Assembly: GCA_900318035.1 (NCBI GenBank)
Contig: ONJC01000010.1
Span: forward strand, 1-64,000
Reading direction: 5' to 3'
DNA from: an uncultured Methanobrevibacter sp.
Lineage (GTDB): Archaea; Methanobacteriota; Methanobacteria; Methanobacteriales; Methanobacteriaceae
DNA: 64,000 nt
Notes under the pieces: model-generated
The model's database searches: none
What the model was told of the DNA's origin: nothing
What the model saw: the letters and a program-made list of their open reading frames with translations, nothing else
Position numbers and translations under genes: made by a program
Shown: in pieces, positions 1 through 64,000 of the stretch
Numbering within the stretch: the first letter of the stretch is position 1
Layout: every line of letters starts with the position of its first letter

Positions 1-184
1 AGTAGCAGACATGAAAGAAGCTGGTGTAATTGAACCAAAACGTGTCAAAAAACAAGCTATCCAATCTGCATCTGAAGCAGCTGAAATGATTTTAAGAATC
101 GATGACGTAATTGCATCAACCAAAGGCCCTGAAGACATGGGTATGGACCCATCCATGGCTGGCGGAATGCCTCCAATGATGTAA
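1..184 (+). CDS. Thermosome subunit, C-terminal end (partial)
   Basis: This is the last 60 codons of a group II chaperonin (thermosome) subunit, cut by the window edge; the first full codon is at position 2. The thermosome is the cytosolic ATP-driven protein-folding cage of archaea. The visible part matches the family's C-terminus: a helix containing [20 protein letters not shown], then RIDDVIAS, then a Gly/Met-rich flexible tail (MAGGMPPMM) that points into the cavity. The ATPase and lid domains lie upstream of the window, so the paralog (alpha or beta) cannot be told. A hairpin and T-tract follow the stop at once. Confidence 0.93.
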
Positions 185-188
185 ATTT

Positions 189-226
189 AAAGAAATTTTA
201 TAATTTCTTTTCTTTTTTTTATTTTT
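189..226 (+). terminator. Hairpin plus T-tract after thermosome gene
   Basis: AAAGAAATT (189-197) pairs with AATTTCTTT (202-210) around a TTAT loop and is followed by a T-rich run up to the next start codon. It is a good termination signal for the highly expressed thermosome gene. The next gene's ATG sits directly behind the T-tract. Confidence 0.6.
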
Positions 227-1234
227 ATGAAAGACAGACTATTTTTCCTATCATCAGTTAATGATGAAATATATTATTTAAAAGATACTATTTTTGTTAA
301 ATTTAATGTTAAACGTAATGGAATTTCCACCTCTAAGTTAAATGGAGGATTTTCCAGCAACTTCAAAAGTGTTTTTAACCATCATTTATCCCAGGAAAAT
401 ATTGATTATCTGGAAAACCATGATGTTGGGAATTATCTAATTCAGCATTGCTGGTCATTAAATATTGATTCCGCTTATTCAACCGGTTTAACCACTCTTG
501 CAAGAATGAAAAACGTAAGCATTGTAACAAAATCGTTTAAAAGTTTGGAAGTTGTTGCATTGACGACTGCAGGAGTCAGAACAAATGCAGTAAGGGCAGG
601 TGATCCTGCAGCATATTATGAGGAAAACGGCAGGTTCGGCACAATAAACACAATTATTTTAATTAATGCTCATTTGGAATATGAAACATTGCTTGATGCG
701 TTCATGACTGCAACCGAAGCGAAAACCGTTGCATTGAATGATTTGAAGATTCCATCACAATACTCTAACGGCTATGCAACTGGAACCGGGACCGATGGTT
801 TGTGCATATTTTCCAATCTGGAATCTGACAATACTCTGACAAATGCCGGAAAGCATTCCAAATTGGGGGAATTGATTGCGGATGCGGTTTGCAAATCAGT
901 CAAAAAGGCAATTAAAAAGCAGGTTTGGATATCTGAAAAATCACAATCAAATGCACTGGTTAGATTAAATCGTTATTCATTGGATATTAATAAGTTTTAT
1001 GACAGTTTGGATGATGATAAATTTGAATTTATTTCCCAATTGCAAAAAGATATGAAAAAACAGGATAATGTTGCAATCACAACTTCTGTTTTGAATTTAA
1101 TCGATGAAGTCGAATGTGGTTTGATTAAACGGGAAGATGCATTAATGTTGGCTAATAAAATGGTTGAATGTTGTATGAGTTATCCGATTAAAAGGTTATT
1201 GGAATATTGGATAAGCTATTTTATTTTTAATTGA
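227..1234 (+). CDS. cbiZ: Adenosylcobinamide amidohydrolase (CbiZ-like)
   Basis: 335 aa. CbiZ hydrolyses the aminopropanol linkage of adenosylcobinamide to give adenosylcobyric acid, so that scavenged corrinoids re-enter archaeal B12 synthesis. This fits a methanogen that needs corrinoid for methyl transfer. Family features seen: SKLNGGF near residue 40, LTTAGVRTNAVRAGD around 112-126, TEAKTVAL around 162, and GTGTDGLCIF around 185. The C-terminal third (from about 240) is helical and less recognisable. The ATG lies directly after a T-tract with no ribosome binding site, so translation may be leaderless or the start may be slightly different. No other cobalamin gene is adjacent. Confidence 0.82.
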   Translation: MKDRLFFLSSVNDEIYYLKDTIFVKFNVKRNGISTSKLNGGFSSNFKSVFNHHLSQENIDYLENHDVGNYLIQHCWSLNIDSAYSTGLTTLARMKNVSIVTKSFKSLEVVALTTAGVRTNAVRAGDPAAYYEENGRFGTINTIILINAHLEYETLLDAFMTATEAKTVALNDLKIPSQYSNGYATGTGTDGLCIFSNLESDNTLTNAGKHSKLGELIADAVCKSVKKAIKKQVWISEKSQSNALVRLNRYSLDINKFYDSLDDDKFEFISQLQKDMKKQDNVAITTSVLNLIDEVECGLIKREDALMLANKMVECCMSYPIKRLLEYWISYFIFN

Positions 1235-1396
1235 ACTTGATTGCATTCCATCAAAACAGAGTCAAACAACAATATTGTCAAATAATCATTAAAAAAATAT
1301 CGGAATGGCCACTAAGAAGTTGAAATATTTGGCAGTGGCACAAATCATTTTAAGTATGAAATTAATTTTTAAAACATTGGCGAAATGTTACATTGA

Positions 1397-1615
1397 CTAT
1401 TCGTTAACGTTAAAGTCTTCAATTTGCCCATTGTCCTGAACAATTTTTGCAATTGACTCTTCCGCTTTTGATAATTTGTTTTCACAGATTTTAACTAATT
1501 GCATGGCATTGTTAAATTCATCGATTGCATCGTCCAACGGCACATCTCCGTTTTCTAGTTTGCTGACAATTTCTTCTAATTTTTCTAAACTTTCTTCAAA
1601 ACTTAAATTTTCCAT
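1397..1615 (-). CDS. xseB: Exodeoxyribonuclease VII small subunit
   Basis: 72 aa, the usual XseB size. It has the family's helical hairpin: SFEESLEKLEEIVSKLE, then GDVPLDDAIDEFNNAM, then a second helix with CENKLSKAEESI. XseB binds the C-terminal helices of XseA in the cytosolic exonuclease VII complex, which degrades single-stranded DNA to oligonucleotides without metal. Its ATG follows directly on the xseA stop (TAAATG), so the two are translationally coupled. The complex is best known from bacteria. Its presence here suggests an old acquisition, although related methanogens also carry it. Confidence 0.93.
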   Translation of the reverse strand: MENLSFEESLEKLEEIVSKLENGDVPLDDAIDEFNNAMQLVKICENKLSKAEESIAKIVQDNGQIEDFNVNE

Positions 1616-2869
1616 TTATATCACCCTTGTATTTACAGTTCCGTCATCAAATTCAACATCAAGCTTGTCTCCGGACTTCACATCTTTTGCTGAAGACACC
1701 ACTTTTCCTTCTACCTTTGTTAATGTATAACCTCTTTTCAATGTCAAAAGAGGATTAAGTACAGTTAATTTATCAACGTTTCTCAAATATGGTTCTTTTT
1801 TCTTTCTAAGTATTTCATCAGGATTTTTCATAATATTCTTGTTTTTCAGTTCAATCATTTTGTTTCTATTTTCTGCAATGATATTTTTAGATGAAAACTC
1901 CAATTTGGTAACTAGATTATCCAATGTCATGGATTTAATTTCATAAATGGATTCAGGATTTTTAAAGATCTGCTTTTCGGAAACATGATTTAATTTGGTT
2001 CTTTTCTGCATAATCTTGTCGTTAATGTTTTTGTTCAATCTATTTCTTAATTGCACAATCTTGAATTTAATGTCATTGACATCAGGAACAGCCATTACTG
2101 CGGCTCCTGTTGGTGTTGGGGCTCTTGCATCTGCTACAAAATCGGATATTGTAAAGTCAACTTCGTGACCCACTGCACTTATGACCGGTATTTTACAGTT
2201 GTAAATCGCCCTTGCAACTGCCTCTTCGTTAAATGGCCATAAATCTTCTATGCTTCCTCCTCCACGACCAACAATCAATGTGTCAATGTCAAATTGTTGT
2301 GCATGTTCAATTTGACGTACAATTTGAGGGGCCGCCTGTTCTCCCTGAACCAGTGTTGAAAAGACCATAACTTCACAATAAGGATATCTTTTCTCTATCG
2401 TTGTTATTATGTCTCGTATTGCGGCTCCTGTCTGTGCAGTAACAACTCCTATTTTTCCGGGGTATTCTGGAATTTCCTTTTTATGTGCATCATCAAATAG
2501 GCCTTCGGCTTTAAGCTTTTTTTTCAGCTGTTCAAAGGCAACATGCAGGTTTCCAATTCCGTCTTCGGTCATTGTTGAGGCATATAACTGGTATTTGCCG
2601 TCCCTTTCATAAACTTCTATTTTGCCTTTGATAATCACTTTCATGCCGTTTTCTGGCTGGAATTTGAGGCTGTGCTTTCTTCCTTTAAACATAACTGCAG
2701 GAATTTGTGATTTTTCATCCTTTAATGTAAAATAACTATGTCCGCTTGGATAGGTTTTGAAGTTGGATATCTCTCCTTTGACATAGACATTCTTCAGGTT
2801 ATTGTCAAATTTCAGCTTTCTGTTAATGTAGGCGTTAATTTGAGATACTGTTAAGCATTCAATCTCCAT
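1616..2869 (-). CDS. xseA: Exodeoxyribonuclease VII large subunit
   Basis: 417 aa, catalytic subunit of exonuclease VII. Order of domains: N-terminal OB-fold (about 5-100, with KGEISNFKTYPSGHSYFTLKD), the catalytic domain (about 125-320), and a long helical region that binds XseB. Conserved motifs include GVVTAQTGAAIRDII, VGRGGGSIEDLWPFNEE and AVGHEVDFTISDFVADARAP. The start has an AAGGTGA ribosome binding site about 5 bases upstream. First gene of a two-gene operon with xseB, facing away from the upstream-divergent gene at 3075. The role in archaeal DNA repair is inferred from the family. Confidence 0.95.
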   Translation of the reverse strand: MEIECLTVSQINAYINRKLKFDNNLKNVYVKGEISNFKTYPSGHSYFTLKDEKSQIPAVMFKGRKHSLKFQPENGMKVIIKGKIEVYERDGKYQLYASTMTEDGIGNLHVAFEQLKKKLKAEGLFDDAHKKEIPEYPGKIGVVTAQTGAAIRDIITTIEKRYPYCEVMVFSTLVQGEQAAPQIVRQIEHAQQFDIDTLIVGRGGGSIEDLWPFNEEAVARAIYNCKIPVISAVGHEVDFTISDFVADARAPTPTGAAVMAVPDVNDIKFKIVQLRNRLNKNINDKIMQKRTKLNHVSEKQIFKNPESIYEIKSMTLDNLVTKLEFSSKNIIAENRNKMIELKNKNIMKNPDEILRKKKEPYLRNVDKLTVLNPLLTLKRGYTLTKVEGKVVSSAKDVKSGDKLDVEFDDGTVNTRVI

Positions 2870-3074
2870 ATATTCACCTTTTAATTAATGGTGTTAGTAT
2901 GTTGTTTTTAAGTAATACAATTTTTCATTTTGGGAAATTTTGCCGTCCTTTTGAACATCGGAAGTCATTTTGCCGATAAATTAAATATTATTCACTATAT
3001 TTATATATAAAATTAAATATAACTTGAAAATAGAATTATTTTAATCTGAAAAATTGAATGGATGAGGAATTTTT

Positions 3075-5717
3075 ATGGCGGCATTTGAAAGAGTAAAATC
3101 AGGTATTGACGAATTGGATGAGACATTGGATAACATCCGTCTGGGAGATAATGTGGTATGGCAGGTTTCAAACCTAAAGGAATTTTCTTATTTTGTAAAT
3201 CCATATGTAAAACAGGCATTAGAGGATAAAAGAAATCTGATTTACATTAACTTCGGCCAGCACGAGCCGTTAATCCCAATGGATGAAAGTGATTTTGAAA
3301 AACTTGAAGCTGAAAGAAACAATCCCGACACAGAATTTGCAATGATTGAAAAGGACGGGATTAAAATATATAAGGTCGATCCGATGGAGCAGTTTGAATC
3401 CTTCACATTGGAAGTCCACAATATCATTACAAAAGAGGGTTTTGATGCGTTTTATGTATTTGACTGTCTGTCAGACCTGCAGGCAGCATGGGCAACAGAT
3501 TTGATGATGGGAAACTTTTTCAGGGTAACATGTCCTTATCTGTTTATCCTTGATACTGTCGCTTTTTTCCCGGTCATTAGGGGAAAGCACTCATTTGAAT
3601 CCATTGCAAAAATAAGGGAGACAACCCAGTTGTTTTTGGATGTATATTCTAAAAACAATGATGTTTATGTTCATCCTTTGAAAGTTTGGAACAGATACTC
3701 ACAGACAATGTTTTTAGGCCATAAATATGACCCCGAAACAGGAAGGGTAACAACATTGACTGATGGGATGGAGGTTTCCAAGTTCTATCAGGTAATCAAT
3801 TCAGCTTCTGCATTCAACAACGAGCAGAGCACTGACAGCTGGGAGAGATTCTTCACGGCAACTGAACTTCTGCATCAAAATGGCGTTGATGTATCGGACA
3901 AATGTGATTTGATGTGTTCAATGATGTTGGCTAAGGATGACCAAGTCATTGAAAAAATCAAGCAGTACTTTGACTATGAAGACTACATCAGCATCTACAA
4001 CCGTTTGGTTGGAAGCGGAATGATAGGAGGTAAGGCTTGCGGAATGCTGCTGGCCCGTAAAATCATAGAAAAGGACCGTCCGGATTTATATGTTAATTTT
4101 GAACCTGACGATTCATTTTATATAGGTTCTGATTTGTTCTACACTTACATTGTTTCAAATGATTTGTGGAACATTCGCGTAAAGCAGAGGACCAAGGAAG
4201 GCTACTATGAGGCAGGCCGTGAATTGGAAGAGGGTCTTAAAAACGGAACATTTCCAGATGACATCAAAAACGAGTTTAGAAGGGTTTTGGATTATTTCGG
4301 CCAAAGTCCTATCATTGTACGTTCAAGCAGTCTTCTGGAAGATGGATTCGGTAATGCATTCGCCGGAAAATATGAATCTGTATTTTGCGTAAACCGTGGT
4401 TCTTTGGATGAAAGGCTGGAAGCATTTGAAGAGGCCGTAAAAACAGTTTATGCCAGTATGATGAACATTTCCGCATTGGAATATCGTTCACTAAATGATT
4501 TGGATGACTGTGATGAGCAGATGGGACTGTTGGTTCAAAGGGTATCCGGATCATATTATGAAGATTATTTCTTCCCTACAATAGCAGGTGTCGGATTTTC
4601 ATACTCTCCATATTCTCCGCAACCCGACATGGGACATAATGGGGGGATGCTGAGGCTTGTAATGGGTCTTGGTACTAAAGCGGTTGACAGAACCCAAAAC
4701 GACTATCCAAGGATAATCAATTTGGACCGCCCTCATGCAATCGACCATCCTGACGTTGCAGAGCGCCACAAATATTCACAGCATTCTCTGGACGTTCTGG
4801 ATTTAAGGGAAATTTCCCTGCATGAAATACCTGTTGAAAAGGGTTTGGAAGTTCTTCCAAGATATGCAAAGCGTCCTGTAATAGAACATGATACCGAAGC
4901 AGAGCGAAGATTCAGGGAGAGGGGAAGGAAACGTGAAATCGTATTTGTGAACTGTAACGGTATTGTCAACAACGACAAGTTCATTTCAATGATGAAGGAT
5001 TTGCTTAAAACACTTGAAACAGCTTATGACTATCCGGTTGATGTGGAATATACAGTAAACATTGGTGCAGACAACTCATTTGTTGTAAATCTCCTGCAGT
5101 GCAGACCTCTGCAAATTTCAACAACAAAGGAAGTCATTGAAATACCAAAGGATGTTGGACAGACTTATTTCCATATTAGGAAGGCATCAATGGGCCGATC
5201 AAGAAAAGAGAGCATTGACACATTAGTCTATGTTGACTCACACAAGTATTATGAGTATCCATACGCCAAAAAAAGTCTGATTGCAAGGATAATCGGTGAG
5301 ATAAACTCCTATTGCAAACAAAACGACAAAACCTCAATGCTGATAGTTCCCGGAAGAATCGGAACATCATCTCCCGAACTTGGAATTCCAGTGGTATTTG
5401 CAGAAATCAGTCAATTCAGAGCCATTTTGGAAGAGTCCTACAGTAAAGTGGGATATGTTCCTGAGCTGTCATTCGGAAGCCATATGTTTCAGGACCTGGT
5501 TGAAGCCGACATTTATTATGGTGCCATTTTTGAAAATGATAAAAGGCTGGCTTTCAATAAGGATTTAATTCAGGATTATCCGAATAAACTGTTTGACATT
5601 AATGCAGAACTTGACGGCGAAATATACGATATGATTCATGTAGTCGATTTTGATGACGACAATCTTGAATTTTATCATGACATGAGAAATGATGAATCTA
5701 AATGTATTTTAAATTGA
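3075..5717 (+). CDS. PEP/pyruvate-binding domain protein with degenerate RecA-like N-terminus
   Basis: 880 aa. Residues about 1-240 look like a KaiC/RadA-type domain (SGIDELDETLDNIRLGDNVV), but the Walker A loop is replaced by VSNLKEFSYF, so ATP hydrolysis there is unlikely. Residues about 310-700 carry the ATP-grasp module of pyruvate phosphate dikinase/PEP synthase: GSGMIGGKACGMLLARK, PIIVRSSSLLEDGFGNAFAGKYESV and, near its end, NLLQCRPLQI. No swivelling phosphohistidine domain or PEP-binding TIM barrel is evident, so this is not a complete PEP synthase. The C-terminus (VPGRIGTSSPELGIPVVFAE, SHMFQDLVEADIYY) looks like a domain of its own. Substrate unknown. A TATA-like element lies near 3000. 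The PRC-barrel gene follows 28 bp downstream. Confidence 0.78.
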   Translation: MAAFERVKSGIDELDETLDNIRLGDNVVWQVSNLKEFSYFVNPYVKQALEDKRNLIYINFGQHEPLIPMDESDFEKLEAERNNPDTEFAMIEKDGIKIYKVDPMEQFESFTLEVHNIITKEGFDAFYVFDCLSDLQAAWATDLMMGNFFRVTCPYLFILDTVAFFPVIRGKHSFESIAKIRETTQLFLDVYSKNNDVYVHPLKVWNRYSQTMFLGHKYDPETGRVTTLTDGMEVSKFYQVINSASAFNNEQSTDSWERFFTATELLHQNGVDVSDKCDLMCSMMLAKDDQVIEKIKQYFDYEDYISIYNRLVGSGMIGGKACGMLLARKIIEKDRPDLYVNFEPDDSFYIGSDLFYTYIVSNDLWNIRVKQRTKEGYYEAGRELEEGLKNGTFPDDIKNEFRRVLDYFGQSPIIVRSSSLLEDGFGNAFAGKYESVFCVNRGSLDERLEAFEEAVKTVYASMMNISALEYRSLNDLDDCDEQMGLLVQRVSGSYYEDYFFPTIAGVGFSYSPYSPQPDMGHNGGMLRLVMGLGTKAVDRTQNDYPRIINLDRPHAIDHPDVAERHKYSQHSLDVLDLREISLHEIPVEKGLEVLPRYAKRPVIEHDTEAERRFRERGRKREIVFVNCNGIVNNDKFISMMKDLLKTLETAYDYPVDVEYTVNIGADNSFVVNLLQCRPLQISTTKEVIEIPKDVGQTYFHIRKASMGRSRKESIDTLVYVDSHKYYEYPYAKKSLIARIIGEINSYCKQNDKTSMLIVPGRIGTSSPELGIPVVFAEISQFRAILEESYSKVGYVPELSFGSHMFQDLVEADIYYGAIFENDKRLAFNKDLIQDYPNKLFDINAELDGEIYDMIHVVDFDDDNLEFYHDMRNDESKCILN

Positions 5718-5745
5718 AAATACAATATAAGTCATAGGTGACACT

Positions 5746-5976
5746 ATGAGAATTAAAGATGAATTGTTTGGTAAAGAAGTTCTCGATGCAGATATTCAAA
5801 TTGTTGGTAAAGTAAGTGATGTTGTCTTTGATAAGAATTCTTTTGAAATTACAGATATTGTGCTTAAAAAAACTGGCTTTTCAGAACAGATAAAATCCAG
5901 TGAAAACATGGTTCCAATGGAGCTTGTAAAGGTTATTGGGGATAAGATTCTGCTTAAAGGCGAAGATGATATTTAA
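5746..5976 (+). CDS. PRC-barrel domain protein
   Basis: 76 aa, one complete PRC-barrel: [26 protein letters not shown], then strands ending with [15 protein letters not shown]-barrels are small beta-barrels that bind RNA or protein partners (RimM, photosynthetic reaction centre H subunit); stand-alone copies are common in methanogens and their role is not known. AGGTGA lies 5 bases before the ATG. pyrE begins 8 bp after the stop, so the two are probably cotranscribed, perhaps with the upstream PEP-binding protein. Confidence 0.82.
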
Positions 5977-5984
5977 GTGATAAT

Positions 5985-6512
5985 ATGGCTTCTAAAGATT
6001 ATCTAATTGGCTTGTTAAAGGAAAATGAAGTATTTCTTGAAGGTGATTTTACATTATCTTCAGGAAAGAAAAGCAATTATTACATTAACATGAAAAAGGC
6101 AATCACCGAGCCTGAAATATTGTCTACAATTTCAAAATTAATCACAGAAAAGATAGCTGATGAAGACATTGATAAAGTTGCAGGACCTGCTTTAGGTGCA
6201 GTTCCGATAGCTACTGCAGTTTCTTTAGAGTCAAAACTTCCACTGTTGATGATTCGTAAGGAAAAGAAAGGTTATGGTACTTCCAAACTAATTGAAGGTG
6301 AGTTGAATAAAGGCGATAATGTTATTGTTGTTGAAGATGTCTCAACTACAGGTGGATCTCTTCTAAAGGCAATTAAAGCCATTCAGAAAAATGGGGGCAA
6401 TGTAAAAAGAGCATTTGTTGTAGTTGATAGGCAGGAAGGAGCTATCGAGGAGTTTGAAAAAGTAGGAATAGAATTAGAGCCTTTAATAAGTGTTAATGAA
6501 TTTTTCGATTAA
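5985..6512 (+). CDS. pyrE: Orotate phosphoribosyltransferase
   Basis: 175 aa, normal for archaeal PyrE. It transfers the ribose phosphate of PRPP to orotate to make OMP in pyrimidine synthesis. The PRPP-binding signature [13 protein letters not shown] is at about 114-126. The N-terminal [18 protein letters not shown] and the flexible-loop region [15 protein letters not shown] (dimer loop) are typical of the family. Start supported by a GTGAT element. Cotranscribed with the PRC-barrel gene, and ends at a strong hairpin. Confidence 0.95.
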
Positions 6513-6531
6513 AAAAAAGAAAAATAATAAT

Positions 6532-6559
6532 CAACTACAACGACATTGTCGTGTAGTTG
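6532..6559. terminator. Bidirectional terminator hairpin between pyrE and moaB
   Basis: CAACTACAACGACA pairs with TTGTCGTGTAGTTG, with a single bulged A. It is flanked by an A-run on the left and a T-run on the right, so it can serve both convergent genes. It abuts the moaB stop codon. Confidence 0.7.
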
Positions 6560-6560
6560 T

Positions 6561-7067
6561 TCATTTTTTTACATGATGAACAAAATGTGGAAGTTCATCA
6601 ATTATTATTCCTAATGCAGTTTTAACAGCGTTAGGTGAACCCGGCATTGAAAAAATTATGCTTTTTTTGTAGATTCCTGCTGTTGCTCGGGAAAGCAATG
6701 CTGCAGAACCTATTTCCTCATAGGATTTCATTCTGAAAATTTCTCCAAAACCATCTAGTTTTTTTTCAAAAAGTGCTTCTACGGTTTCAACGGTTATGTC
6801 TCGGGTATCGAGACCTGTTCCACCTGTTGTTAGAATAACGTCTGTCGATTTTGATATCATCTCTTCGATAGCGCCAATCAGTGCATCTTTTTCATCAGGA
6901 ATTAAGATTCTTTCGGTTAAGGTATATCTTGATTCTATTTCTTCTGAAATGTATTTTCCAGACAGATCCACTTTTTTTGATTTTCTACTATCGCTTAGAG
7001 TAATGACTCCACACGTAATATCTTTAGATGATTCATTTTGGTGTTGTTTTGATGTTTCACTTTGCAT
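6561..7067 (-). CDS. moaB: MoaB/MogA-like molybdopterin biosynthesis protein
   Basis: 168 aa. The MogA/MoaB fold binds molybdopterin and adenylylates it before metal insertion. Methanogens need molybdopterin (Mo or W) for formylmethanofuran dehydrogenase and formate dehydrogenase. Motifs seen: CGVITLSDSRK at the N-terminus, the signature LTTGGTGLDTRDITVE around 80-95, and MPGSPNAVKTAL near the C-terminus. No other cofactor gene is adjacent. The N-terminal 15 residues are Gln/Ser-rich and the ribosome binding site is weak, so the true start could be slightly downstream. It lies convergent to pyrE. Confidence 0.88.
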   Translation of the reverse strand: MQSETSKQHQNESSKDITCGVITLSDSRKSKKVDLSGKYISEEIESRYTLTERILIPDEKDALIGAIEEMISKSTDVILTTGGTGLDTRDITVETVEALFEKKLDGFGEIFRMKSYEEIGSAALLSRATAGIYKKSIIFSMPGSPNAVKTALGIIIDELPHFVHHVKK

Positions 7068-7372
7068 ATCTCATTTGGCACAATTTTTCCTGACTCTATA
7101 GGTCTGAGTAATTGCCATCCTCCTTTAATTTGTTGGGAATATAATTTAACATATAGTTTATCACTATTTCCAGATTAAACATTTGCAATGTTATTTTTGG
7201 CACTTTATATGTGATTGCACTGTTATTTGATGTGACAGATTTCATTCACATTTGTGCACTAGACTATTTTTAACATTGGCACTAAACATAGATTTTAAGA
7301 ATAACATGTAAAGCCAGTAAAACACAGGCTTTAACTACAGCCCATAAGGGTTGAATAGGTTACATTATTATT
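7068..7372. other. Intergenic region with two small hairpins
   Basis: No credible gene. Two neighbouring hairpins lie near the end of the regulator operon: TAAAGCC/GGCTTTA (7309-7333, 11-base loop) and AGCCC-ATAA-GGGTT (7339-7352). They could terminate the regulator operon or form part of a long moaB leader. Upstream of moaB the stretch 7140-7260 is AT-rich and contains a plausible TATA box (CACTTTATATGTG, 7200-7212). Confidence 0.45.
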
Positions 7373-7690
7373 CTATTCATTATCAATTTGTTTTCTAATA
7401 TCAATATATTCTTCTATGTTTTTAATTAATCTATCGCCAGGATAATAATATGTTTTTTTCTCGAATTTTTCCCTGGTCATGTACCTGTGGCTGCAGATAA
7501 TATCTAAATGGTATGTGATTGTTTTATAATCTAATTTCAACCGTTTAGATAATTGATTTGCATTACACGGTTTAATCAATATTTCATCGATTATTTTCAT
7601 TCTTGTTCTTCCGCCGTCACTGCCCATTAACATGGAATACAGTTCTTTGTCTTTAATATTTATAATTTGAAGGTTATATGATAATTTCAT
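7373..7690 (-). CDS. Small winged-helix DNA-binding protein (ArsR-like)
   Basis: 105 aa. A winged helix-turn-helix is visible: GGRTRMKIIDEILIKPCNANQLSKRL, recognition helix LDYKTITYHLDII, then a wing (EKFEKKTYYYPGD). Such small ArsR-like proteins regulate transcription by binding DNA as dimers. No cysteine metal site is apparent. It is the third gene of a regulator operon; its ATG shares a base with the stop of the gene above it, so it is translationally coupled. Target unknown. Confidence 0.75.
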   Translation of the reverse strand: MKLSYNLQIINIKDKELYSMLMGSDGGRTRMKIIDEILIKPCNANQLSKRLKLDYKTITYHLDIICSHRYMTREKFEKKTYYYPGDRLIKNIEEYIDIRKQIDNE

Positions 7691-8490
7691 TACTTGACCT
7701 CAAATTTTTTTATTATATTATTCGCCCATTTTAGGGCATTTTCGTCTTTTCCAATTAAAATTTGGGAATCATCATAATGTCCGTCTTTAAAAAATAAAGT
7801 GAGGGACATGAATTTTTCAGAACATGTTAAAAATATTTTCAAATTATCTTCAGTAATTTTAATGATTACTTTTTCGTTTTCTAGTAATTCCTGTTTGAAT
7901 AACTCATTTTCACAAATGGAGTCATAAATTTCTTCACTAATGATTAATCTTAATTCATCAATTTTTTCATTGTTTAAAAGATCAATCATATGTTTGAAAT
8001 GATTTTCTGAGTATATCGGCATGATAATCTGTAATTTTCGTGCATTTGAAATTAATTTTATGTATTTATTGAATGCAATAGATAAATCGCTTGTTGTTGA
8101 GTTCACGTATTCTGCGTCTTTTAGAAGATAAATACTTTTAATAATTTCATCTGGAATGTCAGATAAATCATGATTATCCCAAAAAGCCTCATTTTTGCTT
8201 AAAGCGAACCAATTCTCAATCAATTTGACCATATTTGTAGTCAATAAATACCCATTTGAAGTTAATTCATAGTATTTTTGAGCTTTTCTAACCAAATTAA
8301 TCGATTCTAGTTCTTTAAGCCCATGTAAAATGGTTGCTGAAGGCTTTTTCAATTCGCTTCGGAGTTCATCCAAATTTTTTGGAATTCTATATAATGCTAA
8401 AAGTAATTTAGCACGCATGCTGGACGTCAAAATATATTTGACGTCTTTAAATTCTTTGTTGAGTTCCTTTTTGGTTTGTATGTTGGTCAT
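7690..8490 (-). CDS. Winged-helix transcriptional regulator (FilR1-type sensor domain likely)
   Basis: 266 aa. N-terminal wHTH (about 15-85: LTSSMRAKLLLALYRIPKNL, KKPSATILHGLKELESINLV). The C-terminal half (about 95-266) resembles the archaeal regulator domain once called DUF1724 (FilR1/methanogenesis regulatory), ending LFFKDGHYDDSQILIG and ALKWANNII. It is a paralog of the next gene: both end with a fluorine-like core of FxxDGxxDxxxILI followed by W-A-N. An N-terminal GGGTGA ribosome binding site lies inside the upstream gene's end, and the two overlap by 4 bases. The ligand is not predictable. Confidence 0.78.
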   Translation of the reverse strand: MTNIQTKKELNKEFKDVKYILTSSMRAKLLLALYRIPKNLDELRSELKKPSATILHGLKELESINLVRKAQKYYELTSNGYLLTTNMVKLIENWFALSKNEAFWDNHDLSDIPDEIIKSIYLLKDAEYVNSTTSDLSIAFNKYIKLISNARKLQIIMPIYSENHFKHMIDLLNNEKIDELRLIISEEIYDSICENELFKQELLENEKVIIKITEDNLKIFLTCSEKFMSLTLFFKDGHYDDSQILIGKDENALKWANNIIKKFEVK

Positions 8491-9278
8491 TTTATCACCC
8501 TGTGTTTTACGTGTTTAAATAATTCGTTGGCCCATTCATGTGATTTTTTGTCATCTGAAATCAGGATTCTATTCTGGTCAAAACTTCCGTCATTTTTAAA
8601 GAGTCCTAAACTCATTTTTTCATCACATACTGTAAGATATAAATCCAAATCATCTGTAACTGTGTAGACAATTAATCTTTCGCCGTTAATAGCATCTTTT
8701 TTTAATTTATCATCGATTGGGGAGATTATTGCTTTAAATATGGTTCTTGGGACAATTAGTTCAACAGTTCCACCATTCTGCAATATTGTTTCGATTAACT
8801 GTGGGTATTCCGGATGCAAATATGGAAAAATGGCTTTCACATCTTTTGATTCAATCAGTTGGTTTTTAGTGGTATTGTGTGTTTTGTATATGTCTAGGGG
8901 TGTTGTTTCGATTAGTTTTGAATCTTTCAGAGCGGTAATGTTTTTCATGGAATCAATGCTTAATTGAGTTATGTTGTGTTTGTTCCAAAATGCGCCATAA
9001 TCATTAATTATGTCTACGCTTTTTTTGAAATCCATCAACGCTTTGAAATATATTTCTGCCATTGGATTAACGTAATATTTCTTTTCGACTTTTCTGATAA
9101 ATTCATTTTCCTCTAACTTATTTACATTGCTTGAAACGGAACTGTATGTGATTTGTGTCTTTTTTACAAGTCCGCTGATATTGTTTGGCTGTTCATAGAG
9201 TTCACTTAGAATTTTTAATCGGATTTCGGACTGTGCAAGGAATCTGATCTCTTCATTTATTTCGCTATGATTATGCAT
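8487..9278 (-). CDS. Winged-helix transcriptional regulator, paralog, first gene of operon
   Basis: 263 aa. N-terminal wHTH (LAQSEIRLKILSELYEQPNN, QITYSSVSSNVNKLEENEFI) and a C-terminal sensor domain like that of the downstream paralog (SLGLFKNDGSFDQNRILISD, HEWANELFKH). A GGAG ribosome binding site lies just upstream of the ATG. The gene heads a three-gene regulator operon. Directly upstream are a TATA-like element and a striking array of ten short motifs, which may be where one or more of these regulators bind. Autoregulation is inferred from position alone. Confidence 0.78.
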   Translation of the reverse strand: MHNHSEINEEIRFLAQSEIRLKILSELYEQPNNISGLVKKTQITYSSVSSNVNKLEENEFIRKVEKKYYVNPMAEIYFKALMDFKKSVDIINDYGAFWNKHNITQLSIDSMKNITALKDSKLIETTPLDIYKTHNTTKNQLIESKDVKAIFPYLHPEYPQLIETILQNGGTVELIVPRTIFKAIISPIDDKLKKDAINGERLIVYTVTDDLDLYLTVCDEKMSLGLFKNDGSFDQNRILISDDKKSHEWANELFKHVKHRVIK

Positions 9279-9359
9279 TTTTTTCTCTCCTTTTTTTTAG
9301 TTATGAAAAATTCTTTAAATTCTCAATGAATTTTTCTGCAATATCACTTCTTCATATCT

Positions 9360-9376
9360 AAATTTAAATAAATTTT
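9360..9376 (-). promoter_or_regulatory. TATA-like promoter of the regulator operon
   Basis: On the minus strand the segment reads AATTTATTTAAATTTAG, about 85-95 bp upstream of the regulator ATG at 9278. It lies immediately downstream (in transcription direction) of the phased motif array, where an upstream activating or repressing site would be expected. Confidence 0.45.
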
Positions 9377-9480
9377 TCCAAACTTCTCCCAGTTTTCTCC
9401 AAATTTTATTCTAAGCTTTTTCCAATTCTTTTCCAATTCTTTTCCAAAGTTCTCCCAAGTCTCTCCCAACTATTTTCCAA
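9370..9480. repeat. Array of ten CCAA-type motifs phased at about 11 bp
   Basis: CCA (or a variant) recurs at 9378, 9389, 9399, 9411 (as CTA), 9422, 9433, 9444, 9455, 9466 and 9477. Spacings are 11, 10, 12 and then 11 bp throughout. Each unit is pyrimidine-rich before CCAA: TTTTCCAA or TCTCCCAA on the plus strand (TTGGGAGA or TTGGAAAA on the minus strand). One turn of DNA separates units, so all face the same side of the helix. It sits between the divergent regulator operon and nob1. Confidence 0.85.
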
Positions 9481-9494
9481 TCAAATTTCACTTT

Positions 9495-9530
9495 TTGGTC
9501 AATATTTCACAATGTTGTAAATATTGCCAA
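9495..9530. promoter_or_regulatory. Imperfect palindrome upstream of the nob1 TATA box
   Basis: Left arm TTGGTCAATATTTCACAA (9495-9512) and right arm TTGTAAATATTGCCAA (9515-9530) are inverted repeats apart from two extra bases in the left arm. A TATA-like ATTTATTAG follows at 9532-9540, about 25-30 bp before the nob1 ATG. This suggests an operator abutting the promoter and a leaderless nob1 transcript. Confidence 0.6.
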
Positions 9531-9563
9531 GATTTATTAGTTTTCATTGTGAATATATTAATC

Positions 9564-10070
9564 ATGGAAATTTGTTATGTGTTGGATGCATCAGCATTCA
9601 TTAACGGATTTGAGATTTCTTCAAAAAGGAATTTCACTGTTCCTGAAATCACTGAAGAAATTAAGGATTTCGAATCACGTCTGAAACTTGATGCGGCAAT
9701 TGACCAGGGATTATTAGTAATACAAGATGTAGCATCACAGTATTTATTTTGTGTACATGATATTATTTATGAAAGTGGTGATATTTTAAGATTGTCATTT
9801 CCGGACAAGAAATTGATTGCTTTAGCCTATATGTTATCTCAAAGGGGAGAGCATGTAAAAGTCATTACTGATGATTACACTATTCAAAATACTTTAAAAA
9901 TAATGGATATTGATTATTCTGGTGTAATAACTGAGGGAATTAAAGGAATTTACAATTGGAAGAAAATATGCGAAGGTTGTAAAAAGGAATATCCTGAAGA
10001 CTATAAATTTGATGACTGTGAGATATGTGGATCTAAAATTTTTAAAAAAAGAATCAAGGTGAACAAATGA
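9564..10070 (+). CDS. nob1: NOB1-type PIN-domain rRNA endonuclease
   Basis: 168 aa from the ATG at 9564. An in-frame TTG at 9495 would add 23 residues but lies inside a palindrome upstream of the TATA box and is rejected. PIN domain: YVLDASAFINGF at the N-terminus, then acidic residues (TEEIKDFE, and SFPDKKLIALAYMLSQ, KVITDDYTIQNTL) that would bind Mg2+. A C-terminal zinc ribbon has CEGC and CEIC pairs. NOB1 cuts the 3' end of pre-16S rRNA in small-subunit maturation. The stop overlaps the next ATG (ATGA), so it is coupled to the DUF2117 gene. Confidence 0.88.
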   Translation: MEICYVLDASAFINGFEISSKRNFTVPEITEEIKDFESRLKLDAAIDQGLLVIQDVASQYLFCVHDIIYESGDILRLSFPDKKLIALAYMLSQRGEHVKVITDDYTIQNTLKIMDIDYSGVITEGIKGIYNWKKICEGCKKEYPEDYKFDDCEICGSKIFKKRIKVNK

Positions 10071-11182
10071 AAATAGGTGTTGTGGTTCATGGACCCAATG
10101 TCATTGATTCGGGTTATGCATTAAAATTAATCAACTTGCTGGGTGAATATGGTGAAGTCAAGGCAAGACTGGGAGGAACCATGGGCCGGACTGCAGTTAT
10201 TGACGCAGGTCTTGAAAATGTCATTGACATTTCAAGAAAACTGGTTCCGAGCGATTCTTTAAAGATTTTTCATGATAATCATGTTGATGTGATATTTTTA
10301 CTTAATTATGGAAAATCCGATGTCACCGGACAGGTATTCGGATACAAGGTCTATAATCATTATATTGAAAAAATATCTGACAATAATATTGCGATAATTC
10401 AAATTGAAAGGCCTGGAGAAGATGACGGGAGTATAATTTGCTGGAACCATGAATTGGACATTTCCTATGAATTGTCTGAAAAATTGGATTTGGCCATAAT
10501 AACTCCTCAGGAGGTTTATGACAATCATATCAGGCAGGATGATGCGGGTGTTAATCAGAGGATTGTTCATGGCGTCAGTCCCGGTGAAAATATAATGGTC
10601 AACAGTGTCGTTATCGGAAAAACAAATTCTGACAAACTCACTCTAATAGCCGGGGATAATCACATTGTCGACATCAGGGGTGGGGAACTTAAGCCCCACG
10701 GTCTTGAAAAGCTTGGGGAAGTTGATTTGGAATCTGCCATTATAAAGACAGGTCTTTTAAGGCATGCAAAAGTTACTCCACGAGTTATAGGTCATGATAA
10801 ATCCAATGGATTTAAGGTAACCTTTTTAGACCATGCTGGTGAGGATGTGTATAAATTCAGGGATTCGGCTCTGGTAATTACAGTTGGTGATGACACTACA
10901 TTGATATCTTCGGATATTTTATATCGGTTTGATATACCTGTAGTTGGAATAACTGATGGTGATTTGGACAAGGTTGTAGAATCTGGATTTAAGGTTAAGA
11001 ATTCTATCATCTTTGAAGTTGAAAGTGGTTTTGATGACATCTGCGGTCAATATATTAAAACGAATATGTTTGGCGGTGGGCAGGTCACTTATGACTATTC
11101 AAGTATTGACGAAGTCGAAGGCAAAATCATTGAAATAATAAAAGATATTAATTGCAAATACAAAATTAATTATATTGACTAA
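10067..11182 (+). CDS. DUF2117 family protein
   Basis: 371 aa. It begins MKIGVVVHGPNVIDSGYA and contains LGGTMGRTAVIDAGLENVID, which I associate with the archaeal family DUF2117; function unknown. The N-terminal 160 residues look like a Rossmann-type alpha/beta domain. A middle beta-rich part (VRGG-like HIVDIRGGELKPHG) and a C-terminal GITDGDLDKV segment follow. A-G-GTGA lies before the ATG. Its place between nob1 and mmp2, with tight spacing, suggests an operon tied to core methanogen biology rather than an accessory role. Confidence 0.65.
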   Translation: MKIGVVVHGPNVIDSGYALKLINLLGEYGEVKARLGGTMGRTAVIDAGLENVIDISRKLVPSDSLKIFHDNHVDVIFLLNYGKSDVTGQVFGYKVYNHYIEKISDNNIAIIQIERPGEDDGSIICWNHELDISYELSEKLDLAIITPQEVYDNHIRQDDAGVNQRIVHGVSPGENIMVNSVVIGKTNSDKLTLIAGDNHIVDIRGGELKPHGLEKLGEVDLESAIIKTGLLRHAKVTPRVIGHDKSNGFKVTFLDHAGEDVYKFRDSALVITVGDDTTLISSDILYRFDIPVVGITDGDLDKVVESGFKVKNSIIFEVESGFDDICGQYIKTNMFGGGQVTYDYSSIDEVEGKIIEIIKDINCKYKINYID

Positions 11183-11197
11183 CAGGAAGTGTAATCT

Positions 11198-12172
11198 TTG
11201 GATTTTAAAAATCTCGTTCGTGAAATTCAAGAATTTAAGGGAGTATCCCGTAAAAGTTCAATTGATAATGTAATTTCTCTTCTAAAGGAATCATATAATG
11301 TTTCAGGAGATGTTGTCATTGACATTGGAGATGATGCTTCAGCTATTGACATTGGAAATAATCAGGTAATATTGCTTGCTGCAGATGGAATATGGGGTGA
11401 CATAATGAATGTAAACCCCTACTGGGCAGGATACTGTTCAGTTTTGGTAAATGTTAATGATATTGCAGCAATGGGTGGAAAACCTCTGGCCATGGTAAAC
11501 ATAATGTCAATAAGCAATGATGGGATTTATGAAGATTTATTAAACGGAATCAAAGATGGATGTTTGAAATTCGGAGTTCCGATGGTTGGAGGACATCTGC
11601 ATCCTGACGGTGAAGTCGACTCATTGGGAGTAGCCATTGTTGGAATCGCCCAAAAGGATAAAATCATAACAAGTTTTGGAGCCGAAGAAGGCGACAAGGT
11701 GATTGTAGCAATAGACCTTGATGGAAAACCTCATGAAATGTTTTCTCTAAATTGGGACACCACTTATGACAAAGATGCACAATTGGTCAGGGACCAGATT
11801 ACCGCTGTCCAGTATCTGGCTGAAAACGATTATATAAAATCCGGAAAGGATATTTCAAATCCTGGGATATTGGGAACATTGGAAATGCTTTTGGAAACAT
11901 CCGGAAAGGGTGCTGTCGTAAATCTGGAAGACATTCCACGAAATGAAAGTGTTGAATGGGTGGATTGGCTCAGGTCATATCCTGGTTCGGGATTTGTTTT
12001 CACGGCCAAAGAGGAATATTGCGAATATATTAGGGATTATCTTTCAAGATTCTCTATCGAGGCAAATGTCGTTGGAGAAGTCACAGATTCCAATTCACTT
12101 TACCTGAATTATGGAGATGAACAGGCTGAAGTGTTCAATCAGGACAAAAACCCTGTATTCATATTCAGATAA
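11198..12172 (+). CDS. mmp2: Methanogenesis marker protein 2 (AIR synthase-like)
   Basis: 324 aa from a TTG start; AGGAAGTG lies 6 bases upstream and no ATG fits. The AIR synthase/selenophosphate synthetase/HypE fold is visible: [44 protein letters not shown] and [20 protein letters not shown]. Enzymes of this fold activate a substrate with ATP. Mmp2 is found in essentially all methanogens and its exact reaction is not established. It lies 16 bp after the DUF2117 gene and forms an operon with it and nob1. Confidence 0.9.
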
Positions 12173-12174
12173 TA

Positions 12175-12408
12175 ATGTTTCAAAGTATTGACGGCATATC
12201 TATAGATGACTATTCCATGATGTGGTATGGCTAAATTGCAGATATTGGATTATTGATTCCCGAGGAATTGTTTGTGGTCTTGGAAAAGGTTTTACAAACC
12301 CCCGATGATTCATGCTGCATGTTCGTGGCATTGAATTCTATGGATGACGATTATAACAGTTACTTAAATAAATCACAAAAAATGGAAATTTGGAAAAGCA
12401 GCTTTTAG
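12175..12408 (+). pseudogene. Short ORF interrupted by an in-frame TAA
   Basis: Reading from the ATG at 12175 gives 19 codons, then TAA (12232-12234), then 57 further codons in the same frame to a TAG at 12406-12408. The second part has no frameshift and reads as ordinary acidic protein (ADIGLLIPEELFVVLEK, FVALNSMDDDYNSYL). This suggests a small protein of about 77 residues broken by one substitution. The start lies 2 bp after the mmp2 stop. No family recognised. TAA is not the pyrrolysine codon. Confidence 0.5.
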
Positions 12409-12421
12409 TTAAGGTGGTTTT

Positions 12422-13213
12422 ATGGAAGTTGGAAAAATAATATCAAATTCATTAAAGTACCCTTTTAGGAACATCAAGAAATTGCCGATTCTTTTTGTTT
12501 TATTTATTTTGGCAGCAATAATTCCACTGGGAATACTATTTGACAATAGATATGTTACAATTTTTGGTGTAATCTCATTTTTCTTATTTATTCTTATTGT
12601 ACCAGGATATTTATTTTCCATTGTTAATATTGGAGTAAATGAATCTGCAGTGATGCCTTCCTTAAACTTTAAAAAGAACATTTACGATACCCTTAGATTG
12701 ATTGTCTTAAGGATTGCATATATGATTGTGCCTGCATTGGTATTCTTTATTGTCCTGTCCACATTGGGAATGCTAAGCATTGACATGATATCAAATCTCA
12801 GGGTTCTTACTTTTGTACTGACAGCTGGGCTGATATTCTTCATTGTTTTAATCACATATATCATATTTGAAGTGCTGCTGTTTTTTGCAAAAGCCAGATT
12901 GGCTTATTTAAACAGTTTGACTGAGGCTTTAAAGATCCATAAAGTGGTTGGAGATATTAGGTCTATCGGTATTGGAAATATTATTCTATGGCTGATATTT
13001 ATGGCAATATTGCTGGTAGTTGCTTCATACCTTTCCTCACTGGTAATGCTAATTCCATATGTCGGATTTTTAATTTATATGGTTATTGTCATTCCAACAT
13101 TGGAAAGTATTGGAAACTATTCATTGGGACTGCTATATTCAAACATTGTTGATAATGACCCCAATTTGGATAAGTTTGAAAGAGAAATAGAATTACTGAA
13201 ATATTTTGATTAA
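12422..13213 (+). CDS. DUF4013 family membrane protein
   Basis: 263 aa with about six membrane helices: two near 17-65, a pair at 95-150, and a pair at 185-235. The start has AAGGTGG 5 bases upstream. The segment ARLAYLNSLTEALKIHKVVGDI, followed by GIGNIILW, is shared with the gene at 55922 (ARLANTGSLSEALNVFEA, IGVGKVII), so the two are paralogs. I assign DUF4013 from this pattern. The function is unknown. Such proteins are common in Methanobacteriales and presumably sit in the cytoplasmic membrane. Confidence 0.75.
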   Translation: MEVGKIISNSLKYPFRNIKKLPILFVLFILAAIIPLGILFDNRYVTIFGVISFFLFILIVPGYLFSIVNIGVNESAVMPSLNFKKNIYDTLRLIVLRIAYMIVPALVFFIVLSTLGMLSIDMISNLRVLTFVLTAGLIFFIVLITYIIFEVLLFFAKARLAYLNSLTEALKIHKVVGDIRSIGIGNIILWLIFMAILLVVASYLSSLVMLIPYVGFLIYMVIVIPTLESIGNYSLGLLYSNIVDNDPNLDKFEREIELLKYFD

Positions 13214-13290
13214 TTAGAGGTAGTTAACATTGATTAACTATCTTTCATTATTTTCTATTTTTTAACATTTAAAAATTAAAATAAAAAAAG

Positions 13291-14022
13291 TCAAGGATTA
13301 CAGACCTTGCACGGCATGTATCCCTGTGAAATTGCATCGTTTCTGCTGCTGAAGTATACTCTATTGTGTTCTGCTGTTTTTTGACCCCAACTGCAGGTTG
13401 ATTTATGGAATTTCCCTGAATTTGAGTTTCCGATATAATCTCCTGTGTCACTGGAGCTGGAATCGGAGTGGGTATTCGCATAAGTGTTCTGGGATGTTGG
13501 AATGTGTGTTGAAGCGTCCGCCCAGTTATACGGATAGAATTCACTTGGAGGAATGTACATTACCTCGGCAAGACCTTCCTTTAAAAGCATCTCATTCACA
13601 TTTTTGCCGTCAACAATAACGACAGCCAGTGTACGGCCATATTTGTCGTTGTTTTTGGCATTGTCAATATCGAGCCCCACCTCTTTATTTAAACATAATT
13701 TCTGTACAAAATTTTTTGAAGTGATATATCCTTCAACACCTCTCTCGGGAGTGTTGACGCCAACAAAACGTACTTTTTTGCCGTTGTTTAAATAGATGGT
13801 ATCTCCATCAACAACCTCTGTGCATACTGCCTTTTCCTCAACCTGACAGTCAGTATCGGAGTATTTGCCCAAAATATCGGATGCTGACATGTCATGGTAT
13901 TTTGATGACGGAATGTTATGTGTAAATCCTGTTCCGGTATATGCGTTGGCAACCGAAATTGCTCCTACAGCCAATATCAAAATCACGAGTAAAGAAAAAA
14001 CATGTTTTTTAGTAATTTGCAT
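13291..14022 (-). CDS. Secreted thermonuclease-like protein with C-terminal Cys domain
   Basis: 243 aa. A signal peptide (residues 1-27: KHVFSLLVILILAVGAISVANA) suggests export. The staphylococcal-nuclease domain (about 64-170) keeps VDGDTIYL, the catalytic set VRFVGVNTPERG (Arg and Glu) and KYGRTLAVV (second Arg). It would cleave DNA or RNA outside the cell. A Ser/Thr-rich linker leads to a C-terminal module (about 198-243) with FHKSTCSWGQ and MPCKVCNP, a small Cys-type domain often found behind such nucleases. GGAGGG lies before the ATG. It is divergent from mmp3. Confidence 0.88.
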   Translation of the reverse strand: MQITKKHVFSLLVILILAVGAISVANAYTGTGFTHNIPSSKYHDMSASDILGKYSDTDCQVEEKAVCTEVVDGDTIYLNNGKKVRFVGVNTPERGVEGYITSKNFVQKLCLNKEVGLDIDNAKNNDKYGRTLAVVIVDGKNVNEMLLKEGLAEVMYIPPSEFYPYNWADASTHIPTSQNTYANTHSDSSSSDTGDYIGNSNSGKFHKSTCSWGQKTAEHNRVYFSSRNDAISQGYMPCKVCNP

Positions 14023-14149
14023 TTCTTTTCCCTCCTTATTATATTGTTAGAATATTGTGTTATTATAATTTTTGAAAATCAAATAAATAATTTTAATATA
14101 TAATAAAATTATAAATATATAATATTAAAAATTCTTATTAGGAGATTGT

Positions 14150-15697
14150 ATGTTAATTAAAATTAATGGAGAAGAAATAGATGTGGCAGAAGGCTCTTCA
14201 ATTCAGGATGTGATTGAGGAAACTAATGCTCCATATACTCCTGGTAGTATTGTTTGTTTGATTAAGGGAAAAAAGGAACTTGAAAAAAATATAAGCAAAT
14301 ATAAGATTAAGACAACTCAGGGTTCCATAATCCTTCAGCTCGACGAATCTGATGAAGCCAAACCGTTGGTTGACGTTTGGAAAAATCAGTATGAAGAGTT
14401 TGTTGATTTGGACATAAGATGGTCAACCCCTACTGAAGTGGCTATCGGTCCTGTCGTAACAGATTTGGAACCTACTCATGACGAATTCAAATATTTTGAA
14501 GGAGATGTTGTTTTAAGCTTATCTAGTTTTAGTAATGAGTCTACTCACTTGATTATGCTTAAGGAGAACACCACTAATGTCTATGGTGTGCCGCCATTTA
14601 ATAAAGGTATTTTTGCCCGCGTTATTGGTGGTAAAAAAACATTGGATAATCTCACTGATGATGATAAGGTAACCGGCATAGAGCCGATTATCGAGAGAAG
14701 CACAACAACCGACAGTGCTTCTGTATCCGACCTGAGCATTGTTCTGGAAGAGGGAAATGAGTTGTACACATATATCTCTTTTGAGATTGATGAAAACTCC
14801 CCTGTCTGTGTAGAACATTTGTTCTCCATAGTTAAGGATGGTAGAATCAAAGTTTCTTTTGATAGTGAATCATTTTTAGGATTTTATGAGCTCGAAGGTC
14901 TTGAAAAACCTAAAGAGGACACCACTAAAAGAAATCGTGGAACAATGACTATCAGAAATAATGGTAAAGGTGTAGGTAAACTATTTATTTATCGTGAAAA
15001 CAGAGTTTTAACTCCAAATCACACTACTGTAGGTAACATTGTTCAGGGTATGGAACTTATTGATATAGCAAAGGAAAATGATTTCATCACTGTTAAGTCA
15101 GAACAGCAAAGGCTGATGCTATTGAATAAAACCCAAAGTGAAGCTACCGAAATGTTATTGGAAGCTGGTGTTGAGCATTTAATTGATGGATTGGTTGATG
15201 ATGATGCAATTGTCATAGAGCAAAATCCATTGCATACGATTGATATCCTAAAAGAAGGTAAAGTAATAACTAAAGCTATCAACAAGGAGGATTTATGTAA
15301 AATTAAATTTGTTGATAATGCGCCAAGGTCTGTTAGATACTTCAAACTATTGTCTGGCCTTTTGGAAAATCCTATCGGTCAAATAAAGGTTCACTTTTCA
15401 GTACCTGGAATGCACATAGTTATTTTTGAGGGAGATAAAAACTCCGCTAAAGGTTTAATCCCTGAAAATAATCCTGTAGATAAAGTAATAAGAGGTCAAA
15501 TTGGTATTACTAACATGTCTTCCAAAAGTGCAGGTTTAATCGGTGTTAGATTTGAGGATAATGCTGAATATGGACCAACTGCAGAGACTTTCGGAGCAAC
15601 AAATATTGTTGGTGATATTGTTTCTGATTATGATCATCTTGAAAAATTAAAAGAAGGAGTTGTAGTGTATGTCACCGAATCTAACAATGAGTCCTGA
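14150..15697 (+). CDS. mmp3: Methanogenesis marker protein 3
   Basis: 515 aa. N-terminal residues 1-65 look like a small beta-grasp/ubiquitin-like module ([21 protein letters not shown]). Two related internal blocks with [18 protein letters not shown] and [25 protein letters not shown] follow, as expected for the methanogenesis marker 3 (UPF0288) family. To my recollection, recent structural work places Mmp3 in the ATP-driven complex that activates methyl-coenzyme M reductase. AGGAGA precedes the ATG. First gene of the mmp3-6-5-15-17 operon; it overlaps mmp6 by 29 bases. Confidence 0.9.
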
Positions 15698-16139
15698 TTT
15701 AGGTAAAGAAGATTGGGATCCGGATGTAATTACTCGTATGATTTTTATTGGGCCAGGAGCTCATGTAAGTGAACAGGAAATAGTTAGTGAATTTCATATG
15801 CTTGGTTTGCCTCTTACAATTAAGAACACTTGTTATGGATCCATGATAAGTGGCAAAAGTGAAGACGTTTATAAGGCAATTGAAGAGATTAGAAAACTAG
15901 ATCCTAGCCACATTTTCACAAAAGAAAGAGGTTTCGCTCCAGGAGATCCTAGAAGATGCAGAGGTCACAGATTTGGACCAAGAGAAGGATTCCACCAAAT
16001 GGAAAAAGAATATAGAATACTTGGTTTTGTATCCGAAGCTTTAGATAATCCTAAAGAAGTGGAATTAGAAGAGAAAAAACCAATTGAAGTTGACGAATTT
16101 AAAAAAATCATGAATGAATGTTTAGAAAATAAAGAATAG
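15669..16139 (+). CDS. mmp6: Methanogenesis marker protein 6
   Basis: 156 aa. Family features: [20 protein letters not shown], then [17 protein letters not shown], then the conserved [20 protein letters not shown] segment. A single Cys in the first half and one in the PRRCRG motif may bind metal or a cluster; this is inference. The start at 15669 lies inside mmp3, with AAGGAG 9 bases upstream. A second ATG at 15687 is possible. The next gene starts 8 bp after the stop. Confidence 0.92.
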
Positions 16140-16147
16140 GTGAAAAC

Positions 16148-16603
16148 ATGGTTAAAATAGCTATTTATCCTCCAAATTCATTAATCTTAGCAGATTTACT
16201 TGAAAGAAAAGGTCATACTCCTTTAGTTCTTCAAAAACAAATTAGACAAAAAATCAAAGACCCGGAGATTGATTCTCCACCTATGAACATCACTGAAGAA
16301 GACCCAATTAAAGGTCTTAAATATGCGGCTATCGAAGTTCCTTCAGGTGTCCGTGGAAGAATGGCAATTATCGGACCGCTTATAGATGAAGCGGAAGCTG
16401 CTATTTTGGTTGATGGTGCTCCATATGGTTTTGGTTGTATCGGCTGTGCTAGAACTAATGAATTGTCAATATTTTTACTCAGGAATAAGGGAATTCCTGT
16501 TTTAGAACTTACATATCCTACTAATCAAGATGAAACATATGTTATGGTGAATGAAATAAATGAATTTGTAGATTCACTTGAAGAAACTGCTGGGGAGGAA
16601 TAA
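16148..16603 (+). CDS. mmp5: Methanogenesis marker protein 5
   Basis: 151 aa. It begins [23 protein letters not shown] and carries a Cys-containing glycine-rich turn, [18 protein letters not shown], around residues 95-112. This is the methanogenesis marker 5 pattern, a methanogen-specific protein without a proven biochemical role. AGGTGA lies 5 bases before the ATG, and mmp15 begins 2 bp after the stop. Fixed neighbours (mmp3, mmp6, mmp15, mmp17) suggest one complex or pathway, probably MCR activation. Confidence 0.92.
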
Positions 16604-16605
16604 TA

Positions 16606-17847
16606 ATGGTTAAAATTGCATTAGTTTCATGTGGAACAGAATATAGTGGAATTCAAAAGGAAATTGAAAAGGCGGCAAATAAATTTGGTGCAGAAATTGT
16701 TCTTCCTGAAATCGATTTGGACTACATTGATGAATCTTATGAAAAATTCGGATTTTCAGCTCAAAGTTCAAGTTTGAAATTAATGATTGCAAGAGCTATG
16801 GCTATTGTTGAAGGCAGATCCAAGCCTGATGCAGTATTTATTGCAACTTGTTTCAGATGTGCCGAAGCGGCATTGGTAAGAAATGAAGTAAGACGTTTTA
16901 TCCAAAACAATACTCGTATTCCAGTAGTTACTTATTCATTTACTGAAAGAACAAAAGCTGATGAATTGTTCATCCGTATGGAAGCGTTGGCTACTACTGT
17001 AACTCGTAGAAGCATTCTTGCTCGTGAAAAACAAGAAGGACTTACTCTTGGTTTGGATTCAGGTTCAACCACTACAAAAGCGGTTCTTATGGAAAACAAC
17101 CAGGTCATCGGAACAGGCTGGACTGCCACTAAAGACATTATTGAATCAGCACAAACAGCGGCTGCTGAAGCATTCGCCAATACTGATTATGGATGGGATG
17201 ATGTGGATGGTATCGGAACAACCGGTTACGGTAGATTTACCATGGGTCAGGAATTCGGTGCAGAACTCATTCAGGAAGAATTGTCAGTCAATGCTAAAGG
17301 TGCAGTATATCTGGCGGATCGTCAAAAAGGAGAAGCTACTGTGCTGGACATAGGTGGTATGGATAACAAGGTAATCACTGTCAACAATGGTATTCCTGAT
17401 AACTTCACCATGGGTGGTATCTGTGCTGGAGCATCCGGTAGATTCCTTGACATGACCTCTCGTAGGCTGGACGTGGATATCACTGAATTAGGTCCACTTG
17501 CAGTACAGGGTGACTGGAGAAAAGCAATGTTGAACTCATATTGTATTGTATTCGGTATTCAAGACCTTGTTACAACTCTTGCGGCAGGAGGTTCCAAAGC
17601 AGATGTTGCGGCTGCAGCATGTCACTCCGTATCTGAACAGGTTTATGAACAGCAACTTCAGGAAATTGACATTCGTGAACCTTTAATCCAGGTAGGTGGA
17701 ACAAGTTTGATTTCAGGACTTGTTGAAGCGGTCAGTGAAACTTTAGGCGGAATTGAAGTTATTGTTCCTGAATACTCCCAACATATTGGTGCTGTTGGAG
17801 CAGCTCTTTTAGTATCCGGAATGGGACACAGACATGATGATAAATAA
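16606..17847 (+). CDS. mmp15: Methanogenesis marker protein 15 (BadF/HgdC-type ATPase)
   Basis: 413 aa. Residues about 1-135 form a first domain with [10 protein letters not shown] and [19 protein letters not shown]. From about 145 comes an acetate kinase/hsp70-type ATPase like the activators of 2-hydroxyacyl-CoA dehydratase: [18 protein letters not shown] (phosphate loop 1), [33 protein letters not shown] and [11 protein letters not shown]. In activators of this kind, Cys residues of a homodimer hold a 4Fe-4S cluster and ATP drives low-potential electron delivery. A role in ATP-driven MCR reactivation is inferred from this and from context. GGAGG precedes the ATG. Confidence 0.92.
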
Positions 17848-17865
17848 TTTTAAAGGGTTGATTTA

Positions 17866-18423
17866 ATGTTAGTTGAATGCTATGATGAAAGAGGCGCTGA
17901 AGTTTACGAAATCATCATCAAACAAATCTTTCAGGATTTGGTTTTAGGAGCTTCCGTTGATGATTTGAGAGCTTATGTCAATCCTGACGATCCTGTATTT
18001 GTCTTAGCTATTAAAATGAAGAAAACTTCAAATGCAGTTGCTTTTGGAGATGTGGCTACTTTAACTTATGTTAAGGATGACGACATTACCAGAATTATAG
18101 TTGATAATGAAAATTATCTCCCGAATATCTTAAAGCAGTTATGGAGAAGATATTCAAGGGAGGAAATTTATCAGCCAAACAGATATCAGCTGGAAATTGC
18201 AGGCGACCATGTTGATTTGAGTACCATTATTGTAGATGACCCTCACTCCAATCTGCAAAGAAGGGTTTATGATGCAATATTTAGGATATTGCCTGAAGGA
18301 TTTAAAATCATTAAGGACATGTCAACAGAAGACATCGTTACTGTTGTAGCTACTGACGAGCTAATTGCCGATGCATGGATTGAAAAAGCTAATGAATATA
18401 TTGCTGAGTTAAGTGACCAATAG
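17866..18423 (+). CDS. mmp17: Methanogenesis marker protein 17
   Basis: 185 aa, begins MLVECYDERGAEVYEIIIKQIFQDL, with VNPDDPVFVLAIKMKK and a conserved middle LWRRYSREEIYQPNRYQLEI. This is the methanogenesis marker 17 pattern. From memory, it is reported in the MCR activation complex with McrC, Mmp3 and Mmp7. It has almost no cysteine (one near the N-terminus), so it probably does not hold a cluster alone. It follows mmp15 by 18 bp and is the last gene of the mmp operon. nifB follows after a 66 bp spacer that carries its own promoter. Confidence 0.88.
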   Translation: MLVECYDERGAEVYEIIIKQIFQDLVLGASVDDLRAYVNPDDPVFVLAIKMKKTSNAVAFGDVATLTYVKDDDITRIIVDNENYLPNILKQLWRRYSREEIYQPNRYQLEIAGDHVDLSTIIVDDPHSNLQRRVYDAIFRILPEGFKIIKDMSTEDIVTVVATDELIADAWIEKANEYIAELSDQ

Positions 18424-18425
18424 AA

Positions 18426-18456
18426 AACTTTAAATATTTGTTCGTATCAATACAAA
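18426..18456 (+). promoter_or_regulatory. nifB promoter with MsvR-like palindrome
   Basis: A TATA-like ACTTTAAATATTTG (18427-18440) is followed directly by TTCGTA-TCAA-TACAAA (18441-18456), a near-perfect inverted repeat (TTCGTA against TACAAA, expected TACGAA). The redox-sensing repressor MsvR of methanogens is, as I recall, bound to TTCGTA-N4-TACGAA boxes. Position just past the TATA box fits repression. Confidence 0.45.
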
Positions 18457-18489
18457 ATAACAGTAGTTATATATTGGAGAAGTGATAGT

Positions 18490-19356
18490 ATGGCTGAACA
18501 CAAAGGTTCAAGATTTGCACACATAACAAAAGCACATCCATGTTTCAATGAAAAAATGCACGATAAGGTAGGTAGGGCACATGTGCCGGTTGCACCTAAA
18601 TGTAATATCTTTTGTAACTTCTGTACAAGAGATATTAATGATGAAGAAAACAGACCGGGAGTTGCAAGCTGTGTAATGGATGCAGATGCTGCAATCAAAC
18701 ATGTTAATGACGTTACTGCTGATGGTCCTATTGCTGTTGTAGGGGTTGCAGGACCGGGGGATTCACTGGCTAACGAGGAAACATTCAAATTCTTTGAAAA
18801 ACTTGCTAGCGAACAACCTGATTTAATCAAATGTATGAGTACAAATGGACTTTTACTTCCAAAATATGCAGATAAGCTTGCAGAACTTGGAGTAAATTCC
18901 GTTACAGTAACAATAAATGCAATCGATCCTGATATAGCAAAAGACATCTATTCTTTCATTAAGTATGAAGGTAAAGTTTACAAAGGTCGTGAAGCTGTAG
19001 AAATCTTAATTAAAAACCAATTGGAGGGTGTTGAAAAAGCGGCCGCCAACGGTATGGTGGTTAAAGTTAACTCAGTTTTAATACCTGGATTGAATGATGA
19101 GCATATTGTTGAAATAGCTAAAGAGGTTAAAAAAAGAGGTGCTTCTTTAATGAACATTTTACCATTAATTCCTTTAGCTAAGATGAAAGACTATGAGCGT
19201 CCGGACTGTTCAATGATGGAAAGCATTAGAGAACAGGTTGAAGAAATCATACCGGTATTTAGGGCATGCACACAATGCAGGGCAGATGCTTATGGAATAC
19301 CTGGTAAGAAAAGCGAAGATCATCATTTAGGAATGACTCCACAAAGTCATTACTAA
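18490..19356 (+). CDS. nifB: Radical SAM NifB-family cofactor assembly protein
   Basis: 288 aa. NifB fuses two 4Fe-4S clusters and inserts a carbide to form the 8Fe-9S-C precursor of nitrogenase cofactor. Seen here: AHPCFNEKMHDKVGRAHVPV at the N-terminus, the radical SAM CxxxCxxC in PKCNIFCNFC, VAGPGDSLAN, and the C-terminal CTQCRADAYG that holds an accessory cluster. There is no NifX-like C-terminal domain and no other nif gene in the window. The position behind five mmp genes suggests the cluster is made for MCR activation rather than for nitrogen fixation. GGAGAAGTGAT precedes the ATG. Confidence 0.9.
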   Translation: MAEHKGSRFAHITKAHPCFNEKMHDKVGRAHVPVAPKCNIFCNFCTRDINDEENRPGVASCVMDADAAIKHVNDVTADGPIAVVGVAGPGDSLANEETFKFFEKLASEQPDLIKCMSTNGLLLPKYADKLAELGVNSVTVTINAIDPDIAKDIYSFIKYEGKVYKGREAVEILIKNQLEGVEKAAANGMVVKVNSVLIPGLNDEHIVEIAKEVKKRGASLMNILPLIPLAKMKDYERPDCSMMESIREQVEEIIPVFRACTQCRADAYGIPGKKSEDHHLGMTPQSHY

Positions 19357-19456
19357 ATCTCTTTTTTTATTTTAATAAATCAATTTTTAATGGTTATTTT
19401 TTTTTGTATGTGATGGTTTTCACTGCAATTTTAATCAGATTAAAAAAAGAATGAGG

Positions 19457-19475
19457 TGAGCGTTTTGAACGCTCA
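19457..19475 (-). terminator. Hairpin terminator of the Ig-like gene
   Basis: TGAGCGTT and AACGCTCA form a perfect stem around a short TTG loop. On the minus strand it lies about 10 bp after the stop codon and is followed by a T-rich run (TTCTTTTTTTA). Confidence 0.7.
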
Positions 19476-19484
19476 AATTAAATA

Positions 19485-20105
19485 TTATTCTAAATTAGTA
19501 TTTCCTTTTGCCTCTTGTTCTGCATAATGTGAAGCTATTTCATATGCGTCCATACCGTCATTTTGTCCGCCTTTAATAACTCCAAATTGGTTGTAGTAGA
19601 AGTTGTACTCAGCATCATAGTAAAGTATTTCGCCGGTATCGTTGGTAGCATTTGTAGCATTTTTAGTAGCATTATCATATTTTATAGTACTTGCAGTTGA
19701 GTTAGCATTGGTTTTATCGTTTTTGGATGTTCCTTCAACGATTTTAATGGTTTCTTCTAATTTGCAAGGGTTATATTTTTCATTTCCAGTATAGTTGATA
19801 ATAACTTTGTGGTCACCTAAAGCCTCATTAAACAATACCAGATATCCTTTACCGTGCTCATCAGTAATGACTGAGTAGTTTTCATATTTTCCATTTACTT
19901 CAAAGCTGATGTTTACTTTTTGTGATGCAATTTCTTTTCCTTGTGCATCTTTAAGTTGGAATTCAATGTCATCTCCATTTTTCAAGGTTTTTTCACTTAA
20001 CATTTTTATTTCAGTGTTGACTTTTGCTTCGGCAGCGATTGCGCTTCCGGCCACAACAGCAACAATGAAAACACTTAAGAGTACTAAAATTATTTTTTTG
20101 TTCAT
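19485..20105 (-). CDS. Secreted Ig-like domain protein
   Basis: 206 aa from the ATG at 20105. An in-frame ATG 21 codons upstream lacks a ribosome binding site, whereas AAGGAGGG lies 6 bases before this one and the protein then begins with a proper signal peptide (MNKKIILVLLSVFIVAVVAG, cleavage likely after AIA). An Ig-like module (about 30-115) has KTLKNGDDIEFQLKDAQGKE and VITDEHGKGYLVLFNE. A Asn/Thr-rich linker leads to a Tyr-rich C-terminus (YYDAEYNFYYNQFG). Probably a cell-surface protein. Function unknown. Confidence 0.75.
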   Translation of the reverse strand: MNKKIILVLLSVFIVAVVAGSAIAAEAKVNTEIKMLSEKTLKNGDDIEFQLKDAQGKEIASQKVNISFEVNGKYENYSVITDEHGKGYLVLFNEALGDHKVIINYTGNEKYNPCKLEETIKIVEGTSKNDKTNANSTASTIKYDNATKNATNATNDTGEILYYDAEYNFYYNQFGVIKGGQNDGMDAYEIASHYAEQEAKGNTNLE

Positions 20106-20311
20106 TATTTCCCTCCTTAATTTTATTTTATATTCAGACATATAAATATATTTGTTATTCGTATTCACATAGAATTTAATATTGTTGTCAGTATATTATT
20201 TTTGAGGTTATTTGTTTTCATTGCATTTTCTAAATCGCAAAATTAAATATGAATGAAAAAGATAATTTAATTAGTAACGTTAATTTTATAATTTTCGAGG
20301 AAAGCGATAAT

Positions 20312-21232
20312 ATGGTTAAAACTTATGTTTTTGGACATAAAAGTCCTGATAGTGATAGTATCACCTCCAGTTTAGTAATGACTAACTTGGAAAGGGAATT
20401 AGGAAACGATGAAGCTCAAGCTTTTAGATTAGGTAACATCAACAAGGAAACTGAATTTATTTTAAACTATCTTGGCATTGAAGCGCCGGAATTATTGGAA
20501 AGTGTTGAAGATGATGCTAATGTCATTTTAGTTGACCACAACTCTCCTGCCGAATCAGTGGACAATTTGGAAAATGCCAAAATTTTAAAAGTTGTTGATC
20601 ACCATAAGCTTGCTTTGGAAACTTCATACCCGTTATTTTTAAGATTTGAACCTGTCGGATGTACAGAAACTATCTTATGCAAACTATATGAAGAAAATGG
20701 TGTAGAAATTTCAAAAGAAATAGCTACTTTAATGTTATCTGCAATTATTTCAGACACTTTGCTTTTAAAATCACCTACAACAACTGATGATGATAAGGCA
20801 GCTATTGAAAAACTCTCAAAAATTGCTGAAATTGATGCAGAGGAATATGGTTTGGAAATGCTTAAGGCAGGGACTGATTTAAGTAGTTTCACTATTGAGG
20901 AAATTTTGGCACTTGATGCAAAACAGATTGACTTTAAGGATGTTAAATCAATTGTAAATCAGGTCAATACTGCTGATATCAGTGATGTCATGGCAATGAA
21001 GGATGATTTGGAAGAAGGGATTAATAAAATCATTGAAGATGAAGATTTGGACTTATTTATGCTTTTGATTACTGATATTGTAAACAGCAACTCTCAGGTA
21101 ATTGCACTTGGTAAGGATGCGTCTTTGGTTGAAAAGGCATATGGCGTGACATTGGAGGATAATACTGTTTTGCTTGAAGGTGTAGTTTCACGTAAAAAAC
21201 AGGTAGTGCCGATTATGACTGAAAACGCATAA
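20312..21232 (+). CDS. ppaC: Manganese-dependent inorganic pyrophosphatase
   Basis: 306 aa from the ATG at 20312. An upstream in-frame ATG (20249) would add 21 residues of non-conserved sequence and is less likely, as the family begins with the metal site. DHH-family motifs: VFGHKSPDSDSIT (His, Asp, Asp), VDHNSP, VVDHHKLALE (DHH) and the C-terminal SRKKQVVPIM (substrate-binding Arg-Lys-Lys). It hydrolyses PPi in the cytosol using Mn2+ and pulls biosynthetic reactions forward. It is a single gene with its own spacer; no operon partner. Confidence 0.93.
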   Translation: MVKTYVFGHKSPDSDSITSSLVMTNLERELGNDEAQAFRLGNINKETEFILNYLGIEAPELLESVEDDANVILVDHNSPAESVDNLENAKILKVVDHHKLALETSYPLFLRFEPVGCTETILCKLYEENGVEISKEIATLMLSAIISDTLLLKSPTTTDDDKAAIEKLSKIAEIDAEEYGLEMLKAGTDLSSFTIEEILALDAKQIDFKDVKSIVNQVNTADISDVMAMKDDLEEGINKIIEDEDLDLFMLLITDIVNSNSQVIALGKDASLVEKAYGVTLEDNTVLLEGVVSRKKQVVPIMTENA

Positions 21233-21272
21233 AGTATTATTCTGTTGTAAACAATTCAATTTTACATAAAAA

Positions 21273-21281
21273 TTTATAAAT
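21273..21281 (+). promoter_or_regulatory. TATA box of mtnA transcript
   Basis: TTTATAAAT-type element 190 bp before the mtnA ATG. A start about 25-30 bp downstream would place the 5' end at the first hairpin of the structured leader. Confidence 0.5.
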
Positions 21282-21300
21282 GATAACTTGATAATGTATT

Positions 21301-21432
21301 ATATAAGATGTATTTTTAATACGTCTCTAATCAAAAAATCCTTTATTGGGTTATTTACAAAAAAAGCATAGTTATAAACAATGCTCAAGCATTAAACAAA
21401 ATTAGAAACTAACACTTAATTATGCTTTTTTT
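21301..21432 (+). ncRNA. Structured 5' leader before mtnA (candidate regulatory RNA)
   Basis: Hairpin 1: GATGTATT/AATACGTC with a TTT loop (21307-21325). Then a 12 bp outer helix, AAAAAAAGCATA (21359-21370) with TATGCTTTTTTT (21421-21432), encloses two small hairpins: AATGC-TCAA-GCATT and TTAG-AAA-CTAA. The closing strand ends in a T7 run followed by more T-rich sequence before the mtnA ribosome binding site. This looks like a multibranch RNA ending in a terminator-like helix. No known riboswitch class was recognised. Confidence 0.5.
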
Positions 21433-21468
21433 ATCTATTTTTATGACATTTTTTTTAAAGGTGTTAAT

Positions 21469-22398
21469 ATGAAAACACTTGAATGGGAAGATAATAAATT
21501 AAAACTTATTGATCAAAGAAAACTTCCTGATGAGTTGACTTATGTTTATTGCGATAATTATCGGGATGTTATAACTGCAATCAAAAACATGACTGTTCGT
21601 GGTGCTCCTGCAATTGGTGTATCAGCGGCTTTTGGAATGGCTCTTGCAGATATTGATGGTGTTGATTTGGATAAGGCTGCAGTGGAGATTAAGGCTGCAA
21701 GACCGACTGCGGTTAATCTGTTTTGGGCTGTTGACAGGGTGTTAGGCAGTGATGATGCCCTTGGTGAAGCACTCAAAATGTATGAAGAGGATATGGCAAC
21801 AAACAGAGCTATCGGGAAATATGGTGCTGAAATAATCGACGATGGTGATACTGTATTGACTCACTGCAACGCTGGTGCTCTTGCATGTGTTGATTACGGA
21901 ACTGCATTGGGTGTATTTAGGGCAGCACGTGATGCCGGCAAAAACATTAATGTGATTTGTGATGAAACCCGTCCGCGCGGACAGGGAGCAAGTTTAAGTG
22001 TTTGGGAAATGCAGCAAGAAAACATTCCTGTAAAGCTGATTCCTGATGTGGCTTCAGGATTTTTGATGTCACAGGGAAAAATAGACAAGGTTGTAATAGG
22101 CGCTGACAGAATCGCAAAGGGTGGTGTCGTTAACAAGGTGGGGTCATTTATGGTGGCGCTGGCTGCAAAACACCATGACATTCCGTTTTATGTGGCAGCA
22201 CCATATTCAACTTTTGATGATGAAATCAATATTTATGATACTGTAATCGAAGAGAGGGACGGTGATGAGGTAAGATACTATGGCGGTGCAAGAATCTGTC
22301 CTGAAGGTACAGAGGTTATTAATCCTGCTTTCGATATAACTCCAAAGGAATTGATTACAGGCATAATTACTGAAAAAGGAATTATTGACCCAATCTAA
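21469..22398 (+). CDS. mtnA: S-methyl-5-thioribose-1-phosphate isomerase (MtnA family)
   Basis: 309 aa, eIF2B-alpha-like isomerase fold. It converts methylthioribose-1-phosphate to methylthioribulose-1-phosphate in salvage of the SAM by-product methylthioadenosine. Motifs: MTVRGAPAIGVSAAFGMALA, THCNAGALACVDYGTALG, CDETRPRGQGASLSVWEM (catalytic Cys region) and VIGADRIAKGGVVNKVGSF. The close relative ribose-1,5-bisphosphate isomerase is an alternative, but the N-terminal TLEWEDNKLKLIDQRKLP start and GAGA-less motifs favour MtnA. AAAGGTG precedes the ATG. The gene has a long structured leader. Confidence 0.88.
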   Translation: MKTLEWEDNKLKLIDQRKLPDELTYVYCDNYRDVITAIKNMTVRGAPAIGVSAAFGMALADIDGVDLDKAAVEIKAARPTAVNLFWAVDRVLGSDDALGEALKMYEEDMATNRAIGKYGAEIIDDGDTVLTHCNAGALACVDYGTALGVFRAARDAGKNINVICDETRPRGQGASLSVWEMQQENIPVKLIPDVASGFLMSQGKIDKVVIGADRIAKGGVVNKVGSFMVALAAKHHDIPFYVAAPYSTFDDEINIYDTVIEERDGDEVRYYGGARICPEGTEVINPAFDITPKELITGIITEKGIIDPI

Positions 22399-22470
22399 TA
22401 ATATGTAAATCAATGTGTTTTAATATGATGATGTTCAAATAGTAATATAAGTTTAACATAAGGTGATAGA

Positions 22471-22797
22471 ATGCAAATCAAATGTAACAAAGAAGAAAAA
22501 TTACCTCCGTTAATAGAAGATTTAGTTAATGAACTGCAAAAAGATGATTTTGTACATTTTAAAATATTATGTGCAAATGAGGTTCATCATTTCCATAAGG
22601 AAGATGACACAATCATAGAGTTTCAGTTAACCTATGTAAAAGAAACCAGACCTAATGGGGACATGCTGTATATAGCTTATCCTGATATTTTCAGAGTTAA
22701 ATTATATAGGGATTTAGAACAATATCTTGAAGATGAAAAGAAAGCTGATGCTTTTGATGATTCTGATTTATGGACAGGTAATAGGATTATTTTCTAA
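22471..22797 (+). CDS. Conserved hypothetical small protein
   Basis: 108 aa, acidic, no family recognised. It has no signal peptide or membrane helix. A helical start (EKLPPLIEDLVNELQKDDF) leads to a beta-rich middle (FKILCANEVHHFHKEDDTII) and a C-terminal acidic stretch. The HHFHKEDD segment could bind metal, but this is only a guess. AAGGTGAT lies 4 bases before the ATG. It is convergent with trm5, whose stop is 12 bp away, and unrelated in direction to any partner. Confidence 0.6.
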   Translation: MQIKCNKEEKLPPLIEDLVNELQKDDFVHFKILCANEVHHFHKEDDTIIEFQLTYVKETRPNGDMLYIAYPDIFRVKLYRDLEQYLEDEKKADAFDDSDLWTGNRIIF

Positions 22798-22808
22798 TTA
22801 CCTATCTT

Positions 22809-23813
22809 TTAATTTTTTAAAATCTTTCCGTCGATGGCAACATGCCATTCGTCGGGCGAAATGGATTTTACCTTTCTGCAATTTTTAATTTCCACTTTTT
22901 TTCCCGCATTTTTGCATGCTGTTTCAAGACGTTTTATTCCCTGTTCATATCCATTGGAAAACTCATAGTAATTGATTGTTCCACCATCTTTAATTAAATC
23001 AACTGCAACATCAAGGAAAGTGTATGCAAGGCCTGGAAGGTTCATAATGATTCTATCAAATTTGCAGTTAAATGACTTTGAGACTTCTCTCACATCTCCG
23101 CAGTATGGTTTGATGGTCCCCTTCAGTTTGTTTAACCTGATATTTTCCTCCAGATATTTTATTGCAGATTCGTTAATGTCAACTGAGATGATTTCCACAT
23201 TTTTGTTTCTAGCTATCACAATCGGGAAAGGACCTATTCCACAGAACATATCCAGGATTTTTTCACCGTCATTGACATTTTCCATTACTCGTTTTCGCTC
23301 TGTTGCAAGTCTAGGTGAGAAATAGACTTCACGAACATCAAGTTTCAGGCGCGCTCCATGTTCCTTGTGAATTGTAACAGAATCGTCAACACCTGCTAAA
23401 AATTCCAAATCTCGAATGCGTATTGTTCCTTTAATTGCACTTTTTTTCATATAAATTGCTTTTCTTTTTGTAAATTTATATGCCGCATCTCCAATGATTT
23501 GCCTTTTGTCGTATAATTCATCGGGGATTTCCAGAATCACGATATCTCCAATCGTGTCGAAAGAGGTTTTTAGGTTTTCAATTTCCTCTGCAGTCAGTTC
23601 ATCCTCAAGCAGTTCGGAGAAATTTTTAACAATCTTTTTCATTGGCTCCAATTCAATATCAACGATTTCATAGTCATCAAGGTCCTCATTGACTGGAATA
23701 TATCCGTATTCCTCCTCTGCCTTGATACGAAAATCCATGTTCATCTGGCCTTTTTCCATTAGTTTTATACGGGTGTCATTCAATTGTTTTAATGGAACTT
23801 TTACACATTTCAT
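22809..23813 (-). CDS. trm5: tRNA (guanine37-N1)-methyltransferase Trm5
   Basis: 334 aa. Trm5 methylates N1 of G37 next to the anticodon, preventing frameshifting, and in archaea also starts wyosine synthesis. Seen: an N-terminal extension typical of archaeal Trm5 (about 1-110), the SAM-binding motif DMFCGIGPFPIVIARN around 195, VDINESAIKYLEENI, and the catalytic MNLPGLAYTFLDVA (NLPG in place of NPPY). The C-terminus ends with the conserved VKSISPDEWHVAIDGKI. It is divergent from dphB with only 36 bp between the starts. Confidence 0.92.
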   Translation of the reverse strand: MKCVKVPLKQLNDTRIKLMEKGQMNMDFRIKAEEEYGYIPVNEDLDDYEIVDIELEPMKKIVKNFSELLEDELTAEEIENLKTSFDTIGDIVILEIPDELYDKRQIIGDAAYKFTKRKAIYMKKSAIKGTIRIRDLEFLAGVDDSVTIHKEHGARLKLDVREVYFSPRLATERKRVMENVNDGEKILDMFCGIGPFPIVIARNKNVEIISVDINESAIKYLEENIRLNKLKGTIKPYCGDVREVSKSFNCKFDRIIMNLPGLAYTFLDVAVDLIKDGGTINYYEFSNGYEQGIKRLETACKNAGKKVEIKNCRKVKSISPDEWHVAIDGKILKN

Positions 23814-23849
23814 AAGATTTATTATGTTTAAATTATTATATAATTTAAT

Positions 23850-24641
23850 ATGTTTTATTTAGTTGGTTTAGGATTATTTGATGAAAAGGACATATCTTTA
23901 AAAGGTTTGGAATGTTTAAAAAAAGTTGATAAGATTTATGCCGAATTTTTCACATCCAGATTGTTCGGATCCAGTCTGGAAGCTATTGAAGAGTTAATCG
24001 GAAAGGAAATTGAAGTCCTGGTAAGGGGTGAGGTTGAAGAGGAACACAAGTTCATCGAGGAAGCCAAAACTTCCGATGTCGCATTGGTTACTGGAGGAGA
24101 TCCCTTGATTGCAACAACTCACAGTGACTTTTTAGTGCAATGCTCAAAAAAGGGGATTGACTATGAAGTAATTCACGGCTCTTCAATATTATCATCTGCA
24201 CCAGCTATTTCAGGTCTACAAGGTTACAAATTCGGTAAAGTAACTACAATTCCTTTTCCGGATTATAATTTTTATCCAAAATCTCCTTACGAAGCTATTG
24301 AGGAAAACTTGAAAATGGATTTGCATACATTGGTTTTGCTTGATATTCAAGCTCACAAGGACCGCTACATGACTGTCAATCAGGGTTTGGAATACCTTTT
24401 GAACATTAAAGATACTTTGGACCGCCAAGGTTTGATTGATGAAGATACTTTAGCGATGGGTATTGCACGTGTTGGTTCAAAAGACGTCTGCGTTAGAGCT
24501 GGTAAAATCTCTGAATTGATTGATTTTGATTTTGGAGGTCCACTTCATTGTATAATAATTCCATCAAAACTTCACATTGTCGAAGCGGAGTATTTGGTTC
24601 AAATTGCCGGAGCGGATTCTAATATTCTTGATGATGTTTGA
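23850..24641 (+). CDS. dphB: Diphthine synthase
   Basis: 263 aa, archaeal Dph5. It trimethylates the modified histidine of elongation factor 2 with SAM in diphthamide synthesis. The tetrapyrrole-methylase fold is clear: MFYLVGLGLFDEKDISLKGL, VALVTGGDPLIATTHSD, HGSSILSSAPAISGLQGYKFG, and TIPFPDYNFYPKSPYE. There is no ribosome binding site, and AT-rich promoter-like sequence comes to within 20 bp of the ATG, so the transcript is probably leaderless. It shares a short divergent promoter region with trm5, another translation-linked modifying enzyme. Confidence 0.95.
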   Translation: MFYLVGLGLFDEKDISLKGLECLKKVDKIYAEFFTSRLFGSSLEAIEELIGKEIEVLVRGEVEEEHKFIEEAKTSDVALVTGGDPLIATTHSDFLVQCSKKGIDYEVIHGSSILSSAPAISGLQGYKFGKVTTIPFPDYNFYPKSPYEAIEENLKMDLHTLVLLDIQAHKDRYMTVNQGLEYLLNIKDTLDRQGLIDEDTLAMGIARVGSKDVCVRAGKISELIDFDFGGPLHCIIIPSKLHIVEAEYLVQIAGADSNILDDV

Positions 24642-24651
24642 TTAATGTAAA

Positions 24652-24804
24652 GGGGGAGTTGGAAGTAGTTTTCACCACTTCCATGTTTTAGAACATATTT
24701 TTAACATTTCGGAGATTATAAAATGATTGACTGATGTTCATAGATAGATATGTAATTTAATTCATATCGTTTATTACTTATATTTTAATTCTATTTAAAT
24801 GTTA
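24652..24804 (+). repeat. Non-coding duplicated element, copy 1
   Basis: Starts with a G-run (AGGGGGAG), then a hairpin GGAAGTAG...CACTTCC, then GGAGATTATAAAATGATTGA and ACTTATATTTTAATT. The same blocks in the same order occur in copy 2 about 275 bp downstream, with roughly comparable length (about 155 bp). It contains no ORF of note. Confidence 0.7.
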
Positions 24805-24929
24805 TTGTTTTTTTTTCAAAAATAAAGTGAACAATTTTTTCATATATTTTTCAAAAAATCCATAATATTGTCTTTAAAATTGTGTTTATATGGATATAAT
24901 TTCTTGAATATGAAATTTTCAGTAAAAAA

Positions 24930-25086
24930 AGGGGGGGGAATTTTGGAAGTAGTTTTATTTGCTACTTCCTTAATGAAACATATTCTAATCATTTTGGAGA
25001 TTATAAAATGGTTGAATTATGTCATGTACAAATATGAAATTCAATTCACATCGTATAATACTTATATTTTAATATTATATAAATGT
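24930..25086 (+). repeat. Non-coding duplicated element, copy 2
   Basis: G-run of eight bases, then hairpin GGAAGTAG (24945-24952) with CTACTTCC (24962-24969), then GGAGATTATAAAATGGTTGA and ACTTATATTTTAATAT. The hairpin stem is better here (8 of 8 pairs) than in copy 1. A short ORF crosses this copy but has no support as a gene. The spacer 24805-24929 between copies is AT-rich with no gene. Confidence 0.7.
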
Positions 25087-25119
25087 TTTCATTTAATTTT
25101 TAAAATTAAAAAAGAATAA

Positions 25120-25150
25120 AAAAGGATTTTAATATTCGTAAAATCCTTTT
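25120..25150 (-). terminator. Hairpin terminator overlapping the stop of the dehydrogenase gene
   Basis: AAAAGGATTTTA (25120-25131) pairs with TAAAATCCTTTT (25139-25150) over 12 bp with a short loop that contains part of the last codons. On the minus strand it is followed by a T-rich run. Confidence 0.7.
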
Positions 25151-26064
25151 CCTGCATTGATGCCGGTTTCACCAGCATCTATTTTTTCTTTAAGCATTTT
25201 AGCTATTTTTCCAGGTGTGGTTTCAGGGTCTTGTGATTGAGGATTCATAATGATAATATTGTATGCTGTTTCAAGACCAACAATATCCAATATGTGGAAA
25301 GGGCCTGCTGGGGCTCCGGTAGCTAAAATCCATGTTTTGTCAATGGTTTCAAAATCTGAGACATCATTTGCAAGTAATGCTTCTGCTGCACTTAAAAATG
25401 GAACTAATAGGGAATTTAAAATGTATCCTGGTTGTTCTTTTTTAAGTTTTAAAGGAATCATGTTGATGTCTTCAGCGAATTGGACAACCTCATCATAGTA
25501 TCTCTGTTCGGTGCCAGAATGACCCATTACCTCGGCGGTATTGTTTTTCCAGATTGTGTTTGCAAAGTGCAGTGAGAGATATTTCTCCGGCCTTCCGGTA
25601 TGCTCGGCAAACATTGACGGGAGCAATGTTGATGAGTTGGTAACAAGTATTGTTTTTTCATCCATATATTTAGCCAATTCTTGGTAGAATGCTATTTTTT
25701 GTTCTGGATTTTCAGAAATGGCCTCAATAATCAAATCAGCATCAGCTGCAGCTTCTTCATAACTTGTTGTTAATGTTAAACTGTCATATGCTTCCTGTGC
25801 TTGTATTTTCAATTCATCAATCTCTTCATCAGTTAGGTCTGTTTTTTTAGAAAGTCCTCTGCAGTATGCACTGTCGTCAGTTTTCATTTGTTCCAGTGTG
25901 TCTATGTAGATATTCTTGAATCTTTCAAGCTTTGGTTTTGCCCTTTCTATAGATCCTTCACTTCTAAGCCAGATTGTAACATCAAATCCGCAATAGGATG
26001 TCTGAAGAGCAATCTGACTACCAAGTACTCCGCCTCCTGCGACCACTACTTTTTTAATACTCAT
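25129..26064 (-). CDS. 3-hydroxyacyl-CoA dehydrogenase family protein
   Basis: 311 aa. NAD-binding domain with GGGVLGSQIALQTSYCGFDV at the N-terminus; family segments LIIEAISENPEQKIAFYQEL, NSSTLLPSMFAEHTGRPEKYLSLHF (His of the catalytic dyad, followed by ANTIWKNNTAEV) and a C-terminal helical domain ending AGKGFYEY. The family oxidises 3-hydroxyacyl-CoA or similar hydroxy acids with NAD(P)+. Its substrate in a methanogen with no beta-oxidation is unclear. Two ATGs are 6 bases apart; the second (26064) has better spacing to AGAGGTGA. Divergent from the Ig-like gene at 26220. Confidence 0.85.
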   Translation of the reverse strand: MSIKKVVVAGGGVLGSQIALQTSYCGFDVTIWLRSEGSIERAKPKLERFKNIYIDTLEQMKTDDSAYCRGLSKKTDLTDEEIDELKIQAQEAYDSLTLTTSYEEAAADADLIIEAISENPEQKIAFYQELAKYMDEKTILVTNSSTLLPSMFAEHTGRPEKYLSLHFANTIWKNNTAEVMGHSGTEQRYYDEVVQFAEDINMIPLKLKKEQPGYILNSLLVPFLSAAEALLANDVSDFETIDKTWILATGAPAGPFHILDIVGLETAYNIIIMNPQSQDPETTPGKIAKMLKEKIDAGETGINAGKGFYEY

Positions 26065-26219
26065 TGTCATTCACCTCTTAAATAAACTAAATTAATAGTT
26101 TATTTGTGTAACAATAGAGTAAGGTATTATTTAAATATTTTTAAATTTGTATCATTTAAAATACATTAATATATTAGAAAATCCATAGTTTTAACCACAA
26201 GTTAAGCAATGGTGATTTT

Positions 26220-26798
26220 ATGGAAAGAAATCAGATTATTCTCGTGGCAGTGATTGTTGTTATTGCAGTGATTGTCATTGGTTTGGCTGCAATGATGCCA
26301 GGCTTTAGCAAAGAAAAAACAAATATTACTGTTCAGGGAGGCAATGATACAATTAGTCAGGGCGAATCCATTGATGTTAAGCTGACTGATGTAAACGGAA
26401 CTCCAATTGACAATGAAACAGTAAATGTCACTATCACAAAGGTTAATAAAACTGCTAATAAAACTGTTAATAAAACCGTTAAAAAGAAAACCGTTCATAC
26501 AAATAAGAAAGGTGTTGCAAAAGTCAAGATAGATGAGGATCCAGGAGACTATATTGTGGATTGTACTTTCAGCGGAAATGATGAATTTGAAGAGGATACC
26601 GCCACTGCCGAGGTTGAAGTAGTCGATTATGATGATACGGACTATGGCTCTGAATCTCAAAGTGATGATTATGGTGATTCCGGAGCATACTACAGTGAGC
26701 AGGAAGGAAGAACCATATATACTGGTGAAATCCATGACGCTCCTGACGGACACAAGTATATGCATTTGGGATATAATGAATGGGAAATGATTGATTAG
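26220..26798 (+). CDS. Membrane-anchored Ig-like domain protein
   Basis: 192 aa. An N-terminal hydrophobic segment (RNQIILVAVIVVIAVIVIGL, residues 3-22) is a signal anchor. An Ig-like (Big_1-type) module follows: GGNDTISQGESIDVKLTDVN, then Thr/Lys-rich strands, HTNKKGVAKVKIDEDPGDYI. The last 60 residues are rich in Asp, Ser and Tyr and end LGYNEWEMID. It is probably extracellular. Similar in plan to the protein at 19485. The next gene starts at the very next base after its stop (TAGATG), so the two are translationally coupled. Confidence 0.75.
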   Translation: MERNQIILVAVIVVIAVIVIGLAAMMPGFSKEKTNITVQGGNDTISQGESIDVKLTDVNGTPIDNETVNVTITKVNKTANKTVNKTVKKKTVHTNKKGVAKVKIDEDPGDYIVDCTFSGNDEFEEDTATAEVEVVDYDDTDYGSESQSDDYGDSGAYYSEQEGRTIYTGEIHDAPDGHKYMHLGYNEWEMID

Positions 26799-26981
26799 AT
26801 GATTCATGAGAATGCCGGTCGAGTATGTTCAAACTGCAGATATTGGGTGGTGGATGTTCAGCTTAGAGGTTCTCCTGATGGTGTAATTTGCACTATGGGA
26901 CAGGGCCATACAAAGCCATCTGATACCTGTCCACTATTTTTGCGGGATATTGTCATTCACAACATTAAAAATCAAAAATAG
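26799..26981 (+). CDS. Small Cys-rich protein coupled to the Ig-like gene
   Basis: 60 aa. Four cysteines: CSNCRYW near residues 10-16, C32 in VICTMGQGHTKP, and C44 in SDTCPLF. This spacing could bind zinc or a cluster. The regular spacing, the direct abutment to the upstream stop codon and the absence of a shadowing ORF argue that it is a real gene. No family recognised. It has no signal peptide, unlike its upstream partner. Confidence 0.6.
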   Translation: MIHENAGRVCSNCRYWVVDVQLRGSPDGVICTMGQGHTKPSDTCPLFLRDIVIHNIKNQK

Positions 26982-27099
26982 ATAATTAAATCACTTATTT
27001 TTTTTACTTTTTTTTAGGGCATAGCTAAACCTTTCACTTTACATTGTTTAAATACTCTTTTTGATAAACTACTAATTAAGGCTAAGGAGGGGATTTTCA

Positions 27100-28776
27100 A
27101 TGGGGGGCAAATATTTAAGAGAATTCGAAAAATTAAACAACACAACTGAAAATATACATGATTTGGGCAGTTTTGATGTTCTTATAATTTTAAAGGATGG
27201 AACAAACTTAACTAGTTGGGATGATGTTAAAGATAAGAAATCCATAATATATGTCAGTGAAAACCTCTCTAATTGCACCAAATTAAGCAGGAAATATCAG
27301 GGCATGAAATCCCTTAAAGCCATCATTGCAAAAAATATTACTCCTCAAGCATGTGACATGGTAGGAATGTTTGAAGGATGCGAATCGTTAAGTGAGGTTC
27401 GTTTTTACAGTTGTGATGTCTCTAATGTCAGTGATATGAGCTGGATGTTTAGAAATTGTTCCTCTTTGGAGGATATTTCAGGTTTAAGCAATTTAGATGT
27501 TTCTAATGTTAAATGGATGATGGGCATGTTCTATGGATGTTCCGCTTTAAATGACTTGAATGGCTTAAATGATTGGAATGTGTCAAATGTCATTTCAATG
27601 TCTTTTAATTTGCTGTTGGGTGAGGACGGCATGTTCTGCGGATGTTCCTCTTTAATAGATTTAACGCCGTTGGCCAGTTGGGATGTATCCAAAGTCAAAG
27701 ATATGATGTACATGTTTAAGGATTGCAAATCATTAAGTGACATATCTGCATTGGGCGACTGGGATGTATCAAATGTAACTACTGCAAGAAAAATGTTTTA
27801 CGGTTGCAGGTCATTGGAAGATATTTCCCCTTTAAAAAATTGGAATGTATCGTCCATGAAAGACATGGAATGGATGTTTCGAGACTGCATTTCAATAGTT
27901 GATGTAAGTCCGTTGATGAACTGGAATGTGTCCTGTGTGGAAAATATGAACAGCATGTTTAGAGGATGTAGGTCTTTAGTTGATGTTGGTGGATTGATTA
28001 ATTGGGATGTATCCTGCGTTCGGGATATGAGCTGGATGTTTAGGGGATGCTGTTCGTTAGAGGATATTTCAGGTCTTACAAATTGGGATGTATCCTGCGT
28101 AAAGACAATGAAATACATGTTTTACTGTTGCCCGTCTTTAGCAGATATTCATCCTCTGTCTGACTGGGATGTCTGCGAAGTACGGGATATGCAGTATATG
28201 TTCCAGGATTGTTCAATAAAAGACATTTCTCCCTTAGTCAATTGGAAAATAACTTACAATAACAATGTATTGGGGATGTTTGATGTTTTGGATTCATCTG
28301 AGATTGATGTTTCGTTAATAGATAACTGGGAAATAAATTTAGTCACCAGAAGAGTATTGTTCCGTTCAGTTAAATTGGGAAAAAATATTCCACAAAGAAG
28401 TATTGATAAGGCAGTATCATTATATTTTGAGGAATATGGTGAAGATAATGTTTTAAAAATGTATAATGAAGGCAAATATTATCATATGGATTATTTGATA
28501 GGCAGGTTAAACGAAGCATTTTCTAAAAAATTGATAAACAGGAATAAGGGACTTATTGAAAAAACATTCAAGCAGCGTTTGAATCCAATTGATATAAGCA
28601 ATGTCCCTAAAAGCATTATTCTAATCTGTGATGTTTTGATGTCAAATTATGGGGATAAGGGTATTGATTACTGTATGGAAATGTTTAAAAGTAAATATCC
28701 TATGAAAATAGATGATTCTGATTTGGTTCATGCTGTATTAGTTAGCAAATTCTGCGAAAATGATTTGAATAATTAA
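27100..28776 (+). CDS. BspA-like repeat protein (DUF285)
   Basis: 558 aa. About twelve repeats (about 75-400) of a 24-26 residue unit with the pattern MFxGCxSLxDIxxLxNWDVSxV, the DUF285/BspA leucine-rich-like family. Such proteins in bacteria and in gut methanogens are usually at the cell surface and bind host or partner proteins. Here there is no signal peptide, membrane anchor or wall-binding repeat, so a cytoplasmic location looks likely. The N-terminus (1-70) and the helical C-terminus (about 400-558) are non-repetitive. A strong AAGGAGGGG precedes the ATG. There is high internal repetition and likely expansion by duplication. Confidence 0.85.
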   Translation: MGGKYLREFEKLNNTTENIHDLGSFDVLIILKDGTNLTSWDDVKDKKSIIYVSENLSNCTKLSRKYQGMKSLKAIIAKNITPQACDMVGMFEGCESLSEVRFYSCDVSNVSDMSWMFRNCSSLEDISGLSNLDVSNVKWMMGMFYGCSALNDLNGLNDWNVSNVISMSFNLLLGEDGMFCGCSSLIDLTPLASWDVSKVKDMMYMFKDCKSLSDISALGDWDVSNVTTARKMFYGCRSLEDISPLKNWNVSSMKDMEWMFRDCISIVDVSPLMNWNVSCVENMNSMFRGCRSLVDVGGLINWDVSCVRDMSWMFRGCCSLEDISGLTNWDVSCVKTMKYMFYCCPSLADIHPLSDWDVCEVRDMQYMFQDCSIKDISPLVNWKITYNNNVLGMFDVLDSSEIDVSLIDNWEINLVTRRVLFRSVKLGKNIPQRSIDKAVSLYFEEYGEDNVLKMYNEGKYYHMDYLIGRLNEAFSKKLINRNKGLIEKTFKQRLNPIDISNVPKSIILICDVLMSNYGDKGIDYCMEMFKSKYPMKIDDSDLVHAVLVSKFCENDLNN

Positions 28777-28931
28777 AAGATTTATCAAATTATTGTCGTA
28801 CCGTCGAATGGTTTCACTTCTTTTTTTTTGAAAAACCCTGAAAATAGAATTATAATAATGATTTTAATTGACCTTTAAAATAACTAATTCGCACGAATAT
28901 TTAATTTCATACATCAATCTGACTTGAAAAA

Positions 28932-28957
28932 ACACTAACGCATTTATTAACTAGTGT
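28932..28957. promoter_or_regulatory. Inverted repeat flanking the TATA box of the small RHH-like gene
   Basis: ACACTA (28932-28937) and TAGTGT (28952-28957) are a perfect dyad around CATTTATTAA, a TATA-like sequence 25-30 bp before the ATG at 28973. This is a classic place for an autorepressor operator. Confidence 0.6.
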
Positions 28958-28972
28958 GTACAATCTATTTGT

Positions 28973-29128
28973 ATGTCTAAAAACAAACGCGTTACAATAA
29001 GCATCAATAATGACATTGACTTGAATTTTCGCAAAATAGCCTCCAATAAAATGTTATTTAAAACAGGATGGTATTCAAAAGCAATTGAAGAGGCAATGTT
29101 GTTGTGGATTGAAAAGGAAGATAAATAA
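28973..29128 (+). CDS. Small ribbon-helix-helix-like (CopG/MetJ type) protein
   Basis: 51 aa. It starts with a basic strand (KNKRVTISINNDIDLNFRKI), followed by helix 1 and, after a turn (TGWYSKAIEEAMLLWIEKE), helix 2, as in ribbon-helix-helix repressors and antitoxins. It lies at the end of a TATA-centred palindrome, so autoregulation is likely. No toxin gene is adjacent: the next gene, 86 bp downstream, is a coiled-coil protein. The spacer 28777-28931 before it has no gene and carries a second small palindrome, ATTCGCACGAAT (28887-28898). Confidence 0.65.
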   Translation: MSKNKRVTISINNDIDLNFRKIASNKMLFKTGWYSKAIEEAMLLWIEKEDK

Positions 29129-29213
29129 AAATTTTTTTCCTCTTTTTTTCTTTTTTTACATTAAGTATTTAAATAAAACTCTACTATTTATTAATATAGA
29201 GTGGTGTTAAATA

Positions 29214-30134
29214 ATGGAAAGTGATGAATTTAGAACTGTTAGAGTTTATACTAAAAAGTATAACAGTAAAGACAAAGACGGCAATCCTATTGAAAAGGAA
29301 TCCCAACAAAAGCAAGTAAGTCTAAAAAAAGAGGACCCTTTTCAAGATAATGAATTGGTAAAGGTATTGGCGCAAAAGGAATACGAAGATTTAATTGAAA
29401 ATCAGTTTTCAGATGAAAAGCTCAATGAATTTGATCAGATTATTCAGGATAAGGATATTGAAATCGAAAATTTAAAAAGCCAGATTCAGGCTTTGAAGGG
29501 TTCATTTTTTGATGATGTCGGTTCACTTAAGGAACAGCTCACAGATAAAGAAGAACTTTTGAAGGCAAAGGATGAAATCAATGAGCTAAATAAGAAAATT
29601 ACAAAAATCGATGATGAACGTGTAGCTATTTTTAAGGAGCTTGATTATAAGAATAAGATGATTCTCGCATATAATGTGGAGCTCAACAAATCTATTTTAA
29701 ATGCAATCAATGTTGTCATTGATGAGGCTAGGGATAACATTAACAGACGCAATGCCGAGCTTGTAGACGGTTTGGAAAAATCAATTGAAAGATCTAAACA
29801 GGAAGTCAATGAAAAGAACAAGGCTATAGCATATGATATTCAGGCAACTGTTGAGGACATGAATGAGCAAATCAGAAACACCAGTACTCTTAAAATGGTA
29901 CTCAACAAAAGAAAAATTAATTTAAGGGTACCTGTTGATGACCTGCTTAAACCATTTGAATTTGATTTTGACACTGAAAAGTTACTTGCAGGTCAGGCTT
30001 TGGAATTGGATGCTTCTGAAATTCTAAAGGAAGTAATGCCAAAACTTCCTGAACCATTTTCCAAATATATTGACACTCTCGATGAAGAAGACATTCCTGA
30101 AACAATTGATATTTCATCAAAAAAAGAGGATTAG
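29214..30134 (+). CDS. Coiled-coil protein of unknown function
   Basis: 306 aa. Residues about 60-135 and 165-230 are strongly heptad-like (DKDIEIENLKSQIQALKG; DEARDNINRRNAELVDGLEK) with a break between. The C-terminus (from about 235) is acidic with LRVPVDDLLKPFEFDFD. There is no signal peptide or membrane helix, so it is probably a cytosolic structural or adaptor protein. AGAGTGGTG precedes the ATG. The next gene starts 3 bp after its stop. No family recognised. Confidence 0.65.
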   Translation: MESDEFRTVRVYTKKYNSKDKDGNPIEKESQQKQVSLKKEDPFQDNELVKVLAQKEYEDLIENQFSDEKLNEFDQIIQDKDIEIENLKSQIQALKGSFFDDVGSLKEQLTDKEELLKAKDEINELNKKITKIDDERVAIFKELDYKNKMILAYNVELNKSILNAINVVIDEARDNINRRNAELVDGLEKSIERSKQEVNEKNKAIAYDIQATVEDMNEQIRNTSTLKMVLNKRKINLRVPVDDLLKPFEFDFDTEKLLAGQALELDASEILKEVMPKLPEPFSKYIDTLDEEDIPETIDISSKKED

Positions 30135-30137
30135 GTT

Positions 30138-30560
30138 ATGAGAACATTCAAATCAGGTAAAATCACTTTTGAATATCCGGATTCATGGGAAGTGGAAAAG
30201 GCGGATATCCTGTCCAATCCGGATTGCATCGCCACACTGTCCAAAGGGGAAGATAATTTAGTAAATGGTGTCATGTTTCCCACCGCCACAAATCTTGATG
30301 ACTATAAGATTTTCATGGAGGATGCGATATCCGATGATGGTGGAGTGATAATGTCCTCTGATTTTGTCCGAATTGCCGGAAAGGATGCTATCAAGCTTCA
30401 CGCTAACATGGATATGCCTGAAATTAATTTTGATATTCATACCTATGTTTTCATTGAAAACAGGAATATCTATATTTTTGAAATGCGAACCTTGGATATT
30501 TCCGGTGAATCCGAAAGGGAATTCAAGAATATGATTGAAACGTTTAAAATAACTGAGTAA
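30138..30560 (+). CDS. PsbP/DcrB-like small protein
   Basis: 140 aa. It begins TFKSGKITFEYPDSWEVEKA, the opening strand typical of the PsbP/DUF1795 superfamily, and follows with a beta-rich domain ending FKNMIETFKITE. These domains bind small ligands or partner proteins. It has no signal peptide, unlike most bacterial members, so it is cytosolic or a partner of the coiled-coil protein encoded 3 bp upstream. The end overlaps the convergent gene by 17 bases. Confidence 0.6.
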   Translation: MRTFKSGKITFEYPDSWEVEKADILSNPDCIATLSKGEDNLVNGVMFPTATNLDDYKIFMEDAISDDGGVIMSSDFVRIAGKDAIKLHANMDMPEINFDIHTYVFIENRNIYIFEMRTLDISGESEREFKNMIETFKITE

Positions 30561-31287
30561 ACTCAAGCAAATAATCCATGCAGGTTCTGTCAAGTATTTT
30601 TAAAGTTGAGATATTTTGCGGAGTGGTTGCGGAACGTTCCTCTACGAGATTTCTCAAGGATCTGTTTTTCATGTGTGCATGGATTTCCTTAATGACAAAC
30701 TCCATATTCTCAATATTTTTTTGTTCTAGTTCTTTCTGAGTGATATTTTCGTAAATAGGATAGGTATTCAAATCATATGATTTTGTTGGAGTTTGCAGGA
30801 CATTTAAATGACTGTAATAATTTGCAGAATCCACCAAAAATCCATCAATGCCCATATATGTCAATATTGGCATGAATGAAAGCTCGGTAAATGAAAAAAT
30901 AAAATAACTTGTTTTTTTAGCTTCTTTTTTAAGGGAAATTACAAGTTCGACAAGGTCTTTCGGATTGGTGAGAAGAGCATCACCATTGGCTATTATGAAC
31001 CCATTGTATCCGATTTCTTCTAACTGTTTTAAACATTCTACTCTTAAATCAATATATTTGGACCCTTGGATTGCTGCAATGTCACATTCACCGACATTTT
31101 CCTGGGCAAGTCTTAAGGTCTCCTTAACGTTAAATTCAGCAATTTCACGGTCAATGTTATATGCAGACCCTTCATTTGGAGCGATTTTCAAATCTTTTTT
31201 ATAAAATATTTTCGGTGTTAGTTCCCCGTCAATTTTTCCAACTCTTCCCGGTCCGTCATGTGATCTGATTTCGAATTTTTTTATCAT
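30544..31287 (-). CDS. tRNA-guanine transglycosylase-like protein (ArcS-like N-terminal domain)
   Basis: 247 aa from the second ATG (31287), which has AGG at proper spacing. The opening FEIRSHDGPGRVGKIDG with a TP dipeptide soon after matches the start of archaeal TGT/archaeosine synthase (ArcS) proteins. It continues as a TIM-barrel-like sequence (GYNGFIIANGDALLTNPKDL, GIDGFLVDSANYY). ArcS converts preQ0 to archaeosine at position 15 of tRNA, with further domains (PUA) that are absent here. It could be a split or paralogous ArcS subunit; the function is not certain. Confidence 0.55.
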   Translation of the reverse strand: MIKKFEIRSHDGPGRVGKIDGELTPKIFYKKDLKIAPNEGSAYNIDREIAEFNVKETLRLAQENVGECDIAAIQGSKYIDLRVECLKQLEEIGYNGFIIANGDALLTNPKDLVELVISLKKEAKKTSYFIFSFTELSFMPILTYMGIDGFLVDSANYYSHLNVLQTPTKSYDLNTYPIYENITQKELEQKNIENMEFVIKEIHAHMKNRSLRNLVEERSATTPQNISTLKILDRTCMDYLLEFTQLF

Positions 31288-31394
31288 TTGATTCATCCTA
31301 TTTTTTGTTGGTATAATATTTGCAGCTAATATTTAATTAAAATTGTTATAATAACTGTAACCTTTTTGATTACACTGACTAAAATTTTAGTAAC

Positions 31395-31406
31395 CTTTAT
31401 ATATTA
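31395..31406 (+). promoter_or_regulatory. TATA box of the hdrC-hdrB operon
   Basis: CTTTATATATTA, 67-78 bp upstream of the preferred hdrC start. Transcription should begin near 31430, ahead of two candidate ATGs, which supports the long N-terminal reading frame being transcribed. Confidence 0.55.
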
Positions 31407-31472
31407 ACTTTTAAAGAATATTAGTATGGATTTGAGGAAATAATTCCAATGATTATCCGAGGTGTGTTTTCA

Positions 31473-32492
31473 ATGACTATTATAAATAGATTAAAATCTC
31501 TTTTTACTGGAGAGAATGATAAAGAAGAAAAAGGCATCAATAATGATGTATCAAACACATCTGATGATGTCCAAGTTACATCTTCACAAATTGTAAATGA
31601 TGATGTCGTTTCTGGTACTAAGACTACTGTTCCTAGAGACCCTGTAGTTAAGAAAAAACCAGAAGTTGACAAAAAAGATTTAACTTTTAAAAGTGACATC
31701 AAACCTTTAGAAGAAACTGCAAATCCTGAAAAAATTGTGGAAAAAGTTAAGGAAATTACTGTAAGTGTTGAAGAAACTTTAGAAGGAGCCAAAGAACTCC
31801 GTATTGAAGTTGAAAAGAGTGCTAAAGTAATTGACGAGACTCCTGTTGAGGAAGAAACAGTTGAAGAAACTTCTGAAGATAATGTCGAAGAAGTTAAAGA
31901 AGATTTAAACAAAAAAGAAACAAAGAGAGATACTATGACTTTATTGACTGATAAAGAATTATTAACTGATAGTAATCGTGATCCAGATTTCACTGCTGAA
32001 TTTATTGACGCAGGTATTGAAACTGTAAAACACTGTTTCCAATGTGGTACTTGTAGTGGTAGTTGCCCATCTGGAAGAAGAACTCCGTACAAAGTAAGAC
32101 AAATTGTCAGAAAATGTTTATTAGGATTAAAAGAAGAAGTTATCACTGATGATGCTTTATGGATGTGTACCACTTGTTACACCTGCCAAGAAAGATGTCT
32201 CAGAAGTGTTAAAATCGTTGAAATTATTAAAAAAGCACGTAACATCGCTGCTCACGCAGGATACATGGCTAAACCTCACAAAATGACTGGTGTATTTGTA
32301 ATGAATACTGGTCATGGTGTACCAATCAACGATGCTACTAAAGCTTTAAGAACTAAAATTGGTCTTCCTGAAATTCCACCTACTACTCACGCTTATCCAG
32401 AAGCATTAGCAGAAGTACAAAAAATTTGTAAAATTACAGGATTCGACGAATTAATCGGTTACGATGAAGCAACCGGTGGATTAAAAGAATAG
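31473..32492 (+). CDS. hdrC: Heterodisulfide reductase subunit C with N-terminal extension
   Basis: 339 aa from the ATG with GAGGTG 8 bases upstream; an ATG at 31449 is also possible. HdrC carries two 4Fe-4S clusters that pass electrons to HdrB for CoM-S-S-CoB reduction in the cytosolic Hdr-Mvh complex. The clusters are in CFQCGTCSGSCPSGRR and CTTCYTCQERCLRS (Leu where Pro is usual). The typical HdrC begins near MTLLTDKELL (31935), so residues 1-154 are extra: Glu/Val/Lys-rich, low complexity and possibly helical. No good ribosome binding site precedes 31935. hdrB follows 21 bp downstream. Confidence 0.9.
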   Translation: MTIINRLKSLFTGENDKEEKGINNDVSNTSDDVQVTSSQIVNDDVVSGTKTTVPRDPVVKKKPEVDKKDLTFKSDIKPLEETANPEKIVEKVKEITVSVEETLEGAKELRIEVEKSAKVIDETPVEEETVEETSEDNVEEVKEDLNKKETKRDTMTLLTDKELLTDSNRDPDFTAEFIDAGIETVKHCFQCGTCSGSCPSGRRTPYKVRQIVRKCLLGLKEEVITDDALWMCTTCYTCQERCLRSVKIVEIIKKARNIAAHAGYMAKPHKMTGVFVMNTGHGVPINDATKALRTKIGLPEIPPTTHAYPEALAEVQKICKITGFDELIGYDEATGGLKE

Positions 32493-32513
32493 ATTTATTA
32501 GGAGAGTTATAAT

Positions 32514-33401
32514 ATGGAAATTGCATACTTCTTAGGTTGTATTATGAACAACCGTTATCCTGGTGTTGAAAAAGCTACCAGAAAATTATTCGAAGCATTA
32601 GATATTGAATTAAAAGACATGGAAGGAGCATCTTGTTGTCCTGCTCCTGGTGTATTCGGTTCTTTTGATGAAGAAACATGGGCTACTATCGCAGCTCGTA
32701 ACTTAACTCTTGCTGAAGACATTGGTGCTGACATTATGACCGAATGTAACGGATGTTTCGGTTCATTATTCGAATGTAACCACATGTTAAAAGAAAACGA
32801 AGAGAAAAAAGCTGAAATTAATGCTAATTTAGCTGAAATCGGCAGAGAATTCAAAGGAACTGTTGAAGTAAAACACTTCGCTCAAATCTTAAGAGACGAT
32901 GTTGGTTTTGAAAAATTAGCTTCATTAATTGAAAAACCTTTAGACTTAAATGTTGCTGTTCACTACGGTTGCCACTTCTTAAAACCTACTAACACTATTG
33001 GTATTGAAGAACAAGCTGAAAACCCATCTATCTTAGATGACCTTGTAGAAATTACTGGTGCTAAATCCATTGACTACAAAGACAAAATGATGTGCTGTGG
33101 TGCTGGTGGTGGATTAAGATCAAGAGATTTAGATGTAACTACTAGTTTCACTAAAGAAAAACTTGACCACATGACTGAAGCTGGTGTAGATGCAATTGTT
33201 AACGTATGTCCTTTCTGTCACTTACAATTTGACCAAGGTCAAACTGAAGTTAATGAAAGATACGGAACTGACTTTGCAATACCTGTATTCCACTTAGCTC
33301 AATTATACGGATTAGCTATGGGATTATCAGCTGAAGAATTAACCTTTGATGCTCAAAAAATTGATGCAACTCCTGCAATCAAAAAAGCATTAGGTGAATA
33401 G
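32514..33401 (+). CDS. hdrB: Heterodisulfide reductase subunit B
   Basis: 295 aa. HdrB is the catalytic subunit with two non-cubane 4Fe-4S clusters that cleave the CoM-S-S-CoB disulfide, the last step of methanogenesis. Two CCG domains are clear: CIMNNRYPG, SCCPAPGVFGSF and TECNGCFGSLFEC in the first; HYGCHFLKP, MMCCGAGGGLRSRD and VCPFCHLQFDQ in the second. AGGAGAG precedes the ATG. Codon use is strongly A/T-biased and regular, as expected for a highly expressed gene. It ends at two strong hairpins. Confidence 0.97.
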   Translation: MEIAYFLGCIMNNRYPGVEKATRKLFEALDIELKDMEGASCCPAPGVFGSFDEETWATIAARNLTLAEDIGADIMTECNGCFGSLFECNHMLKENEEKKAEINANLAEIGREFKGTVEVKHFAQILRDDVGFEKLASLIEKPLDLNVAVHYGCHFLKPTNTIGIEEQAENPSILDDLVEITGAKSIDYKDKMMCCGAGGGLRSRDLDVTTSFTKEKLDHMTEAGVDAIVNVCPFCHLQFDQGQTEVNERYGTDFAIPVFHLAQLYGLAMGLSAEELTFDAQKIDATPAIKKALGE

Positions 33402-33410
33402 ATTTAATAA

Positions 33411-33445
33411 AAAGGATTTTTAAATCCTTTCCTTTTTTATTTTTA
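33411..33445 (+). terminator. First terminator after hdrB
   Basis: AAAGGATTT and AAATCCTTT pair around a very short loop, followed by a run of T. It lies 10 bp after the hdrB stop. Confidence 0.65.
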
Positions 33446-33469
33446 GGCATTGAAAACACATTTTGGATA

Positions 33470-33498
33470 GTTATCATTTTTATGATAACTTTTTTTTA
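33470..33498 (+). terminator. Second terminator after hdrB
   Basis: GTTATCAT pairs perfectly with ATGATAAC around a TTTT loop, followed by nine T. Two stacked terminators fit a highly transcribed operon. Confidence 0.7.
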
Positions 33499-33525
33499 TC
33501 AACATTTTTTTTGTTTTAGTTTATA

Positions 33526-33551
33526 CGAACAGTTCGCAAGTATATTTATAT
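33526..33551 (+). promoter_or_regulatory. CGAACAGTTCG palindrome next to the DUF749 operon TATA box
   Basis: CGAAC-A-GTTCG (33526-33536) is followed after 4 bases by TATATTTATATAGG (TATA box from 33541). A related CAGTTCG sits at the same spacing from the TATA box of the ferredoxin operon at 44748. Confidence 0.55.
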
Positions 33552-33599
33552 AGGACTAATAAGAAAAGATATACTATTAATATATTATGAGGTGTAATT

Positions 33600-33866
33600 A
33601 TGTTTGTAGCAACATTAGATGGTATTTTTAAATATTCTGACCTTCCAGAAGAATATGAGCCATATGTGCAATTTAAAGCAACTATTGATAAAAGAAAACT
33701 CAAATCAAGTGATGAAATCGCAATTTTAAACATTGCGGGAACTTCAACTCATCATGTATTATTCTTAGATTCCTATTCCAGCACAGAAGAAATTGAAAAA
33801 GAATTAAAAGATGCTGATGCAAAAATCAATCACACTACTTTAAAAATTATAGGTGGACATTTATGA
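33600..33866 (+). CDS. Small conserved archaeal protein (DUF749 family likely)
   Basis: 88 aa: MFVATLDGIFKYSDLPEEYE, then a beta-rich core with DEIAILNIAGTSTHHVLFLD, and a C-terminal amphipathic helix. I associate this with DUF749, a small archaeal protein of unknown function. GAGGTG lies before the ATG. The stop overlaps the next ATG (ATGA). It heads a three-gene operon with the following DUF2096-like protein and a metallophosphoesterase. Confidence 0.65.
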   Translation: MFVATLDGIFKYSDLPEEYEPYVQFKATIDKRKLKSSDEIAILNIAGTSTHHVLFLDSYSSTEEIEKELKDADAKINHTTLKIIGGHL

Positions 33867-34399
33867 GTTTACCATCAGAACAAACCTGGTTAGTTCTTCA
33901 TCATCTCATTTCCGATTTAACTAAAAAAGGACATGAGATTCCTAGTGGAATTAACTCTGAGATGGGTTTAATAAGGTCTGCTGTCAGTTCATATAAAAGA
34001 GATCCGTCCCATCCTGATTTGATTAATGGTTTGGCTCAAGCTGAGATGTCTTTAAGCAATATTCAAGGTATTGTATTAACTATTGCAGAAGAAGAAGGAG
34101 ACGAATATGCTGATTATTGGCTTGATTTATTTAAGCAGGCCATGAAAGGTGAAGAAGTATTTGAATTCTCAAAATCCCGGTCAAAATTTTTAGTAAATGC
34201 ACCTCCTGGCCTAACATCAGGTAGGATAACTTTAAAGAAAGCATTAGCTGAAGAAAGAGTTCAAGAAATTGCAGAGTGGATTGGTCTTATTATTGAATTT
34301 GATGATGACAATACAATTCAGTTGCATGGAGACAAACCAGACCTTCAGGCAGGTTTGAAGGAAATGGGATCATTCTTTTTAGAACAACAAGGTGATTAG
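33863..34399 (+). CDS. DUF2096-like protein
   Basis: 178 aa, largely helical, begins SLPSEQTWLVLHHLISDLTK, with a conserved GLTSGRITLKKALAEERVQEI segment. I associate it with the archaeal family DUF2096; the function is unknown. The ATG overlaps the upstream stop. The following metallophosphoesterase starts at the first base after its stop, so all three genes are translationally coupled. No membrane helix or signal peptide. Confidence 0.6.
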   Translation: MSLPSEQTWLVLHHLISDLTKKGHEIPSGINSEMGLIRSAVSSYKRDPSHPDLINGLAQAEMSLSNIQGIVLTIAEEEGDEYADYWLDLFKQAMKGEEVFEFSKSRSKFLVNAPPGLTSGRITLKKALAEERVQEIAEWIGLIIEFDDDNTIQLHGDKPDLQAGLKEMGSFFLEQQGD

Positions 34400-35089
34400 A
34401 TGACTAAAATTTTAGCAATAAGTGATATTCACGGCGAAGAAAACGAAAATTTATATACATATTTAAAAAATAATGATATTGATTTGGTATTGATTCTCGG
34501 AGACATTACCGATTTTGGACCTTTGGAATTTGTAGGCACTTTCATTGATAAAGTGGCTGAATGTGATGTTGATGTAATAGCTATTCCTGGAAACTGTGAC
34601 CCTAAGGGTATTTGCAATGCCATTAATGAAGTTTCATTCTGTCTTCACAATAACATTATTGCTTATGGCGATGCAATATTGTTTGGATATGGCGGGTCCA
34701 ACGAAACCCCATTCAACACTCCTGGTGAAATCCAAGATAATAAAATCTATGGGGATGTTTATGAACTGTTAGCCAATTATGATTATGTATACAATGCTGA
34801 TGTTCCTAAGGTAAAAATATTGGTTACTCATGCTCCACCATATAATACTGAAGCGGATAAAATGGAAAATGGAGAACATGTGGGTAGTTCAGGAATCTTA
34901 AAATCAATTCATGAATTCGAACCTGAAATCAATGTTTGCGGACATATTCATGAAGCAAAATCTCTCAGTAAAATAGGAACAATTACTGATGTAGCAAATC
35001 CTGGTATGCTTAAAGATAATGGTGCTGTATTAATTGATGTTAAAGACGGCTCAAATTATGATATAAGCATAATTTCTTTAGATGAATAG
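34400..35089 (+). CDS. Calcineurin-like metallophosphoesterase
   Basis: 229 aa. All five family motifs are present: AISDIHGEEN, LGDITDFG, GNCDPKG, THAPPYNT and GHIHEAKS, which bind two metals. Fold is the YfcE/MJ0936-type phosphodiesterase used on cyclic nucleotides or RNA ends. Natural substrate is not known. The ATG follows the upstream stop directly. The gene ends at a T-rich stretch. Confidence 0.9.
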   Translation: MTKILAISDIHGEENENLYTYLKNNDIDLVLILGDITDFGPLEFVGTFIDKVAECDVDVIAIPGNCDPKGICNAINEVSFCLHNNIIAYGDAILFGYGGSNETPFNTPGEIQDNKIYGDVYELLANYDYVYNADVPKVKILVTHAPPYNTEADKMENGEHVGSSGILKSIHEFEPEINVCGHIHEAKSLSKIGTITDVANPGMLKDNGAVLIDVKDGSNYDISIISLDE

Positions 35090-35198
35090 AATTCATCTTT
35101 ACTTTTTTTATTTTTTTTCCACATCTCAAAATCAAATAACAAATTTTATTTAATATTACTTTAAAATATCTAATCATATTTAAGCCAATGGTGTTATT

Positions 35199-36131
35199 AT
35201 GATTTGGATTACTAGTGATGTTGACGGTAATGTCTATAAAGAACCATTTTCTAAAGGAATTTTGTCACGTTCACTTAATATTTCAGATATTGGTGCTCAA
35301 AAAGCTCATGAAATTGCATGTGATATTGAAATGGAGTTAATTGAAAATAGAGTTACCGAAATTCCTAGTTATGAATTGGCTGAGGTGATTTTAACTCACC
35401 TTGAAAAAATTGATTCTAGCATAGCCAAAAAATATAAAAATTGGAGATCCCTCAGGACTTCCGAAAAACCTCTTATTATTCTTATAGGTGGAGCTTCCGG
35501 TGTAGGTACTTCATCCATGGCTTTTGAACTTGCAAACAGGCTCAGATTAAAGAATCTCATTAGCACTGATATGATTCGGGAAGTAATGCGTAAAATGCTT
35601 TCCAAAGATTTAAGCCCTGTTATTCACAAATCAAGTTTTGATGCTTATGAAAGCATTAGGACAACATCAATTAGTATAGACAATGTCATTGAAGGGTTTG
35701 TCAGTCATGTGGATGTTGTTAATGTGGGTATTGAGGCAATTATTGAACGGTCTGTAAAAGAAGGTATCAGCATTATCATTGAAGGGGTTCACGTTGTTCC
35801 AGGATTTATTAAGCCCGATTTAATGGAAAACAATAATATTATCATCTTTACATTAACAGTTGATGATGAGGAATCTCACAAACAGAGATTCTATTCAAGA
35901 TGCAGGCAGCCTTGGGTAAAAAGGTCACTTGAGAAATATATGGACAATTTCGATGCGATAAGGAAAACTCAAAAATTCCTAAAGCAACAGGCAACAATTA
36001 ATGATTCTCGTATTATTGACAATAGGGATATTAATAAAACCATTGATATTATGGTAAATGATATTCTTGATAAATTTGGAGGTGTGGATAATGTTGAGCA
36101 ACAAAAAAGTAAAAGACATAATGACTACTAA
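35199..36131 (+). CDS. 2-phosphoglycerate kinase
   Basis: 310 aa. Residues 1-95 form an ATP-cone-like domain (NVYKEPFSKGILSRSLNISDI). A P-loop kinase domain follows: IILIGGASGVGTSSMAFELANRL (GGASGVGTSS Walker A), then STDMIREVMRKML and IIIEGVHVVPGFI. Such enzymes phosphorylate 2-phosphoglycerate to 2,3-bisphosphoglycerate, the first step to cyclic 2,3-bisphosphoglycerate, a phosphate and energy store and thermoprotectant in Methanobacteriales. ATGGTG precedes the start. The CBS gene begins 41 bases before this gene ends. Confidence 0.85.
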   Translation: MIWITSDVDGNVYKEPFSKGILSRSLNISDIGAQKAHEIACDIEMELIENRVTEIPSYELAEVILTHLEKIDSSIAKKYKNWRSLRTSEKPLIILIGGASGVGTSSMAFELANRLRLKNLISTDMIREVMRKMLSKDLSPVIHKSSFDAYESIRTTSISIDNVIEGFVSHVDVVNVGIEAIIERSVKEGISIIIEGVHVVPGFIKPDLMENNNIIIFTLTVDDEESHKQRFYSRCRQPWVKRSLEKYMDNFDAIRKTQKFLKQQATINDSRIIDNRDINKTIDIMVNDILDKFGGVDNVEQQKSKRHNDY

Positions 36132-36483
36132 TGTTATTACAACAACAGGTGATATTGATGTTGTATATGCATTTGAAAAGTTGATGGAACATAAAATTAG
36201 CTCTCTTCCTGTTTTGGAAGGGGATGAATTAGTTGGTATTATTACTGCAACTGATGTGGGCCATAATTTGATTTTGGACAAATATGAATTGGGAACAAGT
36301 GTGAATGAAATTATGATAACATCTGTCATTACTGTTTCTCCTGAAGACAGTGTTGAAGATGCAATTAAAATTATGAAAGAAGGTGTTTCATCATCAGGTA
36401 TTTTAAATCAGCTTCCAGTAGTTGAAAATGGAAAATTGATAGGTATTATTTCTGATGGGGATATTATTCAAGAAATTTTCTAA
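36091..36483 (+). CDS. CBS-pair domain protein
   Basis: 130 aa with two CBS motifs: VKDIMTTNVITTTGDIDVVY to VGIITATDVG, then VNEIMITSVITVSPEDSVED to IGIISDGDIIQ. CBS pairs bind adenine nucleotides (AMP, ATP or SAM) and act as energy or ligand sensors. The start with GGAGGTG 4-6 bases upstream is preferred to an upstream ATG (36058) that would overlap the kinase further. It overlaps the kinase by 41 bases in another frame, so a linked role in energy-state control is plausible. Confidence 0.9.
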   Translation: MLSNKKVKDIMTTNVITTTGDIDVVYAFEKLMEHKISSLPVLEGDELVGIITATDVGHNLILDKYELGTSVNEIMITSVITVSPEDSVEDAIKIMKEGVSSSGILNQLPVVENGKLIGIISDGDIIQEIF

Positions 36484-36631
36484 TTTTACTTATTAATTTT
36501 TTTTATTTTTATTTTTAAGTCTTTTTTATTGAGTTACTATAATTTGATTTTTTTCTTAGAATAGGAAATTGTCCAGTATTTATTCATTACAGTAAAAATT
36601 TTTTATTCCAGTAAATGGTTTTTTGGTAACA

Positions 36632-36640
36632 TTTATATAA
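36632..36640 (+). promoter_or_regulatory. TATA box of 7S RNA
   Basis: TTTATATAA, about 25 bp before the inferred 5' end of the 7S RNA. It is a strong consensus box for a stable RNA. Confidence 0.6.
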
Positions 36641-36660
36641 TATTAAATGCATACATTATT

Positions 36661-36933
36661 AGTGGCTAGACTGGAGGGTTAGGGGTCCTCTGTAAGCACA
36701 CACCCCCTTTGGTGCAGTCGAAGTTCAAAAGGCGGCTTTTTGATGAAATATGAGCCTAGAAAAACAGCATAGAAACCTCGTCCTGCAGGATTGGTGGTGG
36801 TGAAATTTTTACTGGAGGGTAAAAATCAGTCATCTTCGGTATAGGAACGGGTCAGGCCCGGAAGGGAGCAGCTTTACTATTAACATTTCAATGCTTGCAG
36901 AATCCCGGGGTGGAGTTGGGTTTTTAGATCACT
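36661..36933 (+). ncRNA. ffs: Signal recognition particle (7S) RNA
   Basis: About 270 nt. It holds the universally conserved SRP54-binding loop: GTCAGGCCCGGAAGGGAGCA near 36850-36872. The 5' region starts AGTGGCTAGACTGGAGGGTT, the archaeal 7S start, with CACT at the 3' end (36930-36933) pairing to AGTG at 36661. It carries ribosomes to the membrane with SRP54 and SRP19. The exact ends are estimated. Confidence 0.9.
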
Positions 36934-36988
36934 TATATTTTTGAGATTAGTCCACTTTTGAACATGCCGCTTAATGAAAATAATTAAG

Positions 36989-36998
36989 TTTATAAATA
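36989..36998 (+). promoter_or_regulatory. TATA box of tRNA-Ser
   Basis: TTTATAAATA about 40 bp upstream of the mature 5' end of the tRNA, leaving a short 5' leader for RNase P. Confidence 0.5.
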
Positions 36999-37036
36999 AG
37001 TTTGTACATATAATTTATTATACTGTTTTTTATCAT

Positions 37037-37120
37037 GTCGGGATGGCCCAGCCTGGTACGGCGTCGGACTGCTAATCCGATGGTCTTATGACCACCCGGG
37101 TTCAAATCCCGGTCCCGGCG
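37037..37120 (+). tRNA. tRNA-Ser (anticodon GCT)
   Basis: 84 nt. Acceptor arms GTCGGGA and TCCCGGC pair fully, with G as discriminator base. The anticodon loop CTGCTAA gives anticodon GCT (reads AGC and AGU serine codons). A long variable arm (TGGTCTTATGACCA) is the class II mark of serine tRNA. T-arm CCGGGTTCAAATCCCGG is perfect. No CCA is encoded. Confidence 0.95.
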
Positions 37121-37130
37121 TTTTTAATAT

Positions 37131-38036
37131 TTAAATATCTATTTCTTGGTCATGGTCGTAGTCTAATCCGATAGGGCAGGCATGAATCATAACATATTTC
37201 ACTTCAGGTATTTCTCTGATGATATTGTTTTGAACCATATGGACAATTTTATGGGATTCATCCAGTGTCATGTTTCCGTCAAGTTCAATGTGCAGTGTCA
37301 CGGTGGCATAGGACCCCAAATAGTCGACTTTTATATTGTGGGGATTTTTAACCTGAGGTGTTTCATTTGCAACTCGTTTTATATTTTCTATGAACTCCTT
37401 TGAAGGAACCTTTCCCATAATGTTGTCAATATTTTCCTTTCCGATTTCATAAGCAGTTCTTAAAATCAAACCTCCAATTACAAATGCAATTATGGGATCC
37501 AATATGGGATAGCCAATATTGGATACAACAACTCCAACAAGTATTGCAATTGAAGAAAAGATATCTGTTCTTTGATGTTTTCCATCTGCAACAATTGCAG
37601 GGCTTTTAATTGATTTTCCTAAATTAATCACGTATTCACTAACGCCAAAATTGACAATTATGCCGAAAAAAGCCATCACTGCCGCCAGTGTTTCCGGAAT
37701 GATTATCAATGAAGGATTCAATATTTTTTCAACGGCTCCCTGCATGATTTCCCAGGCTACAACCACTAAAAATACAACAATCACTAATCCACTGATTGCT
37801 TCTGCCCGTCCATGTCCTATTGGATGCTCTTCATCAGCGGGTTTCTGTCCAAAATAAAAGCCAACATAAGCAATAATTGATGTAACTACGTCAGATAAGG
37901 TATGTGCTCCTTCAGAAACCAATGCATAACTTCCTGACATCAGTCCAACAGCAATATTCAAAACAGTTAATATGCAATTTGCCGTTATTGCAACAATTGC
38001 TGCTTTTTTTCCACCTTTTTGGCGAAATTCATCCAT
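37131..38036 (-). CDS. Cation diffusion facilitator (CDF) transporter
   Basis: 301 aa. Six membrane helices in residues 10-205 and a cytosolic C-terminal domain (VKNPHNIKVDYLGSYATVTL, HIELDGNMTLDESHKIVH). Metal-site motifs: SEGAHTLSDV in helix 2 and ADGKHQRTD in helix 5. CDF proteins export Zn2+, Fe2+, Mn2+ or Co2+ by H+ antiport. The substrate here is not clear. The start overlaps the end of the aminotransferase gene by 8 bases, so the two are coupled. Confidence 0.92.
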   Translation of the reverse strand: MDEFRQKGGKKAAIVAITANCILTVLNIAVGLMSGSYALVSEGAHTLSDVVTSIIAYVGFYFGQKPADEEHPIGHGRAEAISGLVIVVFLVVVAWEIMQGAVEKILNPSLIIIPETLAAVMAFFGIIVNFGVSEYVINLGKSIKSPAIVADGKHQRTDIFSSIAILVGVVVSNIGYPILDPIIAFVIGGLILRTAYEIGKENIDNIMGKVPSKEFIENIKRVANETPQVKNPHNIKVDYLGSYATVTLHIELDGNMTLDESHKIVHMVQNNIIREIPEVKYVMIHACPIGLDYDHDQEIDI

Positions 38037-39147
38037 TCACAACACGCTCTTCCAAAATATCCATTGCCTTTTCAATGTTTTCATAGGAATTTGCATAGGA
38101 CATACGTACATGGCCCTGTCCGTTAGCTCCAAATGCCGCACCAGGAACGGTTATGACTCCGGCATTTGCGGCTTTTTTAACAAAATCTTCATCTTCTATT
38201 TTAGGGAAAACATAAAATGCCCCTTCTGCATTAACGGTTTCATAGCCCATTTCATTCAAACGTGAAACAATCAGGTTTCTTCTGTTTTTAAATTCGCTGA
38301 CCATTTTTTCTACTTCGTCTTGTGGGCCGGTCAATGCTTCATAGGCTCCTCTCTGTGATGTTGTACTTGCACATGCGATGTTGTACTGGTGCACTTTCAG
38401 AAGTTCCTCGGTCAATATTTCATTGGCGGTTAGATATCCTATTCTCAGGCCTGTCATTGCATATGTTTTTGAAAATCCATTAAGTGTTATTACGTTATCA
38501 CTATATTTTGCCGGAGAGTAATGTTTTTTGTCATAAATTATTTTTTCATAAATTTCATCGGATATGATTAAAAAATTGTTATCCATTGACAAATCGGCAA
38601 TGGCTTTGATATCTTCTTTTTCCATAACTGCTCCGGTTGGGTTAGATGGGGAATTTAAGATAATTGCTTTTGTATTTTTTGTTATTTTTTCACTAACGTC
38701 ATCTGCCTTTAATTTAAACTCATTTTCCATTTTACAATCAACAGGAACAATGTCTCCTCCAGCTATTTTCACACATGCCTCGTATGATAAAAAGCCAGGA
38801 TCTGGAAGAATCACTTCATCTCCCTTTTCAATAAATGCCTGGGTACATATAAATAATGCTTCACTGGCTCCTGCAGTAACGAGTATGTTATCTGGATGGG
38901 TGTTTATTCCATTTTCTTTTTTAAATTTTTTAACAATTTCTTCTCTTAACTCAATGATCCCTTTATTGGATGTGTAATGGGTATCATTTTCATCAATTGA
39001 TTCTTTCATTGCTGTTTTAATATTTTCAGGAACATTAAAATCAGGCTCTCCAATTCCCAGGTTTATTGCATCCGGATTTGTCACTTCAAACATTTTTCTT
39101 ATCTGTGATAATTCAATTGATTTTATTCTACTTGCTGGATTTATCAT
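38029..39147 (-). CDS. PLP-dependent aminotransferase (aspartate aminotransferase family)
   Basis: 372 aa, class I aminotransferase. It has NLGIGEPDFNVPENIK, YTSNKGIIELREEI, LNSPSNPTGAVME and the PLP-lysine motif TLNGFSKTYAMTGLRIGYL. The usual reaction is amino-group exchange between aspartate (or another amino acid) and 2-oxoglutarate. Broad specificity, so the exact substrate (Asp, aromatic or alanine) cannot be assigned. GAGGTAA precedes the ATG, and a tandem TATATATTA promoter-like stretch lies upstream. It is followed by a CDF transporter, without a clear functional link. Confidence 0.9.
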   Translation of the reverse strand: MINPASRIKSIELSQIRKMFEVTNPDAINLGIGEPDFNVPENIKTAMKESIDENDTHYTSNKGIIELREEIVKKFKKENGINTHPDNILVTAGASEALFICTQAFIEKGDEVILPDPGFLSYEACVKIAGGDIVPVDCKMENEFKLKADDVSEKITKNTKAIILNSPSNPTGAVMEKEDIKAIADLSMDNNFLIISDEIYEKIIYDKKHYSPAKYSDNVITLNGFSKTYAMTGLRIGYLTANEILTEELLKVHQYNIACASTTSQRGAYEALTGPQDEVEKMVSEFKNRRNLIVSRLNEMGYETVNAEGAFYVFPKIEDEDFVKKAANAGVITVPGAAFGANGQGHVRMSYANSYENIEKAMDILEERVVNG

Positions 39148-39207
39148 AAATTTACCTCACTATATATTATTATATATTATTATAGTAAAAATTATTTTTT
39201 CTAGTAA

Positions 39208-40788
39208 TTATTTTTTACAGCTTCCACAGTTGTAGCATGGGGATTCTTCACACCATGGAGTCTGCCTTAAATTTGTCAGTTTGTTGTTTTCTATTTTCAG
39301 AAATTTTTCATTTATGCCAACATCAATATTTGCCCAGGGCAATTCATCGTCGATTTCATAATGGGGTACTTTTTCTCTCCATTCCTTTAGTGGGGGTTTT
39401 TTTGTAAGGGACTTTTCAATAAGTTCCCCAACGTCTCTATTTCCACAAGACAGTATATACTGAACCAATCCTTTTTTAGGGCTTTCACATTTTATATTGT
39501 ATTTTTTCATCTCCCGTGTGATATATCTGGTTTTCTTTTTAATGTCTTTAAAATCATAGCCTTCCCATTGAAGTGGAGTGTGTGGTTTTGGAATAATAGG
39601 GTTGACGCTGAATTTCACATTTTTTATGTTATTGTGCATGTTGGCTATTTTTTTCATATAGTCCACCAACTCCTCAATGTCGTCCATACTTTCATTAGGT
39701 ATTCCAATTAGGAAATACAATTTGATTTTAAAGTCAAGTTCAACTGCATCTTTGATTACGCTGAAAATCTTGTCATCGGGAATGTCCTTATTTATTACCT
39801 TTCTAAGTTTTGCAATTGATTCCGGGGCAAGGGTTATTGTTTTAAGTCCGCTCCTTTTCAATGTTTCCAGCGTATCACGTGTTATGGATTCGATTCTAAG
39901 GGATGGAGTTGAAATTTGGAATCCCTCTTTTTCAAGTTTTGACGTTAACATTTCAAGCTGGCTGTAATCAGAAACTGCAGCACCTATAAGCGTAATTTTA
40001 TTCAGTCCTGTTTTTTTCCTGGTCTCAATTGCAATGTCAATTAGCTTTTCATGATTTGTTTCCCTCATTGGACGATAGATGTATCCTGCCATACAGAACC
40101 TGCATCCTCTTGTGCATCCTCTTGAAACGTTCAGCATTATGGTATTGTTAAAGACTGTCTGGTAATCCTCATCATCACTTTTGCTGATAACCGGCTGAGT
40201 GATGTGATAAATATTGTCCATATTCTCTATAATGGATATTTTTGTTTTGTTATTGTATTCGGGAATATAGATTCCCTGAATTTTCAGATATCTCCTGAAT
40301 TCCTTTTTAGAATTTTTATATTCGTCAATAAACTCATTTAGGGTGTTTTCTCCTTCGCCTATTATGAAGATATCAATATAATCTGATAATGGAAGAGGAT
40401 TTGCTGTTGGGCAGGGACCTCCTGCGATGATTAGCGGATCATCTTCTCCACGGTCTTCTCTTTTAAGAGGAATATCTGATTTTTTAAGCATTTTCAGAAC
40501 ATTGAAGTAGTCTTCCTCAAATTGCAGGGTAAAGCTGATGATGTCGAAATATTTTAAGGGAGTATTTGATTCTATTGATTTTTCATGGGGATAAATTATT
40601 CTTTCACACCATGTGTCTTCACGCTCATTAATCTGGTTGTATAATATGTTATAACCTAGTGAAGACATTGCGGTATTATAAATATTGGGATAGCAAAGAC
40701 CAAAATGAACATCTACCTGTTTGTGATTTTTAATGAATGTATTCTTTTCATATAACATGCTATCAGCTTTTTTTTGAAAAATCGTCAT
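39208..40788 (-). CDS. Radical SAM protein with B12-binding-like N-terminus
   Basis: 526 aa. Residues 1-195 look like a degenerate cobalamin-binding domain (VHFGLCYPNIYNTAMSSLG, LIIAGGPCPTANPLPLSDYI). The radical SAM core starts with SRGCTRGCRFCMAG (CxxxCxxC) around 235, followed by KTGLNKITLIGAAVSD and LAPESIAKLRKVI. A C-terminal CYNCGSCKK tail, together with CEESP, may hold another cluster. It belongs to the TIGR03960-like radical SAM proteins, which are uncharacterised. The start has no good ribosome binding site, and a later ATG (about residue 11) is possible. Confidence 0.82.
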   Translation of the reverse strand: MTIFQKKADSMLYEKNTFIKNHKQVDVHFGLCYPNIYNTAMSSLGYNILYNQINEREDTWCERIIYPHEKSIESNTPLKYFDIISFTLQFEEDYFNVLKMLKKSDIPLKREDRGEDDPLIIAGGPCPTANPLPLSDYIDIFIIGEGENTLNEFIDEYKNSKKEFRRYLKIQGIYIPEYNNKTKISIIENMDNIYHITQPVISKSDDEDYQTVFNNTIMLNVSRGCTRGCRFCMAGYIYRPMRETNHEKLIDIAIETRKKTGLNKITLIGAAVSDYSQLEMLTSKLEKEGFQISTPSLRIESITRDTLETLKRSGLKTITLAPESIAKLRKVINKDIPDDKIFSVIKDAVELDFKIKLYFLIGIPNESMDDIEELVDYMKKIANMHNNIKNVKFSVNPIIPKPHTPLQWEGYDFKDIKKKTRYITREMKKYNIKCESPKKGLVQYILSCGNRDVGELIEKSLTKKPPLKEWREKVPHYEIDDELPWANIDVGINEKFLKIENNKLTNLRQTPWCEESPCYNCGSCKK

Positions 40789-41106
40789 ATTTTTATTTTT
40801 TCATTATTTTTCTTTATTTGCAGCATAATTGTTTTTAATCAAATCATTTTTAGAATTTGACACAATTTATTATTGAATTTTTCTATAACTGGGTTAAATA
40901 TATCTATTTTTATTATAAAAGAATAATTTTTCAAACTGATATTTTTCATCGTTCAAAAAAATTTTTATTTCAGATTCAAACTATTTAATCTTATATTATT
41001 TTATTTCCTTTTAAATTTTCTTTTATTTTAATTTTATATATGATTTCTATCTTTTTTTATTAATTTGCTTTATTTTATGTTGTTTTTCAATTTTTTAAGT
41101 TTTAAA
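40789..41106. other. AT-rich intergenic stretch
   Basis: About 320 bp of very AT-rich sequence rich in poly-T and poly-A runs. No ORF, tRNA or conserved hairpin seen. It separates the radical SAM gene from the promoter of the large secreted protein and may hold the divergent promoter of the former. Confidence 0.5.
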
Positions 41107-41216
41107 AACATTTATATAATATTAAAATATATCTTTATCCACTCATTATGAAATACTATATTTTAGTATATATCATATTTTACTATAAAATTTTCGTAAT
41201 GAGAACCAAGAGGTGG
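41107..41216 (+). promoter_or_regulatory. Promoter, folded leader and RBS of the large secreted protein
   Basis: TATA box AACATTTATATAATATT (41107-41123). After the expected start, CTCATTATG (41142-41150) pairs with CGTAATGAG (41195-41203) with one G-U pair, and inside it ATACTA/TAGTAT forms a smaller hairpin. AGAGGTGG (41209-41216) is the ribosome binding site directly beyond the outer stem. Confidence 0.55.
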
Positions 41217-41226
41217 AAAAATTTCG

Positions 41227-44151
41227 ATTAAAAATAAAGCATTGATTATTTCTATTGTACTCATTTTTTTCGTGTTTTTGGGAAGCACATGTGCAGTAGA
41301 GATGAATGATGTTTCAAATACAGAAGATTCAAATTTAACTAATGATAATGCAGTTGCATTATCTCAAGAAAAATTAGAAGTTTCTAGCGGGAATTCTATC
41401 TCAGAAACTAATTTAGTTAATTCTCATGATGATAATTTAAACGATTATCCTAAAGATTCACTACTGATGGCCAGCGAATCTTATTATGAGGATAATGATG
41501 AACAAAAGTTAGGTCTTGCAGACGATGACGTTAATGAAACAGTATCACTATCTAATGATGTGGCAGTGAATAAAGCTTTTGAAGATTCAGCTGTATCTGC
41601 TGCGGATAAAATAAAAACCAACATTACTGCAAAAAATATGCATTACAGCAGCACTACAACATTTAAAGTCTCTTTGCAAGATGTCAATGGAAATTATTTA
41701 AAAAAACAAGCAGTGTCTTTGGAAGTTAAGGGCAAGAAATACACCGGGCAAACTAACAGTAAAGGTAACGCATACATTAAAACTGCAACTTTGCCTGTTG
41801 GGACCTATGATGTAACTTTAAGTTATGCTGGAAATTCAAATTATGCTCCAGTATCCACTTTAAAGAAAGTAAAGATTTCATCTTCTCTTAATGCAAAAAA
41901 TTTGAAGAAATCTTATGGTGAATCCAAGTATTATACTGTTACTTTTTGGAAAGAGAGGGAAGCTTTAAATTCTACAAGCGTAACATTTTACATAGGTGAT
42001 AAAAAATATGTCACCAAAACTGATGCTAATGGTGTTGCAGTTCTTAAAGACAATCTCAAACCTGGAATATATGTTGTAAATACAACTAATCCGTATTCCA
42101 ATGAGAAATTATCAAATAATTTTGTTGTCAAAAAGGATGCAACAAGTTTTAAAGGAAAATCAGAAGTGTATGTTCCAAAAGGCAATACATATTATTATAA
42201 GCTTCATGTAACTTCTAATCATTCAGCTCCAGTAAAAGACTGTAAAGTATCTTTCACTATTGCAGACACTACTTTAACTGCAGTAACTGATAAAAATGGG
42301 AAAGCAATCATATCTATTCCTAATTTGAAAAAAGGTACTTACGATTTGTTTTATAAATTGGAAAAAAATGAATATTTCTTTAGAATCAATTCTACAGCTA
42401 AAGTTCATGTTATAACTCCTTCAACCAAGTTTACAGCTTCAAATTTAAAAATCAAATATAACCAAAGTTCCAAGTTTAGTGTTACATTTACAGATAACTC
42501 TGGTAAACCTTTACCAAATAAGCAAATTAAATTTGTTTTCAATGATAAAAAGTATTATGCTAAAACCGATTCAAAAGGTGTTGCTAGCTTAGCAATAGGC
42601 AATAATTTAAAACCGGGTTCATATAAAGTAAAATATTCATACTCATCCGACGGCAAAAGCGATTACAATTATGGAACCAATAAGGTAATCGTAAGCAAAG
42701 TGCCTATTCAACTCACAGCTAAGAATTCTGCAATGAAATATAATGATGGTTCAAAGTATAAGGCCTTAGTTAAAGATAATTCTGGAAAGCCTCTTAAGGG
42801 CATTAATGTAGTGTTTAACATTAATGGTAAGAATTATGTACATAAAACTAATTTTAATGGGGCTGCTAAAGTATTAATTACTTTACCTGTAGGTTATTAT
42901 ACTGTAAAATCAACTATTTCAGATCCAATCTACACCGCAAGTCCGGTTACTAAACATATTTTGGTTAATGGAACTAAATTCCAGGCTTCCAATAAGCGTG
43001 TTGTTTTTGGTGCAACAACATATTATTCCGTAAAACTAGTAGATGGAATGAGTAAACCTGTTAAAAATGCGCTTATTAAATTTACATTCAATGGAAAGAA
43101 TTATGCTCAAAAAACTGATGAAAACGGTTTTGCTAAAGTTAAGTTAGGTATTTTAAATGCTGGCGCTCATAAGATTAAATACTTCTATAACAATTATACT
43201 CAAGGCACATCAAAGATATATGTAGTTGATACATTTACCTTAAAAAATGTCCTTGCAGCATCTCAAACTGTTAAATCATATATTGAAGATGAGGAAAAGT
43301 TACCTTCATCTGTAAAAGTTGGTAAGGTAACTGTTACCAAAGCTCAATACCTGTATTTGGCTGCTAAAGCAATCGTGGAATTAGATTCAGGTAAAACTTC
43401 AGACATTGTTCTTAAAAAAGTTACTAATCCAAGTAAACAGGGTTCTGCAGAAAATCTTGGAAATTTAAAAGATTATGTTGCAGTAGCAAAAAGTCTCATA
43501 AGCACTGTAGACTCAAGTGGCAAAATGCCGAATTCCGTAAGTTCCAGTGTTGGAAATATTGGTTTCAAGGGTCTTGTTTATGCATTTGCTCGTGTTGCTG
43601 CATTTTATGATGATGAAAGTTCAATGCCTTCATATGTAGCCATTATAGAATTAAGTTCAGGTACAACTAGTAGTCTAAACTCTAAGAATACCATTTCTAA
43701 TTTAGCATCATACTTGGCGGCTTCTACAAACTGTCAAGTTAATAATGATAAAATAAAGCAGTTAGTTACTAAATTGACAAGCGGACTTACTTCAGAAAAA
43801 TCAAAAGCTACAGCAATTTATAATTATGTAAGAGATGCCATATCCTACAGTTTCTATTATGATACAAGATATGGTGCTGTAGGCACTCTAAATGCAGGAA
43901 CCGGAAATTGTGTGGATCATTCACATTTACTTGTAGCTATGTATAGAACAGCAGGTCTTCCTGCAAGATATGTGCATGGTACCTGTACTTTCAGTAGCGG
44001 TACATATGGTCATGTATGGACTCAGGTATTGATAGGTGATACTTGGATAGTAAGTGACGCTACAAGTGCTAGAAACTCATTTGGAAATGTTGTAAATTGG
44101 AATCCAGGTTCATATAGCCTCCACGGTTATTATGCAAGTATTGATTTCTAA
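41227..44151 (+). CDS. Secreted Ig-repeat, pseudomurein-binding, transglutaminase-like protein
   Basis: 974 aa if translation starts at the ATT at 41227, which lies 10 bases after AGAGGTGG and gives a standard signal sequence start (xKNKALIISIVLIFFVFLG). The TTG at 41242 is 25 bases from that site and would lose the basic n-region. Order: signal peptide, Asn/Ser-rich stretch (about 30-130), about six Ig-like modules (about 135-670) with the recurrent TDxNGxAxxxIxxLxxGxY pattern, two pseudomurein-binding repeats (about 672-830; VKSYIEDEEKLPSSVKVG, ISTVDSSGKMPNSVSS), and a transglutaminase-like domain with Cys895 (GNCVDHSH), His929 (YGHVWTQ) and Asp944 (IVSDATS). This suggests wall-bound peptide hydrolysis or cross-linking. 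Confidence 0.88.
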   Translation: MKNKALIISIVLIFFVFLGSTCAVEMNDVSNTEDSNLTNDNAVALSQEKLEVSSGNSISETNLVNSHDDNLNDYPKDSLLMASESYYEDNDEQKLGLADDDVNETVSLSNDVAVNKAFEDSAVSAADKIKTNITAKNMHYSSTTTFKVSLQDVNGNYLKKQAVSLEVKGKKYTGQTNSKGNAYIKTATLPVGTYDVTLSYAGNSNYAPVSTLKKVKISSSLNAKNLKKSYGESKYYTVTFWKEREALNSTSVTFYIGDKKYVTKTDANGVAVLKDNLKPGIYVVNTTNPYSNEKLSNNFVVKKDATSFKGKSEVYVPKGNTYYYKLHVTSNHSAPVKDCKVSFTIADTTLTAVTDKNGKAIISIPNLKKGTYDLFYKLEKNEYFFRINSTAKVHVITPSTKFTASNLKIKYNQSSKFSVTFTDNSGKPLPNKQIKFVFNDKKYYAKTDSKGVASLAIGNNLKPGSYKVKYSYSSDGKSDYNYGTNKVIVSKVPIQLTAKNSAMKYNDGSKYKALVKDNSGKPLKGINVVFNINGKNYVHKTNFNGAAKVLITLPVGYYTVKSTISDPIYTASPVTKHILVNGTKFQASNKRVVFGATTYYSVKLVDGMSKPVKNALIKFTFNGKNYAQKTDENGFAKVKLGILNAGAHKIKYFYNNYTQGTSKIYVVDTFTLKNVLAASQTVKSYIEDEEKLPSSVKVGKVTVTKAQYLYLAAKAIVELDSGKTSDIVLKKVTNPSKQGSAENLGNLKDYVAVAKSLISTVDSSGKMPNSVSSSVGNIGFKGLVYAFARVAAFYDDESSMPSYVAIIELSSGTTSSLNSKNTISNLASYLAASTNCQVNNDKIKQLVTKLTSGLTSEKSKATAIYNYVRDAISYSFYYDTRYGAVGTLNAGTGNCVDHSHLLVAMYRTAGLPARYVHGTCTFSSGTYGHVWTQVLIGDTWIVSDATSARNSFGNVVNWNPGSYSLHGYYASIDF

Positions 44152-44257
44152 TTTCAATTTTTATTTTTTTTTCTTTTTTTCTTTTTTTCTTAAAATAGCT
44201 AATAATTTATAATAGTTCTAATAAAAGTTTAAATAGCAAACTAATTAGGACAATATC

Positions 44258-44716
44258 ATGAATTCTAAAAAATATAATAAAGTGGCTGTTGGTGGAACTT
44301 TTGATAAATTTCATGATGGTCATAAAAAATTATTATCTACGGCTTTTGAAATTGCTGAAACTGTGGAGATTGGAGTAACTTCAGATGCATTCGGTGGTTT
44401 GAAAGGTGATATAGATTCTTGTGAAGTTAGAATGATGAATCTCAAGTCTTTTTTTAAGGAAAAATCCAATTTTATAATTGTTCCTTTAGAAGACCCGTAC
44501 GGAACCACTATCTATGATGATAATTTTGATGCAATTGTGGTCAGTGAAGAAACAGAGCCTACAGCTATTGAAATCAATAAGATTAGAGTTTCTAAGGATA
44601 TGGATCCTCTTGATATTGTTGTTGTTAGTTTTGTGTTAGCATATGATGGCACACCTATCTCATCTACTAGAATTAGGCGTGGAGAGATTAATAAAAATGG
44701 TGATGTGATAATTTAA
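44258..44716 (+). CDS. coaD: Phosphopantetheine adenylyltransferase (archaeal type)
   Basis: 152 aa. It adds AMP from ATP to 4'-phosphopantetheine to make dephospho-CoA in CoA synthesis. Nucleotidyltransferase motifs are GGTFDKFHDGHKKLLSTAF at the N-terminus and ISSTRIRRGEIN near the C-terminus. Length fits the archaeal enzyme. The start has no ribosome binding site. The AGTTTAAATAG box is about 25 bp upstream, so it is probably leaderless. It stands alone between the secreted protein and the ferredoxin operon. Confidence 0.93.
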   Translation: MNSKKYNKVAVGGTFDKFHDGHKKLLSTAFEIAETVEIGVTSDAFGGLKGDIDSCEVRMMNLKSFFKEKSNFIIVPLEDPYGTTIYDDNFDAIVVSEETEPTAIEINKIRVSKDMDPLDIVVVSFVLAYDGTPISSTRIRRGEINKNGDVII

Positions 44717-44747
44717 TTACAGAAAATAATCGATATGTTTATATGTT

Positions 44748-44768
44748 CAGTTCGTTAATATATGTATA
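44748..44768 (+). promoter_or_regulatory. CAGTTCG motif at the ferredoxin operon TATA box
   Basis: CAGTTCG (44748-44754) lies 4 bases before a TATA box (TATATGTATAGG). The arrangement is the same as at 33530 (CAGTTCG, 4 bases, TATATTTATA), which suggests a shared regulator. Confidence 0.5.
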
Positions 44769-44817
44769 GGGCATGTAAATTATGTTGAATATTTTTATGT
44801 GTTAATGAGGTGGTTAT

Positions 44818-45009
44818 ATGGCAGTAAAAATAGATGCTGATTTGTGCGGACACATTCAAGACTGTCCGGTACAAGGTTTATGTATTAAACTTTGTGAACA
44901 AGGAGCAATCATTGAAGAGGATGGGGACGTTAAAATAGTTCCTGAAAACTGTGATGATTGTGATCTTTGTATACAAAATTGCCCTAATCAAGCTATTTCC
45001 AAAGCTTAA
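44818..45009 (+). CDS. Small 4Fe-4S ferredoxin-like protein
   Basis: 63 aa. A clear cluster motif near the C-terminus, CDDCDLCIQNCP, and an N-terminal motif of altered spacing (CGHIQDCPVQGLCIKLC) give up to eight cysteines, so one or two 4Fe-4S clusters. It would carry electrons in the cytosol. GAGGTGG precedes the ATG. The polyferredoxin gene starts 11 bp after the stop, so both are probably expressed together. Confidence 0.85.
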   Translation: MAVKIDADLCGHIQDCPVQGLCIKLCEQGAIIEEDGDVKIVPENCDDCDLCIQNCPNQAISKA

Positions 45010-45020
45010 GGGTGGTTGTA

Positions 45021-46037
45021 ATGTTTAATATAGAGAGAAAAGGTGAAGAAGATCGTAAATTATCATATAATGATGTAAATTGTGTAGGTTGTGGCATTTG
45101 TACTGATGTTTGTCCAACTTCTTCTTTAAGATTAGGCCCTTTGGTTCCTATTGCCAGAGGTTTAATTGAAATGGATTTAATTTCAGTTAATGCGGATAGT
45201 TGTGTATTTTGCGGATTATGTTCAATTGCTTGTCCATTCGAATCTTTGTCCTTAGAAATTAATGGGGAAAATATTAAAGAGAGTGGCAATTATCCGGTTT
45301 GGGAAGTTGAATCAAAAGTTGATGACGAGGAATGCATATACTGCGGAAGATGTTATTCAGTATGTCCTAGAGATTCAATTATCTTTGAAAGGAATCTTCC
45401 AGATTCTGTATCTTTAATTAGAGGAGAAATTTCCATAGATGAAGAAAAATGTATATACTGTTCTTTCTGTGTGGATTTATGTCCTGCAGAAGCAATTATC
45501 ATTAGCAATAAGCCTACATCTAGTGTAGATTTATTAAATAATTCTATTGAAGTGGATTTATCAAAATGTGTACAATGCGGTGTATGTAAAAGGGTCTGTC
45601 CTGAAAATGCAATTAGACAAATTTGTTCTACTTGTATGTTGAAGGAAGAAATTCCAAAACCTGAAATCACTGGAAATACTTTTATTGCGGAAGATAGTTG
45701 TGTGAATTGTTCATGGTGTTCTCAAATTTGTCCTGTTGATGCAATTTCTGTAACTAAACCGTTTGATGGTAAACTGGAATTGGTTGAAAATGAGACTGAG
45801 GACAAAATTTGTAAAGGCGAATCCTGCCATGCATGTCAGGATGTATGTCCTTGTAATGCCGTAACAATAATTGATGGAAAATCAGTTACCAATCTTGACT
45901 TCTGTAACTTGTGTGGTGCCTGTGTCACTGCATGTCCACAGGATTTAAGGGTTTTAACCAGAACCGGTATGAAATTGGAGAATATTAATTCTGAATCTTG
46001 GAGAGAAATTTTAAGTACTTTAATTGATGGAAAATAG
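45021..46037 (+). CDS. Polyferredoxin (FwdF-like)
   Basis: 338 aa from the ATG at 45021, which has GGTGGTTG upstream; an upstream GTG (45012) is less likely. Eight 4Fe-4S motifs of the CxxCxxCxxxC kind can be read, for example CVGCGICTDVCP, CVFCGLCSIACP, CIYCGRCYSVCP, CVQCGVCKRVCP, CVNCSWCSQICP and CNLCGACVTACP. The size and the cluster number match FwdF, the electron wire of tungsten formylmethanofuran dehydrogenase, but no other fwd gene is near. It may be a stand-alone paralog working with another hydrogenase or dehydrogenase. Confidence 0.85.
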   Translation: MFNIERKGEEDRKLSYNDVNCVGCGICTDVCPTSSLRLGPLVPIARGLIEMDLISVNADSCVFCGLCSIACPFESLSLEINGENIKESGNYPVWEVESKVDDEECIYCGRCYSVCPRDSIIFERNLPDSVSLIRGEISIDEEKCIYCSFCVDLCPAEAIIISNKPTSSVDLLNNSIEVDLSKCVQCGVCKRVCPENAIRQICSTCMLKEEIPKPEITGNTFIAEDSCVNCSWCSQICPVDAISVTKPFDGKLELVENETEDKICKGESCHACQDVCPCNAVTIIDGKSVTNLDFCNLCGACVTACPQDLRVLTRTGMKLENINSESWREILSTLIDGK

Positions 46038-46056
46038 AGAGTTTAACTCTCCATTT

Positions 46057-46239
46057 TCAAATTTTATTTAATATATGGTCTCTTTCTTTTTTTAACAAAC
46101 CATTAATACTTGTTTGAGTTTTTTGAGTTATATTTGATAGATAACTTCCGACAAAAAGCACTATTATTAATAATCCTCCTATGATTAGGATTAATTCTGC
46201 ACTTCCCTGTCCTCGGTTATCTAATTTTTGTCTATACAT
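46057..46239 (-). CDS. Class III signal peptide protein (pilin-like)
   Basis: 60 aa from the ATG at 46239. Short basic leader, then RGQGSAELILIIGGLLIIVL, which matches the archaeal class III signal peptide (Q-x-S-x-E-x3-L, cut by an EppA-type peptidase). The hydrophobic stretch would form the filament core. A longer frame to 46272 lacks a good ribosome binding site. It overlaps the end of the related upstream gene by 8 bases. It resembles pilin-like proteins of methanogens. Confidence 0.7.
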   Translation of the reverse strand: MYRQKLDNRGQGSAELILIIGGLLIIVLFVGSYLSNITQKTQTSINGLLKKERDHILNKI

Positions 46240-46438
46240 GGGTTCTGTTGTCAAGAATTGTGTTCCTGACATCGATGATGTCGTCTTTTGCTTTTAAACT
46301 TCTGTCACTGGTGTCCATATAGGATCTGTATATGGTCAGTGCAAGTAGGGCAATTACAATAACGCCTCCGAACAGGAGAATGTATTCTGCCGCTCCTTGA
46401 CCTGAATTTTCATTGATGAATAATTTCATGTCTTTCAT
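46232..46438 (-). CDS. Class III signal peptide protein (pilin-like), paralog
   Basis: 68 aa from the ATG at 46438, with GGTG 6 bases upstream. NSGQGAAEYILLFGGVIVIA is a class III signal peptide with its Glu at the expected place, followed by a hydrophobic core and a charged C-terminus (KAKDDIIDVRNTIL). The neighbouring gene repeats this plan. Both probably form or assemble a surface filament. No pilus ATPase or membrane core protein lies nearby. Confidence 0.75.
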   Translation of the reverse strand: MKDMKLFINENSGQGAAEYILLFGGVIVIALLALTIYRSYMDTSDRSLKAKDDIIDVRNTILDNRTHV

Positions 46439-46622
46439 AGTTTTCACCAAATTAATATTGTATTTTTTTCTATATTAATATTACTATTTCATAAAAAAGT
46501 ATTACTATATATTTTTTTCTCGTTTTTTTGTCCTTTTTTTCCATTAAATTTATAAATGGTGTTGTAGATAATCTATATTAGTTAAAATAATAGAGTGATT
46601 AATAAATAATAAGGGTGAAAAC

Positions 46623-47849
46623 ATGGGAAATACTATAAAATTAGTTTCAGGTTTTATTTTATTTGTAATTGGTATTCTCATAGCATATGAGACAAGTGTG
46701 TATAATATGTTTGATATTCTGCTGATAGTAGGTTTAATAATTTCTATTGTCGGAATTATCTTAATAATTAGCTATTTTGTAGAGTACAATGCGGATAGGA
46801 CTACAAACATGCTAAAAGACTTTTTAACATCGGATGAGTTTGAATCATCTTCTTTAAATAATTCATCTTTTAACAAACCATCCATAAATATCCCTAAACC
46901 ATCTTTTAATAAGTTTGAAAGGAAACCTAAAAATAATCCTCCAAGCCTTAGAAAAGAATATAATGGATATGATGATTCAGGATATGACGATTTGGTATTG
47001 GATGGGGAATCAGGAGAATATGACTCAAGTCAATTCGTAAGAGATGATTATGATGAGGATTACGAAGATATTTATTCCAAGTCTGTTTTAAATGTTGTTC
47101 CTCAGGAAGAAACCACTGCGGACTTCAACAGACAATTAGATTTCACCCCTAATTATTCAAAACCAATAAAAGTTACTAGATCTCCTAAAAAACGTGAAGG
47201 AGATTATTTCGATACTAAAATTCCAAAATTCAGGGATGAATACGATAAATCTGATGATATTATTCGTGAATTGGCAGAAGACCCTATCATTCCTGAACAT
47301 GTTGAAACTCAAACTAAACCTGCTCCTGAAATTACAGAGCCTAGGGATATTAAAATAGATGTAAACAATCCTGAAAGTTTGCCGGTTCCAAGCTTACTTA
47401 AAAGTTACATAATTTCCGATAATGGAGTCATAACTTCACAGGAAGCTTTTGATGAATTGGCCGTTAATGTCAATAAGGAAATCATGTTGGAAATTCCATC
47501 CTTGAATGATTTGTCAGACAGATTTTTATCACACGTTCCAACAATCTATTCAAGGGTTATCATTGATGAATTCGATATTTCTGACGTTTCATACATGTTT
47601 TTGATTTCTTCTCTTTTAAAACAAGGGGTGCATATCAAAACAGTTCCTAAAGTACATACCGTTAATCTAATCACTGATGATTCTCATGCAATCATTATTT
47701 CAGAAGGGCAAAACGACTTTGAATATGGGGCAATTTATGACGACAGGACCTCTATTTCAAATATCCGTTCCAATTTTGAAAAAACTTGGAATATTGCCTC
47801 TAATTTAGATGAAAACATTATTATTGAAGCTATAGGGGGAGCTGCATAA
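46623..47849 (+). CDS. Membrane-anchored protein of unknown function
   Basis: 408 aa. Two membrane helices (about 7-25 and 33-52) and then a cytoplasmic or external acidic and Asn/Pro/Ser-rich linker (about 70-260; Tyr/Asp-rich stretches). A folded C-terminal domain (about 270-408; IMLEIPSLNDLSDRFLSHVP, VIIDEFDISDVSYMFLISSL) follows. I do not recognise its family. AGGGTGA precedes the ATG. The stop overlaps the next ATG by one base (TAATG), so it is coupled to a metal-dependent hydrolase. Confidence 0.65.
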   Translation: MGNTIKLVSGFILFVIGILIAYETSVYNMFDILLIVGLIISIVGIILIISYFVEYNADRTTNMLKDFLTSDEFESSSLNNSSFNKPSINIPKPSFNKFERKPKNNPPSLRKEYNGYDDSGYDDLVLDGESGEYDSSQFVRDDYDEDYEDIYSKSVLNVVPQEETTADFNRQLDFTPNYSKPIKVTRSPKKREGDYFDTKIPKFRDEYDKSDDIIRELAEDPIIPEHVETQTKPAPEITEPRDIKIDVNNPESLPVPSLLKSYIISDNGVITSQEAFDELAVNVNKEIMLEIPSLNDLSDRFLSHVPTIYSRVIIDEFDISDVSYMFLISSLLKQGVHIKTVPKVHTVNLITDDSHAIIISEGQNDFEYGAIYDDRTSISNIRSNFEKTWNIASNLDENIIIEAIGGAA

Positions 47850-48568
47850 TGGAAATTAGATGGTTGGGTCATTCAGCTTTTGAAATAATTAGCGATGATA
47901 ATGTAAAGATTTTAATTGATCCGTTTATCAGCAATAATCCTGCCTGTCAGGTTCCTGTTGAAGAATTAAACCCTGATATTATTTTAATTACTCATGGTCA
48001 CTCTGATCATTTTGGTGATGCATTAGAAATATCCAATAGCACTAATGCACCAATAGCCTGCATTCATGAAATTTCACTCTTTTTAGCTAAACAGGGGATT
48101 AGAAACATTGGCGTAAATATTGGCGGGTCATTCATATTTAGAAATATAAAATTTACAATGCTTGATGCTAAACATTCATCTGACATTGATATTGTGGAGG
48201 AAATCACACCTGGCGGTTCTGCAGCAAGTTTTTTAATAACTTTTGAAGACGGAACTAAGGTATTCCATGCAGGAGATACTGGATTATTTGGGGATATGAA
48301 AGACATTATTGGTGATATTTACAAACCTGATGTCGTTATGATTCCTATTGGTGATAAATTTACAATGGGTCCTTTTGAAGCCGCTCTTGCTTCAATGTGG
48401 TTAAATCCAAAAGCAGTTATTCCAATGCATTACAATACTTTCCCACCTATAGAACAGGATCCTGCAGTGTTTGCCAATTTTGTAAGTCAGTTTAATCCTA
48501 ATATTGATGTGGTGGTTATGAATCCAGATGAATACTTTGAGTATAATCCTGAAGATTATCAGGATTAA
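47849..48568 (+). CDS. Metal-dependent hydrolase, UPF0173 family (metallo-beta-lactamase fold)
   Basis: 239 aa. Metallo-beta-lactamase motifs: ITHGHSDHFGDA (HxHxDH), a second His in DAKHSSD, FHAGDTGLFGDM (Asp), and the last His in AVIPMHYNTFP. Two metals are expected. The substrate is unknown for this family. Coupled to the membrane protein upstream. It runs convergent to rqcH, and the last 4 bases overlap. Confidence 0.9.
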   Translation: MEIRWLGHSAFEIISDDNVKILIDPFISNNPACQVPVEELNPDIILITHGHSDHFGDALEISNSTNAPIACIHEISLFLAKQGIRNIGVNIGGSFIFRNIKFTMLDAKHSSDIDIVEEITPGGSAASFLITFEDGTKVFHAGDTGLFGDMKDIIGDIYKPDVVMIPIGDKFTMGPFEAALASMWLNPKAVIPMHYNTFPPIEQDPAVFANFVSQFNPNIDVVVMNPDEYFEYNPEDYQD

Positions 48569-50568
48569 TCTCTTTCATATTTTTTTCTTTGATGATATTC
48601 TTCATCAATATCACATTTTCCGGATGGCAATACTCTTATGATGTCATCAAGCGTTAACAATTCATCTTCATTTATTTTATTAAGTATTTTTTTAGCTATT
48701 GCTTCTTTTTTTGTAAATCCCGGCTTTAGAACAACAAAATTTTCACAGTGTGCCTCAAGTGCATCGATTGGTCCGGCCATTATTCTTTTTCCTTCATAAT
48801 CCACAATACCTATCGCAAGTTTCACTCTTGCACTTCGGATGTAGTTGCGATGACCCCTTATTACAAATGATCCTTTCGCTAAAAACTCCCCTGATTCTGG
48901 TGTTTTTGAAACTTGGTCCGGATGCACCCAATATACGTCTTGAGATGTGAATCCCAACGACCAAGCAGATGAAAATGATGCTGCAAACTCTCCAGATTCT
49001 TTAAGGATATTGTCATTTAATTCATTGCCATTTAATTTTATTGCAATTGATGAGGCACCATGTATATCTGCATGTAAGTAAATGTCATTTGGGTCTAGAT
49101 ATTTTTTTACAATGCTTTCGTTGGTGTTTGCATCACGGCCTCCAACAACCAAAATATCATCTGAACTTAAGAACCATCTTAGCTTCTCATACCATTTCAG
49201 ATTTTTCTTTACTCTCTTTTTAGGTGTGGATATGTTTTCCATGGCTATGTCTTTTTTAGCTTTAACGTCTTCAAGTTGTTTTTTGGTATTTTCAATAGCG
49301 ATTAATGCACCTTTTGTTTTTCTTTTAGCTTTTTTGGCTTTTTCATAGTAATTTTCAGCATTTTCAGGTATGGGTAATTTAGGATCAATGGTTAATTTTG
49401 TATTGTCAATGTCTAAGGTCAAAACGCCCATCTTGTCGATTGATTCAAAAATTTGAGCTTCGTTCATACCTTCTTTTTTGGCATTTTTTAGAATTTTTCC
49501 AATTTCTTTAAAAGAATAATCCTTACCTCTTGCCTGATTGACAACATTAATTATGTTTTCGATGGTAGGATAATTAGAATAGATAACTTCTCCTTTATGT
49601 TGACAGTCTTCGATGGTAGTGTTAAAATTATCAAGGGTTTCTTCTTGTAAACGCAATCTTTTTTCCAACTTATTTACTTTTTTATTCCATACCTCTTCCT
49701 TCATATCTTTTATGCCTGTATTTACTTTTTTGGAATAGAACTCATCACAGGCTTCATTAAAATTGGAATAATATGTTTTTTCAAAATCATCATATTTAAT
49801 TAGGTCAATCGGCACAACGTCCTCTTTTGATTCGTTTTTAACGATTTGAGGCTTAATGGAATCATTTTTTAAATTATCGAACAGGTTTCTAAGACCTTCA
49901 TATAATCCGTTTATTTGATCATCGCTCAATTCAGCATTCGGTGTGTTTTTGTCAATCTCTGTTATTTCATTTGCTCTTTTAACGATTTCTTCCGCATAGA
50001 GGCTGCCCAAACCATTTCTTGCAAGGGTTCTGACAACATCACTGTCCTCCTCAAATAACAATTTAAATTCTTCATTGCTGACGGTTATCGGATTTATGCC
50101 TCTTTCTTCTGGAAATACGTATTCTTTTTTGGAGCTGATGTCTCTGTTGCTCCATTGTTTTCTTTTCAACGGTAAAATGATGTTATTTTCATCATCCAAA
50201 AGAATTATGTTTCCTTTATCAAACAATTCAACTATGATAGTATAATATTTGTCTTTTTTAACTCTAATTTCAACAACACGATCGAAATTATGCTGTTTAA
50301 TGCTTTCCACATGAGCTCCTTTAATCCTTTTTCTTAAAAGCATAGGAAATGTTGGGGGCGTGGTTGGATTTTCAAGAGGATATTGGCTTGTATGTATTCT
50401 GGAACCACATTGCATTACCAAATCAACTCTGCCGGTTCCAGGAACATGGAATCTCATTACAACAATGTCTTTAGTTGGTTGGAATGATTTGTCGACTCGT
50501 GCACCACTTAATAAATTATTTAATTCATCACTTATTGTATAAATATCTACATTAGACATTGTTTTCAT
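48565..50568 (-). CDS. rqcH: Ribosome-associated quality control protein RqcH (NFACT family)
   Basis: 667 aa from the ATG at 50568, chosen for AAGGTG 6 bases upstream. It recognises 50S subunits holding a stalled peptidyl-tRNA and, in bacteria and probably archaea, adds C-terminal alanine tails. NFACT-N domain (about 1-230: NVDIYTISDELNNLLSGARVDK), coiled-coil middle (about 290-440, WNKKVNKLEKRLRLQEETL), then NFACT-R (about 470-590: RWFLSSDDILVVGGRDANTN, DIYLHADIHGASS) and a C-terminal tail. It is the archaeal homolog of NEMF/Rqc2. Confidence 0.92.
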   Translation of the reverse strand: MKTMSNVDIYTISDELNNLLSGARVDKSFQPTKDIVVMRFHVPGTGRVDLVMQCGSRIHTSQYPLENPTTPPTFPMLLRKRIKGAHVESIKQHNFDRVVEIRVKKDKYYTIIVELFDKGNIILLDDENNIILPLKRKQWSNRDISSKKEYVFPEERGINPITVSNEEFKLLFEEDSDVVRTLARNGLGSLYAEEIVKRANEITEIDKNTPNAELSDDQINGLYEGLRNLFDNLKNDSIKPQIVKNESKEDVVPIDLIKYDDFEKTYYSNFNEACDEFYSKKVNTGIKDMKEEVWNKKVNKLEKRLRLQEETLDNFNTTIEDCQHKGEVIYSNYPTIENIINVVNQARGKDYSFKEIGKILKNAKKEGMNEAQIFESIDKMGVLTLDIDNTKLTIDPKLPIPENAENYYEKAKKAKRKTKGALIAIENTKKQLEDVKAKKDIAMENISTPKKRVKKNLKWYEKLRWFLSSDDILVVGGRDANTNESIVKKYLDPNDIYLHADIHGASSIAIKLNGNELNDNILKESGEFAASFSSAWSLGFTSQDVYWVHPDQVSKTPESGEFLAKGSFVIRGHRNYIRSARVKLAIGIVDYEGKRIMAGPIDALEAHCENFVVLKPGFTKKEAIAKKILNKINEDELLTLDDIIRVLPSGKCDIDEEYHQRKKYERD

Positions 50569-50650
50569 AATAAACACCTTTTTCAATCAATACTTTAATA
50601 TATAATAATCACTAAAATTATATTAATATAATTTATTATGGAGGATATCA

Positions 50651-50923
50651 ATGGACACAACTGTTAAAGTCACAACAATTCATATTATTTTTGGTCTTAT
50701 TGCAGCTTTAATTTCAACCGCTTTTACAGTAGGTTGGCTTGGATTTAAAAATGATATTTTTGCAGGATTTGTTGCATTAATAATATTGTACTTTGTCGGC
50801 CAATTCTGTCAAAAGATAGCTGGTGAAGAAATTTCCGGATTCTCCCAATGGTTATGGGATGGAATTGCACCGTTCTTTTTCACTTGGGTTATTTCATACA
50901 CCTTATTTGTAATGTACTTATAA
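50651..50923 (+). CDS. Small membrane protein (DUF5379-like)
   Basis: 90 aa with three membrane helices (about 6-28, 33-52 and 67-88). It begins MDTTVKVTTIHIIFGLIAAL and ends WVISYTLFVMYL. I associate it loosely with DUF5379, small membrane proteins of Methanobacteriales; function unknown. GGAGGAT precedes the ATG. It runs convergent to the DUF2070 gene, overlapping it by 6 bases at the 3' ends. Confidence 0.6.
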   Translation: MDTTVKVTTIHIIFGLIAALISTAFTVGWLGFKNDIFAGFVALIILYFVGQFCQKIAGEEISGFSQWLWDGIAPFFFTWVISYTLFVMYL

Positions 50924-52735
50924 TCCCCCAAAGAAAATCCACATAAATACTATTAATAATGCAGTAATAAGCAAAACTGGAGCTATAATTTTACTTACGG
51001 CCACAACTGAACTGATTGTTGATATCAACTCGGTTGAATTGTTAGGGCCGAATGTATTAAGATTTTCAATCTTTTCGGTTCCAGTTCCAACTTCTACTTT
51101 TTCTAAATCTTTTATAGCTTCCTGAATACCTGCTATAACATATTCTATGATTCTTTCTCTTTTTGCAATTCCAATAGGATTATACCCGCGTGAGATTGTA
51201 TTTACAGTATGGGTATCTGTTGTCATCACTTCTATTTCATCAATATCCAAATCGCTCACGGCATCTATTATTTCTTGTCTGAATCCTATTTCCATGTTGT
51301 TTGAATCGAATAGAACATAAGCTGTTTTTTGATTGTCAACTTCAATAACCATGATTTTTATGCCACTTTCACCGACACCTTGCTGCTTGTCCAAATCATC
51401 CATGTTGTTTTGCCAACAGCCAATTTTAATTGGGCCTTTGTTTTGATTAGGGTCGATTTTATCAATAACATCAATCAAATCGAACACTTCAGAATTTCCA
51501 GGAAGAACTTCACCGCTTTCAGGTGCAAATGAGTTATGGCAGTCAACAATGACTGAGTCCTCTACCTTGCATCTGCTTCTGCTTTGAGCCATCATTGTCA
51601 GACCAACACCAAATTCAATGTCATCCACTGCTTCCGGTGCAAAAGTGGATAATATGACCATACCTTCATTGAAAAATTGCACTCCAATATTTGCTTTGTC
51701 AGAATTGTATCTTACAAATTTACTTGCATCAGGTGAATAGTTGACATATTCCAAACCTTTTTTCACTGTGTTTTCAATTTTATCAATTTCAGAAACTGCA
51801 ATTGGATTAAAGTCATGTGTTGAAGGACCATGAGCCACCATTGTAAAGTGGTTAAATCTGTTTGCAAGGATGGTTGGCATGTTTGATCCTCCCAAATCTC
51901 CGAGAGGTCCCGGATGGACTGATGGAGAAATGAATAATGCTTTTATACCTTCTTCAGTTTTAAAGCTGATGAAAGTGACGACAGTGTCAATGGCTTCACT
52001 CATATTTTCGAATAGGCCTTCCAAAGAGTTTGATCCTTCATTCATATGTGCGATAAATAAACTCAATAAATCCAGAACGCCGATTCCCAGGTTTTTCTTA
52101 AATGGTGAAGCAATAACTATGATGAATGCATATATTGCTAGAACAAATATTATTCCTGCGATAATTGCCTTTAGGGTAATCTGTAAAATTACAGGTCCGA
52201 TAAAGCTTGTATCAGCACCTAAAAATGTAATTAAGGTATACATTGCCAAAATCAATAATGGTTGAATCAAACCGGTTCCTGCTGCAATTACAAATCTTAC
52301 CTTGGAGGTTGCCCAGAATACCAATGTGTTGAATCCGTATATTAAGACGCATCCGAACAATAATGAGTTTAAAAACAGATCCCATCCTGTGATTCTTGTA
52401 ATTATGCCTCCGACAATAATCACTAAACATAAGAATGTCATTGAAAGAGCTGACAGGAACATTGAATGTTTAATTTTTAAATTGATTCCATGAAAACTGC
52501 TGATTGTCTGCTGATTAAGGGCTCCGCTCATAATTGAAGTGAATCCGAAGACCATCAAGCCAAACAGACCACCATATATTATGTCTGCCAATATATCAGC
52601 GGAAGTCAAATCAATCAGATAATAAATACTTCCCATCAAAAAACTAATCAGAATCATTCCAATGATTGAATATTTGGTTTTTGGCAAGGTTGTAATATAT
52701 TTTGACAATCCCGCAACGCTACTCATACTTGACAT
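50918..52735 (-). CDS. DUF2070 family membrane protein
   Basis: 605 aa. Seven or so membrane helices in residues 15-220, then a soluble domain (about 225-570: ALFISPSVHPGPLGDLGGSN, VDCHNSFAPESGEVLPGNSE, TTDTHTVNTISRGYNPIG) and a final helix near 578-600. The conserved His, Asp and Glu residues suggest a metal-bound or hydrolytic centre, but the family has no known function. The gene is a single-gene unit with its own promoter (52775-52795). Confidence 0.85.
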   Translation of the reverse strand: MSSMSSVAGLSKYITTLPKTKYSIIGMILISFLMGSIYYLIDLTSADILADIIYGGLFGLMVFGFTSIMSGALNQQTISSFHGINLKIKHSMFLSALSMTFLCLVIIVGGIITRITGWDLFLNSLLFGCVLIYGFNTLVFWATSKVRFVIAAGTGLIQPLLILAMYTLITFLGADTSFIGPVILQITLKAIIAGIIFVLAIYAFIIVIASPFKKNLGIGVLDLLSLFIAHMNEGSNSLEGLFENMSEAIDTVVTFISFKTEEGIKALFISPSVHPGPLGDLGGSNMPTILANRFNHFTMVAHGPSTHDFNPIAVSEIDKIENTVKKGLEYVNYSPDASKFVRYNSDKANIGVQFFNEGMVILSTFAPEAVDDIEFGVGLTMMAQSRSRCKVEDSVIVDCHNSFAPESGEVLPGNSEVFDLIDVIDKIDPNQNKGPIKIGCWQNNMDDLDKQQGVGESGIKIMVIEVDNQKTAYVLFDSNNMEIGFRQEIIDAVSDLDIDEIEVMTTDTHTVNTISRGYNPIGIAKRERIIEYVIAGIQEAIKDLEKVEVGTGTEKIENLNTFGPNNSTELISTISSVVAVSKIIAPVLLITALLIVFMWIFFGGL

Positions 52736-52982
52736 GGTTATTTACCCGATACTTTTTGTATAAAATGCTCATATAAAAATTGGTCAAAACGAATATATTA
52801 AATTTGTCAAAATTGAGTAAGTGTTTTCACCAATCAGTAGAGCATAAAATTTCAGTATAATTATTTGTTCATTAGAGTATATTAAATTTACATTAATTCA
52901 TTAGATTGATTTTGAGTGTAAATCTATTGTTGTATTGGGCATTATACTTAATGCCCTATGTTTGTATTCTCTTTTGATGATA
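52736..52982. other. Intergenic region with hairpin
   Basis: About 250 bp with no gene. It holds the DUF2070 promoter and, at 52937-52956, GGGCATTA-TACT-TAATGCCC, a perfect 8 bp stem that probably ends transcription of the phosphodiesterase gene (minus strand). Confidence 0.55.
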
Positions 52983-54968
52983 TTATTTCTTTAATTCAGC
53001 TAAATTCTCTTTTAATAGTTTATAAATGTTTTCTGCACCAATGATTTCATCATCACTAACATTCCAACTTGAAGGGTAGAGTATAAACGGTTTGGATTGG
53101 TCGCCACCGGCTCCGCCATGGCTTCCGACTAATTCCTCAAAAGCACATACCTCATCAGATTCACTATCATAAAAACTGTTGACTAGAATATCTGGTGTAT
53201 GTTCAAATGAGCTGGTTCTTTTTAAATGTCTTGCAATATTGTCTCCAAATCCTTCAAGAGGGTTTTCTCCTTCGATTTCATCACTATCCAAGTAATAAGT
53301 TCCATTTTTTCCAATAGCTAAATCACCGTGTTCTTGGGATCTGACTAAAATGAAACCGACATATTCATTGTTTATAAGGCCAGGTATCAATTCGGGGAAA
53401 TAGTTATTAAGTTCCTCGCATGTTAATCTTTGGTTCCATTGTGTCAAATAAATCATTGCAAGATTACCTGATGCCAATACGATGACTTCAGAATCACTTA
53501 ATTCCTGCTGTTCTTCTTTTTCTTTTTCGATTTTTTTATTTTTTCTTGAAAATGGAGTATATTCTCCTGCAAAGTGGTCATCATTTGAGTCCATTTTTGC
53601 AAACATGGTCATGTCTTCAGGAAGCAATGATTTGACAAAATCTTCAAATGTCTCACCATACCTTTGGGTAAATGTTGCGCCGTTTGTTTGGCCATGATCT
53701 GACTGAATGACAAATTGATAGTCTCTAGGACTGTATTTATTTGCATCAGTTAAATGTTTGATTTGTTTGTCCATTTCTCTTAAAGCAAACCATGCATCAT
53801 TATCCCTAACTCCTGAGTGGTGAGCTATTTCATCATAACCCAGATATGTTGAGTATGCAACATCAACATCTCCAACCATCATGTCTCCAATTAATGTTGA
53901 AGTATTGATTTCTCTCATAAAAACATTTGTAGCAGCTCTTGTTGGAATGTATGTAATTCCACGGTTTATTCTTGGTCTAATGTTTTTAACAGAGTGTGCA
54001 ATCTGTGACCAGATTTCACGAATGATGTCTGCAAGAAACAGTGCAATTATACGTGCAAAATAGCTTGGATTGGAAAATACTGAATACCATGCCTTATTGT
54101 ATAGTTTTTTAAAGTCCAATATCTTACTGAATGTAAATATTACGTTATCGGTATCTCCTGAAAATAAATTTGATCTGCTTGCTCCATTATCAACAAGCAA
54201 TCCGTTTCCATCTGAAATTCTCTGCTCTAATTCTGGCACTTTAGTGATTCCGGAACATTGCATCATCTGATTGCCGTTATTTTTTTCTATCCATCTGAAT
54301 GCAACAATGTCCTCATTGTTTCCATGAAGGATTCCTGCCTGACTTGCACCAGTTTGAGAAGACAGGTCAGTTTCCCACATTCTAAGATTGTAATCATCAC
54401 TTTCAATCATTTCTTTAAGGGTTGGCATGTCACCTCTTTCGACCGCTTCACATAAAACTTCGTAGGCAAGTCCGTCAATTTCAACAATTATTACTCCCGG
54501 ATAATCTTTAGTTTCAGTTTTTCTTTTCTTTTCCGCATCCCTTAAAACAGACCGGTAATATGAACTGTCATCATCAATTGTTATTAAAGAGGATATGATA
54601 GTTGTAACGGCCGCCATGGCCAATGGGGCAAGAATAATTGCAGCGCCCTTAATCTCTATATCAAATATTGGTGCGAAAATCTGAAGCAGCAGTCCGTTTA
54701 ATATTAATGCTCCTATACCGAAGGTTAAAACTAGAAATGGCATTGCTATTCTTGTTAAAATCGGCCAAAGTATTGCATTAATTAGACTGATAAAAACTAC
54801 TAAAAGTATTATGTCATCAAATTGACTAAATTCAACTCCTAATCCTAAAAAACCTATCAGATATATTCCTAAGATATTTCCGATAAATACGATAAAACTT
54901 CTTTTTAAACTTCTTTTGGGGGTTTGTTTTTGGTTAGTGATTTCCATGTTATCCCTTTTTTTCTTCAT
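52983..54968 (-). CDS. Phosphodiesterase/alkaline phosphatase-type protein with N-terminal holin-like membrane domain
   Basis: 661 aa. Residues about 20-130 form four membrane helices of the mycobacterial phage holin family IV type (IGNILGIYLIGFLGLG, INAILWPILTRIAMPFLVL). The rest is a type I phosphodiesterase/alkaline phosphatase superfamily domain: GVIIVEIDGLAYEVLCEAV, DLSSQTGASQAGILHGNN (catalytic Thr/Ser region), STYLGYDEIAHHSG, IQSDHGQTNGATF and VGSHGGAGGDQSKPF. Catalytic side is presumably outside or at the membrane. Overlaps the upstream gene by 4 bases (ATGA); a later ATG at 54947 is also possible. Not a phage holin. Confidence 0.82.
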   Translation of the reverse strand: MKKKRDNMEITNQKQTPKRSLKRSFIVFIGNILGIYLIGFLGLGVEFSQFDDIILLVVFISLINAILWPILTRIAMPFLVLTFGIGALILNGLLLQIFAPIFDIEIKGAAIILAPLAMAAVTTIISSLITIDDDSSYYRSVLRDAEKKRKTETKDYPGVIIVEIDGLAYEVLCEAVERGDMPTLKEMIESDDYNLRMWETDLSSQTGASQAGILHGNNEDIVAFRWIEKNNGNQMMQCSGITKVPELEQRISDGNGLLVDNGASRSNLFSGDTDNVIFTFSKILDFKKLYNKAWYSVFSNPSYFARIIALFLADIIREIWSQIAHSVKNIRPRINRGITYIPTRAATNVFMREINTSTLIGDMMVGDVDVAYSTYLGYDEIAHHSGVRDNDAWFALREMDKQIKHLTDANKYSPRDYQFVIQSDHGQTNGATFTQRYGETFEDFVKSLLPEDMTMFAKMDSNDDHFAGEYTPFSRKNKKIEKEKEEQQELSDSEVIVLASGNLAMIYLTQWNQRLTCEELNNYFPELIPGLINNEYVGFILVRSQEHGDLAIGKNGTYYLDSDEIEGENPLEGFGDNIARHLKRTSSFEHTPDILVNSFYDSESDEVCAFEELVGSHGGAGGDQSKPFILYPSSWNVSDDEIIGAENIYKLLKENLAELKK

Positions 54969-55663
54969 ATAGGTAGCTTCCCGGTGTATTGCTCAATTTT
55001 GCTTTTTGCATTATCCAGATTGACTCCGGTCTCTTCTTCCACGGTGGATTTAATATTGCTTAAATTGGTATTATTTGTATATTTATTTGCTTTTGACTGT
55101 AAATCTCCAGTTATGTTTTTCATTGTGGTAAGGGTATTGTTTAAATCATTTTTTTCCGGAAAAACATTTTTGTATTTCACTGATTTGGCCATATGGACTG
55201 CCATATCCTTGTCGTTACAGCAAATCATGATATTGTCGTGAGTAGTTTCGTTGGATAACGGTATGCAATAGAATTTCCCGTTATAATTTACTTTGATAAT
55301 GTCAAATATGTGGATTTCTAATAATTGATCAGCATTTATCACATAACATGTCAAACCATCTATGTTTTGCTTTTCTCCGTTTTTAACTACATTATTCAGA
55401 GTATTATAACCTAATTCACTCACTTTGATAAGATTTTTATCCTCATGGTTATTGTATGTAACTAATATTCCGTTGTTCCAATTCCATATTTTGGCACTCT
55501 GAACATCGCCATTATATTTGGTTTGGTTGGCTGGAACTTCTATTGTTGTTCCATTTGGAGTTATATCAATTTTTTCATAATGTACTGAGGTTAGCATTAC
55601 TAGAATAATGCCTGCAATGATTAGAATTATTATTCCGATTATGATTATCTTTTTATTATCCAT
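54965..55663 (-). CDS. Membrane-anchored protein of unknown function
   Basis: 232 aa from the ATG at 55663, which has GAGGGT 7 bases upstream; longer frames lack one. N-terminal anchor DNKKIIIIGIIILIIAGIIL. The outer part (about 30-140) is a beta-rich domain (APNQTKYNG-like linker, KIWNWNNGILVTYNNHEDKN, NIDGLTCYVINADQ). The C-terminal part is a helix (about 165-232). No family recognised. It is coupled to the phosphodiesterase that follows, so the two may work together on a surface substrate. Confidence 0.65.
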   Translation of the reverse strand: MDNKKIIIIGIIILIIAGIILVMLTSVHYEKIDITPNGTTIEVPANQTKYNGDVQSAKIWNWNNGILVTYNNHEDKNLIKVSELGYNTLNNVVKNGEKQNIDGLTCYVINADQLLEIHIFDIIKVNYNGKFYCIPLSNETTHDNIMICCNDKDMAVHMAKSVKYKNVFPEKNDLNNTLTTMKNITGDLQSKANKYTNNTNLSNIKSTVEEETGVNLDNAKSKIEQYTGKLPI

Positions 55664-55921
55664 AGGCCATACCCTCATTATTTTCATTGAACAATAAATT
55701 ATTTTTTCTAGAACTACCATTCGATGGATTTTTGTATTATAACTGTTTCAAGTAAATAGAACAATCATCAAGTAATTAAAATTTGTATTTTATAATATAT
55801 AAAAATTAAATGTAAATTATTAATTTAAGAACTCATTCATAGTCTAAATTATATATATTACTTTTTTAAAAAATTATTAATGTCTCTTTTAAGAGTATTT
55901 AATTAAATAAATGGTGTTAAT

Positions 55922-56749
55922 ATGGATGTAATAGAAATAATTAAGGATGCTTTTGTATTTCCATCAAAAGACCCAAAGACATTATTGATTTATGTTTTAT
56001 TATCAATAGTGGCAGGTGTATTTTCCGTTTTAGGGATATTTACATATATATTGGGTTTTATTAATCCTGAATGTTTTTTATTTGGTGGAATGGCTGTCAT
56101 ACTTTCAATGTTGATTGGATGGGTATTGTCCGGTTATTTAATCAGTGTTATTAAGTCTGGAATTGGCCTTGATGATGAAGTTCCCGAGTTTGAATGGTGG
56201 GATAATTTTATCACAGGTTTTAATAATTTCATTGTATCAATCGTTTACTTTATAATTCCGGCATTTGTTGTTTTGGTTGTAGGATATCTTACAAATATTT
56301 TTGGTAATGTTATGGTGGTCTATCATGGTATTGTCTCACAGGCCCACAATGCGTATGTTGGAAATTCCACTGTTCTGGTATCTGATGCATTATCTCAGGC
56401 TATAGTCAATCTGGCAGTTTCTTTAGCTGTTACAGGTACTGTTGCTTTAATTTTATTTGTGATCTTTTCATTCTTCCAAACTATGGCTGAAGCAAGACTG
56501 GCAAATACTGGCAGTTTAAGTGAAGCTTTAAATGTTTTTGAAGCAGCAAAAGACATCTCAAGAATTGGTGTGGGTAAAGTAATAATTTTAATTTTGCTGG
56601 TTATCATAATTGCCGCTGTTGTTGAGATGGTTTTCTCAGCTGTTTTTAGTATTGTACCAATTTTAGCAATTCTTTCAGTTGTAATAACTCCATATTTGGC
56701 ATTCTTTGCTAATAGGGCTATTGGATTATTATATTCTGATATAGCTTAA
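55922..56749 (+). CDS. DUF4013 family membrane protein, paralog
   Basis: 275 aa with about six membrane helices. It carries the shared paralog segment ARLANTGSLSEALNVFEAAK with IGVGKVIILILLV next to it, also seen at 12422. Amphipathic N-terminus (IEIIKDAFVFPSKDPKTLL) probably lies on the cytosolic face. ATGGTG precedes the ATG. Single gene, divergent from the membrane-anchored gene upstream. Function unknown. Confidence 0.75.
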   Translation: MDVIEIIKDAFVFPSKDPKTLLIYVLLSIVAGVFSVLGIFTYILGFINPECFLFGGMAVILSMLIGWVLSGYLISVIKSGIGLDDEVPEFEWWDNFITGFNNFIVSIVYFIIPAFVVLVVGYLTNIFGNVMVVYHGIVSQAHNAYVGNSTVLVSDALSQAIVNLAVSLAVTGTVALILFVIFSFFQTMAEARLANTGSLSEALNVFEAAKDISRIGVGKVIILILLVIIIAAVVEMVFSAVFSIVPILAILSVVITPYLAFFANRAIGLLYSDIA

Positions 56750-56798
56750 TATTTTAAGCTATCCCTTTCTTTTTTTTAAATATTTAATTCGTGACGGT

Positions 56799-57350
56799 TT
56801 ACTGGTCTTCGGGGTAAAGTTTAAGCTCCATATTGTACATGCCTCTTTTTAAAAAAGATTTTTTATTGTATACATTAAAGCCCAATCTTTCATATAATGC
56901 TTTCGCTTTAGGATTTCTGAAATCTGCATCTAAAATAACTCTTTTATAATCATTTTTTTTAGCATAATCAATGACATCTTTAATGACTTTTGTTCCATAA
57001 CCTTTGGACCTTTGATTTTCATCAATAGCCAGTTCTGCGATATAAAAATCATCCTTTTTAATGTCACAAATGACAAAATGGTCTAATATGGATACTATTA
57101 ACAGTTTAAGAGAGTTAAAATGAGTTTTAGGTTGTTTATCATGGGTATATGCAATCAATATTCCAATAATGTTTCCATTATCATAAATTACCTTGACGCA
57201 ATCATCTTTTTTTAGATTTTTTCCAAGAGCTGCAATAGCCTTTTCTTTTGAATTAAAAAGATTATCGTAAGTCCGATAATCTACATTATATCGTAATGTT
57301 GCAATTTTGTTCACGTCATGAGTTTGAGGGTCGAAAGTTACATATTCCAT
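56799..57350 (-). CDS. GNAT-family N-acetyltransferase
   Basis: 183 aa. GNAT core in the second half: FYIAELAIDENQRSKGYGTKVIKDVIDY (acetyl-CoA-binding RxxGxG loop is QRSKGYGT) and VILDADFRNPKAKALYERLGF (motif B). The N-terminus carries an unusual region (about 1-85). Substrate unknown. AAGGAG precedes the ATG. It lies convergent to the DUF4013 gene. Single-gene unit. Confidence 0.88.
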   Translation of the reverse strand: MEYVTFDPQTHDVNKIATLRYNVDYRTYDNLFNSKEKAIAALGKNLKKDDCVKVIYDNGNIIGILIAYTHDKQPKTHFNSLKLLIVSILDHFVICDIKKDDFYIAELAIDENQRSKGYGTKVIKDVIDYAKKNDYKRVILDADFRNPKAKALYERLGFNVYNKKSFLKRGMYNMELKLYPEDQ

Positions 57351-57551
57351 TGTGGTCTCCTTGTTATGATGTTCTTGAAATCATTATAATTAATTATATT
57401 TAAACATGGTTAAAAAACTGTCTTTTTAAATTATAATTTTTCAAATTACAACTCAAGCAGTTTTGCTGATTTTATTTAATTGAAAAACAGTTAAAAAAGA
57501 GTAAAGTTAAAAAAAGATAGTTATTACAAAATTTTTAAAAAATAAAAATGG

Positions 57552-57572
57552 AAGCAATCAAAAAGATTGCTT
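57552..57572 (-). terminator. Hairpin terminator of the DUF308 gene
   Basis: AAGCAATC pairs with GATTGCTT around an AAAAA loop, 10 bp beyond the stop codon on the minus strand and followed by a T-rich run. Confidence 0.7.
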
Positions 57573-57581
57573 ATTAAATTT

Positions 57582-58034
57582 CTAGTCTATGTATAATCTT
57601 ATTCCCTGGATGATTAATGCTACACCAATAAGCGCTGCTGCGAAAATTGGGTTGTCGATGGATAATCCTCCAAGAGCGAATGAAATAATACCCAAAATTA
57701 CAATCAATATTGAAGCAATTTTGGATGTTTGGGTATCTGAAATAAGACCAATAATGCCTGCTAGAATCAATATGATACCAATAATGTAGAATTGGAATCC
57801 TAAAAGGAATGATACTGCATCAATTCTAAATGTGAATAGTAACCCAAATATGATGGCCAAAATTCCAATAACAATATTGCTTGCTGTAAATCCGGCTAAT
57901 ATTAATGCTATACCAAAGAATAGTAAACTTACTCCAATAATAATGGAAACTACTCCTGAACTAAAAATAGGGAAAATTATAAAAATTAATCCTAAAATTA
58001 TAGATAATATTCCAGATATTTTATTTGGTTCCAT
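57582..58034 (-). CDS. DUF308 family membrane protein (HdeD-like)
   Basis: 150 aa with five or six short membrane helices, mainly aliphatic and Gly-rich (SIILGLIFIIFPIFSSGVVS, LLFFGIALILAGFTASNI, FYIIGIILILAGIIGLI). This repeating helix pattern is typical of the DUF308/HdeD family. Function unknown, possibly acid-stress related in bacteria. GGAGG precedes the ATG. Single gene. Confidence 0.75.
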   Translation of the reverse strand: MEPNKISGILSIILGLIFIIFPIFSSGVVSIIIGVSLLFFGIALILAGFTASNIVIGILAIIFGLLFTFRIDAVSFLLGFQFYIIGIILILAGIIGLISDTQTSKIASILIVILGIISFALGGLSIDNPIFAAALIGVALIIQGIRLYID

Positions 58035-58265
58035 GTTTTTTCCTCCATAAATTTGTTATATTCACTTCTTCAAGCGAAAAATATAAAAATTCAAAAAAGC
58101 GATATGCCTTTTATATTATTACTATTTTTCTTACACTATTTAGTTTTTATTGAAATGTTTGTATGATGCCTTCAAAAACTTTGTTGATTTGAAATTTAGT
58201 TTTGAATTTTTAATTCTGTTTAAAAATAGTTAAATTTAATAAGAAGTTGGAGTAAAACTTTTATT

Positions 58266-58574
58266 ATGCTAAATCAAAAAATAATTACTCTAAATAGTAT
58301 TTTAGATATTAAACAATATATATTTAGCGATTCTAACGGAGGATTTGCCTTTTCAGACAGATTATTTGGGAAGTTTAAAAAATGTTTGCAAATCCTTTAA
58401 AAAGTTTTTCAGAATCATTGTTTCACATCAAACGATTGAAAATTGGTTTTTTGTTAATGAAACCATTTAAAATTTGATTTAGGTTGTTGTTTGGGTTATC
58501 ATGCCTTTGATGTTGAATGGATTAAAATTAGGGGAAAATGGAAAAATGATTTTGAAAATCAACAAAGTTTTTGA
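58266..58574 (+). pseudogene. Decayed DDE transposase remnant
   Basis: From the ATG at 58266 the first frame reads MLNQKIITLNSILDIKQYIF. Then, after a frameshift near 58370, the +1 frame reads through VSHQTIENWFF, a transposase-type DNA-binding helix, to a stop at ACC-ATT-TAA. A third frame gives GYHAFDVEWIKIRGKWKNDF, like the catalytic-domain start, to TGA at 58572-58574. No full ORF or terminal inverted repeats are visible. It was probably an insertion sequence copy, long dead. Confidence 0.65.
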
Positions 58575-58682
58575 AAGAGTTATTATTTTCACCCATTAAA
58601 TTTATTTAATCTAAAAATTTTATATATTGATATAATCAATATTTTTTTTAATTAAAATGATATATACTATCAAGGTGTAAAA
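58575..58682. other. Intergenic region before the fumarase gene
   Basis: AT-rich, with a TATA-like TTTATATATTGATATAATC near 58619-58637 that probably drives the fumarase subunit gene. No gene seen. The stretch 58035-58265 on the other side of the remnant is also without features beyond the DUF308 promoter. Confidence 0.5.
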
Positions 58683-59204
58683 ATGGAAAGAAAATTGAAT
58701 GTTCCAATTAAAGATGAAAATTTATCTGAATTAAATGCGGGGGATGTAGTTTATTTAACCGGTAATATTTTAACTGCAAGGGATCAGGCTCATAAACGTT
58801 TACTAGAGCAAGGAGCTCCATTGGATATTGAGGGTGCTGTCTTATTCCATGCAGGACCAATCATTTCCAAAAAAGATGAGGAATATGAGATGGTTGCTGT
58901 CGGCCCTACAACTTCAATGAGGATGAATCCCTACCAAAGTGATGTTCTGGATATGGGTCCTAAAATTGTCATAGGAAAAGGCGGTATGGACGATACAGTT
59001 CGTGAGGCATTAGTCAGAAATGAGGCAATTTATGTCGTGGCAACCGGAGGCTGTGCGGCATTATATGTTGATGCAGTTGAGGAAATTGAAAGTGTGGATT
59101 GGCTGGACTTGGGAATGCCTGAAGCAATGTGGAATTTAAAAGTTAAAGATTTTGGACCTCTTATAGTGGCAATGGACAGTCATGGTAATAGTTTATATGA
59201 CTGA
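58683..59204 (+). CDS. Fumarate hydratase class I, beta subunit (TtdB-like)
   Basis: 173 aa. The beta subunit of the two-part iron-sulfur hydratase: [25 protein letters not shown]-type [32 protein letters not shown] and VGTGGCAAL-like [14 protein letters not shown]. It contributes the substrate side of fumarate hydration to malate; the alpha subunit with the 4Fe-4S cluster is not in this window. In methanogens this belongs to the incomplete reductive TCA path to 2-oxoglutarate, which begins with pyruvate carboxylase (pycA is at 61708). AAGGTG precedes the ATG. Confidence 0.9.
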
Positions 59205-59295
59205 TTTTAAAAATAATCTAAATGCTTATATATAATTTAATTTATACTATATTTTAATTTACATTATTTTTATAAGAATTTATGGAAGTGTAATT

Positions 59296-59628
59296 ATGGC
59301 TGACGATATAAATGTATTAGCAGAAAAAAAATTGAAAACAAGAATGACAAAAATTAGAAAATGTAACAGGGAACCTGAAGAAAAAGCTAAGTTTTCAGAA
59401 AAATTCGGTGTTTCTTTTGAAGTGGAATTCCACAACAAGAATCCAGATGCTCTTTCAGATGGTTTTACATTCATTACCAGTCCAGACGGTAAAGTTTTAT
59501 TTGCAGATTATTTCTACGGAATACCTGAGGAAGAGGAATATACCACTGTTCCTGTTAAGGAAAAACAATTAAAATCTATTTTAGAATTTTTTGAAGATTT
59601 CAAATTACAATTTGATGATTCTGATTAG
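59296..59628 (+). CDS. Conserved hypothetical protein coupled to a PLP enzyme
   Basis: 110 aa, acidic, cytosolic. It has a basic start (KKLKTRMTKIRKCNREPEE) and then a beta-rich domain (FEVEFHNKNPDALSDGFTFI, TSPDGKVLFADYFYGIP). No family recognised. GGAAGTG precedes the ATG. The next gene's ATG follows the stop directly (TAGATG), so the pair is coupled. Confidence 0.6.
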   Translation: MADDINVLAEKKLKTRMTKIRKCNREPEEKAKFSEKFGVSFEVEFHNKNPDALSDGFTFITSPDGKVLFADYFYGIPEEEEYTTVPVKEKQLKSILEFFEDFKLQFDDSD

Positions 59629-60777
59629 ATGATTGTAAATAGCTCTTTAGATGAAGTCAAAAAAAGAGAAAAGGCTCTTTTTATAATCAAGGATTTGATT
59701 GAAAATAAAGGAAGGTCAGCCCTATTCGATTTGACAGGATTGTCAGGGGGATTTATTGCATCACCTTCACAAATCAGTCTTTTGGAAACCTATGTAGGAC
59801 CTGCAATTTTTGAACAGGAACTTCAGGATGTGGGAATAGAGCATATGGGTGGAGAAAAAGTCATTCCGTTAAACAGGACTTCTTCAGGAATATTGGCCAC
59901 TATTTTGGCATTGGTAAGTAAGGGTTCTAACGTGGTTCATTATTTGGCCGAGCTGCCTGCCCATCCGTCAATTCCAAGAAGCTGTAATTTGGTTGGAGCA
60001 AATTACTTTGAAACAGATGTTTTTGATGAATTTTCAATACCTGAAAGTACTTCATTGGTTGTTGTGACAGGCTCTACCATGGACCATAAGGTGATTGATG
60101 AAGATGAGTTTAGAAAAGTTATTGAAATGGCTCATGAAAGAAATATCCCCGTCATGGTTGATGATGCATCTGGAGCTAGACTAAGGACTGTCGTATTTAA
60201 TCAGCCGAAAGCATGTGATTTGGGTGCAGATATTGCAATCACCAGTACTGACAAATTAATGCCTGGCCCACGAGGTGGTCTTATGGCCGGTCGTGAAGAT
60301 TTAATTGATGAAATCAAGGTCAAGGTCAATCAGTTCGGTCTTGAAGCGCAACCTCCAGCCGTTCTTGCAATGGTAAATGGCATTAAGCATTTCGATGAAG
60401 ATAATCTGATAAACAGTTTTTCAAGAAAAGATGAATTATTCGGCTTGTTGGATAAAAAATTTGATAATTTTGAAACTACTCCTACCGGAGTTATGATCTC
60501 GCCTGAAGGTTTGGCCGATGAGATTGCAGTTGAACATAATTTGTCCGATAAGGATGTGGCATTTGTATTTTCATTTATTTTATTGAAAGATTATGGAATA
60601 ATTACTATTCCTGCAGTTTCAATGCCCGGTGCATCTGCTACAATACGTTTTGATTTATCAACTAATGATGCATTTAATCTTGATTTAAATGATTTGTGTA
60701 AAAAAATAGAATCTTCATTTAATAAGCTACAGGAAGTAGTTATTAATGAAGATAAATGTAGGGAGATTGTATTCTAG
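59629..60777 (+). CDS. SelA-like PLP-dependent enzyme (MJ0158 family)
   Basis: 382 aa, related to L-seryl-tRNA(Sec) selenium transferase, but methanogens of this group do not use SelA for selenocysteine. The PLP-lysine region is AITSTDKLMPGPRGGLMAG, with DDASGARLRTV earlier and HMGGEKVIPLNRTSSGILAT near the N-terminus. MJ0158-type proteins are uncharacterised. The start is set by direct coupling to the 110 aa protein. The end overlaps the birA gene by 4 bases (convergent). Confidence 0.88.
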   Translation: MIVNSSLDEVKKREKALFIIKDLIENKGRSALFDLTGLSGGFIASPSQISLLETYVGPAIFEQELQDVGIEHMGGEKVIPLNRTSSGILATILALVSKGSNVVHYLAELPAHPSIPRSCNLVGANYFETDVFDEFSIPESTSLVVVTGSTMDHKVIDEDEFRKVIEMAHERNIPVMVDDASGARLRTVVFNQPKACDLGADIAITSTDKLMPGPRGGLMAGREDLIDEIKVKVNQFGLEAQPPAVLAMVNGIKHFDEDNLINSFSRKDELFGLLDKKFDNFETTPTGVMISPEGLADEIAVEHNLSDKDVAFVFSFILLKDYGIITIPAVSMPGASATIRFDLSTNDAFNLDLNDLCKKIESSFNKLQEVVINEDKCREIVF

Positions 60778-61691
60778 TTTTTGATAATACATTCTCCAGA
60801 AATTACTTTTTTCAAGGTTCCATCAATTTTTTCAACAATAAGAGCTCCTTCTTTATTAATACCTACAACATAACCGTCATAATATGTATTGAATGGTTCT
60901 CTTACTTCAACTATTTTTCCGATGGAGTATGAACGTTTTCTCCATTCTTTCAGGATAACTTCATATCCTTCATGATTGAAAAGTTCACTTATTTTTTCGA
61001 ATTCTTCCAGGAATATTTTAATTAAAAGGTTTTCATTGCCTTCTCTTTTAAGCTCTTCTTTAAGGGTTGTTGTTCCAGCCTGTAACTCTTCAGGGAATTG
61101 TGACACATCTAAATTTGCATCAATTCCCACTCCTATAATGACATTTTCAACAGTATTGAATTTTGCAATGGCTTCTGTTAAAATTCCACAGATTTTTTTG
61201 CCGTTAATCATTATGTCATTAGGCCATTTGATTTCAGGCTCTTCAACGCCAATTTTTTCAAGAGTTTTTGCCACTGCCACTCCGGTGGCCAGAGTAATCA
61301 TCGGGAATTTGGACTGGTCCACATTTGGTTTTAATATAATTGATAACCAGACTCCTCCCAATGGTGATTCCCATGATTTTCCTGATCTGCCTTTTGCTTG
61401 TGTCTGTTTTTCAGAGATTACTACAGTTCCATTTGCAACATTGTGCATTGATAGAAATTTAGCAACGGTATTTGTTGAAGCAACTTCTTTGAAGACATAT
61501 AGCTCTTTACCGATGTATTGTGTGTTCAAATCTTTTTGAATTTCAGATTTTTTGATATAGTCGGTTTCTTCATTTCCAACTTCCTTTACTATATTTGAAA
61601 AATCATCGATTTCAATGTTTTTTATTTCACTGAGTGCATCATCAGAAAGCTTATTCTCTCTTTCCAATAGCTTAACAATTTCTTCTCGCAT
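60774..61691 (-). CDS. birA: Biotin-protein ligase (BirA family)
   Basis: 305 aa. It attaches biotin, via biotinyl-AMP, to the acceptor lysine of a carboxylase. Catalytic domain (about 70-300): TNTVAKFLSMHNVANGTVV, QTQAKGRSGKSWESPLGG (GRxG-type biotinyl-AMP loop), KWPNDIMINGKKICGIL, and a C-terminal SH3-like part ending GALIVEKIDGTLKKVISGE. The N-terminal 65 residues are helical and may or may not form a working DNA-binding domain. It lies directly downstream of pycA in the same direction (16 bp), its probable client partner. GGAG precedes the ATG. Confidence 0.9.
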   Translation of the reverse strand: MREEIVKLLERENKLSDDALSEIKNIEIDDFSNIVKEVGNEETDYIKKSEIQKDLNTQYIGKELYVFKEVASTNTVAKFLSMHNVANGTVVISEKQTQAKGRSGKSWESPLGGVWLSIILKPNVDQSKFPMITLATGVAVAKTLEKIGVEEPEIKWPNDIMINGKKICGILTEAIAKFNTVENVIIGVGIDANLDVSQFPEELQAGTTTLKEELKREGNENLLIKIFLEEFEKISELFNHEGYEVILKEWRKRSYSIGKIVEVREPFNTYYDGYVVGINKEGALIVEKIDGTLKKVISGECIIKN

Positions 61692-61707
61692 TTATTAATC
61701 TCCAAAG

Positions 61708-63216
61708 TTATTTATTCTTTTTTTGCCTTTTAAGGTCATGCTGGTGTTTTACAGCATTCTGATAGGATCCGACTGCAGCTGAAATTGCAGCAATTTTTTT
61801 ACTAGGCATGAAAGTGGATTTTAGTTTGTTTACGTATTCAGCATCCTCTTCAATAACGTTTACCATTTCAACATCAATGTCCTTTTTGTTCTGGTCAATG
61901 AAGTGTGTATTCAAGTCTCCGGAAATGAAATTTGCATTTTTCAAAACGGCCTTATGGAATGGAATGGTGGTTTTAACACCCAAAATGACATATTCCCTTA
62001 ATGCCCTTTGCATTTTGGTGATTGCATCTTCTCTGTTCCTTCCGTAGGTAATGAGTTTTGAAATCATTGAATCGTAAAATGTAGGAATGGTATAGTTCAT
62101 GTAAACTCCACTGTCTAAACGTACACCTGGTCCTCCCGGGGATCTGTAACCTGTAATTCTTCCAGGGTTTGGTGCAAAGTCATTCAATGGGTCTTCTGCA
62201 TTGATACGACATTCAATTGCATGTCCTGAAACGGTAATGTCACTTTGTTGGTATGTTAGCTCTTCACCGGCTGCAATTTTAATCTGTTCTTTAATCAAAT
62301 CAGTGTTTGTAATGAGTTCTGTAATAGGGTGTTCCACTTGTATACGTGTGTTCATTTCAAGGAAATAGTAGTCTCCATTGTCATATAGGAATTCAACAGT
62401 ACCTGCACTTTTATATCCGATATATTCTGCAGCTTTAACTGCACTGCCTCCCATTTGTTCCCTAAGCTCATCGGTCATGATGGGGGATGGAGCCTCTTCG
62501 AGAAGCTTTTGATGTCTTCTTTGAATGGAACATTCCCTGTCTGCAACATGAATCACGTTTCCATGTTCGTCGGCTAAAAGTTGGAATTCAATGTGACGTG
62601 GTTTTTCAAGATATTTTTCAATGAATACTGTTGAATCTCCGAAGTTTGTGGCTGCAACAGATTGGGTGGATTCAATTGCGTTTACAAGTTCCTCTTCACT
62701 GTAAACTGCACGCATACCTATTCCCCCACCTCCTGCGGAAGCTTTTACAATAACAGGATATCCAATTTGGGCTGCAATTTCTTTAGCTTCTTCAACATCG
62801 GTGATTCCTTCAGGCGTACCTTCAATAACAGGAACTCCAGCTTTTTTCATGAGAGCTTTTGAAGTGATTTTATCTCCCATTTTGTTAATTACGTCCCCTG
62901 TAGGGCCTATAAGTTTAATTCCATTTTTTTCACATTCTTCTCCAAGTTTGGCATTTTCAGCTAAAAATCCATAACCTGGGTGTATCGCATCTGCTCCGCA
63001 GTCTTTTGCAATGCCTATAATTTTTTCTATATTCAAATAAGATTTTGCCGGTGAAGGATTTCCTAAAGGATAACTTTCATCAGCGTATTTTGTATATAAA
63101 GAAGTTTTATCTGCATCAGAATAGATTGCGGCTGTGGTGATTCCAAGTTCGTTACATGCACGCATAACTCTTATTGCGATTTCTCCTCTATTTGCAATTA
63201 ATACTTTTTCAAACAT
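61708..63216 (-). CDS. pycA: Pyruvate carboxylase subunit A (biotin carboxylase)
   Basis: 502 aa. It carboxylates the biotin of PycB with ATP and bicarbonate; PycB then makes oxaloacetate from pyruvate for the incomplete reductive TCA cycle. Features: N-terminal [23 protein letters not shown]-grasp with [19 protein letters not shown] and [18 protein letters not shown], and [15 protein letters not shown]-terminal residues after about 450 are variable. No pycB is in the window; in this order the subunits are often apart. GAGG precedes the ATG. It is cotranscribed with birA. Confidence 0.93.
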
Positions 63217-63291
63217 GTGAAAACCTCAAAGTAATTTTTTTATACTAATATAATATTATATATTAATTATAATTAAACATGTTGATTTTTC

Positions 63292-63927
63292 ATGAAAAAA
63301 ATTAATAAAAAAAGACATTTGGAAATGAAGCTTCAGTCAATTCCGCCTCATCCAAATCCCAAGGTAGGTCTTGAACAGTATACCACTCCTGCAATAATTT
63401 CTGCAGATTTGATTTGGAACGCAAATTCCCTGGGGGATATTGAAAATAGAAATGTTCTGGATTTGGGCTGCGGCAGTGGCATTTTTACAATTGCATCTGC
63501 ATTAATGGGTGCAAATTCGGCATGTGGTGTGGATGTGGATGAAGAATCCATTAGGCTTGCTCGTCAGACTTCAGAGAAACTTGAGTTGGACAATGTAGAG
63601 TATGTTTTAAGTGATGTCTGTGATTATAATGGTGCCTTTAAAGCAGATACAATAATCCAAAATCCACCATTCGGATCTCAAAGGAAAGCAAAAACCGGGG
63701 CTGATTTGAATTTTGTAAAAAAGGCCTGTGAACTTGAAGCAGGTGTTTTATATTCATTTCATATGGCATCAACAGAGGAATTTCTAATTGATTTCTATCA
63801 GAATAACGGTTTGAATATCACCCATATATTCAGATACAATTTTCCAATTCCAAAGATTTATGAGTTTCACACCAAAGAAAAACAAGATGTTAATGTAATT
63901 GTATTTAGAGCGTTATTCGATTTTTAA
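63292..63927 (+). CDS. METTL5-like RNA methyltransferase
   Basis: 211 aa. SAM-binding motif NVLDLGCGSGIFTIASALMG, then GVDVDEESIRLARQT and NPPFGSQRKAKTGADLNFV (NPPF catalytic motif for N6-adenine methylation). The family in eukaryotes methylates a 18S rRNA adenine; archaeal members probably act on rRNA or tRNA. There is no ribosome binding site, and AT-rich promoter-like sequence lies 25-35 bp upstream, so the transcript is probably leaderless. Confidence 0.88.
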   Translation: MKKINKKRHLEMKLQSIPPHPNPKVGLEQYTTPAIISADLIWNANSLGDIENRNVLDLGCGSGIFTIASALMGANSACGVDVDEESIRLARQTSEKLELDNVEYVLSDVCDYNGAFKADTIIQNPPFGSQRKAKTGADLNFVKKACELEAGVLYSFHMASTEEFLIDFYQNNGLNITHIFRYNFPIPKIYEFHTKEKQDVNVIVFRALFDF

Positions 63928-63979
63928 TTTTCTTTTAATTTGTATTTTTTTTTATTTTTTTATAACCTGAAACAATACC

Positions 63980-63988
63980 TTTATATAG
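63980..63988 (+). promoter_or_regulatory. TATA box of a gene beyond the window
   Basis: TTTATATAG near the right edge, behind a T-rich run that ends the methyltransferase transcript. It probably drives a plus-strand gene that starts just outside the window. Confidence 0.45.
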
Positions 63989-64000
63989 GGGTTGTTACAT

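Follow-up and report, generated by a model that had tools for sequence, protein, structure and literature searches.

Described archaeal operators mostly consist of one or a few sites, which are often palindromic. Direct-repeat operators are known from some bacterial systems. PhoP of M. tuberculosis and PhoP of Streptomyces, winged-helix proteins of the OmpR/PhoB type, bind cooperatively to direct repeats of a 7-bp motif with a 4-bp spacer (PMC4832192), and the operator repeats of CarH, a bacterial regulator of the MerR family, are a further analogy (PMC9304148). In archaea, TrmBL2, a chromatin protein of the TrmB family in Thermococcales, coats DNA as cooperative filaments (PMC4877046), and FilR1 of Methanosaeta harundinacea attaches to the promoter of its own gene both in vivo and in vitro (PMC3991700). 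Here we describe an array of 11-bp direct repeats in front of three winged-helix genes of Methanobrevibacter, found in a window of 64,000 nucleotides (the whole stretch of DNA that was analysed).

The array at the regulator promoter

The features of the locus are collected in Table 1. The sequence-only reading had listed ten CCAA-type motifs and placed them just upstream of the TATA box of three winged-helix genes. All ten positions were correct, the array indeed adjoins the TATA box on its upstream side, and the three downstream genes are all of the winged-helix type. Eight motifs are exact CCAA (9378, 9399, 9422, 9433, 9444, 9455, 9466 and 9477), and the two inexact ones are CCAG (9389) and CTAA (9411). 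The nine steps between them are 11, 10, 12, 11, 11, 11, 11, 11 and 11 bp; the consecutive 10-bp and 12-bp steps cancel, so that the overall 11-bp phase is kept. Read in the operon direction (minus strand), the unit consensus is TTTGGAAnAAn, and the units are TTTGGAAAAAT (the TATA-proximal one), ACTGGGAGAAG, ATTTGGAGAAA and so forth. The proximal unit, which is the last before the TATA box, runs straight into it and thus covers the BRE position.

Table 1. Features of the regulator locus (window coordinates).
Feature	Position	Strand	Description
Gene 3	7373..7690	-	Small ArsR-like protein of 105 aa with a winged helix only; its HTH evolves fast and diverges along with the unit
Gene 2	7690..8490	-	266 aa; the other winged-helix regulator with FilR1_middle; KPSATILHGL as recognition helix
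Gene 1	8487..9278	-	263 aa; FilR1_middle domain and winged helix (HVO_A0261_N/ArsR-like); predicted fold resembles TrmBL2
Operon TATA box TATTTAAA	9363..9370	-	Directly after the last unit; conserved in orthologues
TATA-proximal unit TTTGGAAAAAT	9372..9382	-	Overlaps the BRE position
Ten-unit tandem array	9372..9481	-	Units ~11 bp apart; proposed operator, ending on the BRE/TATA of the three-gene winged-helix operon
nob1-like PIN-domain ribonuclease gene	9564..10070	+	Divergent; conserved neighbour, array persists without adjacency

Over 100 bp, the self-identity of the array was 0.70 at a lag of 11, with 0.49 at lag 10 and 0.47 at lag 12, and the value at lag 11 was equalled nowhere else in the window. 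A three-unit pattern with up to 3 mismatches matched the window seven times (0 expected), all of them overlapping matches within the array, and a search of the window's genome with this pattern gave no match besides the array. The second 11-bp repeat found by TRF (46512-46541) was rejected as merely a T-rich stretch. An RNA element was also ruled out, since Rfam gave no match to a structured RNA or riboswitch in 9200-9700 and the array lies upstream of the TATA box.

The operon and its neighbourhood

Genes 1 and 2 matched the FilR1_middle domain (PF08350) with 91.2 and 67.1 bits, respectively (Pfam cut-off of 27). The HVO_A0261_N score was 35.9 bits for gene 1 (cut-off of 35) and 30.3 bits, below the cut-off, for gene 2. 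None of genes 1 to 3 matched the TrmB domain PF01978 at E 1e-3. The predicted structure of gene 1, which was of moderate quality (pLDDT of 77, pTM of 0.58), contained the winged helix. Its best match in the PDB was TrmBL2 (E of 8e-10, whole-chain TM of 0.43) with a large rmsd that is taken to reflect domain orientation, and phospholipase-D-type proteins were matched more weakly.

The gene order pyrE, moaB, gene 3, gene 2, gene 1, nob1 and DUF2117 is kept through most of the genus. The recognition helices of genes 1 and 3 vary, whereas that of gene 2 (KPSATILHGLKELE) is nearly invariant genus-wide, which suggests that gene 2 may have other, conserved targets. On the nob1 side, an imperfect inverted repeat (CAATATTTCACAATGTTGTAAATATTG) at 9500-9526, which separates the array from the start of nob1, is a possible nob1 operator. 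In many orthologues (e.g., L010, L019 and L044), a conserved stretch resembling AACTAATAAATCTTGGC adjoins nob1, between this gene and the array, and is probably the nob1 core promoter on the other strand.

Conservation and occurrence of the array

Upstream regions of orthologues were drawn from genomes of the same genus and from a named collection; most of the named loci belong to Methanobrevibacter sp., including M. thaueri, M. millerae and M. olleyae. Loci present twice through two collections were collapsed by promoter sequence before counting, and most of the genomes are drafts. Conservation in relatives, on which the sequence-only reading had staked its proposal, was clear: among lags of 6 to 16, 11 scored best for 54 of the 58 distinct promoters of Methanobrevibacter orthologues, and the median z compared to shuffles was 6.2. 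In a first promoter set with dinucleotide shuffles, lag 11 was the best in 58 of 62. A chain fit gave 6 to 18 units per clear array, with 411 of 416 unit steps at exactly 11 bp, a model-based figure because the fit penalises slips. Despite differing unit sequences, 57 of 59 orthologous promoters had the proximal unit at the same distance from the TATA box, to within 2 nt.

The array is kept across the genus at gene 1 identities down to about 47%. Two loci with genes 1 and 2 had no clear array (L029 and L079), one had two units only (L168), and three had short arrays (L017, L025 and L082). A tie to nob1 was ruled out: the array accompanies gene 1 even without nob1 next to it, and is intact where nob1 is ~2 kb away or was not found (L074, L072 and L078).

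Pattern searches, which are blind to arrays of an unrelated unit, found one such array per genome; in G014, for example, the pattern for its own unit matched at this locus only. Other promoters of the genome had been suggested as places to look for the unit, and in the window's genome these searches located no further array. Two-unit sites elsewhere in that genome were no commoner than matches to a reversed control pattern, and a regulon of such sites was therefore ruled out. Furthermore, no 11-bp array was found upstream of the FilR1 paralogues sampled in the same genomes or of the homologues sampled in other genera. A separate array of 168 bp, with ~17.6 ten-bp units of the TTTTTGG type, was observed between two FilR1-domain genes in another genus (G070, L137:2581-2748). 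It differs from the Methanobrevibacter array in place and period, and is perhaps an independent array for a second FilR1-domain gene.

Concerted change of the units

The unit varies across lineages (TTTGGAAnAA, TTTTGAAnAG, TATTGAACAA and TTTCATRGAA), and the units are alike along each array. TTTGGAAnAAn is the commonest form; TTTTGAAnAGn was found in L014, TATTGAACAAA in L019, TTTCATRGAAn in L035 and L078, TATTCAAAGAA in L030, and TTTAAGGGAAG in L076. Within an array, particular letters other than A/T are preserved (GG, or TCA..GA). The identity between units of one array was 0.62 to 0.67. At 75-90% gene 1 identity, same-position units of two species had an identity of 0.71, compared to 0.66 for units within an array, as expected from descent. 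At 40-55% gene 1 identity, the value for same-position units (0.435) had fallen to that for different-position units (0.433), whereas units within an array still showed 0.67. Likeness thus maintained along each array while positional likeness is lost indicates that the arrays undergo concerted evolution, as judged from the unit sequences. Clean indels of 11 or 22 bp separate close relatives in pairwise alignments (L022/L061, L044/L011 and L049/L077), and such whole-unit indels offer a mechanism for it.

The unit distance was compared with the HTH distance of each protein beyond that of the FilR1 domains. The partial r was 0.44 for gene 3, 0.30 for gene 1 and 0.28 for gene 2 (0.37, 0.22 and 0.28, respectively, among TTGG-type arrays alone). 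The correlation is significant for all three genes and hence singles out no binder. In addition, the TTGG/TTCA change of the unit amounts to about two events on the tree, so the covariation with helix residues is confounded with ancestry and residue-level inference is weak. The S-to-N change in the recognition helix of gene 1 also occurs with TTGG-type units (L016 and L057). Gene presence gives a further indication. One draft genome (L080/G033) has kept the array with gene 3 absent at the locus and only weak gene 3 matches elsewhere in the genome, and another genome (G008/L029) has neither the array nor gene 3. On the evidence as a whole, gene 1 is the leading candidate binder and gene 3 the second candidate. 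At L069 / L029 (G008), nob1 lies 1.9 kb away, and this genome, with no gene 3 and no clear array, provides a natural case for comparing operon expression.

Curvature and helical phase

Curvature was predicted using a wedge model with the dinucleotide parameters of Bolshoy et al. 1991, for which phased A-tract controls served as the only check. The median predicted curvature was 0.079 for the arrays and 0.069 for column-permuted arrays. The window array reached 0.093 against a permuted mean of 0.081, and 31% of the permutations were as high; across arrays, a median share of 0.32 of the column-permuted versions had equal or greater curvature (0.31 for the window array). A phased T-tract bend, which the sequence-only reading had offered as an alternative, therefore fails as a conserved property, with most species, including the window's, showing no greater predicted curvature than the permuted-column controls.

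Free B-DNA has ~10.5 bp per turn. The idea that regulators line up along one DNA face holds approximately but not strictly, because a strict 11-bp step exceeds this turn and, if the DNA is not unwound by the protein, the register would slip by about half a turn over ten units. The longer step suggests that it is set by protein contacts.

Proposed mechanism

We think that the array is probably an autoregulatory operator. The winged-helix protein or proteins of the operon would assemble on it in a head-to-tail row that reaches the BRE, and would most likely repress transcription of their own genes. The word differs between species yet is alike along each row, as would suit a self-regulation switch that the proteins of the operon read themselves. 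A cooperative operator had been one of the readings first put forward, and the genus-wide conservation, the fixed BRE/TATA phase, the coordinated change of the units and the conserved link with the regulator operon all argue for it at the sequence level.

Binding by the operon's product, its cooperativity, the sign of the regulation and the signal are all parts that we infer, as follows. An operon-encoded winged-helix protein (that of gene 1, with that of gene 3 as a possible partner or substitute) would read one 11-bp unit per DNA-binding domain, every unit in the same orientation, and protein-protein contacts between neighbours would impose the strict 11-bp step. The proteins would form a head-to-tail row of about 70-200 bp, ending at the unit that overlaps the BRE. 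Once the row is filled, the last subunit would compete with TFB for the BRE and the operon would be switched off, and a signal sensed via the FilR1 (PLD-like) domain would release the repression. With so many cooperative sites the response would be steep and buffered, and gain and loss of whole units would keep the row uniform. If the array is read only by the product of its own operon, the recognition surface and the unit can drift together. More tentatively, TrmBL2-like regulators may build a filament that is directed by the sequence and reaches the BRE, and regulator and array may co-evolve as a private code in which each species has its own word; this would be a new class of archaeal regulatory element.

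Alternative explanations

The same row of regulators could act as a positive element, drawing TBP or TFB to the promoter and thereby activating the operon (positive autoregulation), a reading that we regard as doubtful but worth serious consideration. For TrmB-family regulators, sites upstream of the BRE/TATA usually mean activation, which opposes the repression part of our proposal, and TrmBL1/Tgr, Ptr2 and TFB-RF1 activate from upstream sites (PMC4158304). The array is wholly upstream of the TATA box and abuts the BRE in nearly every species. However, its last unit, which overlaps the BRE, has features of both elements, as competition between the two proteins would predict, and a single upstream site would be enough for recruitment. 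Because the last unit doubles as the BRE, repression by blocking TFB is preferred. It is unlikely that the operon is controlled through the array by a regulator encoded elsewhere in the genome, although such a regulator would suit the two cases of an array without gene 3 or of genes without an array. A global regulator would hold the unit constant, whereas the array, single in each genome by the pattern searches, stays with gene 1 and drifts in sequence between species, which suits a dedicated reader encoded alongside.

AT-rich units about one turn apart might form a bent or histone-positioning segment of phased A/T tracts that no sequence-specific regulator reads, and a minority of seven lineages (L013, L023, L026, L027, L032, L064 and L066) were well above their permuted controls in predicted curvature. 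The permuted-column result for most arrays, the step of 11 rather than 10-10.5, and the preservation of the non-A/T letters within arrays make this very unlikely. Slippage or unequal exchange does occur, as the whole-unit indels in close relatives show, but a neutral minisatellite in which replication slippage expands a functionless 11-bp unit is highly improbable for an array that is kept at one promoter across such gene 1 divergence, nearly always in the same TATA phase, and was not found at other loci by pattern searches. Plasmid partition sites combine tandem repeats with autoregulation, and a single array per genome, upstream of genes for DNA-binding proteins, would fit a role in partition or anchoring, as for parC or tubC, in which the operon would supply the adaptor protein. 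We nevertheless give this the least credence of all, since the conserved neighbourhood holds no ParM/TubZ-like motor gene, nor any cytomotive or NTPase gene beside the putative adaptor gene (the neighbours being pyrE, moaB, nob1 and DUF2117), and L029, L079 and L168 live without a clear array.

Comparison with known systems

The sequence-only reading knew of no described archaeal array of this kind, and a search of the accessible literature likewise found none. For common gut and rumen methanogens, direct repeats at a strict 11-bp step that are anchored to the BRE and shared genus-wide would amount to a promoter architecture of a new type. Across the species, units drift but stay uniform in each array, and this series allows the joint change of a regulator and a many-site operator to be tested on dozens of natural variants. 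If the private-code filament exists, these would form a natural series of orthogonal archaeal regulator-operator pairs.

FilR1 shares with genes 1 and 2 the FilR1_middle domain and an ArsR-like winged helix. However, it is a two-component target, and a repeat array is not described in PMC3991700. TrmBL2, the best fold match, resembles gene 1 in combining a winged helix with a PLD-like domain. Unlike the system proposed here, it coats DNA without a strict sequence requirement; the likeness of gene 1 is in fold only, with no Pfam TrmB match, and no operator array for TrmBL2 was described in the literature searched. CarH differs in its MerR-type fold, its role as a B12 photoreceptor, its fewer repeats and its bacterial promoter. 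PhoP-type operators usually have two units instead of 6-18 and serve bacterial response regulators, and we know of no array-wide drift of the unit between species for operators of the OmpR/PhoB type. They nevertheless share with the array the 11-bp step on direct repeats. Like operators of the PhoP/CarH kind, the array consists of several direct repeats with an 11-bp step at a promoter, and by this analogy a cognate regulator would be its putative cooperative, head-to-tail binder.
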